DNA of 35,920 nt, from positions 1 through 35,920 of the forward strand of contig JAFVSR010000036.1 in the NCBI GenBank assembly GCA_017503645.1, read 5' to 3'. The notes beneath the pieces are model-generated. The model searched no databases, was not told the origin of the DNA, and saw only the letters and a list, made by a program, of their open reading frames with translations. Below are positions 1 through 35,920 of this stretch, in pieces (within the stretch, counting starts at the first letter, position 1; each line of letters starts with the position of its first letter). The DNA comes from Bacteroidaceae bacterium (GTDB lineage Bacteria; Bacteroidota; Bacteroidia; Bacteroidales; Bacteroidaceae). The position numbers and the translations under genes are program-made.

Positions 1-1242
1 GATGTGGATAAGGCCATCTACGCCCTCCTCAATCTCAACGAAGATACCGAAGTTTGTGAAGTTACGCACTTTTGCAGTGTGTTTTGAACCAACGGGATAT
101 TTCTCGTCGATGTTTGTCCAGGGATCCTCTTTGAGCTGTTTGATACCGAGTGACATCTTGCGCTCGTCGCGGTCGAGTGTCAATACAACAGCCTCTATCT
201 CGTCGCCCACCTTCATAAAGTCCTGAGCCGAACGCAAGTGCTGGTTCCAAGACATCTCTGAAACGTGGATAAGGCCCTCAACGCCGGGAGCAATCTCGAT
301 GAATGCACCATAGTCGGCCATAACAACAACTTTACCCTTAACGATATCGCCTACCTTCAAGTTAGGATCGATAGCATCCCAAGGATGGGGAGTGAGCTGC
401 TTCAAACCGAGAGCGATGCGCTTCTTCTCGTCGTCGAAATCGAGGATAACAACGTTGATCTTCTGGTCGAGAGATACAATGTCGGTAGGCTCGTTCACGC
501 GGCCCCAAGAGAGGTCTGTGATGTGGATAAGACCGTCAACGCCACCGAGGTCGATGAATACACCGTAAGATGTGATGTTCTTAACGGTACCCTCGAGTAC
601 CTGGCCCTTCTCCAATGTGCTGATAATCTTCTTCTTCTGCTCCTCGAGCTCAGCCTCGATGAGAGCTTTGTGAGATACAACAACGTTCTTGAATTCCTGG
701 TTAATCTTAACAATTTTGAAATCCTCGGTCTGGCCCACATATGCATCGTAATCGCGGATAGGCTTAACGTCAATCTGTGAACCGGGCAAGAATGCCTCGA
801 TGCCGAATACGTCTACAATCATACCACCCTTTGTGCGGCACTTGATGTAGCCCTTAACAACAGCCTGCTCTTCCATAGCTTTGTTTACAAGCTCCCAAGA
901 ACGGCTTGCGCGAGCTTTCTTGTGTGAAAGGTTAAGCTGGCCTTTCTTGTCCTCGAGGTTCTCAATGTAAACCTCTACCTGGTCGCCCACCTTCAAATCG
1001 GGGTTGTAGCGGAACTCGCTGATGGGGATGATAGCGTCCTGTTTGTAGTTGATGTCAACTATAACCTCACGCTTGTTGATAGCGATAACGGTACCGTTTA
1101 CCACTTCGCTGCTTGATACTTTGTTGAGAGTGCCATTGTAGGCCTGCTCCAACTGCTCGTATGAAAGACCTGAGATGTTCTCTCCTCTTTCATAAGACTC
1201 CCAGTTAAAATCGGGAGTACCGGTTAAATTTTCTGTGCTCAT
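1..1242 (-). CDS. rpsA: 30S ribosomal protein S1, 3' end outside window
   Basis: The frame is open for 414 codons from ATG at 1242 to the window edge, so the C-terminus is missing. Successive S1 (OB-fold) modules are visible through their recurring pattern: a GxVxxxxxxGxFVxI strand pair, then GLIH(V/I)S or GLIHIT, then a KVGD step, for example GVDGLIHITDLSWGRV, GVEGLIHVSEMSW and GVDGLIHI at the edge. S1 binds mRNA on the small ribosomal subunit and helps load structured or leader-poor messages, which matters in Bacteroidota where Shine-Dalgarno use is weak (family knowledge). The start is chosen because the protein begins MSTENLTGTPDFNWES, the usual short N-terminal tail of this lineage, and a TAnnTTTG promoter element lies about 50 bp upstream. 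It is transcribed alone from the left of the MarC gene, which diverges from it. Confidence 0.95.
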   Translation of the reverse strand, partial: MSTENLTGTPDFNWESYERGENISGLSYEQLEQAYNGTLNKVSSSEVVNGTVIAINKREVIVDINYKQDAIIPISEFRYNPDLKVGDQVEVYIENLEDKKGQLNLSHKKARASRSWELVNKAMEEQAVVKGYIKCRTKGGMIVDVFGIEAFLPGSQIDVKPIRDYDAYVGQTEDFKIVKINQEFKNVVVSHKALIEAELEEQKKKIISTLEKGQVLEGTVKNITSYGVFIDLGGVDGLIHITDLSWGRVNEPTDIVSLDQKINVVILDFDDEKKRIALGLKQLTPHPWDAIDPNLKVGDIVKGKVVVMADYGAFIEIAPGVEGLIHVSEMSWNQHLRSAQDFMKVGDEIEAVVLTLDRDERKMSLGIKQLKEDPWTNIDEKYPVGSKHTAKVRNFTNFGIFVEIEEGVDGLIHI

Positions 1243-1292
1243 AATTTGTTTTACTTTAATGAGTTAGACATTATGTTGATAGAATTCGGGCG

Positions 1293-1300
1293 CAAAGATA
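1293..1300 (-). promoter_or_regulatory. rpsA promoter -7 box
   Basis: The minus strand reads TATCTTTG, a match to the Bacteroidota primary-sigma -7 box TAnnTTTG. The expected transcription start is near 1286, giving a leader of about 45 nt before the rpsA ATG. No good TTTG is seen at the standard 19-bp distance, so only the -7 element is claimed. Confidence 0.55.
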
Positions 1301-1400
1301 CTGCTTTTTTTGCAAATAGCCTCGTTTTTTTGTTATTATTTTTAATGCGTACGTGGAATAATACTCTTATGCTCAAAAAAATATAAAAATAACGGCCTTT

Positions 1401-1432
1401 GTTGGCTGTGAAAATATTTATGAGTAAATTTG
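1401..1432 (+). promoter_or_regulatory. promoter of the marC-like gene
   Basis: TAAATTTG at 1425-1432 fits TAnnTTTG. A GTTG at 1401-1404 lies 20 bp upstream and can serve as the -33 box. The predicted start near 1438 leaves a leader of about 19 nt to the ATG at 1457. Confidence 0.55.
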
Positions 1433-1456
1433 CGATGTTGCTAAAAACCAAATATT

Positions 1457-2053
1457 ATGCTTTCAACAATTAGCTGGATTGATTTTTTGAGTGCATTTAT
1501 CGTGCTGTTTGCGGTGATAGACCCGATAGGCATTATGCCTATGGTAATGAGCCTGCGCGACAGAGGTAAAACAATAAATGCGTGGAAGGCCACACTATAT
1601 GCCTTTGGATTGATGCTTATCTTCTTTTTTATGGGCGATGTCCTATTGAGGCTCTTTAGCGTGGACGTCAACTCGTTTGCAGTTGCCGGTGCATTGGTTA
1701 TTTTCCTTATGTCGCTTGAAATGGTGCTCGACATTGAAATATTCAAGGATACCTCGGTGGTGGGCAATGATGCCACCTACGTGCCGTTGGTGTTCCCGCT
1801 GCTTGCAGGTGCCGGCTCGTTCACCACGCTCATTTCACTAAAAGCGGAATATTCATCGCCCAATATTATCCTTGCTCTGCTTGCCAATGCCGTGGTGGTG
1901 TTTGTTATGCTCAATGCCACAAAACGTATAAGCCGCATACTTGGCAAGGGTGGTGTTTATTTCACCCGCAAGTTCTTTGGTATCATTCTTCTGGCAATAT
2001 CTGTAAAACTGTTTACATCGAACTTGTCGTATCTTATCGACAGCATTAAATAA
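1457..2053 (+). CDS. MarC family integral membrane protein
   Basis: This 198-residue protein has the usual length and pattern of the MarC/UPF0056 family. It has about six hydrophobic segments, starting at residues 8-28, 45-65 and 75-95, and a family-typical early motif in which FAVIDPIGIMP follows the first helix. The loop PLVFPLLAGAGSFTTLISL is also typical. MarC proteins sit in the cytoplasmic membrane; their substrate is unknown, and the old link to multiple antibiotic resistance in E. coli has not held up (established knowledge). The gene stands alone behind its own promoter and ends at a strong bidirectional hairpin shared with the convergent apbE operon. Nothing in the sequence tells what is transported. 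Confidence 0.9.
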   Translation: MLSTISWIDFLSAFIVLFAVIDPIGIMPMVMSLRDRGKTINAWKATLYAFGLMLIFFFMGDVLLRLFSVDVNSFAVAGALVIFLMSLEMVLDIEIFKDTSVVGNDATYVPLVFPLLAGAGSFTTLISLKAEYSSPNIILALLANAVVVFVMLNATKRISRILGKGGVYFTRKFFGIILLAISVKLFTSNLSYLIDSIK

Positions 2054-2063
2054 AGGTGATGCA

Positions 2064-2109
2064 AATAACGCAAAAGGGGCTTGCCACTGCAAGCCCCTTT
2101 TGCGTTATT
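2064..2109. terminator. bidirectional terminator between marC-like gene and apbE
   Basis: Arms at 2064-2084 and 2089-2109 are perfectly complementary over 21 bp around a 4-nt loop. A GC-rich core is flanked by A/T tracts on each side, so it can act in both directions. The right arm contains the stop codon of apbE (2105-2107). Confidence 0.85.
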
Positions 2110-3103
2110 GTTGTTTGTATCTTTTGAATCCGTCGGTTTCGCACGTTTGCAGAGTGCCGTTTTCGTCGCTGTATATGAAATAGGCATCTATGCTTGTGTC
2201 GTTTTGACAGAACGACAGCGCCTCTTCAACCCCCATAACCATAAAGGCTGTGGCAAGCGCATCGGCTGTGGCGCAGTCGTCGGCAATTACAGTGGCCGAC
2301 AGCAGGCTGTGCTCCACGGGGTAGCCGCTCTTGGGGCTCACGGTGTGCGACACCTTGCGCCCGCCCTCGTAGCGGAAATTGCGGTAGTTGCCCGATGTGG
2401 CCATACTCTTGCCGCTTATGCGTATAATCTCCTGCAAGCTGTTGTTTTGTCCCGTGGCATCGTCTATGGGCTTGTTTATGCCCACTGCCCACTTCTTTCC
2501 TTTATCGTTCTTTCCTTTGGTAACGATTTCTCCGCCAATCTCCACCATATAGTTGGTTATGCCGGCTTCGTCGAGTGTGCGGGCAACAGCATCGCAGCCA
2601 TATCCTTTGGCTATGGCGCTGCAGTCGAGCATTGTTTGCGGGTGGGTTTTAGTTATTTTGCCATTTTGCAGCGACACGGTACTGTATCCCACATATCGAC
2701 GCAGTGAATCTATGGCTGCCGAGTCGGCCGGCAGGCCGTTCTTGAAGCCGAATCCCCAGGCGTTTACAAGGGGTGCCACAGTGATGTCGAATGCACCATC
2801 GGTCTTCCCGGAAATCTCTTGAGCAAGGGTGAACACCTGCGTGAACATTGCATCGGGCACAATATCGCGGTTGTTGTTTATGGCGCTTATTACCGATTGC
2901 TTGTTGAACGTGGATAGCGAGCCATCTACCCGTGCAAGGGTGGCCTTTATTGCATCGTGCATATCCTTGTCGCTCTGGTATATTATATTATAATATGTGC
3001 CGAATGTCTTGCCACTGTTGCTCTTGTAGGGTGTATTGCGGTTTATAACATACACGCTGCCCACAATAAGAAAAATGAGAAATATTATCTGCCACGCTTT
3101 CAT
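2105..3103 (-). CDS. apbE: FAD:protein FMN transferase (ApbE)
   Basis: ApbE transfers FMN from FAD onto a threonine of flavoproteins such as the Nqr/Rnf subunits, outside the cytoplasmic membrane. The 332-residue protein shows the family marks in order: GTYYNIIYQ near residue 36, the DITVAPLVNAWGFG segment, DCSAIAKGYGCDAVA as the FAD-binding helix, an IGGEIVTKG turn, SGNYRNF, HTVSPKSGYPVE, and the metal-binding ADALATAFMVMG near the end. The N-terminus is a single hydrophobic segment (about residues 4-21) without a lipobox cysteine, so I infer a membrane anchor rather than a lipoprotein. It is the last gene of the five-gene minus-strand operon, 6 bp after the DUF6048 gene. The start at ATG 3103 is the only one that keeps the anchor. 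Confidence 0.92.
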   Translation of the reverse strand: MKAWQIIFLIFLIVGSVYVINRNTPYKSNSGKTFGTYYNIIYQSDKDMHDAIKATLARVDGSLSTFNKQSVISAINNNRDIVPDAMFTQVFTLAQEISGKTDGAFDITVAPLVNAWGFGFKNGLPADSAAIDSLRRYVGYSTVSLQNGKITKTHPQTMLDCSAIAKGYGCDAVARTLDEAGITNYMVEIGGEIVTKGKNDKGKKWAVGINKPIDDATGQNNSLQEIIRISGKSMATSGNYRNFRYEGGRKVSHTVSPKSGYPVEHSLLSATVIADDCATADALATAFMVMGVEEALSFCQNDTSIDAYFIYSDENGTLQTCETDGFKRYKQQ

Positions 3104-3109
3104 AGCCTC

Positions 3110-3790
3110 TTATTTACCGAATGGAATATTATAGATAATGGTGTATGTGCCACCGAAACAGCCACTCTTGTTCTCGCCATATCCGGGTATGTACCACACC
3201 TCAGACCGGTCGCCTTTGCCATCTTTGATGAGCGATTTGTATCTTATGCTCCAGCCCATATGAAGGTTCTTCCATATCTTCACTTGCACGCCAACACCGA
3301 ATTCCATCCACGAACAGGATGCTTCCACGTCGGTAAGCGACAATGTAGCCTCGCTGCCCCACACAGGGTCGGTGAGGGGTGGAGTGGTGACATCGTATTT
3401 GGCTGTGGTTTGGCCATAACGCACCAAACCTATTATTTTGTAGTTGCTCAGTTCGCCGCTCTTTTTGTAAAGAAAATTGTAATCGAGGCCTGCGCGGAAA
3501 TATGGTGCTTGCGACTTGTAGTAGATGCCTGTTGTTTCGTCGGTGGTGTCGGTGCTGCCATAACCCACCTCTACTACGGGGAAAAAACGGTTACCGAAAT
3601 TTGCCGACACGGCCACCTCGGAACTTGTATAGTCGTTCATTATGCGGCCTATGTAGCCAAACAGGTCGGCCGAAACGCTCACACCCTTGAACTCCCACGG
3701 TTTGGCGGTTTCGCTCTGCTCCTGTGCGGGTGCAATATGAGGCAGGGATAGCAATATGCTACTTATAAAAATATATTTTAATATTTTCAT
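3110..3790 (-). CDS. DUF6048 family exported protein
   Basis: A 226-residue protein with a signal peptide (hydrophobic core residues 5-18, cleavage after the APA near residue 23). The mature part alternates hydrophobic and polar residues and carries many aromatics (for example YFRAGLDYNFLYKK, MGWSIRYKSLI, GTYTIIYNIPFGK), which suggests a small outer-membrane beta-barrel; this is inference from pattern. I match it from memory to DUF6048, which in Bacteroides sits beside a DUF6452 gene as here. I chose ATG 3790 over an in-frame TTG at 3799, because the ATG is followed at once by the signal peptide and has AAGGA before it. It overlaps the end of the DUF6452 gene by 32 bp, so the two are translationally linked. 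Function unknown. Confidence 0.8.
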   Translation of the reverse strand: MKILKYIFISSILLSLPHIAPAQEQSETAKPWEFKGVSVSADLFGYIGRIMNDYTSSEVAVSANFGNRFFPVVEVGYGSTDTTDETTGIYYKSQAPYFRAGLDYNFLYKKSGELSNYKIIGLVRYGQTTAKYDVTTPPLTDPVWGSEATLSLTDVEASCSWMEFGVGVQVKIWKNLHMGWSIRYKSLIKDGKGDRSEVWYIPGYGENKSGCFGGTYTIIYNIPFGK

Positions 3791-4256
3791 TTCCTTCAAA
3801 ATTTACATTCTTGTTCTCAATTGTGGCTTTTTCTATCCACATATTGGTGTGCTTTACTCCTTCTATTTGGTGGAACATAAGCGTGCCGCACTCCATCGAC
3901 TGGTAATAGGGGTTGTTTGTGTGGTCTATGTAGAGCGAATCGCACAGGTTGTCCTCGTAGTGAAACACCACGGTGTCGCAATCCTGTGTATAACTCATAG
4001 GCAGCTGCACCTCGCCGGCATCGGTTATGTGGTTTATCATTACACGGTCCTCGCCGTTTATCATAAGCGACACGGAGAGCGGTGCGGGGTATGCATAGGG
4101 TTGCTCCTTGCCATCTTCAATGGTGTAGAACCCGATGTTGTTGTACGATGTGTTGTTGAGCTCGCAGTCGTAGCCGTTGTCGCACGCGGCAATGGCGGCA
4201 ATGCAAAGCAGTAGTATTGCCATCGCAGTTGTAGTATATCCTTTTTTATATTTCAT
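3759..4256 (-). CDS. DUF6452 family lipoprotein
   Basis: A 165-residue protein with a lipoprotein-type signal. A hydrophobic stretch ends in a cysteine (IAACDNGYDCELNN), followed by further cysteines and a beta-rich domain. I place it in DUF6452 from memory of that N-terminus and of its pairing with DUF6048. The ATG at 4256 starts 5 bp after the glycosyltransferase stop; an in-frame TTG at 4265 would overlap that stop but is the weaker codon. The gene overlaps the next one (DUF6048) by 32 bp. Being a lipoprotein next to a predicted small barrel, it could be a partner in the cell envelope, but that is only inferred from context. Confidence 0.78.
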   Translation of the reverse strand: MKYKKGYTTTAMAILLLCIAAIAACDNGYDCELNNTSYNNIGFYTIEDGKEQPYAYPAPLSVSLMINGEDRVMINHITDAGEVQLPMSYTQDCDTVVFHYEDNLCDSLYIDHTNNPYYQSMECGTLMFHQIEGVKHTNMWIEKATIENKNVNFEGNENIKIYFYK

Positions 4257-4261
4257 CTCTA

Positions 4262-5212
4262 TCAAAATTCTTTAGCTACGTTGTATTTGTTGCGTTCCTG
4301 CGAAGTGCGGCTCACAAGTTCGGCAATGAAGCCGGTGAGGAACAGCTGTGTGCCTAAAATCATCATAGTGAGCGCTATGTAGAAGTAGGGCGAGTCGGTC
4401 ACAAGGCGTGCAGGGTGGTCGCAGGCAAGCGAGTATAGTTTGTTGGCGCCCAATATGAATGCCGATATGAAACCGATGAAGAACATTATGGTTCCCCACA
4501 GGCCGAATATGTGCATAGGGCGGTAACCGAATTTTGAAAGGAACCACAACGACATAAGGTCGAGGTAGCCGTGGAAAAAGCGGCTTATGCCAAACTTGCT
4601 CTTGCCATATTTCCTTGCCTGGTGGTGCACCACAAGCTCGCCTATCTTGGAGTATCCGGCGTTCTTGGCCAGGTAGGGGATATATCGGTGCATATCGCCA
4701 TATACCTCTATGCTCTTTACAACCTCGTTGCGGTAAGCCTTGAGCCCGCAGTTGAAGTCGTGCAGGTTCTTTATGCCCGATACCTTGCGTGCCGTGGCGT
4801 TGAACAGCTTGGTGGGCAGTGTTTTGCTCAGTGGGTCGTATCGTTTCTGTTTATAACCCGAAACAAGGTCGTACCCCTCCTCGGTAATCATTCGGTACAG
4901 GATGGGTATTTCGTCGGGGCTGTCCTGCAGGTCGGCATCCATTGTTATCACCACGTTGCCCCGGGCACGCTCGAACCCGCAATACAGGGCCGGCGACTTG
5001 CCGTAATTGCGGCGGAATTTTATTCCGTGTATGGCGGGGTTCTTCTCACTCAAGCGCTCTATCACGTTCCACGAATCGTCGGTACTGCCGTCGTTTATGA
5101 AGATGATTTCATACGAGTATGAGTGCTCCTTCATTATGCGCGCAATCCATTCCGACAGCTCGGGGAGCGACTCAGCTTCGTTGTATAGCGGTATTATTAC
5201 GGATATATCCAT
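4262..5212 (-). CDS. glycosyltransferase family 2, polyprenyl-phosphate type
   Basis: A 316-residue enzyme. Residues 1-225 form a GT-A fold: SVIIPLYNEAESL at the start, NDGSTDDS at 40-47, the metal-binding DAD at 92-94 followed by LQDSPDEIP, and FNCGLKAYRNEV in the acceptor region. Two hydrophobic helices follow (about 235-258 and 270-300). This layout is that of the DPM1/GtrB/ArnC branch, which moves a sugar from a nucleotide donor to undecaprenyl phosphate on the cytoplasmic face of the inner membrane (established knowledge). The donor sugar cannot be read from the sequence. It follows the DUF4199 gene by 33 bp and precedes two envelope proteins, so a role in envelope glycan supply is plausible. 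Confidence 0.9.
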   Translation of the reverse strand: MDISVIIPLYNEAESLPELSEWIARIMKEHSYSYEIIFINDGSTDDSWNVIERLSEKNPAIHGIKFRRNYGKSPALYCGFERARGNVVITMDADLQDSPDEIPILYRMITEEGYDLVSGYKQKRYDPLSKTLPTKLFNATARKVSGIKNLHDFNCGLKAYRNEVVKSIEVYGDMHRYIPYLAKNAGYSKIGELVVHHQARKYGKSKFGISRFFHGYLDLMSLWFLSKFGYRPMHIFGLWGTIMFFIGFISAFILGANKLYSLACDHPARLVTDSPYFYIALTMMILGTQLFLTGFIAELVSRTSQERNKYNVAKEF

Positions 5213-5245
5213 ATTGTATTGTTAGTTTCTGTTTCCGATATATGG

Positions 5246-5776
5246 TTATTGGCTCACGTTTTTACGCACGAAGATAGCTATAAAAAATGTAATGATGGGC
5301 GAAATGATGATATTTGTAGTGAAAATCTGCAATATGATGTCGCGGTTGCTGAGTGAGCGCAGCAACTCGGCTGTCTTTGCCAGTTCGTTGCGTAGGATTG
5401 CGTCTATCTGCTCCATATGTACGAGCGTGTCGAACTGCTGCAAAACAGTACCCATAAAGTAGCCGTTGTCAAGAAAAGTGAAATAAATGAACTGCGCAAT
5501 GGCTGTGAGAATGGCAGCACACATATACATAATAATGAGGAATGTCCAAGCCTGCGCAAAGCTAATCTTGTCGTCACGCTCCTTCTTGCGGTAACCGACA
5601 GCAAGGTTGCCCGCTATTATGGGCGATGATAATATGAATATGATGAACAGAAGGGAGAATGCTTGCGATTCCAGGCCAAGCAGGTAGAATATATTGGTGG
5701 CTATCATCACACCACCGAATATTGTTCCGTAGAACATCGCTCTCTCGCCAATGCTTTTCTCTTTTTCCTGTTCCAT
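5246..5776 (-). CDS. DUF4199 family membrane protein
   Basis: A 176-residue protein with four hydrophobic segments (near residues 15-34, 38-58, 76-100 and 150-168), the topology and length of DUF4199. The long hydrophilic stretch between the third and fourth segments (residues 105-145) carries HMEQIDAILRNELAKTAELLRSLSNRD and is probably helical. No catalytic motif is visible and no function is known for the family. It is the first gene of the minus-strand operon running to apbE and lies directly behind a TTTC-19-TATCTTCG promoter. Confidence 0.85.
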   Translation of the reverse strand: MEQEKEKSIGERAMFYGTIFGGVMIATNIFYLLGLESQAFSLLFIIFILSSPIIAGNLAVGYRKKERDDKISFAQAWTFLIIMYMCAAILTAIAQFIYFTFLDNGYFMGTVLQQFDTLVHMEQIDAILRNELAKTAELLRSLSNRDIILQIFTTNIIISPIITFFIAIFVRKNVSQ

Positions 5777-5804
5777 AAATGTTTGTTATTTTTGTTTTCG
5801 CGGG

Positions 5805-5835
5805 CGAAGATAGTAAAAATATCCTATTATAGAAA
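5805..5835 (-). promoter_or_regulatory. promoter of the DUF4199-GT2-apbE operon
   Basis: The minus strand has TTTC (5835-5832), a 19-bp spacer and TATCTTCG (5812-5805). This is one mismatch per box from the TTTG-19-TAnnTTTG consensus. The predicted start near 5798 gives a leader of about 22 nt before ATG 5776. Confidence 0.6.
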
Positions 5836-5873
5836 ATATATATAGACGGGTGTGTCGGTGTAATATAGTAAAA

Positions 5874-5903
5874 AAGCAGGTGCAACCGCGGTTGCACCTG
5901 CTT
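5874..5903 (-). terminator. terminator of the 847-residue secreted protein gene
   Basis: A 30-bp perfect palindrome with a GC-rich core. On the minus strand it is followed by a run of T (complement of the A run ending at 5875). It lies 23 bp past the stop codon of the minus-strand gene at 5927 and before the promoter of the next operon. Confidence 0.85.
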
Positions 5904-5926
5904 GGGGTATAGTTTATTGAGTATTA

Positions 5927-8470
5927 TTACTCAACAACTGTTTTAACACCATTGATGATGTAGATACCGGCCTTGTTAATCTCCTTAACGCGGCGGCCTG
6001 TGAGGTCGAAGATTACCTTCTCACCCTCAGCCTCTACCTTGTCAACGCCTGTTACGATAGAGCTGCCATCGAAATTGATGGTGAAGATGCCGCTGAATGA
6101 GTCGCTCCAGCTGCCCATAGGATATACTTCAGAAACATAAATCTGGTATTCACCTGCCACTGTGATAGGAGTCTCTGAAACCATACGCAATGTGTTGTAG
6201 GGAACGCTCTCGTCGTATGAGTTAACGAAGAAATACTCTGCACCATCGGGGCCTGTTACATAGAAAGCCTCGGCCCAGCAAGATACCTCCTGGTTGAACT
6301 CTACAACGATTTCGTTGATAGAACTGATTTCAGTACCCTGTACAGGTGAGATGCTTGTAACCTTCAAGCCTTCAACGATTGTGAATATGTAAGTGATATC
6401 CTCTGCGATTCTAACGTCTGTGCCGGCGTATATGTACTCCTTCTTCAATACGAATGTGTATGTACCGGGCTCTGTGATAGGCTCTGCTGTCTTCAAGCAC
6501 AATGCGTTGTATGGAGTATTCTCGCCCCAACTGTCGGTGTATGTAACGCTCAAGGGATATTCCTTGCCGTTTGCATCTGTGATAACAGCACCATTTACGC
6601 TGTCAAAAATATCCTGGCTGAACTCGAAGTAGAGGTACTCGATGCTCTTAACTGCGCCCTCGCCATCGGGGTTGGCATATACAAGCTCCAATACGTTGGG
6701 GTTGTCAACGGTGAGGCCAAGAGACTCGTTTTCGCTTGCAACAGCCAAGCCGTTGGGGTCCAAAGTGAAGAGACCGGCAGGGAATGTAATCATATAATCG
6801 CCATTGGCGGTGAGGGGAGTCTCAAGCTCGTAAACAACGCTCTTGCCATCTTCGCTCACTTTGCCTAAACCAAAGTCGAGGCCCATGTTCCAATCGGGGT
6901 CGCGGTATGTAGCATAGAGCTCCTCTGTCTCGTTGAGTGCAATGCCCTCCTCACAAGTTACAACAACCTTTGTGATGCTCTCAACTGTCTCCCAGTTTGC
7001 AGGAGTGATAGTGAGAGTGGGGTACTCGCGCATAGCGTAGAGTATAGGAAGGTTTGCACCGCCCTCGATAGACTCGAAGTTATTGTATTGTGTGCTGTAT
7101 GAAATGTTCTTACCTGTAGCCTTGTTGGTGATGGTTGCAGTGCAATCGTCCTCGATAGCGATTGTCCAGATGGCAGCATCGCCAATCTCGGTAATGTCAT
7201 CGGTTGCATTAAAGTTATTGTAAGAACCCTTCATATAGTAGTAGCGGTTGTTGGCATCCATAATGGTGTACTCGCCTGTAGTCTCGGTCTCTGTGATTGT
7301 GAAACCATAGTACTCGTTTGTCTCGATGAAGTCGCCGTTTACGGTTGCATCCTCTGTGTACAGATAACCATAGTTGGTTGTTGTGTAGTGGGGCTCACCA
7401 ATAACACCCTCATAGTTGATGAGGTATTTAGTGCCGCTTACAATCTCGGTAGCAACCTTGAAGGGCTTAACGGGAGAGATTGTGTAATACTCTTTTACTA
7501 CGTTACTGAAGATAGAGTCGCCCTCGGCGTTGGTAACAAAAGCAACAGCCTGAACTACTGCAGTTGAAAGAACCGAAAGGCTGCCCCAAGTTTTTGAACC
7601 CTCTGTTCTGGGGTCGCCACCACGGTTGTTGTAAAGAATTGTAGCACCATTGGTCTCTGTTGAGAATGTCAATGCATTTGCACCGCTCAGTTTCTCATAA
7701 ACACCGCCTTCAATTGAGAATACGGGGGCTGCAACGCCGAGTGCGTAAGAGAATGTTGCAACATCGCTGTATTTGTCGCCGTTGATAACCACAGCCTTGA
7801 TAACTGTTGTTGCGCCGAACTCGCTCACTGCAATAGCCTCGCTGTAAACAGCCGACTCTGCTGTGGGCTCTGTGCCATCGATGGTGTAGTGGATTGTGCC
7901 CTCGCTCTCGCTGCTCAACTCAACAGTTGTTGTGTTGTAGATAGTGCCGGGCTCAACCGATGCAACGGGCTTTGAAAGAGTAGCGCCGCTAACCTCGGCA
8001 GAATAAGTTACGGTGATGGTGTTGATTTTCTGTGTTTTAGCACTGCCATCCCAAGTGAATACAACCTCGCTTGCCGAACCTGTCCATACCTTGTTGTCAT
8101 ATGCGCCAACGTTGGCTGTAATATTGGCAACGGTTGCTCCTTCTAATGTGATGTTCTCGATTGTTGTGCCGCTGGGAGCTGCAACGGTCATTGTTGCGGT
8201 TTTGTAAACGCGCAAATCGTAAACACCTTTTGCCGACTTCCAAATACGTGATGCTGTAGAACCATCGGTTGTGTTAATGGTAATACCGTTTGCTGTGAAA
8301 GTTGTACCGGAGATATTAAATGCAAACGCATCATTTCCGGCATCTTCAAACATCTCATCACCTATGGCAGGTGTAAGTCCTGCGGGATTGGTGAAGTCGA
8401 ATGTTACCTCATCTGCTTGTACTGCTACAATGCTGAACAAGCAAAGAATTGAAAGTAAAAATTTCTTCAT
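5927..8470 (-). CDS. secreted multidomain protein with chitobiase-like and Ig-like modules
   Basis: An 847-residue exported protein with a signal peptide (residues 1-19, cleavage after VQA). Residues 20-158 form a beta-rich module rich in Thr and Val. Residues 165-245 match the chitobiase/beta-hexosaminidase C-terminal-like fold through GTIHYTIDGTEPT and the paired Y(S)EAI strand; a second, more diverged copy spans about 248-330. Residues 335-485 are another beta-rich module with a possible lectin-like repeat. Three Ig-like modules of about 105 residues follow (490-592, 595-700, 702-800). The tail (815-847) reads FDLTGRRV then GIYIINGVK, the short sorting-type tail seen on many secreted Bacteroidales proteins. 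No catalytic residues are recognisable, so surface binding or adhesion is more likely than enzyme activity (inference). It is monocistronic, with a leader of about 140 nt. Confidence 0.85.
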   Translation of the reverse strand: MKKFLLSILCLFSIVAVQADEVTFDFTNPAGLTPAIGDEMFEDAGNDAFAFNISGTTFTANGITINTTDGSTASRIWKSAKGVYDLRVYKTATMTVAAPSGTTIENITLEGATVANITANVGAYDNKVWTGSASEVVFTWDGSAKTQKINTITVTYSAEVSGATLSKPVASVEPGTIYNTTTVELSSESEGTIHYTIDGTEPTAESAVYSEAIAVSEFGATTVIKAVVINGDKYSDVATFSYALGVAAPVFSIEGGVYEKLSGANALTFSTETNGATILYNNRGGDPRTEGSKTWGSLSVLSTAVVQAVAFVTNAEGDSIFSNVVKEYYTISPVKPFKVATEIVSGTKYLINYEGVIGEPHYTTTNYGYLYTEDATVNGDFIETNEYYGFTITETETTGEYTIMDANNRYYYMKGSYNNFNATDDITEIGDAAIWTIAIEDDCTATITNKATGKNISYSTQYNNFESIEGGANLPILYAMREYPTLTITPANWETVESITKVVVTCEEGIALNETEELYATYRDPDWNMGLDFGLGKVSEDGKSVVYELETPLTANGDYMITFPAGLFTLDPNGLAVASENESLGLTVDNPNVLELVYANPDGEGAVKSIEYLYFEFSQDIFDSVNGAVITDANGKEYPLSVTYTDSWGENTPYNALCLKTAEPITEPGTYTFVLKKEYIYAGTDVRIAEDITYIFTIVEGLKVTSISPVQGTEISSINEIVVEFNQEVSCWAEAFYVTGPDGAEYFFVNSYDESVPYNTLRMVSETPITVAGEYQIYVSEVYPMGSWSDSFSGIFTINFDGSSIVTGVDKVEAEGEKVIFDLTGRRVKEINKAGIYIINGVKTVVE

Positions 8471-8802
8471 AATAAATGAATTAAGTTAATAATAAAAGTT
8501 TTATGTTTTTTGTGTTCTCACATAAAAATATATAGGCTTTTGCAACGCTTGTTTGCAAAAACCAGATATATTGCTGCACTCGTTGGTGCTCTTTCCTTAT
8601 TTATAAAATACGGGATGCGCAAAAGTAATAATAAAATTTATATTTAATAACGTTTTTGCAATATTTTTTGGATTTTTGCTATAAATTGTTTTTAGATGTT
8701 TATATATGTGAATTGTTATTCCGTAATTACGCATCCGGTCGATATCGTGAGCGTGTATGGCGGCCTGTTAATTGGTTGATTCGAGATTTTGTTGCTCTAA
8801 AT
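8471..8802. other. AT-rich intergenic region upstream of two divergent units
   Basis: No coding potential was found. It holds the leader and -7 box of the minus-strand secreted protein gene and the approach to the SRP RNA promoter. A TTTGCAA motif recurs in the leader near 8540-8560. Nothing else is recognised. Confidence 0.6.
8620..8627 (-). promoter_or_regulatory. -7 box of the 847-residue secreted protein gene
   Basis: The minus strand reads TACTTTTG, matching TAnnTTTG, about 150 bp upstream of ATG 8470. No clear TTTG lies at the usual distance, so this is a partial promoter call. Confidence 0.45.
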
Positions 8803-8833
8803 TTTGCGGGAATAAAAAAAAATTGTACCTTTG
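8803..8833 (+). promoter_or_regulatory. SRP RNA promoter
   Basis: TTTG (8803-8806), a spacer of exactly 19 bp, then TACCTTTG (8826-8833). This is a full match to the Bacteroidota primary-sigma consensus. Transcription should begin about 7-10 nt further on, at the base of the SRP RNA terminal stem. Confidence 0.85.
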
Positions 8834-8843
8834 CACGCAGTAT

Positions 8844-8939
8844 GGGTAAGTCCTATACGGCCAGCTCCTAGTGAATCCTCCAGGGCTTGACCGCAGCAAA
8901 GGTAGTTGGTTGTAGCGGCGCGATGTAGGTAGCTTACCC
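8844..8939 (+). ncRNA. ffs: signal recognition particle RNA, small (4.5S) type
   Basis: The RNA folds back on itself: GGGTAAG at 8844-8850 pairs with CTTACCC at 8933-8939. Inside are the two strands of the SRP core, CCAGGG at 8880-8885 and CGCAGCAAAGG at 8892-8902, which correspond to the CAGG and AGCAG sides of the symmetric loop that binds Ffh. The 3' strand has CGATGTAGGTAGC, like the GGATGTAGCTGGC of E. coli 4.5S RNA. The RNA partners Ffh and FtsY in co-translational targeting of membrane proteins. A perfect promoter lies just before it and a terminator just after it. The apical loop is not GGAA: it reads CUUGA between GG and CC. The exact ends are uncertain by a few bases; TATGGG at 8841 can also pair with CCCATA at 8942. 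Confidence 0.82.
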
Positions 8940-8948
8940 ACCCCATAG

Positions 8949-8981
8949 GCGGGCATCTTTTTAAGATGCCCGCTTTTTTTT
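8949..8981 (+). terminator. SRP RNA terminator
   Basis: A 10-bp perfect stem (8949-8958 with 8964-8973) around a 5-nt loop is followed by eight T. It is a textbook rho-independent terminator 10 bp past the SRP RNA. Confidence 0.92.
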
Positions 8982-9105
8982 GTTGCCACACAAAAGAAAC
9001 GCTTACATCAGCAATCTTTCGTTTATTGTTTTTCGCCACAAATAGGCCGATTTCGCCCCTAATCGGCTTGAAATGCCCCGAAATGCGGTCGTAGTTCCCT
9101 CTGTT

Positions 9106-9136
9106 TTTGTTCAAATGGTATGTGTGCATACTTTTG
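9106..9136 (+). promoter_or_regulatory. promoter of the SGNH hydrolase gene
   Basis: TTTG (9106-9109), 19 bp, TACTTTTG (9129-9136): a full consensus match. The transcript should start near 9143, which rules out the in-frame upstream start candidate at 9073 and supports ATG 9160. Confidence 0.8.
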
Positions 9137-9159
9137 CACCCGATAAAACAAAAACGGTT

Positions 9160-9885
9160 ATGAAAATAGATTTGAAAACGGTATGTGCTTTTGGCGATTC
9201 GGTGATGAAAGGTATTGTGGTTGACAAGGAGAACAGCCCTGCCGATGGTATAAAATATAAAATAAGCGATATGGGTTTTGCAGCCCGTTGCCGCAGGAAC
9301 CTTGGGATAGAGGTTGAGAATTTTGCCCGTTTTGGCGGGGTGGTGTCGCAAGGAATGAAGTTTGTTTCGCGCTATGCCGACAAGGTGAAGCGTAGCGACT
9401 ATGTTCTCTTTGAGTATGGCGGCAACGATTGCGATTTCAACTGGGCTGCAATAGCCGAGAATCCGCGCGAAGAGCATTGCTCTAATACTCCGATAAGCCT
9501 GTTCGTAAAGCTCTATTCTGAACTAATAGATTTTGCTAAATCGTTGGGTGCAAAGCCTGTATTGTTGTCGCTCCCGGTGCTTGAACCAAACCGATTTTTT
9601 GCGCACGTGTCCAAAGGTCTTAATGGTGATAATATTCTCAGCTGGTTGGGTGGCACGGTGCTCACCATCGACCGTTGGCACGAACGTTATAATATGGAAA
9701 TTTTTCGTTTGGGTGCTATTAAGCGTGTTCCTGTCATTGATATTACATCGGTTTTTCTTGAGCGCAAGAATTATGCCGATTATATATGCGAGGATGGAAT
9801 ACACCCCAATGATGCCGGGCACGAGCTCATAGAGAGTGCCATTATGAATTATTTGAATTTGCAGACGCAACGTATTGCCATTTGA
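9160..9885 (+). CDS. SGNH/GDSL-type hydrolase
   Basis: A 241-residue protein with the block residues of SGNH esterases: CAFGDSVMKG near residue 10 (block I, nucleophilic Ser in GDS), a Gly-containing FGGVVSQGM (block II), EYGGNDCDF (block III, GxND) and DGIHPNDAGHEL close to the end (block V, catalytic Asp and His). No signal peptide is present, so it acts in the cytoplasm unless exported by another route. Family members deacylate lipids, sugars or peptides; the substrate here cannot be named. ATG 9160 was chosen because the promoter at 9106-9136 sits within the longer open frame. The gene stands alone between the SRP RNA and the convergent enolase gene. Confidence 0.88.
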   Translation: MKIDLKTVCAFGDSVMKGIVVDKENSPADGIKYKISDMGFAARCRRNLGIEVENFARFGGVVSQGMKFVSRYADKVKRSDYVLFEYGGNDCDFNWAAIAENPREEHCSNTPISLFVKLYSELIDFAKSLGAKPVLLSLPVLEPNRFFAHVSKGLNGDNILSWLGGTVLTIDRWHERYNMEIFRLGAIKRVPVIDITSVFLERKNYADYICEDGIHPNDAGHELIESAIMNYLNLQTQRIAI

Positions 9886-9992
9886 TAATGTGTTTGTATA
9901 TAAGATATTAGCTATGTTATTGTATAAAAAGCTTTAACGACTGCTCCCATAGTGTTCCTTTTCCAGGCGCACTATAAATGATTGTATGAGAG

Positions 9993-10021
9993 CCGCCCTG
10001 TCACAACTGTGGCAGGGCGGT
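9993..10021. terminator. hairpin between SGNH hydrolase and enolase genes
   Basis: CCGCCCTG pairs with CAGGGCGG, extended by CACA/TGTG inside. It lies between two convergent genes, 48 bp past the enolase stop. Only a broken T tract follows on either side, so strength is uncertain. Confidence 0.65.
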
Positions 10022-10069
10022 GTGTTTGTATTGTTATACTTTGTAACACAATTATTTGACATCTGTTAG

Positions 10070-11338
10070 CTAAAGTGATTTGTTGTATTTCGACAGCTTG
10101 CCAAGCTCCTCTTCAATCTGCAACAGACGGTTGTATTTTGCAATCCTCTCGCTGCGGCTCATCGAACCGGTTTTTATCTGCCCCGCATTTGTTGCTACAG
10201 CAAGGTCGGCAATAAACGTATCCTCGGTTTCGCCCGAGCGGTGGCTTATGATGGTTCGGTATCCGTTGCGTTTGGCAAGTTCAATGGTGTCGAGCGTTTC
10301 GGTAAGCGTGCCTATCTGGTTAGGCTTTATCAGTATGCTGTTGGCGCATTTATCGTTTATTCCCTTTTGCAAAAATCTGCTGTTGGTGACAAAGAGGTCG
10401 TCTCCCACAAGGTTGCAACGCTTTCCTATCGCTTTTGTGAGTTCCTGCCACCCCTCCCAATCGTTTTCGCTCATACCATCTTCTATGCTGTCTATAGGGT
10501 ATTTCTCTATCAGGTGTGTCAGATATTTTATCTGCTCTGCAGCGGTAAATCTTTTGCTGTCGCTTTCAAATGTTCCGTAGTCGTAAACTCCATCGTGAAA
10601 AAACTCCGATGCGGCGCAATCGAGCGCAATGCTTATGTCGTCTTTCGGTTTGTAGCCGGCCTCTTTTATAGCAGTCACTATGCAGTCGAGCGCATCTTCT
10701 ATGCCTCGCAACTGCGGGGCAAACCCTCCTTCGTCGCCCACGGCAGTGCTCAGTCCTCTTTTATGTAACACTCTTTTCAGCGCCTGGAAAACCTCTGCGC
10801 CCATACGCACTGCCTCGCTTATGCTGTTTGCGCCTATGGGGCGTATCATAAATTCCTGGAATGCTATGGGTGAGTCGGAGTGCTTGCCGCCGTTTATGAT
10901 ATTTATCATTGGCGTTGGCAATATGTGTGCATTTACACCGCCAATGTAGCGATACAGTGGTGTGTGCAGTGCGGCCGCTGCTGCTTTTGCCGCGGCAAGC
11001 GACACGCCCAGTATTGCATTTGCGCCCAGTACGCTTTTATTGTCGGTGCCGTCGGCTTCAATCATTTTATAATCTATCTCGCGTTGCGAAAAAACCGATA
11101 TGCCCTCTATTATGGGTGCAATTTCGCGGTTCACGTTCTTTACGGCCTTAAGAACACCATTCCCGCCGTATCGTTCGTCGCGGTCGCGCAGTTCCAGCGC
11201 TTCGTTTTCTCCTGTAGATGCTCCCGACGGCACCGATGCGCTTGCTGCAGTGCCATCTTCGAGTGTGATGCATACTCCCACGGTGGGTGTTCCCCGTGAA
11301 TCTAAAATCTCACTGGCTTTTACTCTTTTTATTTTCAT
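10070..11338 (-). CDS. eno: enolase (phosphopyruvate hydratase)
   Basis: Converts 2-phosphoglycerate to phosphoenolpyruvate in glycolysis, in the cytoplasm. At 422 residues it has normal length. Active-site residues are all in place: His153 and Glu162 (INGGKHSDS and QEFMIRP), Glu203 (GDEGGFAP), the Mg ligands Asp240, Glu286 and Asp313 ([21 protein letters not shown]), Lys338 (LIKPNQIGT), His366-Arg367-Ser368 (SHRSGETED) and Lys389 ([10 protein letters not shown]). The N-terminal [18 protein letters not shown] loop, which closes over the substrate, is intact. The start ATG 11338 gives the conserved [16 protein letters not shown]. It is monocistronic and divergent from pepT. Confidence 0.97.
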
Positions 11339-11494
11339 AATATATATGGTTTAATGCGTTGTTCTATATGAAACAATATTTCTTTTTTCTTGGTTTTTCG
11401 GCTGTGTTCAAATAGTTGAAAAGATTTGGCTGTAAAATTTGCGCTTAACGCACTAAATGGCTATTTTTACAAAAAATAAAGACTACTTTTTATT

Positions 11495-12736
11495 ATGAGT
11501 GAGATTAAAGATAAAATGTTGCAGCGCTTTTTGAAGTATGTAACCTTTGACACCGAGTCGTGCGACGATGCCACTACAGTACCCACAACGCCGGGGCAGA
11601 TGACCTTTGCGCAGTATCTCAAAGAGGAACTACAGTCGATGGGCCTTGCCGAAATAGTGCTCGACGACAAAGGTTACCTCTATGCCACGCTGCCGTCGAA
11701 CAGCACCAAGGAGCTGCCTGTGATTGGTTTTATTTCGCACCTCGATACCAGCCCCGATATGAGCGGAAGGGATGTGAAACCACGTGTGGTGCACTCTTAT
11801 GGCGGCGGTAATGTAGTGCTGGATGAAAAAGAGGATATAATACTCTCGGTAAACGATTTTCCCGAGATTCTGAATTACAAGGGCGACGATTTGGTGGTGA
11901 CAGACGGCCACACGTTGCTTGGCGCCGACGATAAGGCCGGCATTGCCGAAATTGTATCGGCTGTGGAGTATCTTCAGGCTCACCCCGAAATAGAACACGG
12001 CAAGATACGCATAGCGTTTAATCCCGACGAGGAGATTGGGCGCGGTGCTCATAATTTCAATGTTCCGCTTTTTGGCTGCGATTGGGCATATACCGTGGAT
12101 GGAAGCGCCGAGGGTGAGATAGAGTTCGAAAATTTCAACGCAGGTTCGGCCTCCTTCGCCATACAGGGCTGTAATGTGCACCCCGGTTATGCCAAAGGTA
12201 AGATGCTCAATGCGTTACGCGTGGCAACAGAGATTGTCAGCTCCATTCCCGCTACCGAATCGCCCGAATGCACCGATGGCTATCAGGGCTTTTATCACCT
12301 TATGAGCATAAACGGCGGGGTGGATTCTGCCGAGGTGTCGTATATCATACGCGACCATTGCCGTGAAACCTTTGAGCGTCGTATGGCATTTATAAGCAAG
12401 GTGGCCGACGGCATTAAAGCCAAATATGGTGCAGGGGTTGTAACGCTCACGCTTAAGGAGCAATATCGTAATATGCGCGAGCAGGTGGAGCCCAAGATGT
12501 ACATAATAGACCTTGCCAAAATGGCAATGGTTCAGGCCGGTGTGAAACCTGTTGTAAAGCCCATTCGTGGCGGCACCGATGGCGCACAGCTGTCGTTTAT
12601 GGGCCTTCCTTGCCCCAACCTGTTTGCCGGCGGCATAAATTTTCATAGTCGCTACGAATTTGTGTCGGTTCAGGTGATGGAGAAGGCTGTGATGACAATT
12701 GTGAACATTGCGGCAATGGTAAAGGACTTAAAATAG
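11495..12736 (+). CDS. pepT: peptidase T (tripeptide aminopeptidase)
   Basis: An M20-family di-zinc aminopeptidase that removes the N-terminal residue from tripeptides in the cytoplasm. The 413-residue length is typical. Zinc and catalytic residues are recognisable: His82 and Asp84 in SHLDTSPD, bridging Asp145 in GADDKAG, Glu179-Glu180 in PDEEIGRG, Asp202 in YTVDG, and a late His in NFHSRYEF. The dimerisation segment between about residues 215 and 310 includes [16 protein letters not shown]. The thioesterase gene follows after 6 bp, so they form an operon. A possible promoter (TAAAATTTG near 11434) is off consensus by one base of spacing. Confidence 0.96.
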
Positions 12737-12742
12737 AACGAT

Positions 12743-13120
12743 ATGCTTGAAAAAGGATTGAAATATACGAGTTCGGTGGTGGTGGATAAGGCCAATTGCG
12801 CTTCGGCAGTGGGCTCGGGCGGGCTCGATGTTTTTGCCACCCCCTCTATGGTGGCACTTATGGAGAATGCTGCAATGAACGCTGTTGCTCCTTGTCTGCC
12901 CGATGGCTCAACCACCGTGGGCTCCGAGATAAATGTTACGCATACCAAACCCACCGGCATAGGTGCCACGGTTTCCGCCACAGCCGAATTGCTTTCGGTT
13001 GATGGGCGCAAACTTCTTTTTAAGGTGGCTGCCCACGATGGTGTGGGGTTCATAGGCGAGGGTACTCACGTGCGTTTTGTCGTGGATGTGGAGCGTTTCC
13101 TCTCTAAACTGAATAAATGA
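12743..13120 (+). CDS. FlK-like hotdog-fold thioesterase
   Basis: A 125-residue hotdog-fold protein of the fluoroacetyl-CoA thioesterase (FlK) family. The triad known from FlK (Thr42, Glu50, His76) maps to Thr33 in VFATPSM, Glu41 in ALMENAA and His67 in NVTHTKP with identical spacing (8 and 26 residues). The C-terminal FIGEGTHVRFVVD is also family-typical. FlK itself hydrolyses fluoroacetyl-CoA; relatives in anaerobes that meet no fluoroacetate must act on other acyl-CoAs or do housekeeping, so the substrate is unknown. It is 6 bp downstream of pepT and followed by a bidirectional terminator. Confidence 0.85.
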   Translation: MLEKGLKYTSSVVVDKANCASAVGSGGLDVFATPSMVALMENAAMNAVAPCLPDGSTTVGSEINVTHTKPTGIGATVSATAELLSVDGRKLLFKVAAHDGVGFIGEGTHVRFVVDVERFLSKLNK

Positions 13121-13140
13121 GAAAAAGTGCTTTTGCTGCA

Positions 13141-13186
13141 CTTATAATAAAACGGGCCGGCTTAAGCCGGCCCGTTTTATTATAAG
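13141..13186. terminator. bidirectional terminator, 46-bp perfect palindrome
   Basis: Arms 13141-13163 and 13164-13186 are perfectly complementary. An A/T outer part flanks a GGGCCGGC core, so each direction ends in a T-rich stretch. It separates the convergent pepT and rplY-pth-hslR operons, and contains the stop codon of the hslR-like gene (13180-13182). Confidence 0.88.
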
Positions 13187-13599
13187 GTATCAAAATCAAA
13201 TTCGTCAAAATCAATATCGAATGCCTCCTCGGAGAAGCGGTCTATTTCGCGGCGCTCCTTTTTGGTGGGGCGGCCTGTGCCTTTTTGCCTGTCGGTGAAA
13301 CCGCTTATCTTGCTCATTTCGAGAATCTCGTATTGCTCCTGCGGGGTGATATTCTCCATCAGTTCGGGTACCAGCTTGGCTCCCACGCGGTTCTCGGCGG
13401 CCTTCAGCACGCGGAAGGAGTATGTTATGGGTGCTTTCTTCACCTTCACCACATCGCCCACACGCACGGTGTGCGATGGTTTCACGCTGCGTTCGCCTAT
13501 GCTTATGTGCCCCTTTTTGCAGGCTTCGGCGGCTATGCTGCGCGTCTTGTAGATGCGCACCGCCCACAGCCATTTATCTATGCGTGCCTGCTCGCTCAT
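13180..13599 (-). CDS. hslR: S4-domain RNA-binding protein, Hsp15-like
   Basis: A 139-residue protein starting with an S4 domain (residues 4-65: [27 protein letters not shown], then the [13 protein letters not shown] strand). This is the pattern of Hsp15/HslR, which in E. coli binds free 50S subunits carrying a stranded nascent chain and helps recycle them. The tail is first basic ([16 protein letters not shown]) and then acidic ([11 protein letters not shown]). Its ATG overlaps the pth stop codon as ATGA (13596-13599), so translation is coupled. The pairing with Pth, which rescues peptidyl-tRNA, fits a shared role in stalled-ribosome recovery (inference). Confidence 0.88.
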
Positions 13600-14174
13600 T
13601 CTTTGCCTGCTCCTTTTTTGTTGAACTGGTTCATTGTGCGTGCCAGGCCTGCAAAACAGAAACTTTTTATTATCTCCGTGGTTGTGGCAAGCTGCTCGTC
13701 AATAGCTTTCTGCTCCTCGCTGTCGAATGCTCCAAGTACAAAATCCACCTGGTGTCCTTTTCCAAAATTATTGCCTATTCCCACACGCAAGCGGGCATAT
13801 GCCGTGGTGCCTAAGGTGGCTGCAATGTGCTTTAGTCCGTTGTGTCCGCCGTCGCTGCCTTGCCCTTTGAGGCGTAGTGTGCCCACCGGCAGTGCCAGGT
13901 CGTCTACTATGACAAGAACATTCTCCAATGGAATCTTTTCGGCCTGCATCCAGTAGCGCACGGCATTGCCGCTGAGGTTCATATAGGTGGATGGCTTCAA
14001 CAGTATGAGCTTGCGTCCGCGCACCGATGCCTCGGCCACAAAGCCGTAACGTTTGTCCGAAAAAATAGTATTGGACACTTTTGCAAAAGTGTCCAATACT
14101 GTGAATCCGATATTGTGGCGGGTGCCTTCGTACTCTTGTCCGATGTTACCCAGGCCTACAATAAGATATTTCAT
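13596..14174 (-). CDS. pth: peptidyl-tRNA hydrolase
   Basis: Cleaves peptidyl-tRNA released from stalled ribosomes, recycling tRNA in the cytoplasm. At 192 residues it has standard bacterial length. Catalytic Asn10, His20 and Asp91 are present ([24 protein letters not shown]), as is [12 protein letters not shown], which contacts the tRNA backbone. The gene lies 15 bp after rplY, a common pairing, and overlaps hslR by 4 bp. Oddly, codons 26-36 ([11 protein letters not shown]) lie in a 34-bp perfect palindrome at 14067-14100. The protein stays collinear with relatives there, so the reading frame is not interrupted. Confidence 0.96.
14067..14100. repeat. 34-bp perfect palindrome inside pth
   Basis: Bases 14067-14082 are the exact reverse complement of 14085-14100, with the self-complementary GC at 14083-14084 between them. 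There is no T tract after it in the pth direction. Read on either strand in the pth frame it encodes [11 protein letters not shown]. Confidence 0.9.
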
Positions 14175-14189
14175 TTCCTGCGGTCGGTA

Positions 14190-14786
14190 TTACTTCGCTG
14201 CGGCTGCGGCTGCTGCCTGTGAAGCACGTGTTGTCTTAACAGCGCATACAAGAGCCTCCTTTGCAGTTACCAACTCCAAGCCCTCGAATGAGAGGTCGCA
14301 CACCTTGATAGACTTACCAAGTGCAAGGGGAGTTACGTCTACTGTCAAAATCTCGGGGATAGATGTGTAGATAGCCTTAACCTTGAGGTAACGCTGCAAC
14401 TGTACCAATTTACCACCGGCGCGTACACCCTCGGCCAATCCCTGCAATTTCACGGGAACTGCCATAACGATGGGTTTCTCCTCGGTAATCTCGTAGAAAT
14501 CTACGTGGAGGATAGTGTCCTTAACGGGGTGGAACTGGATGTCCTTGAGGATAGCCTTTGTTGTTGTGCCGTCGATTGTGAGCTCTACAACGTGGATATC
14601 GGGTGTGTAAACGAGCTTGCGAAGGCCCTCTGTTGTTACGCTGAAAGCCTTTGTTGCGGGCTTGCCTTCACTGTCTTTCTGTACTCCGTAGATGCAGCAG
14701 GGTACGAGGCCCTCCTTGCGCAATGCGTTGGTAGCTTTTTTACCAACCACGGTTCTTGCAGAACCGCTGATGCTGATTGTTTTCAT
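14190..14786 (-). CDS. rplY: 50S ribosomal protein L25 / general stress protein Ctc
   Basis: A 198-residue protein of the long (CTC) form. The N-terminal 5S-rRNA-binding beta-barrel spans residues 1-92 (starting MKTISISGSARTVVGKKATNALRKEGLVPCCIYG, with ILHVDFYEI at its end). The C-terminal TL5-type domain follows (VPVKLQGLAEGVRAGG to VCDLSFEGL). The tail is a run of Ala with a final Lys, a low-complexity end common in this lineage. It is first in the operon rplY-pth-hslR. A TACCTTTG promoter box lies about 80 bp upstream. Confidence 0.95.
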   Translation of the reverse strand: MKTISISGSARTVVGKKATNALRKEGLVPCCIYGVQKDSEGKPATKAFSVTTEGLRKLVYTPDIHVVELTIDGTTTKAILKDIQFHPVKDTILHVDFYEITEEKPIVMAVPVKLQGLAEGVRAGGKLVQLQRYLKVKAIYTSIPEILTVDVTPLALGKSIKVCDLSFEGLELVTAKEALVCAVKTTRASQAAAAAAAK

Positions 14787-14864
14787 AATTAAAAATGTGT
14801 TACTCTAAATTAAGATTGATAATTTTGCTTAATTCGCCATCACACGATGTCTCTAAAGCGGGCA

Positions 14865-14872
14865 CAAAGGTA
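14865..14872 (-). promoter_or_regulatory. rplY promoter -7 box
   Basis: The minus strand reads TACCTTTG. A CTTG about 20 bp further upstream may serve as the -33 box. Predicted leader of about 70 nt before ATG 14786. Confidence 0.55.
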
Positions 14873-14917
14873 CGCTTTATTTTTCAAATAAACAAGTAAT
14901 GCGGTGGTTAATCGCGC

Positions 14918-15277
14918 TTAAAACTCTATGTCGATGCTTAAATTGTCGGGCTCATCGCTGCTTGCCTGCTGTTCGGCGCGTCGCGGGCGATACTCACCCT
15001 GCTCGGCAACCACAAAGTCGATAGCCTCCTTAAGGCTGGTTGCAAATTTTTCAAAATCTTCGCGATAGAGGAATATCTTGTGTTTTTCAAAGGACACGGA
15101 TGCGTTGTCACCCTCACCACTCACAATTTTCTTGCTTTCGGTTATAGAAAGGTACATCTCCTCTTTCCTGTTTTTCTTCACATCAATGTAATAGATTCTT
15201 TTACCCGCCTTGATGGTTTGTGAGTGTACAATCTCTTTCTCGGTGTCGTTTGCGTTGCCTTTTTTGTAGTCTTCCAT
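14918..15277 (-). CDS. DUF3276 / PUR-alpha-like DNA/RNA-binding protein
   Basis: A 119-residue protein. The core (about residues 17-92) has the PUR repeat order of strands and helix: QTIKAGKRIYYIDVKKNRKEEMYLSITESKK, then an IFLYREDFEKFATSLKEAIDFV helix. Bacterial PUR proteins of this family (for example from Borrelia and Bacteroidetes) bind single-stranded DNA or RNA as dimers. The tail is disordered and rich in Gln, Ser and acidic residues. The gene is monocistronic, between rplY and the divergent ABC ATPase gene. Which genes it controls is unknown. Confidence 0.88.
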   Translation of the reverse strand: MEDYKKGNANDTEKEIVHSQTIKAGKRIYYIDVKKNRKEEMYLSITESKKIVSGEGDNASVSFEKHKIFLYREDFEKFATSLKEAIDFVVAEQGEYRPRRAEQQASSDEPDNLSIDIEF

Positions 15278-15450
15278 CGTAATAATCTTGTGTTATATGT
15301 AGTTATCGGTTTCAAATATGATTAAAATAAATTAAAAAATCAATATTTTTTATTATTTTTTGTGTTTATGCGTGTTGAATTTTTCTTTTTCGTGCCTTTT
15401 GCGCTTCTTTCTTGTATGTAAAATAGTTTCGTGGTTCCCGCTTTTTTTTG

Positions 15451-15458
15451 TAATTTTG
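15451..15458 (+). promoter_or_regulatory. promoter -7 box of the ModF-like ATPase gene
   Basis: TAATTTTG fits TAnnTTTG; TTTC at 15427-15430 lies 20 bp upstream. The start would be near 15465, so ATG 15480 is the first usable codon and the longer upstream frame from 15360 is not translated. Confidence 0.6.
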
Positions 15459-15479
15459 CAGCCGTTTTTTTTAGAAACT

Positions 15480-16946
15480 ATGAGTGAAGATTATATGATA
15501 TGTTTAAGGGATGGCGTTACACGCGATGCCACAGCGCATTTCGCAGCCCCGCTATCTCTGTTGTTGAGAAAGGGCGAGCATCTTGCCATCGTGGGCCCCA
15601 ACGGTGCCGGCAAGAGCCTTTTGGTCGATGTGCTTTTGGGGCGTTATCCATTGTGTAAGGGTACTCTGGAGTACGATTTTTTCCCTTCTCGCTCGCAACG
15701 CGTCTATGAAAATGTAAAATATATTACGTTCCGCGATACATACGGCTCGGCCGATGCCAACTATTGCTATCAGTTGCGCTGGAATACCCACGACCAGGAC
15801 GAGGCTATCCCCACCGTGCGTGCTCTTTTGGGCGATGTGACCGACGGGGAGCTCTTTGACGAGGTTATCGGAATGTTTGCTCTTGAGCATCTGCTGGATA
15901 AGCGCATTGTGCTGCTCAGCAGCGGCGAGTTGCGCAAATTCCAGCTTGCGCAGGCATTGCTTGCTTCGCCCCGCCTGTTGGTGATAGACAACCCCTTCAT
16001 AGGGCTCGATGCATCTACAAGGGACCTCCTGTGCAGCGTGCTTGCACGCCTTGCTTCGCGCGGCAATCTGCAAATCATTCTGGTGCTCTCGATGCTCGAC
16101 GATATACCGCAATTCATAACGAGTGTATTGCCTGTCGAAGATATGCGTGTGGGTGACAAGGTGTCGCGCGACGAATATCTGGCTCGCCTCGACATTGTGT
16201 ATGATGTCGCCGCCATTAAAAAAGCACAGCAGAGGGTGCTGTCGTTGCCCTCAAAAACTGCGCACAATTACGAAGCCGGCGGCGAGGTGGTGCGCCTTAA
16301 CAATGTTACAGTGAAGTACGATGACAGAACGATACTTGCCGGCCTCGATTGGGTGGTGGAGCAGGGGGATGTGTGGGCTCTTTCGGGCGAGAATGGTGCG
16401 GGTAAATCCACGCTGTTGAGCCTCGTATGTGCCGATAACCTGCAGTCGTATGCCTGCGATATCTCCCTCTTCGGGCGCAAACGCGGCACCGGCGAGAGTA
16501 TATGGGAGATAAAGAAGAATATAGGTTATGTGAGCCCCGAAATGCACCGCTCTTACCTGCGCAATCTGCCTGTGATAGATATTGTGGCATCGGGCCTGCA
16601 CGATAGCATAGGGCTCTATGTGAATACCTCTGAAAGCGAGTTGGCTGCGTGCGATTGGTGGTTGGAGACATTCGGGTTGTCGCACTTGCGCAACAGGTCG
16701 TTCCTTAAGATATCGAGCGGCGAACAGCGCCTTGTGCTCCTTGCCCGCGCATTTGTAAAGGACCCTTCGCTTATCATCCTTGACGAACCGCTGCACGGGC
16801 TCGATACATACAACCGCCGTATGGTGCGTGCCGTAATAGAGGCTTTCACGCAGCGTCCCGGAAAAACAACCTTGTTCGTCACGCACTACGAGGAGGAGCT
16901 TCCCTGCACGGTGAACAGGCGTCTGTTCCTTAAACGTAATAAATAG
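15480..16946 (+). CDS. tandem ABC ATPase, ModF (PhrA)-like
   Basis: A 488-residue soluble protein of two fused ABC ATPase domains, like E. coli ModF in length and in sequence of the second half (TILAGLDWVVEQGD, then FGRKRGTGESIWEIKKNIGYVS). Domain 1: Walker A GPNGAGKS 39-46, signature LSSGE 146-150, Walker B LLVID 166-170 followed by Asn171 where the catalytic Glu is expected. Domain 2: Walker A GENGAGKS 303-310, signature ISSGE 411-415, Walker B IILDE with Glu436, and H-loop His in FVTHY. No membrane segment is present and no permease is adjacent. ModF is named from its place by the molybdate transporter in E. coli, but its role is not settled, and there are no mod genes here. Domain 1 probably binds but does not hydrolyse ATP (inference). 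Confidence 0.85.
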   Translation: MSEDYMICLRDGVTRDATAHFAAPLSLLLRKGEHLAIVGPNGAGKSLLVDVLLGRYPLCKGTLEYDFFPSRSQRVYENVKYITFRDTYGSADANYCYQLRWNTHDQDEAIPTVRALLGDVTDGELFDEVIGMFALEHLLDKRIVLLSSGELRKFQLAQALLASPRLLVIDNPFIGLDASTRDLLCSVLARLASRGNLQIILVLSMLDDIPQFITSVLPVEDMRVGDKVSRDEYLARLDIVYDVAAIKKAQQRVLSLPSKTAHNYEAGGEVVRLNNVTVKYDDRTILAGLDWVVEQGDVWALSGENGAGKSTLLSLVCADNLQSYACDISLFGRKRGTGESIWEIKKNIGYVSPEMHRSYLRNLPVIDIVASGLHDSIGLYVNTSESELAACDWWLETFGLSHLRNRSFLKISSGEQRLVLLARAFVKDPSLIILDEPLHGLDTYNRRMVRAVIEAFTQRPGKTTLFVTHYEEELPCTVNRRLFLKRNK

Positions 16947-16998
16947 TGTTTATATAAAGAAAATAACCTTTTTGCTTGCTTGTGTCGCAAGAAAATGC

Positions 16999-17006
16999 GA
17001 CCTTTG
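16999..17006 (+). promoter_or_regulatory. probable nusB promoter -7 box
   Basis: GACCTTTG differs from TAnnTTTG at the first base. It lies 23 bp before the ATG of nusB, and a CTTG about 20 bp upstream could be the -33 box. Confidence 0.4.
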
Positions 17007-17029
17007 CACCCAATCAGATAATATAATTT

Positions 17030-17953
17030 ATGATTAACAGAGTTCTCATTCGTCTTAAAGTAGTTCAAATATTGTATGCCTACTACAAAAACAGCGGCAA
17101 AAGTATGAAAGCCGCCGAAGATGAGGTGTTCTTCAGCCTCTCTAAAGCATACGACCTATACAACTACCTTTTACTGCTTATGGCAGGAGTAACACACTAT
17201 GCGGCCGACCGCATTTCGTTCAAAAGTTTGAAGTTACGTCCCACCGACAGCGATATAAATCCCAATCTCAAATTTGTAAACAACCGTTTCATCGCCCAGC
17301 TCGAGGCCAACACCGCGCTTTGCAAGTTTGCCGAAAAGAGCAAGGTGAACTGGGTTGAACATTCCGACCTCCTACGTCGTTTACTCGATAAAATAGAGGA
17401 TAGTGATATATATAAGGAGTATATGGCAAGCGAAACATCATCGTATGAGGAGGATCGCGAGTTGTGGCGCAAACTATACAAGGCGTTTGTCTTTGACAAC
17501 GAGGAACTCGATGCTCTTCTCGAGGAGCAGAGCCTCTATTGGAACGATGACAAGTCCATTGTGGATACTTTTGTGCTTAAGACCATCAAGCGTTTTGAGG
17601 AGAGCGCCGGTGCCGACCAGCAGCTGCTGCCCGAGTACAAAGACGTGAATGATATGGATTTTGCACGCAAACTCTTCCGCAATGCGGTTTCAAAGGCCGA
17701 TGAGTATCGCGAACTGATGGCGCAGAACTCAAAGAACTGGGATATGTCGCGTTTCGCATTTATGGATGTGGTGATTATGCAGGTGGCCCTTGCCGAGATA
17801 CTTACCTTTGGCGATATACCTTTGAGCGTGTCGCTTAACGAGTATGTGGAGATTGCAAAATACTACAGCACGGCAAAGAGCGGCTCATTTGTGAACGGCC
17901 TGCTCGACTCCATCACCAAGAAATTGCGTGCCGATGGTGTGATAAACAAATAA
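17030..17953 (+). CDS. nusB: transcription antitermination factor NusB, long form
   Basis: NusB pairs with NusE (S10) at boxA of rRNA leaders to prevent early termination. The protein has 307 residues, about twice the E. coli length. The N-terminus keeps MINRVLIRLKVVQILYAYY, and the conserved NusB core is in the last 120 residues (FARKLFRNAV, then FAFMDVVIMQVALAEILTFGDIPLSVSLNEYVEIAKYYSTAKSG, then FVNGLLDSI). The middle (about 75-190) is an extra helical region normal for Bacteroidota NusB. Gene order nusB-yajC-ybbR-coaE is familiar from Bacteroides relatives. ATG 17030 gives the conserved N-terminus. Confidence 0.93.
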   Translation: MINRVLIRLKVVQILYAYYKNSGKSMKAAEDEVFFSLSKAYDLYNYLLLLMAGVTHYAADRISFKSLKLRPTDSDINPNLKFVNNRFIAQLEANTALCKFAEKSKVNWVEHSDLLRRLLDKIEDSDIYKEYMASETSSYEEDRELWRKLYKAFVFDNEELDALLEEQSLYWNDDKSIVDTFVLKTIKRFEESAGADQQLLPEYKDVNDMDFARKLFRNAVSKADEYRELMAQNSKNWDMSRFAFMDVVIMQVALAEILTFGDIPLSVSLNEYVEIAKYYSTAKSGSFVNGLLDSITKKLRADGVINK

Positions 17954-17984
17954 AAACAATTAACCATTTAATAGATATAAAATT

Positions 17985-18296
17985 ATGATTTTACTACAAC
18001 AAGCGGCGTCGGGCAGTTGGGCGCAGGCGATATTCGGAAACCAGTGGTTCTTCCTCATCGCAATGATTCTTATCTTCTACTTCTTGATGATTCGCCCTCA
18101 GCAGAAACGTCAGAAGGAGATAAACAATTTCCGCAAAGGTTTGCAGCCCGGTCAGGAGGTTGTCACAAGCGGTGGCATTTATGGCAAAATAAAGGAGATT
18201 AACGACAATATTGTTGTTTTGGAGATTGCCCACAATGTTTGCATAAAGGTGGATAAATCTACAATCTTCGCTAACCCCACAGCGGCGCAACAGTAA
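17985..18296 (+). CDS. yajC: preprotein translocase subunit YajC
   Basis: A 103-residue single-pass inner-membrane protein that associates with SecDF at the Sec translocon. One hydrophobic segment (about residues 18-38, FFLIAMILIFYFLMI) is followed at once by the family motif RPQQKRQKE, then a small cytoplasmic beta domain (GQEVVTSGGIYGKIKEINDNIVVLEIA). It starts 31 bp after nusB and ends 4 bp before the next gene. Confidence 0.95.
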   Translation: MILLQQAASGSWAQAIFGNQWFFLIAMILIFYFLMIRPQQKRQKEINNFRKGLQPGQEVVTSGGIYGKIKEINDNIVVLEIAHNVCIKVDKSTIFANPTAAQQ

Positions 18297-18300
18297 GCAG

Positions 18301-19257
18301 GTGAAACGAGTTTTATCCAAACTGAAAGGCATAAATACTCCTGCGGGCAGCGAATTGTTGCTCTTCCTCTTTTTTGTTCTGGTGTCGTGCTGTCTATGGT
18401 TGATGCTCACGCTCAACCGCGACTACGAGACCGACCTTAAATTTAACCTTTCGGTTAAGGAGGTGCCCGAAGATGTCAGTTTTTCGTCGCAAGACGAAGA
18501 ACTGATTGTTCGTGTGGGCGACCGTGGAACCACCCTTATGAACTACAAGTTGGGGTCGTTCCTGCCCATATCGGTAAATTATTCCGAACTTGTAAACAGG
18601 AAGGGGCGCCTCACACTGCCGGTGGCCCAGTTGCAGAAACGTATAAAAAAGCAGTTGGCTTCGTCAACGGCCATAATTTCGATACACCCCGATACATTGC
18701 TCTACTATACACAGGAGAGTGCCGTAAGGTACCCTGTGCTTTTTAATGGTAATGTGGCGCCTGCACGTCAATATGCGTTGGGCGATATTGTGGTGTCACC
18801 CGATTCGGTGTGGGTGTTTGCTCCTGCGCAGGTAACCGATACTCTTAGGTATCTGTCAACTGCATTTTTTGAGAAAGAGGAACTGCGCGACACGCTCAGA
18901 ATAGCCTTGCCGCTTCAATATGCCGACAATGTGAACTGCAACCCTGCCGAGGTGAATGTTACAATACCGGTATATCCCTATACGCAGAAAAGTTTCGATT
19001 TGCCGGTGCACGGCATCGATTTCCCCGATACATACCGCTTGCGCACCTTCCCGTCGCGCGTGCAGGTGAAATTGAATGTGAAGTCGGACGATTACGACCT
19101 TGTGAACGCCGACGACTTCGAGGTGGGCGTAAGCTATCTCGATATCTATGGTTCCGAGAGCAACCGCGCCGAGGTTAAGTTGCTGCGTGCCCCCTCGTGG
19201 GTGAAGGATGTGCGCATTGTGCCCGAAAATGTGGAATATATAATAGAACAGCAATGA
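18301..19257 (+). CDS. YbbR-like domain protein
   Basis: A 318-residue membrane-anchored protein. One N-terminal transmembrane helix (about residues 20-39) is followed by repeats of the YbbR beta fold outside the membrane (for example NLSVKEVPEDVSF, PVLFNGNVAPARQY, PVHGIDFPDTYRL, with the VRIVPENVEY end). The function is not established; in Firmicutes the family member CdaR regulates the diadenylate cyclase CdaA, but no cyclase is near here. The start is GTG at 18301, since no ATG precedes the transmembrane helix. The last codons overlap coaE as ATGA, so the two are translationally coupled. Confidence 0.88.
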   Translation: MKRVLSKLKGINTPAGSELLLFLFFVLVSCCLWLMLTLNRDYETDLKFNLSVKEVPEDVSFSSQDEELIVRVGDRGTTLMNYKLGSFLPISVNYSELVNRKGRLTLPVAQLQKRIKKQLASSTAIISIHPDTLLYYTQESAVRYPVLFNGNVAPARQYALGDIVVSPDSVWVFAPAQVTDTLRYLSTAFFEKEELRDTLRIALPLQYADNVNCNPAEVNVTIPVYPYTQKSFDLPVHGIDFPDTYRLRTFPSRVQVKLNVKSDDYDLVNADDFEVGVSYLDIYGSESNRAEVKLLRAPSWVKDVRIVPENVEYIIEQQ

Positions 19258-19841
19258 GCAAGGTGAGGTTGGCTGTAACAGGAAACATTGGCAGTGGGAA
19301 ATCGGTGGTTTCCCGTATGCTTGCCGTTATGGGCGTTCCGGTGTATGATTGCGACAACAGGGCGAAACTGCTTATGCAGAGCAGTGCCATCATAAAGCGT
19401 GCGCTTGTGCGTATGTTCGGCGAGGATTGCTACAATGCCGACGGCACGCTGAACCGTGCACACCTTGCCGAGCGCATTTTCACCGACCGCGACAACATAA
19501 GGCGTGTGAATGAGCTTGTTCACCCCTGCGTGAAGGAGGATTTCGTGGAGTGGGCCAATGCATCGAACAGCGATATTGTCGCTGTGGAGAGTGCCATACT
19601 ATATGAGTCGGGTATGATTGACGTTGTGGATAAGGTATTGCTCGTGTGGGCCGATGAAGAGACTGCCATAAAGCGTGTTGTTGATAGCCGCAAGATGAGC
19701 CGCGGCCAGGTGGTGAGCCGCTTGCAGAATCAGATATCGGCCGACGAACTGCTCATACTTTCCGACTACTCTTTGCGTAACGATGGCGACACAGCCATAA
19801 TGCCGCAGTTGATTGAAATTATTGAGGAACTGCGCCAATAA
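19254..19841 (+). CDS. coaE: dephospho-CoA kinase
   Basis: Catalyses the last step of coenzyme A synthesis, phosphorylating the 3'-hydroxyl of dephospho-CoA with ATP. The 195-residue protein has the P-loop GNIGSGKS at 10-17, the YDCDNRAKLLM substrate segment, the HPCVKEDF motif, and a final lid and base-binding region VDSRKMSRGQVVSRLQNQ. ATG 19254 overlaps the ybbR stop, and this start places the P-loop at the usual distance from the N-terminus; an open frame further upstream (from 19197) has no support. Confidence 0.95.
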   Translation: MSKVRLAVTGNIGSGKSVVSRMLAVMGVPVYDCDNRAKLLMQSSAIIKRALVRMFGEDCYNADGTLNRAHLAERIFTDRDNIRRVNELVHPCVKEDFVEWANASNSDIVAVESAILYESGMIDVVDKVLLVWADEETAIKRVVDSRKMSRGQVVSRLQNQISADELLILSDYSLRNDGDTAIMPQLIEIIEELRQ

Positions 19842-19864
19842 AAACATTGATTAACATAATATTC

Positions 19865-19895
19865 TTTGTTTTGCCGTTGTTATGTTATACCTTCG
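19865..19895 (+). promoter_or_regulatory. promoter of the DUF5606-DUF4923 unit
   Basis: TTTG (19865-19868), 19-bp spacer, TACCTTCG (19888-19895): one base from full consensus. The predicted start near 19903 gives a leader of about 50 nt before ATG 19953. Confidence 0.65.
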
Positions 19896-19952
19896 CAAGG
19901 TGTTTTAACAAACAACGTGGAATTGAATAATTTAAGATAAAGTTTATATTAT

Positions 19953-20372
19953 ATGTTTGAGAGAATTTTAACAATTTCGGGGAAACCCGGTCTATACCGT
20001 TTGCTTTCAAGCGGTCGTAATATGTTCGTTGTTGAAACTGTAGATGCTGCTAAAAAGCGTATGCCCGTGTATAACAGCGACAAAGTAGTGATGCTCGACG
20101 ATATCGCAATTTACACCGATACAGAGGAGGTTCCTTTGCGTGCTGTGTTTCAGAAAATTTATGAAAAGGAGAATGCCATTCTTCCTTTCGACCTCAAAAT
20201 GAGTACACCCGAGGAGTTGGTTGCCTATTTCGAAACCGTGATGCCCGATTACGATCGTGAGCGCGTATATCTCACACACATCAAGAAAATGTACTCTTGG
20301 TATAACATCCTGGTGGCAAACGGCGTAACCGATTTTCAGGAGGAGCAGGCAGAGGAGGCTGCAGCTGAATAA
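19953..20372 (+). CDS. DUF5606 family protein
   Basis: A 139-residue cytoplasmic protein beginning MFERILTISGKPGLYRLLSSGRNMFVVE, which is the DUF5606 signature as I know it. A small beta domain at the start (residues 1-60) is followed by a helical part ending in an acidic, Glu/Ala-rich tail. No catalytic motif is visible and function is unknown; the first strands resemble an SH3-like or KOW-like small barrel, but that is only a guess. It is cotranscribed with the next gene, whose ATG starts 2 bp after this stop. Confidence 0.85.
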   Translation: MFERILTISGKPGLYRLLSSGRNMFVVETVDAAKKRMPVYNSDKVVMLDDIAIYTDTEEVPLRAVFQKIYEKENAILPFDLKMSTPEELVAYFETVMPDYDRERVYLTHIKKMYSWYNILVANGVTDFQEEQAEEAAAE

Positions 20373-20374
20373 TT

Positions 20375-21106
20375 ATGAAGCGTCTATTCCTTATCGTAGC
20401 GGTTTTTGCATTCACAATGAGTGCTTCGGCGCAATGGACCAACTTCTTGAGCAATGCGCTGAACAAACTCTCTTCTTCGAAAACCGAAGAGACAACAAAT
20501 GCAACAACATCTGCGGCCACAGGCGCTGTGAAAAACGTGCTCAGCAGCCTCATAGGCGGCAGTATGCCGGTGTCCGAGGCTACACTCAAGGGTACCTGGA
20601 ATTACGAAGGCACGTCCTGCGTGCTTGAGAGCGACCAGGCACTTGCCAACATTGGCGGTTCTGTGGCAGCTGGTAAGGTGGAGGAGAAACTTGACGGCTA
20701 TCTTGCGAAGGTGGGCGTGGCACCCGGTGCCTGCACATTTGCCTTCCTCGACAACGACTCTTGCCAATTCACCATTAAGGGGCGCACCATAAACGGTACA
20801 TATACCCTGGATTCAAAAGAGAAAACCGTTCTCTTTAATTTCTATGGTCGTTTGTCTATGACTGCGCACGTGTCGTACGACCTTACCAATATGAACCTTG
20901 TGTTCGATGCCGATAAACTGCTCTCGCTTATCAAGAAGGTGACATCGTCTGTGGCTTCCAAAACATCAGCAGAATCGGGTAGTGGCTTGGGCTCTTTGCT
21001 TGGCGGCTCCACAACAGCATCTGCGGCATCGGGTACCCTTTCAACCGTTTCATCGTTGCTCGAAAACTATACGGGTATGATGCTTGGAATGAAACTGAAA
21101 AAGTAG
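20375..21106 (+). CDS. DUF4923 family exported protein
   Basis: A 243-residue exported protein with a signal peptide (residues 1-19, cleavage after SASA). A short helical region with Ser/Thr/Ala-rich linkers follows. The central lipocalin-like beta domain (about 68-180) carries LKGTWNYEGTSCVLES and FTIKGRTINGTYTL, typical of DUF4923. The C-terminus is again Ser/Gly-rich before a short helix. The fold suggests binding of a small ligand in the periplasm, but no ligand is known. It follows the DUF5606 gene by 2 bp and ends at a perfect 44-bp palindrome. Confidence 0.82.
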   Translation: MKRLFLIVAVFAFTMSASAQWTNFLSNALNKLSSSKTEETTNATTSAATGAVKNVLSSLIGGSMPVSEATLKGTWNYEGTSCVLESDQALANIGGSVAAGKVEEKLDGYLAKVGVAPGACTFAFLDNDSCQFTIKGRTINGTYTLDSKEKTVLFNFYGRLSMTAHVSYDLTNMNLVFDADKLLSLIKKVTSSVASKTSAESGSGLGSLLGGSTTASAASGTLSTVSSLLENYTGMMLGMKLKK

Positions 21107-21122
21107 TGTAAAATTATAGTGT

Positions 21123-21166
21123 ATTAAAAAATGTCACAACCCCGCGGGGTTGTGACATTTTTTAAT
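21123..21166. terminator. bidirectional terminator, 44-bp perfect palindrome
   Basis: Arms of 22 bp are perfectly complementary with a CCCCGCGGGG core and A/T tracts outside. It separates the convergent DUF4923 and clpB genes (stop codons at 21106 and 21176). Confidence 0.92.
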
Positions 21167-21175
21167 GATAGTGAC

Positions 21176-23767
21176 TTATCTGTTGGTAAAGACGAGCATA
21201 TTGCCATCGGAGCTTATCTTTATGGGGCGGCTTTTGTCTATGCTGCCTGCAAGCAGTTGTTTTGACAGGTCGTTGAGCAGGTAGCGCTGTATGGCTCTTT
21301 TTATGGGGCGCGCACCGAACTCGGGGTCGAACCCTGCCTTGGCTATGTATTTTATGGCGCTCTCGTCGCTCTCCAGCGTAACATCGCTCTCCTTTAGCAG
21401 GCGTGTGATGCTCTCAATCTGCAGTCGCACGATATCTTCAATTTCACTTTCGTTGAGCGGGGTGAACATTATCGTTTCGTCTATGCGGTTGAGGAATTCG
21501 GGGCGTATGCTCTTTTTAAGCATCTCCATCACCTTCTCCTTGGTCTCCTCGATGACAAATTCGCGGTTGCCGTCGTTTATCTTTTCGAACTGCTCCTGTA
21601 TGTAGCTGCTGCCCAGGTTGCTTGTCATTATTATGATGGTGTTCTTGAAGTTTACGCAACGGCCCTTGTTGTCGGTGAGCCTTCCGTCGTCGAGCACCTG
21701 CAGCAGTATGTTGAACACATCGGGGTGAGCCTTCTCAATCTCGTCAAAAAGCACCACGGAGTAGGGCTTGCGTCGCACAGCCTCGGTAAGCTGGCCGCCT
21801 TCGTCATAGCCTACATATCCCGGAGGAGCTCCTATGAGGCGCGATACGGAGAATTTCTCCTGATACTCGCTCATATCTATGCGTGTCATCAGCGTCTCGT
21901 CGTTGAAAAGGTATGCGGCAAGTGCCTTTGCCAGTTCGGTCTTTCCCACGCCTGTTGTACCCAGGAAAATGAATGAGCCTATGGGGCGTTTGGGGTCCTG
22001 CAGGCCGGCGCGGCTGCGTCTTACGGCATCGCTCACGGCTGTTATGGCTTCGTTTTGTCCTATTACGCGCTTGTGCAGTTCATCCTCGAGGTTCAGCAGT
22101 TTGTCGCGTTCGCTCTGCAGCATTTTGCTCACAGGTATTCCTGTCCAGCGCGATACCACATCGGCGATATCTTCGGCGGTGACCTCCTCCTTTATCATAG
22201 CATTGTCGCTCTGCGCCTCTTGCAGCTTGCTTTGCGTGGCTGTAATCTCGTCGTTGAGCGCCTTTATCTTGCCATATCGTATCTCGGCTACGCGACCATA
22301 ATCGCCTTCGCGCTCTGCTTTGTCGGCTTCGAATTTCAGTTGCTCAATCTCCTGTTTCGCGGTCTGAATCCTGTCGGCAAGCTCTTTTTCGTGCTGCCAT
22401 TTTGCACGCTTGTTCTGCTCCTGTTCCTTGAGTGCGGCAATCTCCTTGCCAAGCAGCGCAAGTTTCACCTCGTCTTTTTCGCGCTTTATGGCTTCACGCT
22501 CAATCTCCAACTGTTTTATATGGCGCGAAATCTCGTCGAGCTCCTCGGGGAGCGAGTCGCGTTCCATACGCAGTTTGGCTGCCGCCTCATCTACAAGGTC
22601 TATCGCCTTGTCGGGGAGGAAGCGCTCGGTTATGTAGCGGTCGCTGAGTGTTACGGCGGCTATGAGTGCATCGTCCTGTATGCGCACTTTGTGGTGGTTC
22701 TCGTAGCGCTCCTTAAGTCCTCGCATTATGGATATCGTGCTCATCTTGTCGGGCTCGTTCACCATTACGGTTTGGAAACGGCGCTCCAGCGCTTTGTCCT
22801 TCTCAAAGTATTTTTGGTACTCGTCGAGGGTGGTGGCGCCAATGGAGCGCAGCTCGCCGCGGGCAAGTGCCGGTTTCAATATGTTGGCAGCATCCATTGC
22901 GCCTTCGCTCTTGCCGGCACCCACAAGGGTGTGTATCTCGTCTATGAAGAGTATGATGTTACCTTCGGCTTTTGTAACCTCGTTTATTACGGCTTTCAAG
23001 CGCTCCTCGAACTCGCCCTTGTACTTGGCTCCGGCCACAAGCGCGCCCATATCAAGGGAGTAAATCTCCTTGTTGCGCAGGTTCTCGGGTACATCGCCGC
23101 GTATAATGCGGTGGGCAAGCCCCTCGACAATGGCGGTTTTTCCTGTACCCGGCTCGCCAATGAGTATGGGGTTGTTCTTTGTGCGGCGGCTGAGAATTTG
23201 CAGTATGCGGCGTATCTCGTCGTCGCGGCCTATCACAGGGTCGAGCTTGCCGCTCTTTGCTGCCTCGTTGAGGTTTATTGCATATTTACTGAGCGCCTGG
23301 TAGCTCTCTTCGGCCGATTGCGATTTCACGCTCTCGCCCTTGCGCAGCTCCATTATGGCTTTTTCTGCCTCTGCGGCTGTTATCCCGTGCCCTTTGAGCA
23401 TTGTGCCCACGGGGTTGTCCGTTGTGAGGATGGCAAGCAGAATGGGCTCTACCGATACATATTCGTCGCCAAATCTCTTTGCTATCTCCTCGGCCTTGTT
23501 AAGTATATCGTTGCTCTTGTGGCTGAGGTATGGCTCGCCACCTTGTACTTTGGGGAATGCAAGTTCTTGCTTTTCCACCTCGCTCTTTATCTGTCCTATG
23601 TTAGCACCTGTCTTTTGGAAAATGAAGGCTGTAATCTGCTCTCCGCTTTTAAGCACTCCACCCATTATGTGTGCAGGCTCCACAGCCTGCTGACCAAGCG
23701 ACTGCACTCTGTTCACAGCCTCTTGAATAGCCTCCTGGGCTTTGATTGTAAATTTGTTGAAGTTCAT
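21176..23767 (-). CDS. clpB: ATP-dependent disaggregase ClpB
   Basis: A Hsp100 hexamer that pulls aggregated proteins apart with DnaK. The 863-residue protein has every expected part: the N-domain (residues 1-145), NBD1 with Walker A GEPGTGKT at 204-211 and Walker B LFIDEIH, the coiled-coil middle domain (about 400-525, rich in Glu, Lys and Gln), and NBD2 with Walker A GTTGVGKT near 600 and Walker [11 protein letters not shown]. The C-terminal sensor GARPIKR is present. There is no IGF/IGL loop for ClpP, as expected for ClpB. It is monocistronic; its upstream region holds direct repeats that may be a heat-shock regulator site. Confidence 0.97.
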
Positions 23768-23849
23768 AATTTAAGAAACTGTTAATTGGTTAATATTCGT
23801 TTATGGTTCATTTCGCGTTGAACCCTTCGCTTGATAACAAACAAATTCT

Positions 23850-23902
23850 GCGCCAAATGGGTTTGTGTGTCAAAATGTCTTATGTAGCTGTCAAAATGGC
23901 GC
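23850..23902 (-). promoter_or_regulatory. repeat cluster upstream of clpB, possible stress operator
   Basis: TGTCAAAATG occurs twice on the plus strand (23868-23877 and 23889-23898) with starts exactly 21 bp apart, two helical turns. The pair is bracketed by GCGCCA (23850-23855) and TGGCGC (23897-23902). It lies 100-135 bp before the clpB ATG. No known operator such as CIRCE is matched. Confidence 0.45.
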
Positions 23903-23913
23903 GCAAATAAAAA

Positions 23914-23945
23914 TCAGCCGTTTCCACGTATGCAGAAACGGCTGA
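23914..23945 (-). terminator. nadE terminator
   Basis: An 11-bp perfect stem (23914-23924 with 23935-23945) around a 10-nt loop, followed on the minus strand by TTTTTATTTG. It lies 23 bp after the nadE stop codon. Confidence 0.88.
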
Positions 23946-23967
23946 TAATGCTATGTGTGATATGATG

Positions 23968-25866
23968 CTATAGCTTTTCGCATTCGGCAATCCACAATGC
24001 GTAGCTTGTGTCCGACGGCATAATCCACGAACCGTGTGAGCTCAGATTGCAGCTGTTTACTTTAGGCCCGTCGGGCATACAGGAGCGCTTGAACTGCTGG
24101 GTGAAGAAACGGCGGAAGAATGTGGTGAGCCATTTCTTTATGGTGCAGTTGTCGTATGTGCCCTCGAATGCTTTTTGCGTCATTGCATAAATCTTGGTCG
24201 GTGAGAAACCGTAGTTTATGAAATTGTACAGGAAAAAGTCGTGCAGTTCGTATGGGCCCACAAGGTCCTCGGTCTTTTGCTTTATGTTGCCCTGCTCGTC
24301 GGCGGGTGTGAGTTCGGGCGAGATTGGGGTGTCGACAATGTCGAGGAGGGTGGTGCGTACGTCGTCGTCGCTGTTGGCGGCAATGTGGCGCACAATGTGC
24401 TGTATGAGTGTTTTGGGAACCGATGCGTTTACACCGTACATACTCATATGGTCGCCGTTGTATGTAGCCCAGCCCAACGCCAGTTCTGAAAGGTCGCCCG
24501 TGCCTATTACAATGCCCGAGCATTGGTTGGCTATGTCCATAAGTATCTGCGTGCGTTCACGCGCCTGCGAATTTTCGTATGTGACATCGTGGTTGTTCAC
24601 GTCGTGCCCTATGTCGTTGAAGTGTTGCAGGCAGGCAGCCTTTATTGATATTTCGCGCATTGTCACACCTAAACTTTTCATAAGGCTTAGTGCGTTGTTG
24701 TAGGTGCGGTCGCTGGTGCCGAAGCCGGGCATTGTGACAGCAATTATGTTGCTGTGGGGCTGTCCTATAATGTCGAGTGCCTTTGCGCATACAAGGAGTG
24801 CAAGCGTTGAATCGAGCCCGCCCGATATTCCTATAACGCAACTTGCTGCACGCGTGTGCTCTATTCTTTTGGCAAGCGCAATGGATTGTATCATAAATAT
24901 CTCCTTGAGGCTTTCTGCCGCCTTATCGCCTTTGGGTATGAATGGTGTGGAGTCGAACGTGCGTGTCAAGGGGCTGCATTTGTCTGCTTTCTGTGCAATG
25001 TGTATGGTGTCGCAGGCGTTGCCGCAGGCTGCAAAATGCACGTTACCCGTGCGCAATTTGCGCAGTTTCTCCACATCGACTTCTGTAATGCAGTATTGGC
25101 TACCGGTTGCAAAGCGGGGCGATGATGCAAGCTCACAGCCCGCCTCGTAAATGGCATTTGCTCCCGAGCATATTGCATCGCTTGTCGATTCTCCATAGCC
25201 GGCATTTGCATAGGCATATGCGCAGATGCAGCGCTTGCTCTGCGCGGCTATGTGTGCGATGGTTTCGGTGTGAACACCTACGCTCTCTTTTGTTGCTGCA
25301 GGGTTCAATATCACATCTGCACCGGCAAGCACCATCTGATTGCAGGGGGCGTTTGGCGCTTGAGCATCGCTGCCCACCTCCACGCCAAAGCGGCAGGTAC
25401 CTGTTTCGAATATCGTACCGCTGCCTATCTGTACCTGCTGCCCGCAAAGCGTTGCAGTGGCGTTGCCCGGTAGTGTGTCGGCCGGCGAGAACCATCTCCG
25501 CTCCTCGGCAGTGGGGTGGCTCTTTGCCGTTATGCCCACAATGCACCCGTTGTATATTGTCACGGCACAGTTGTATAGGTTGTTTACGTGCTTCACGGGT
25601 GCTCCCACTGTTATTATGGTATTTACCGTGCGGCTGGCATCTATAATCAGTTGCAGCGCATCCTGGATTTTCTGCAAAAAGAATGGTTGCAGGTAGAGAT
25701 CGCCACAACTGCTCGATGAAACAGCGAGTTCGGGGAATAATATTATTTCGGCACCTTCCTTTGCTACCTTATTTATAATAGATATAATCTCCTGTACGTT
25801 CTTAGTGCAGTCGGCTACGCTTGTCAGCGGGCTGGCCACGGCTATCTTTGCAAATCCGTTTGTCAT
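23968..25866 (-). CDS. nadE: NAD synthetase, glutamine-type, amidase catalytic Cys missing
   Basis: Makes NAD from nicotinate adenine dinucleotide with ATP and ammonia. The 632-residue protein has both domains of the glutamine-dependent enzyme. The nitrilase-type amidase domain (1-280) keeps Glu46 (FPELAVS) and Lys115 (TAKSHP), spaced as in the M. tuberculosis enzyme, but the cysteine of the usual EICED motif is Gly165 (EVGSD, codon 25374-25372). The synthetase domain (320-632) is intact: SGGLDS 348-353, GTGDLSELALGWATYNGDHMS, and a late DGPK. I infer use of free ammonia, or of another nucleophile. ATG 25866 has GAGGA before it; the upstream in-frame GTG at 25902 lies in a hairpin and is rejected. 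It is downstream of the FAS1 lipoprotein gene. Confidence 0.9.
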   Translation of the reverse strand: MTNGFAKIAVASPLTSVADCTKNVQEIISIINKVAKEGAEIILFPELAVSSSSCGDLYLQPFFLQKIQDALQLIIDASRTVNTIITVGAPVKHVNNLYNCAVTIYNGCIVGITAKSHPTAEERRWFSPADTLPGNATATLCGQQVQIGSGTIFETGTCRFGVEVGSDAQAPNAPCNQMVLAGADVILNPAATKESVGVHTETIAHIAAQSKRCICAYAYANAGYGESTSDAICSGANAIYEAGCELASSPRFATGSQYCITEVDVEKLRKLRTGNVHFAACGNACDTIHIAQKADKCSPLTRTFDSTPFIPKGDKAAESLKEIFMIQSIALAKRIEHTRAASCVIGISGGLDSTLALLVCAKALDIIGQPHSNIIAVTMPGFGTSDRTYNNALSLMKSLGVTMREISIKAACLQHFNDIGHDVNNHDVTYENSQARERTQILMDIANQCSGIVIGTGDLSELALGWATYNGDHMSMYGVNASVPKTLIQHIVRHIAANSDDDVRTTLLDIVDTPISPELTPADEQGNIKQKTEDLVGPYELHDFFLYNFINYGFSPTKIYAMTQKAFEGTYDNCTIKKWLTTFFRRFFTQQFKRSCMPDGPKVNSCNLSSHGSWIMPSDTSYALWIAECEKL

Positions 25867-25899
25867 AATGTCCTCTTTTGTTTTTGCAGTTGCTATATT

Positions 25900-25934
25900 C
25901 ACAAAACACTTCCCTTTTGAGGAAGTGTTTTGTG
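25900..25934 (-). terminator. hairpin between FAS1 lipoprotein gene and nadE
   Basis: A 14-bp perfect stem (25900-25913 with 25921-25934) around a 7-nt loop lies 25 bp after the stop of the FAS1 lipoprotein gene and just before nadE. There is no T run beyond the stem, so it may be a weak terminator or a processing site that lets some reading pass into nadE. Confidence 0.6.
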
Positions 25935-25958
25935 AAAAATATCTTTGTGGTTCCTTTT

Positions 25959-28184
25959 TTAGAATCGGTCTTCGGGGTTGGCAGGGTTGTTGTAGATTGA
26001 CTTGGGAACAATCTCCAAATAATCCTGGTTGAACTCCTCGGCACCAACTGAAGCCTCTGTCACGTTCTTTACTCGCAACCAGTGGCCCTCTTTTGTGGGC
26101 TCGAGGTCGAGGTTGGTGGCTACGATACGTCTCATAGCGTTTGAGCTGTCGCGCATAGGTGTTTTGTTACCTACAAGGATGCTTGCGGGCGCTTTCATAT
26201 AACCACGGTTACGCATAGCTTTCTCCTCGTCGGAAATCTCATCCTCGGTGAGCTCCTCGTCGGAGAACCAGCCGATACGGTTCTTGTTGGCCTCGTCCAT
26301 ACGCATATCGGTGGGGATACCGCAGATGGCGCCATCGAGGTAGAACTGAACCACACCACGACGTGTTGACATTGAGAAACCTATACGTATTTCATAGGTA
26401 CCCGCGGGCACGTGAGGCAAGCGGTACTCGGCATCGTATTTACCCTCAATCAAAAGCTCGTCACCCTGGAAGTTGGTGTATTGCATTTCGCCTGTGGGGT
26501 AGGGACGGAGGTAGAATATCTCTGTGTCGTTGTTGCGTGCTCTCAAACGTTTGCAGAACTGTCTCTCGTTGGGAGAGTCGTCGCCGCCGGCGGGAATGTA
26601 TGTGAACAAACCGGTGTTAAAGTTCCAACGTACACGGTTGGTTGTGAGCTCGGGGAAGCAAGAGATGGGGTCCCAACGCATACGCTCATTGATGATGTTC
26701 TTTATCATCTCGTTCTCGTTGTAAACAAGAATCTTGTCAATGAAGTGTATTTTTGCGTTCTCGGGGTCGAGTGCTATATTGCCAAGTGTTTCGGGGAAGA
26801 GTGCCTGTGCCTTTGTCTGGCTCAATACTCTGATGTTGGTGTGGTAGCTCATCAAGTCGCTGGGTGTGGTGTTGCAGAGGTTTATCACTACATCGTTCTT
26901 GAACTCTGCATTGGTGTAAGGTCTTGTAACCTTAATCATACAACCCTCGTCAACATCGCCGTTGCGCAGTGCCTCCAACTCCTCATCGGTGTATGTCCAC
27001 TCGTCATAGGGGAGGTATGTCTCAAAGTAGTCCGACCAATCGTAGTGCTGGTCCATATTACTTTCTGAATTGAAGCTGTTGCGGTCATAGCCTTCCATAA
27101 TCCAACCACCTACACCATTCTTCACAAAGTCGAGCTGACGGTCGATGATGTGGTATGAGAGGAACTTGAACAGGGCGTTCTTGGGATGGTCGTAAACCTC
27201 CTCGTATCCGGGCTCCGAACCATATACCTTCTCGGCAAATTCTGCCATATCCTGCCAGGTAGCAATGGTCATACCAAATGAGTTCTTGGTGGGGTCCATA
27301 AGCACCTCGTTGGGCTCGATGAGCAGTGTGAATCCTTGATTCTTTGTTTCGGGATACAGGGGAGTCTGGCCGGGCTGTCCGTCAAACTTCTTGGCCTGCA
27401 TTGTGTTGTCGTAGTTCTTCTCGAGCTCGAACTTGGCAAGCAGGTTCTGAAGACCGGTTCTGTTAAGAGCCTCGCGGAAGATGCTGATACCGTCCGACTG
27501 GTTCAGAATCTCGGCTGCATTGTCGGTAGAGGGGTTGATAACCTCGGCAATGGAGTGAACGGTTCCGTTGTATGTGGCAATGTCGGGCTCGATGATTTCT
27601 GAGTTGTTTATACCCACATAGTATACTCGCTTGCTGTCAACAATGTCGGTGTTGGTGAGGATTGTTCGGTAGCTCATGGATGTTTTGGGAAGGCTGAAGC
27701 CTGCGCTGAAATCTACGGTCTTGAACTCATCCTCTATGACGTGGTTTCTTGCAATTTCGGTACATTTCTCTTCAGAAAGGTCGCTCACGTTGGGCGATGT
27801 GATTCCGGTCTCAATGATGGGGTACTTGTCGGGAGCGATGGCGTTGTTCTCCACGCTGGTCTTGTAAATGTCATACTGCTCCTGAACGAACTTCTCCACA
27901 GCCTCGTTGGTGGGGGCAAAGCAGGTGTATGCTCCATAAGTAGAGAGGGTTTTGAACAATGTTCCCTCCGATTTAACACCGATTGATGCTTTGTTCAGAA
28001 TCTCCACGAAGTGGCTGTACTTTTCGGGGTTGTTCTCCAAGTGAGTGGCAATAACCTCTCCTTTGAATGTAAAGCGGTTGCTCTGGTCAACTTCCTCTTG
28101 GCAACCAATGAATGTGCCGCCCACGAACATAGTCAGTGAAAGAAGCACCCAAGTTTTCAAGTTTAATGAAATTGCTTTTTTCAT
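25959..28184 (-). CDS. fasciclin (FAS1) domain lipoprotein
   Basis: A 741-residue exported lipoprotein. A hydrophobic signal ends in TFIGC with the lipid-bearing Cys at residue 28. Residues 36-220 form one FAS1 domain (HFVEILNKASIG, then YTCFAPTNEAVEKFV). A second one, larger and with an insert, follows from about 225 to 500 (ISIFREALNRTGLQNLLAKF, TLLIEPNEVLMD, KIHFIDKILVYNENEM). The last 200 residues are beta-rich and contain YRLPHVPAGTYEIRIGF, like a carbohydrate-binding or adhesion module (inference). FAS1 proteins mediate adhesion. It is monocistronic or weakly linked to nadE; no SusC/SusD genes are next to it, unlike many FAS1 lipoproteins of gut Bacteroidales. Confidence 0.87.
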   Translation of the reverse strand: MKKAISLNLKTWVLLSLTMFVGGTFIGCQEEVDQSNRFTFKGEVIATHLENNPEKYSHFVEILNKASIGVKSEGTLFKTLSTYGAYTCFAPTNEAVEKFVQEQYDIYKTSVENNAIAPDKYPIIETGITSPNVSDLSEEKCTEIARNHVIEDEFKTVDFSAGFSLPKTSMSYRTILTNTDIVDSKRVYYVGINNSEIIEPDIATYNGTVHSIAEVINPSTDNAAEILNQSDGISIFREALNRTGLQNLLAKFELEKNYDNTMQAKKFDGQPGQTPLYPETKNQGFTLLIEPNEVLMDPTKNSFGMTIATWQDMAEFAEKVYGSEPGYEEVYDHPKNALFKFLSYHIIDRQLDFVKNGVGGWIMEGYDRNSFNSESNMDQHYDWSDYFETYLPYDEWTYTDEELEALRNGDVDEGCMIKVTRPYTNAEFKNDVVINLCNTTPSDLMSYHTNIRVLSQTKAQALFPETLGNIALDPENAKIHFIDKILVYNENEMIKNIINERMRWDPISCFPELTTNRVRWNFNTGLFTYIPAGGDDSPNERQFCKRLRARNNDTEIFYLRPYPTGEMQYTNFQGDELLIEGKYDAEYRLPHVPAGTYEIRIGFSMSTRRGVVQFYLDGAICGIPTDMRMDEANKNRIGWFSDEELTEDEISDEEKAMRNRGYMKAPASILVGNKTPMRDSSNAMRRIVATNLDLEPTKEGHWLRVKNVTEASVGAEEFNQDYLEIVPKSIYNNPANPEDRF

Positions 28185-28504
28185 ATTGAGTTAGTATTAA
28201 TTTATTATTCGCTTAATGTGTTTTCAATCAATGTCTTATTTGCTTTTGCGCTATTTGCGTGTGCCCCATAAACGGCCGAGGGCGCGCCTGTGGGTACAAA
28301 TCAGTTTCAAATATAAGCGATTATTATTTACCAAACAAGAAATTTTGGCCAATTTTAATTATTTTTCTTTTTTGCCTCTCTTTTTTTCTCATATTTCCAA
28401 TATGGCGCTTTGTGGAATGCTTCTCAACGTGGTTTTTCGCCCTTCTTACCTTTGTTTTTTCGGCCTGTTTTTAGGTTAATTTAATAAAATGTTGTTAAAA
28501 AAAA
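28185..28504. other. intergenic region with leader of the FAS1 lipoprotein gene
   Basis: No coding potential was seen in this stretch of about 320 bases. From 28185 to about 28300 it is the leader of the FAS1 gene, including a GC-rich patch at 28272-28291. The rest is T-rich on the plus strand without recognised sites other than the promoter box at 28308-28315. Confidence 0.6.
28308..28315 (-). promoter_or_regulatory. -7 box of the FAS1 lipoprotein gene
   Basis: The minus strand reads TATATTTG, matching TAnnTTTG, with TTTG 16 bp and CTTG 20 bp further upstream. The leader would be about 117 nt long. Confidence 0.5.
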
Positions 28505-28537
28505 GCTACGCCTTCCTGTAGTGTGGGAAGGCGTAGC
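28505..28537 (-). terminator. terminator of the ttcA-like/DUF486 unit
   Basis: A 12-bp perfect stem (28505-28516 with 28526-28537) is followed on the minus strand by eight T. It lies 28 bp past the stop of the DUF486 gene. Confidence 0.9.
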
Positions 28538-28565
28538 GGTATATGTTGCGTTGTGTTGACGTGTG

Positions 28566-28940
28566 CTATTTGAGGAACACGAAATAGACGGCAAGCACCA
28601 GGAAGAGGACGGCTACAAAGTGGTTCCACTGCAGGCTCTCTCCTTTGAAAAGAATAGATACTATTATGCCGAACACAAGGCACGAGATAACCTCCTGTAT
28701 CACCTTGAGCTGCACAAGCGAGAACGGGCCGCCGTTTATGTCGCTGCCTATGCGGTTGGCGGGTATTAAAAAGGTGTATTCGAGCAATGCTATGCCCCAG
28801 CTTAATAATATAATTAGTATAAGCGGGGTGTTCGATGATATAAGTTTGAGGTCCTGCAATTTGAGGTTGCCATACCAGGCAAGTGTCATAAAACTGTTTG
28901 ATATCACAAGCAGTGTGATAGTTAGGATGATTTTTGTCAT
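28566..28940 (-). CDS. DMT superfamily small membrane protein (DUF486)
   Basis: A 124-residue protein with four hydrophobic helices (about residues 3-22, 38-55, 77-98 and 105-123). The conserved LSWGIALLEYTFLIPANRIG between the second and third helices is the DUF486 mark. The family belongs to the drug/metabolite transporter group and probably works as a dimer; its substrate is unknown. The gene starts 13 bp after the TtcA-like gene, so they share a transcript. Confidence 0.88.
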   Translation of the reverse strand: MTKIILTITLLVISNSFMTLAWYGNLKLQDLKLISSNTPLILIILLSWGIALLEYTFLIPANRIGSDINGGPFSLVQLKVIQEVISCLVFGIIVSILFKGESLQWNHFVAVLFLVLAVYFVFLK

Positions 28941-28953
28941 TTGTATATTATTT

Positions 28954-29709
28954 TTACTGTTTCTTCTCTATTTTGGGCGGTAGCAGGTCGGCCTGTATAT
29001 TACTCATTGCACCCCATATGTTGTAGCGCGCTTCGGGGCTCAGCGAGTCGAGCTTGGCAAGCAGCTCCTTCATCTGCCTGCGGTTGCTGCTGTTCTCGTG
29101 TGGGCAGCTCTTTATCTGTGACGGGAAGGCGCTGTTACGGGCGTGCTCCTCTACGTCGCTCTCGTTCACAAGGCACAGCGGGCGTATCACCGTGATGGGG
29201 AACTTTTCCATCTTCATTGCGGGTGCCATAGCGCTGAACGCCCCCTGGAAGGTGATGTTCATAAGCATCGTTTCTATGAAATCGTCCATATTGTGCCCCA
29301 GTGCAATCTTGTTGCATCCCTGTTGCTGCGCCAGTTCAAAGAGTGCTTTGCGGCGGTTCCACGAACATAGGAAACAGGGCGATTTGCGGGTGTCGGTTTC
29401 GGCATTGAACTCTGTGCTTGCAAGGTGCAGCTTTACGCCCAGGCCGTCGCAGAAATTTTGCAAGAATCCGGTGTCGCTTTTGTAAGGAATATTCAGCATA
29501 GAAACGTGTGCCGCCTCAATCTCTATGTGAGGGCGCAGTATGCGGCTTCGCTCGGCAAGCAGTTGCAGCATCGTGAGTGAGTCCTTGCCGCCGGAGAGGG
29601 CAACCAGTATCTTGTCGCCATCGGCCAGCAGTGCATAATCCTTGGTGGCTTTTGAAAAGCGCTTTTTTATGCGGTTATATGTTTTTTGCTCCTCGGTGAA
29701 TTTTGCCAT
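28954..29709 (-). CDS. ttcA: TtcA-family tRNA 2-thiocytidine synthase
   Basis: Predicted to sulfurate cytidine 32 of some tRNAs, using ATP to activate the base and an iron-sulfur cluster to hold sulfur. The 251-residue protein has the PP-loop SGGKDS at 39-44, the CxxC pair in PCFLCSWNRRK and a third cysteine in KSCPHEN, plus ALGHNMDDFIETMLMN. The ATG at 29709 was chosen because the in-frame TTG at 29736 lies inside the promoter box TAACTTTG. The C-terminal third cysteine has one Cys (SCPHE) where E. coli TtcA has CPC, so cluster ligation may differ slightly or the enzyme may be a related thiolase. A DUF486 gene follows. Confidence 0.87.
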   Translation of the reverse strand: MAKFTEEQKTYNRIKKRFSKATKDYALLADGDKILVALSGGKDSLTMLQLLAERSRILRPHIEIEAAHVSMLNIPYKSDTGFLQNFCDGLGVKLHLASTEFNAETDTRKSPCFLCSWNRRKALFELAQQQGCNKIALGHNMDDFIETMLMNITFQGAFSAMAPAMKMEKFPITVIRPLCLVNESDVEEHARNSAFPSQIKSCPHENSSNRRQMKELLAKLDSLSPEARYNIWGAMSNIQADLLPPKIEKKQ

Positions 29710-29735
29710 TGCTTTTTGCCTTGTTTCGGGCTGCA

Positions 29736-29743
29736 AAGTTAGT
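29736..29743 (-). promoter_or_regulatory. -7 box of the ttcA-like gene
   Basis: The minus strand reads TAACTTTG, a match to TAnnTTTG. The predicted start near 29729 gives a leader of about 20 nt and excludes TTG 29736 as start codon. No TTTG is seen at the -33 position. Confidence 0.6.
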
Positions 29744-29868
29744 CAATTGCTCTCATATATACCCGTTTGTTTGGGATAACTTTTCATTTTTCTGCACCAA
29801 ACGGTACTTTTTCTGTCACAACGCGGGTAAATTATTCTTAAAAAATTACATTTATAATTATTTGTGAC

Positions 29869-29876
29869 TATATTTG
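29869..29876 (+). promoter_or_regulatory. -7 box of the TPR/PD40-nfeD-floA unit
   Basis: TATATTTG fits TAnnTTTG, about 47 bp before ATG 29923. A convincing -33 box is not seen in the AT-rich sequence upstream. Confidence 0.5.
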
Positions 29877-29922
29877 CGTTTAACGCGAATGTATATTATC
29901 GTTTGTAATAAAAATATTGAAA

Positions 29923-31353
29923 ATGAAATACTGCCTGTCAATAATATTTGTTGCGCTGCTCACGTTCAATGCGGCAACGGCGCAGAACAAGAACACAGCC
30001 CGCAAGCTATTTCTTGCAGGCGAATATGCCGAGGCAAAGCCTATGTTTGAAAAACTTTTGCAGCGAAACCCGCGCAACGGCGAGCTCAACTACTGGTATG
30101 CCGTCTGCTGTTACGAAACAAAAGATACTGTGGATGTGAAACCTATGCTCGAATATGCTGCATCGCGCAAAATCTCTAATGCCTACCGCTATCTCGGCGA
30201 TTTGTGTGCCGACAGTGCCCGCTATGTTTCTGCCGCAGAGCATTACGAGGATTTCCTTGCCGTGTGCAAAGACGACTCGCTGTTGTCGCTTTTCAAAACC
30301 AAACTGAGCGATGTGAACCGCCTGAGCCGTATGGTGAACACCACCGAGCGTGTGTGCGTGATAGACAGCTTTGTTGTGGACAAGGAGAAATTCCTCTCGG
30401 TCTATAAGATGGGGCGCGATGTGGGGCTTCTTACTACCGTTGCCCAATTCTTTGACGAGGACGACGAGGATGGCGGCTACCTGGCCGAAACTGAGCGTGG
30501 TACCGACATATACTATGCAATGAAGAACGAGGGCGACAGCCTTCTCAAACTATATCACAGCAGCAAGGTCGATGACGAGTGGGGCAGGCCGCTGCGTCTT
30601 GCGGGGATTGACACGCAGGGCAACGACAACTACCCCTTTATGCTGGCCGACGGCCTCACGCTCTATTTTGCAAGTGACGGCGAGGGTTCCATAGGTGGCT
30701 ATGATATTTTCATTACCCGATACGACAGCGAGGACTCGCGCTTCCTGCGCCCCGATAACATAGGTATGCCGTTCAATTCGCTTGCCAACGACTATATGCT
30801 TGCGATAAACGAGGTGGCCAACCTCGGATGGTTTGCCAGCGACCGCTATCAGCCCGATGGCAAGGTGTGTGTATATGTGTTCGTGCCTAATGCTACAGCC
30901 AGCAAGTACGATGCAGAGAATATGCCCTATGAGCAGTTGATAGCCAGGGCACAGTTGCGTGGTATTGCTGCCACACAGGTAGATGATGCTCTTGTGCGTG
31001 AAGCCCGCCGCCAGCAGACTATACTGTTTTATGAACAGCCCGACGAACGCAGCAACGGCGATTTCCTCTTTGTAATAGACAACGCCACCGATTATACATC
31101 GCTGGCCAACTTCAAGAGCGCCAAGGCGCGCGAGATGTTTGTAAAGTGGCAGAAGGATTGCGACCGTCACAAAAAGAACGAGGCGGCATTGCTGCAGAAA
31201 CGCGATGACTATGCTGTGGCTGCTCCGGCGGCAAGGAACCGTATGGCTGCGGAAATACTTCGCCTGGAACGTCAGGTGGAGCAGGATGCACAGTCGCTTG
31301 AATCGGTTGAGTACGAGATAAGAAGAATAGAATTACAAACACTACACAGATAA
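29923..31353 (+). CDS. exported TPR and PD40 beta-propeller-like protein
   Basis: A 476-residue exported protein with a signal peptide (residues 1-20, cleavage after ATA). Three TPR-type helix pairs follow (about 23-125: ARKLFLAGEYAEAKPMFEKLLQRNP, ELNYWYAVCCYET, AYRYLGDLCADSARYVSAAEHYEDFL). A PD40-like part is seen at about 215-310, with FMLADGLTLYFASDGEGSIGGYDIF and GWFASDRYQPDG. The last 70 residues are a charged coiled coil. TPR plus PD40 recalls PorE of the type IX secretion system, but the OmpA-like domain of PorE is absent, so I do not assign it. ATG 29923 rather than TTG 29917. It is followed by nfeD after 3 bp. Confidence 0.82.
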   Translation: MKYCLSIIFVALLTFNAATAQNKNTARKLFLAGEYAEAKPMFEKLLQRNPRNGELNYWYAVCCYETKDTVDVKPMLEYAASRKISNAYRYLGDLCADSARYVSAAEHYEDFLAVCKDDSLLSLFKTKLSDVNRLSRMVNTTERVCVIDSFVVDKEKFLSVYKMGRDVGLLTTVAQFFDEDDEDGGYLAETERGTDIYYAMKNEGDSLLKLYHSSKVDDEWGRPLRLAGIDTQGNDNYPFMLADGLTLYFASDGEGSIGGYDIFITRYDSEDSRFLRPDNIGMPFNSLANDYMLAINEVANLGWFASDRYQPDGKVCVYVFVPNATASKYDAENMPYEQLIARAQLRGIAATQVDDALVREARRQQTILFYEQPDERSNGDFLFVIDNATDYTSLANFKSAKAREMFVKWQKDCDRHKKNEAALLQKRDDYAVAAPAARNRMAAEILRLERQVEQDAQSLESVEYEIRRIELQTLHR

Positions 31354-31356
31354 AGA

Positions 31357-31833
31357 ATGATTATGGATATAGTTATTATTGCAATTTTGGTGCTTGTGGG
31401 CGTGTTGCTGCTTGCCCTTGAGGTTGCTCTCATTCCCGGTATAGGTGTCACGGGTGTTCTTGGCGCCCTCTCAATGATAGGCGCTGTTGCCTATGCCTTT
31501 AATTTTATGCCGTTGGCGGGATGGCTCACTCTGGCGATAGTTTCACTGGCCATTGTACTGCTTATCCTGTGGGCCGTTTATGGCAAGTCCATCGACAATG
31601 TGGCACTTAAAAAGAATATCGATTCCACGGTGCAGAACCCCGATACCACCACGCTTGCCGTGGGCGACGAGGGTGTGACCGTCACACGTCTTGCTCTTGT
31701 GGGCGAGGCCGATTTTGGCGGGCGTCTTGTCGAGGTTACATCGGCATCGGGCCTTTTGGAGGAGGGTACCAAGGTGTGTGTGACACGCATTGCAGGCGGC
31801 ACCATATTTGTTAAAAGCAAAACTGCGGTTTAA
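31357..31833 (+). CDS. NfeD family membrane protein, short form
   Basis: A 158-residue protein with three closely spaced hydrophobic segments (about 3-24, 27-48, 52-74), then an OB-fold domain (about 95-155: [54 protein letters not shown]). It lacks the N-terminal ClpP-like protease domain of long NfeD. Short NfeD proteins are regularly encoded beside flotillins and are thought to work with them in membrane microdomains (established knowledge); here FloA follows 16 bp later. A second ATG at 31363 is also possible as start. Confidence 0.9.
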
Positions 31834-31849
31834 TGACATTTGTAATGAA

Positions 31850-33214
31850 ATGGGTATAAACAGGGTAAAACATATATTGTCGCTTCTGCTCTTCTGCACA
31901 ATAGCAGTTTCGGCATCTGCTCAAAAAAGTGTGGTGATTACGGGCACTGTCGTCAGCGATGCCGAGGGGCCGCTTATTATGGCAAGCATCACCGAGCGCG
32001 ACGATAAGAATCGCATTGTCACTGCCGAGGAAACTTATCACAACGGCAATTTTTCTATGGTGGTGAAAAACACCGATAACCGCCTGCAGGTATCGTATAT
32101 TGGTCACAAAACGCAGACACTGCCCATCGGCTCCCGCAGGGTATTCAATATCGAGATGACCAAGAGTGCGGCACAGCAGGAAGATGCCCTAACAAACCAT
32201 AAAAAAACAACACAGGAAGAACAAATAACAAATTCTAATTTTTTATATTCTATGGACAGTACATTTTTAATTGCATTAGTAGCCATTGCGGTAGTGGTGG
32301 TGCTATCGGTGTTTTTTCATTATGTACCTTTTGTGCTGTGGCTTTCGGCCAAGGTGTCGGGTGTTCACATCTCATTGGTGCAGTTGTTCCTTATGCGCAT
32401 TCGTAACGTGCCGCCATATACCATTGTGCAGGCAATGATAGAGGCCCACAAGGCAGGCTTGGAGGATATTACCCGCGATGCGTTGGAGGCTCACTACCTT
32501 GCCGGTGGTCACGTGGAGAAGGTTGTTCACGCGCTTGTGTCGGCAGCCAAGGCCAATATCGAACTGACGTTCCAGATGGCAACAGCCATCGACCTTGCAG
32601 GCCGCGATGTGTTCGAGGCAGTGCAGATGTCGGTGAACCCCAAGGTTATCGACACTCCCCACGTTACAGCCGTAGCCAAGGATGGTATCCAGCTCATAGC
32701 CATTGCCCGTGTAACCGTGCGTGCCAACATCAAACGCCTTGTGGGTGGTGCCGGCGAGGACACCGTGCTTGCCCGTGTGGGCGAGGGTATAGTATCGTCT
32801 ATCGGTTCGTCAGAGAACCACAAAGCGGTGCTCGAGAACCCCGATTCAATATCTAAACTTGTGCTCAAGAAAGGCCTTGATGCCGGTACTGCATTTGAGA
32901 TTCTCTCAATCGACATTGCCGATATCGACATAGGTAAGAATATTGGTGCCGCATTGCAGATAGACCAGGCCAATGCCGACAAGAACATAGCCCAGGCGAA
33001 AGCCGAGGAGCGCCGCGCAATGGCTGTTGCTCTGGAGCAGGAGATGAAGGCCCGTGCACAGGAGGCCCGTGCACACGTTATCGAGGCCGAGGCCGAGGTT
33101 CCCAAGGCTATGGCAGAGGCTTTCCGCACTGGCAACCTGGGTATAATGGATTACTATCGTATGAAGAATATCCAGGCCGACACTGCTATGCGCGACAATA
33201 TCGCCAAAGAGTGA
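31850..33214 (+). CDS. floA: flotillin FloA fused to an exported regulatory-like domain
   Basis: One open frame of 454 residues. Residues 135-454 are a complete FloA: a membrane segment ([24 protein letters not shown]), the [21 protein letters not shown] segment, the SPFH/band-7 domain, then the EA-rich helix ending in [24 protein letters not shown]. FloA scaffolds membrane microdomains. The first 134 residues are foreign to FloA: a signal peptide (1-24, cleavage after SASA), a carboxypeptidase-regulatory-like beta domain (27-104: [35 protein letters not shown]) and an AT-rich-coded linker (105-134). ATG 32252 would give FloA alone. Loss or gain of one A in the A7 at 32201-32207 would put a stop just before it, so the fusion may be natural, recent, or a sequence error. 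Confidence 0.8.
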
Positions 33215-33263
33215 TTGACATAATATATAATATATACTGTTGAACAATTAAAGAGTGTTGATT

Positions 33264-34142
33264 ATGAAGCGTTATTTTCCTCCTTCGGAACTGCTCATTG
33301 AGCCAAACGGGGCAGTTTATCATTTAGGAGTAAAACCCGAACAGTTGGCAGACAGAGTGATTCTTGTGGGCGACCCCGAACGTGTACCCTTAGTGGCTTC
33401 CTATTTCGATAGCAGCGAGTGCGACATACAGCATCGCGAGTTCCGCACCATTACAGGCACCTACAAGGGCAAACGCATTACGGTGGTATCCACCGGCATA
33501 GGGTGCGACAACGTGGATATTGTGGTGAACGAGCTCGATGCTCTTGCCAATATCGATTTTGAGACACGCTACGAAAAAGATACCCTGCGCAGCCTGCAAA
33601 TGGTGCGCATAGGCACTTGTGGAGGCCTGCAGCCCCACACACCCGTGGGCACCTTCATCTGCTCGGCAAAATCGGTGGGCTTCGATGGCTTGCTCAATTT
33701 CTATGCGGGGCGCAACGAGGTGTGCGACCTTCAGTTCGAGCGCGCACTCTTGAACCACCTTGGCTGGTCGGGCAATATGTGTCAGCCCGCTCCCTATGTG
33801 ATAGATGCCGATGCCGACCTGGTGCAGCAGATAGGCGGCGAAGATATGGTGCGCGGCGTTACAATTGCCTGTGGCGGCTTCTTCGGCCCGCAGGGCCGTC
33901 GTCTGCGCGTGCCGTTGGCCGACCCCCGTCAGAACGAAAAGATATGCTCCTTCGAGCATAATGGGCACCGCATAACAAACTTCGAGATGGAGAGCTCGGC
34001 GCTCGCAGGCTTGGCAGCCCTTATGGGGCACAAGGCCGTTACCGTATGCCTTGTAATAGCCAATCGTCTGGCTCAAAAAGCCAATGTAGACTACAACGAG
34101 AAGATGCGCGAGCTCATACAAACTGTGCTCGACAGAATCTGA
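33264..34142 (+). CDS. uridine phosphorylase-like nucleoside phosphorylase
   Basis: A 292-residue enzyme of the PNP/UDP family that splits nucleosides with phosphate for salvage. Visible motifs are the phosphate-binding GDPERVPLVASYF near residue 38, TGIGCDNVDIVVNELDALANIDF, RIGTCGGL, and the nucleoside-binding NFEMESSALAGLAALMGHKAVTVCLVIANR (Glu and Met contact ribose and base). It is longer at the N-terminus than E. coli Udp. The base specificity cannot be settled by eye; uridine is the nearest match. ATG 33264 was preferred to the GTG at 33255. It lies 49 bp after floA and has its own terminator. Confidence 0.88.
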   Translation: MKRYFPPSELLIEPNGAVYHLGVKPEQLADRVILVGDPERVPLVASYFDSSECDIQHREFRTITGTYKGKRITVVSTGIGCDNVDIVVNELDALANIDFETRYEKDTLRSLQMVRIGTCGGLQPHTPVGTFICSAKSVGFDGLLNFYAGRNEVCDLQFERALLNHLGWSGNMCQPAPYVIDADADLVQQIGGEDMVRGVTIACGGFFGPQGRRLRVPLADPRQNEKICSFEHNGHRITNFEMESSALAGLAALMGHKAVTVCLVIANRLAQKANVDYNEKMRELIQTVLDRI

Positions 34143-34154
34143 TACCGCTTTATT

Positions 34155-34190
34155 AAAAAGGCTGTGCGGATACGCTGCGCAGCCTTTTTT
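34155..34190 (+). terminator. terminator of the nucleoside phosphorylase gene
   Basis: AAAAAGGCTG (34155-34164) pairs with CAGCCTTTTT (34180-34189), with four more weak pairs inside, and ends in six T. It lies 12 bp past the stop codon and 38 bp before mnmE. Confidence 0.85.
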
Positions 34191-34227
34191 GCATACACAA
34201 ATAAACACAAGATATTTATAGTTCAAT

Positions 34228-35646
34228 ATGAAAGATACAATATGCGCGTTGGCAACCCCACAGGGTGGCGCAATAAATGTGATAAGAGTCTCGGGCCCCA
34301 ATGCCATAAGCATTGTCGATAAGATATTCGTACCCCGTAAAGGAGCATCGCTCGCCGCAAGAAAAAGCCATACCGTGACCTACGGCGACATCTGCACAAC
34401 GCCAGGCGAGGTGCTCGACGAAGTGCTCGTGACCATAATGCGTGCCCCGCACAGCTACACGGGCGAAGAGAGCGTGGAGATAAGTTGCCACGCGTCACCC
34501 TACATTACCCGCCAACTGCTGCTTGCCCTCTTTGAGCACGGAGCACGCCAGGCCGATGCAGGCGAGTTCACAATGCGCGCCTTCCTGAACGGCAAGATGG
34601 ATCTCAGCCGTGCCGAGGCAGTGGCCGACCTCATAGCATCGAACTCTCGCGCAGCGCACCGCCTTGCAATGAACCAACTGAAAGGCGGCTTCAGCAAGCA
34701 ACTATCCACCCTGCGCGACAAACTCATCGAACTCACCTCGCTAATGGAACTTGAACTCGACTTCAGCGAAGAAGACGTGGAATTTGCCGACCGCACACGC
34801 CTGCTCGCCCTCTGCAACGAAATAGATGAGGTGATGAGCCGGCTGGCACAATCCTTCAGCATAGGCAACGCCGTGAAGAACGGAGTGCCCGTAGCAATAG
34901 TAGGGGAGACCAACACCGGAAAAAGCACCCTGCTCAACGCGCTGCTGCACGAAGACCGCGCCATAGTGAGCGACATACAAGGTACCACGCGCGACACCAT
35001 CGAAGGACTTATGACAATAAGCGGCACAGCCTTCCGCTTCATCGACACCGCAGGCCTGCGCGATACATACGACGTAGTAGAACGTATGGGCATAGAGCGC
35101 ACCCTCGACCAACTATCCAAATCGTACATTGCCCTCTGGCTTATCGACCCCACCCAAGAACCCGCCGCCATAGAAGAACTTGCCAAACGCCTGTTGCCAA
35201 TGTGCCGCGGCAAACACGTGGCTGTGCTTGTGAATAAGTGCGACATAGTAGATCCCATAGCCCTCTCGCGCACAATGCAACAAGCCCACGCACTGATGCA
35301 GAAACACGGCGAAGGCGCCCTGTGGAACCCCACCGATATGTGGGCAATATCGGCCCGCCTGGCAACCAACCTCGACCGTCTCGAAGAGTTCCTCGTGCGC
35401 TCCGCCGCCCTCCCTAACATATCGGCCCACGATGTGGTTGTAACCAATGCCCGCCACTACGAAGCACTGCAGCGCGCCCTTGCCCACATACAGGAGGTGA
35501 AGCAAGGCCTTGCCTCCGGCCTCAGCGGCGACCTCGTTAGCGAAAACCTGCGCGCCGCCATCCGCTGCCTCTCCGAAATAGTCGGCGAAGTATCGTGCGA
35601 ACAAGTACTTGGTTCGATATTCGCAAATTTTTGCATCGGGAAGTAA
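34228..35646 (+). CDS. mnmE: tRNA modification GTPase MnmE
   Basis: With MnmG it places the carboxymethylaminomethyl group on U34 of tRNAs reading two-codon boxes. The 472-residue protein shows the N-terminal folate-binding domain (1-118, starting KDTICALATPQGGAINVIRVSG), the helical domain, and the inserted G domain with G1 GETNTGKS at 226-233, G2 QGTTRDT, G3 DTAGLRDT and G4 NKCD. It ends in the invariant FCIGK with catalytic Cys469. The coding strand is much richer in C than in G, unlike its neighbours: of 60 bases from 34681, I count 22 C and 11 G. The 3' end of mnmE is a known integration site in other bacteria (SGI1 in Salmonella). Confidence 0.97.
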   Translation: MKDTICALATPQGGAINVIRVSGPNAISIVDKIFVPRKGASLAARKSHTVTYGDICTTPGEVLDEVLVTIMRAPHSYTGEESVEISCHASPYITRQLLLALFEHGARQADAGEFTMRAFLNGKMDLSRAEAVADLIASNSRAAHRLAMNQLKGGFSKQLSTLRDKLIELTSLMELELDFSEEDVEFADRTRLLALCNEIDEVMSRLAQSFSIGNAVKNGVPVAIVGETNTGKSTLLNALLHEDRAIVSDIQGTTRDTIEGLMTISGTAFRFIDTAGLRDTYDVVERMGIERTLDQLSKSYIALWLIDPTQEPAAIEELAKRLLPMCRGKHVAVLVNKCDIVDPIALSRTMQQAHALMQKHGEGALWNPTDMWAISARLATNLDRLEEFLVRSAALPNISAHDVVVTNARHYEALQRALAHIQEVKQGLASGLSGDLVSENLRAAIRCLSEIVGEVSCEQVLGSIFANFCIGK

Positions 35647-35689
35647 GTAGTTTATTATCAAACAGTTAAATCAATCATAAATGATTAGT

Positions 35690-35716
35690 ATAGCACTCTT
35701 TACGGGTGCTATTTTT
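35690..35716 (+). terminator. mnmE terminator
   Basis: ATAGCAC (35690-35696) pairs with GTGCTAT (35706-35712) and five T follow. It lies 43 bp past the mnmE stop. Confidence 0.75.
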
Positions 35717-35769
35717 GTTTGTGCAAGCATCGTTGTTAATCGTTGCTAAGCCTTTTTACGCCTGTTTTT

Positions 35770-35820
35770 GTACCTCCTATGTACCTCGCCGCTTGAAATG
35801 CGATTTTGCGTTGGCGAGGT
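35770..35820. repeat. GTACCTC direct repeat and ACCTCGCC inverted repeat
   Basis: GTACCTC occurs at 35770-35776 and 35781-35787, starts 11 bp apart. ACCTCGCC at 35783-35790 recurs inverted as GGCGAGGT at 35813-35820. The arrangement suggests a protein-binding site; its owner is unknown. Confidence 0.55.
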
Positions 35821-35830
35821 GATGGAAAAA

Positions 35831-35860
35831 TGAGACGCTGTGAGACACAGTGAGACGCAG
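35831..35860 (+). repeat. three tandem 10-bp repeats TGAGACnCnG
   Basis: TGAGACGCTG, TGAGACACAG and TGAGACGCAG follow each other without a gap, one per helical turn, 35 bp before the start of the next reading frame. This resembles an operator or recombinase/accessory binding array. Confidence 0.7.
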
Positions 35861-35895
35861 AGATACATTTTTGGCGAAATTAAAAGATAAATGAA

Positions 35896-35920
35896 ATGGC
35901 TAGTAACATCGACATTCAGA
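35896..35920 (+). CDS. start of an unidentified reading frame, cut by window end
   Basis: ATG at 35896 opens a frame reading MASNIDIQ up to the window edge. A second ATG at 35891 opens another frame (MKWLVTSTFR) that is also uninterrupted; I prefer the first because it reads as a more usual soluble N-terminus. Eight codons cannot identify a family. Its position just past mnmE and a cluster of short repeats is where an integrase gene would lie if an element had inserted at mnmE, but nothing in the visible residues shows that. Confidence 0.35.

Follow-up and report, generated by a model that had tools for sequence, protein, structure and literature searches.

The window, a stretch of 35,920 nucleotides from a Bacteroidaceae genome (denoted G000), carries one uninterrupted frame in which a probably exported domain is joined to a complete FloA; we judge this to be a real, inherited and clade-specific fusion, and not a sequencing slip. 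The fused gene (31850..33214, +) encodes 454 amino acids with no internal stop and comprises a signal peptide, a SusC-type N-terminal extension (NTE), a linker and FloA, as indicated by the open reading frame, by profile searches and by the presence of the same fusion in relatives. A FloA with a putatively exported SusC NTE as its head is a new form of FloA at the level of a clade, and its function is predicted.

The preliminary description of this DNA had proposed that a signal peptide, a carboxypeptidase-regulatory-like domain, a linker and a complete FloA are joined in one open frame. This is borne out by the 454-residue ORF, by matches to PF12127, PRK13665 and CarbopepD_reg_2, and by the signal peptide as read by eye. 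The putative signal peptide (residues 1-24, 31850..31921, +) has a basic start, a hydrophobic core and an A-S-A (AXA) site preceding Gln25, and aligns with the signal peptide of a SusC encoded in the same genome. Downstream of it are the NTE (CarbopepD_reg_2) head (residues 25-104, 31922..32161, +), a linker of 30 residues (residues 105-134, 32162..32251, +) and FloA, whose own Met is residue 135 (ATG 32252). PF12127 (FloA) matches residues 143-453 (32276..33208, +) over model positions 3-312 of 314, with E 3.4e-160 and 532.7 bits against a cut-off of 34, and PRK13665 (FloA) matches residues 138-453, above its cut-off. By sequence, the FloA part has no solved relative at E 0.01. An N-terminal membrane segment precedes the SPFH domain (hydrophobic core KD 3.05), and hydropathy places the FloA membrane helix at residues 137-158 (32258..32323, +).

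The head matches CarbopepD_reg_2 (PF13715) over residues 30-105, scoring 29.9 bits in a scan of the whole protein against a Pfam cut-off of 32.2, and 33.6 bits when the 86-residue head was scanned alone. Model positions 3-76 of TIGR04056 (SusC/RagA) match residues 30-108 with E 8.7e-11, far under the cut-off of the full-length model; TIGR04056, the SusC/RagA transporter family, is a more telling label for the head than CarbopepD_reg_2. Among solved structures, those closest to the head in sequence are SusC chains, 9hfj (85 residues, E 1.6e-5) and the full-length 8aa4 (E 8.4e-4), and the NTE structure 6ytc scores only E 0.074.

The gene nfeD is the usual partner of floA. Here it lies directly upstream of the fusion (31357..31833, +; PF01957, 31.1 bits against a cut-off of 29.1), with 16 bases between its stop (31831-31833) and the ATG of the fused gene. 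The fusion resembles FloA flotillins (PF12127, PRK13665) that go with NfeD in having a complete FloA sequence that adjoins nfeD, but it differs from them in having an exported N-terminal domain, which none of the 23 unfused full-length floA genes of the genus possesses. An ORF located directly upstream of nfeD (29917-31353) matches TPR and PD40 and in part resembles PorE and CHU_0125-type proteins.

We searched for the fusion in 61 genomes, 37 of them belonging to the same genus. A full-length floA match was found in 27 of the 37 genus genomes, four fused and 23 unfused; in G011, G015, G017 and G026 the match was partial, and G008, G012, G023, G027, G029 and G034 had no floA among the matches listed. 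The whole fusion is present in frame in the window genome G000 and in G013 (99%), G014 (92%) and G031 (86%). The start codon of the head is kept in all four (ATG in G000, G013 and G031, GTG in G014), and none of them has an in-frame stop between head and FloA. When a related NTE domain was used as query in 44 genus genomes, only these four had it linked to a frame as long as the FloA fusion. Furthermore, among the 80 loci listed by a scan of named genomes, a capped list that may miss records close to the window's genome, one match extends into the head, JAFUOP010000006.1, from a Bacteroidaceae MAG of roe deer rectum, which we take as G014.

The linker contains a tract of seven A (32201..32207, +), and the preliminary description had raised an error or a strain-level frameshift in this tract as the alternative to a real fusion. 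The tract sits in AT-rich DNA with stops in both other frames, and the positions given for the first off-frame stops, TAA 32226-32228 and TAA 32236-32238, are correct. It had also suggested aligning the locus from relatives and looking for the stop; three further genomes keep the frame open and have none. Moreover, in the DNA alignment the most distant fusion, that of G031, lacks the seven-A run and carries a 9-base gap in its linker region, and its frame is still open. Because three relatives keep the frame, one of them without the tract, we rejected the artefact: it is not believable that four assemblies would share such an error, and the likelihood that this reading is right is negligible. 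The claim of a real fusion therefore stands and that of an error or strain-level frameshift falls.

To compare selection on the parts of the fused gene, dN/dS was calculated by Nei-Gojobori counts, taking residues 25-104 as the head. Over the six pairs, head dN/dS was 0.04 (G000-G013), 0.13-0.15 (G014 against G000 or G013) and 0.15-0.24 in comparisons with G031, the last ratios being rough, as head synonymous distances there exceed 1. FloA beyond the helix gave 0.00-0.01 and the linker 0.42-1.20 (six pairs). The synonymous excess in the head was significant in the four genome pairs tested (Fisher p 6e-4, 1.5e-10, 4e-7 and 1.5e-9), and for the linker the Fisher test was non-significant in every pair tested, with no detectable protein constraint. 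These data demonstrate that the head is under purifying selection. As no in-frame linker stop occurs in the four, any head that is translated must belong to the fusion product. We considered the open linker itself as proof of selection and rejected it as weak, since simulated random substitution introduced no stop into the linker in 26% (60 changes) to 82% (5 changes) of runs.

The linker is likely the former leader of floA. The 90 bases upstream of ATG 32252 are 67% AT in the window genome, and with their counterparts 67-69% AT in all four, against 49-53% for the head. Its composition and the lack of detectable protein constraint support the earlier suggestion that the linker resembles an old leader. 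Its likeness to an actual leader is weak: when the linker end was compared with the nfeD-floA leader of the nearest unfused relative, G036, 22, 30, 24 and 138 of 500 shuffles scored as high for the four fusions, and we rejected homology between the two as weak by this measure.

A former leader may have retained the initiation region of native FloA (32216..32254, +). ATG 32252 has the weakest local structure and the highest upstream AT of the gene's 22 ATGs, and the region has almost no predicted structure, falling among the 2-3% least structured windows of the gene in all four fusions. In addition, similarity over the last 36 linker bases exceeds that at fourfold sites in three of four computed pairs (P 0.031, 0.0065 and 0.0095). 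These observations favor the possibility that two products are made, the full fusion and a native FloA from ATG 32252, giving mixed oligomers in which some subunits only carry the head. On the other side, similarity is not raised between G014 and G031 (P 0.37), and the sequence context of the start is altered. T is found at -3, -6 and -12 in all four fusions, compared with A in 17, 11 and 17 of 23 unfused floA starts, and at -13 in three of the four, compared with A in 20 of 23; since the fusions make up a single lineage, the contrast counts as one comparison. According to PMC6847099, which concerns Flavobacterium johnsoniae, adenines at -3, -6, -12 and -13 favor initiation in that species. 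An unstructured, AT-rich internal start with T at key positions suggests that native FloA could be made as a second product, perhaps more weakly than before the fusion. We hold the two-product reading, which is compatible with the explanation we prefer, to be slightly short of an even chance.

Another reading would make the fusion a tolerated by-product, with most FloA initiated at the internal ATG and an idle head, which would agree with a linker that shows no detectable constraint and with the retained unstructured start. The synonymous excess in the head in all four pairs tested and the head start codon being kept in all four genomes speak against it, and we consider it unlikely.

By its sequence, the head is the NTE of a SusC-type transporter. 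It is about 60% identical to the window genome's own SusC (59% over residues 3-109 against the N-terminus of G000:C77), a 1103-residue ORF located between an ORF of 1136 residues and a SusD-like ORF of 588 residues, the names being given by eye. SusC-type transporters with such an NTE were found among the listed matches for 34 of the 37 genus genomes. The fusion shares with SusC/RagA TonB-dependent transporters (PF13715; 9hfj, 8aa4 and, weakly, 6ytc) a signal peptide and an NTE at this level of identity, but it has neither plug nor barrel; FloA stands after the NTE instead. The likeness between head and SusC stops at about the TonB box, which reads DEVVI in SusC and EDAL, EDTL, EDVV or no such string in the fusions; by eye, the string does not seem to be kept. 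In G030 two equal-score copies of an NTE-bearing transporter start lie on one contig in opposite orientation (G030:C60:50008-50328 and 92431-92751).

We built an NTE tree of 39 rows (33 transporter rows, four heads and two others), including only this transporter type and leaving out G014, G020 and G028, with no such transporter in the listed rows, as well as G027 and the second G030 copy. The four heads cluster together (FastTree 0.945; IQ-TREE 90/91) and sit beside the transporter NTEs of G000, G013, G031 and the unfused G036 (0.86; 88/86). In the floA DNA tree of 27 rows, from which the four genomes with partial floA and the six with none listed were left out, the four fused genomes form one clade (0.96) with G036 as its sister (0.90). 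Both trees fit, with moderate support, one capture after the split from G036. We propose that the four species, all of one Bacteroidaceae genus, share an ancestor in which the start of a SusC-type transporter gene, comprising the signal peptide and the NTE to about the TonB box, took up a position between nfeD and floA, so that the former leader of floA turned into the linker.

Given the signal peptide at the N-terminus, the simplest predicted layout has the head in the periplasm and a single membrane crossing; the topology of the preliminary description, with a periplasmic head, one crossing and a cytoplasmic scaffold, is plausible. The structure model of the fusion (mean pLDDT 52.7; residues 1-132 below 50; two of 27 alignment rows carry the head) was too poor in the head to check its fold. 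At low confidence it contains a single unbroken helix at residues 129-158, with block means of 61-82 over 131-160. The helix core lacks glycine, as it does also in four unfused floA genes, and its hydropathy of 3.05-3.17 in the fusions is among the highest of the 27 floA genes, one unfused gene having 3.11. We take these features of the core as no more than a hint on the topology.

Two other fates of the head bear on this layout. First, it could be cleaved after export and act as a free periplasmic NTE, for which the loose and poorly conserved linker would be suited. We know of no cleavage site between head and FloA, and a stop codon, which would give the same outcome, is absent in the four; we regard this as improbable. 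Second, the head could be cytoplasmic and FloA inserted as a hairpin. This draws on B. subtilis FloT, whose N-terminus was found cytoplasmic and read as a hairpin, as reported in PMC4312047. Published views differ, as FloA itself is modelled in PMC11222466 with a single transmembrane segment at the N-terminus and its PHB domain in the cytoplasm. The signal-peptide-like start kept in the four (by eye) and the one unbroken helix of the low-confidence model speak against a hairpin in the fusion, and we give this arrangement little weight. A natural, conserved exported domain on FloA would argue that the flotillin helix can cross the membrane, and thus bears on the side on which the N-terminus lies.

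The predicted mechanism of the fusion follows from the periplasmic layout. The signal peptide would export the product and the NTE would stay in the periplasm; the FloA helix would cross the inner membrane and the SPFH scaffold would remain cytoplasmic. FloA assemblies would then keep close the periplasmic partner that the NTE normally meets on the outer-membrane importer. Expression, export, topology, oligomer and NTE partner are all predicted here. The SusC NTE has an Ig-like fold, and a strain devoid of it did not grow on levan despite protein levels of 25-50% of wild type, according to PMC7782687. In its passages on the NTE, that paper gives the function as not established and suggests a role in choosing among TonB proteins; the domain is also implicated in TonB contact in the account of PMC12204202. 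Given the deletion phenotype and the suggested link to TonB, we propose that the NTE, once fused, allows FloA assemblies to retain its usual partner at the inner membrane. The TonB complex is the leading candidate for this partner, although naming it is a guess with a rather low chance of being right. Tentatively, the SusC NTE might be a tag that docks onto a machine of the inner membrane or periplasm, such as TonB-ExbB-ExbD; placed on FloA, the tag would make flotillin assemblies gather that machine and link microdomains to outer-membrane nutrient import. TonB_C domains were present in 9 of 9 genus genomes searched, fused or not, which is neutral for the idea of a TonB partner. The sensor or adhesion head of the preliminary description was not upheld, the head being of the SusC NTE type, for which PMC7782687 gives no established function.

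NTE-type domains outside transporters were found in two more genomes of the genus. In G001 (G001:C42:18751-18996, minus) and G007 (G007:C6, L125:2317-2742, minus), such a domain forms the C-terminus of a short membrane-type protein, in frames of 301 and 152 residues, respectively; no C-terminal NTE on a short membrane-type protein was found in the other genomes of the 44 genus genomes searched. Both proteins have hydrophobic segments and are encoded near acetate kinase and an LpxH-like ORF (neighbors named by eye). They resemble the fusion in combining an NTE-type domain and membrane segments without a barrel, and differ from it in the C-terminal position of the NTE, the absence of FloA and their place beside acetate kinase and the LpxH-like gene. 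SusC NTEs of this type share as much as 68% identity with the G001 domain, which groups weakly with G001's own transporter (0.62), a branch not present in IQ-TREE; the G007 domain diverges too far for placement in the tree. A PF13715 scan of seven genomes detected, above the cut-off in frames shorter than 500 residues, the four fusions, the G001 and G007 proteins and one more in G001 (G001:C44:85755-85988), which lies in a frame of 379 residues, too short for SusC. These cases suggest that an inner-membrane NTE may have been favored more than once. That the NTE occurs on FloA and also on further membrane-type proteins in this genus suggests that its partner is reachable from the inner membrane, and makes these proteins a natural bait for it. 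PorE of the T9SS, as described in PMC12204202, likewise re-uses a carboxypeptidase-like Ig-fold domain outside transporters; it differs from the fusion in being an outer-membrane lipoprotein with other domains and no FloA.

Beyond the four genomes, we recognized no similar fusion among the matches listed for 301 genomes of the family (111 with a match), among part of the matches for 393 genomes of the order (287 with a match), where longer frames may be hidden, or among the matches for 178 genomes of the phylum (44 with a match). A literature search, which covered open-licence papers and few subscription ones, likewise gave no description of such a fusion. Among frames outside the range of 340-360 residues, nine other long FloA frames (G235, G156, G075, G082, G096, G103, G845, G782 and G587) were read and considered as parallel fusions. 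All nine are without a signal peptide or a head recognizable by eye and were rejected; from their sequences they look like chance open upstream frames. In G232, a genome of another genus, the floA match falls in two pieces in different frames (G232:C65:8407-9301).
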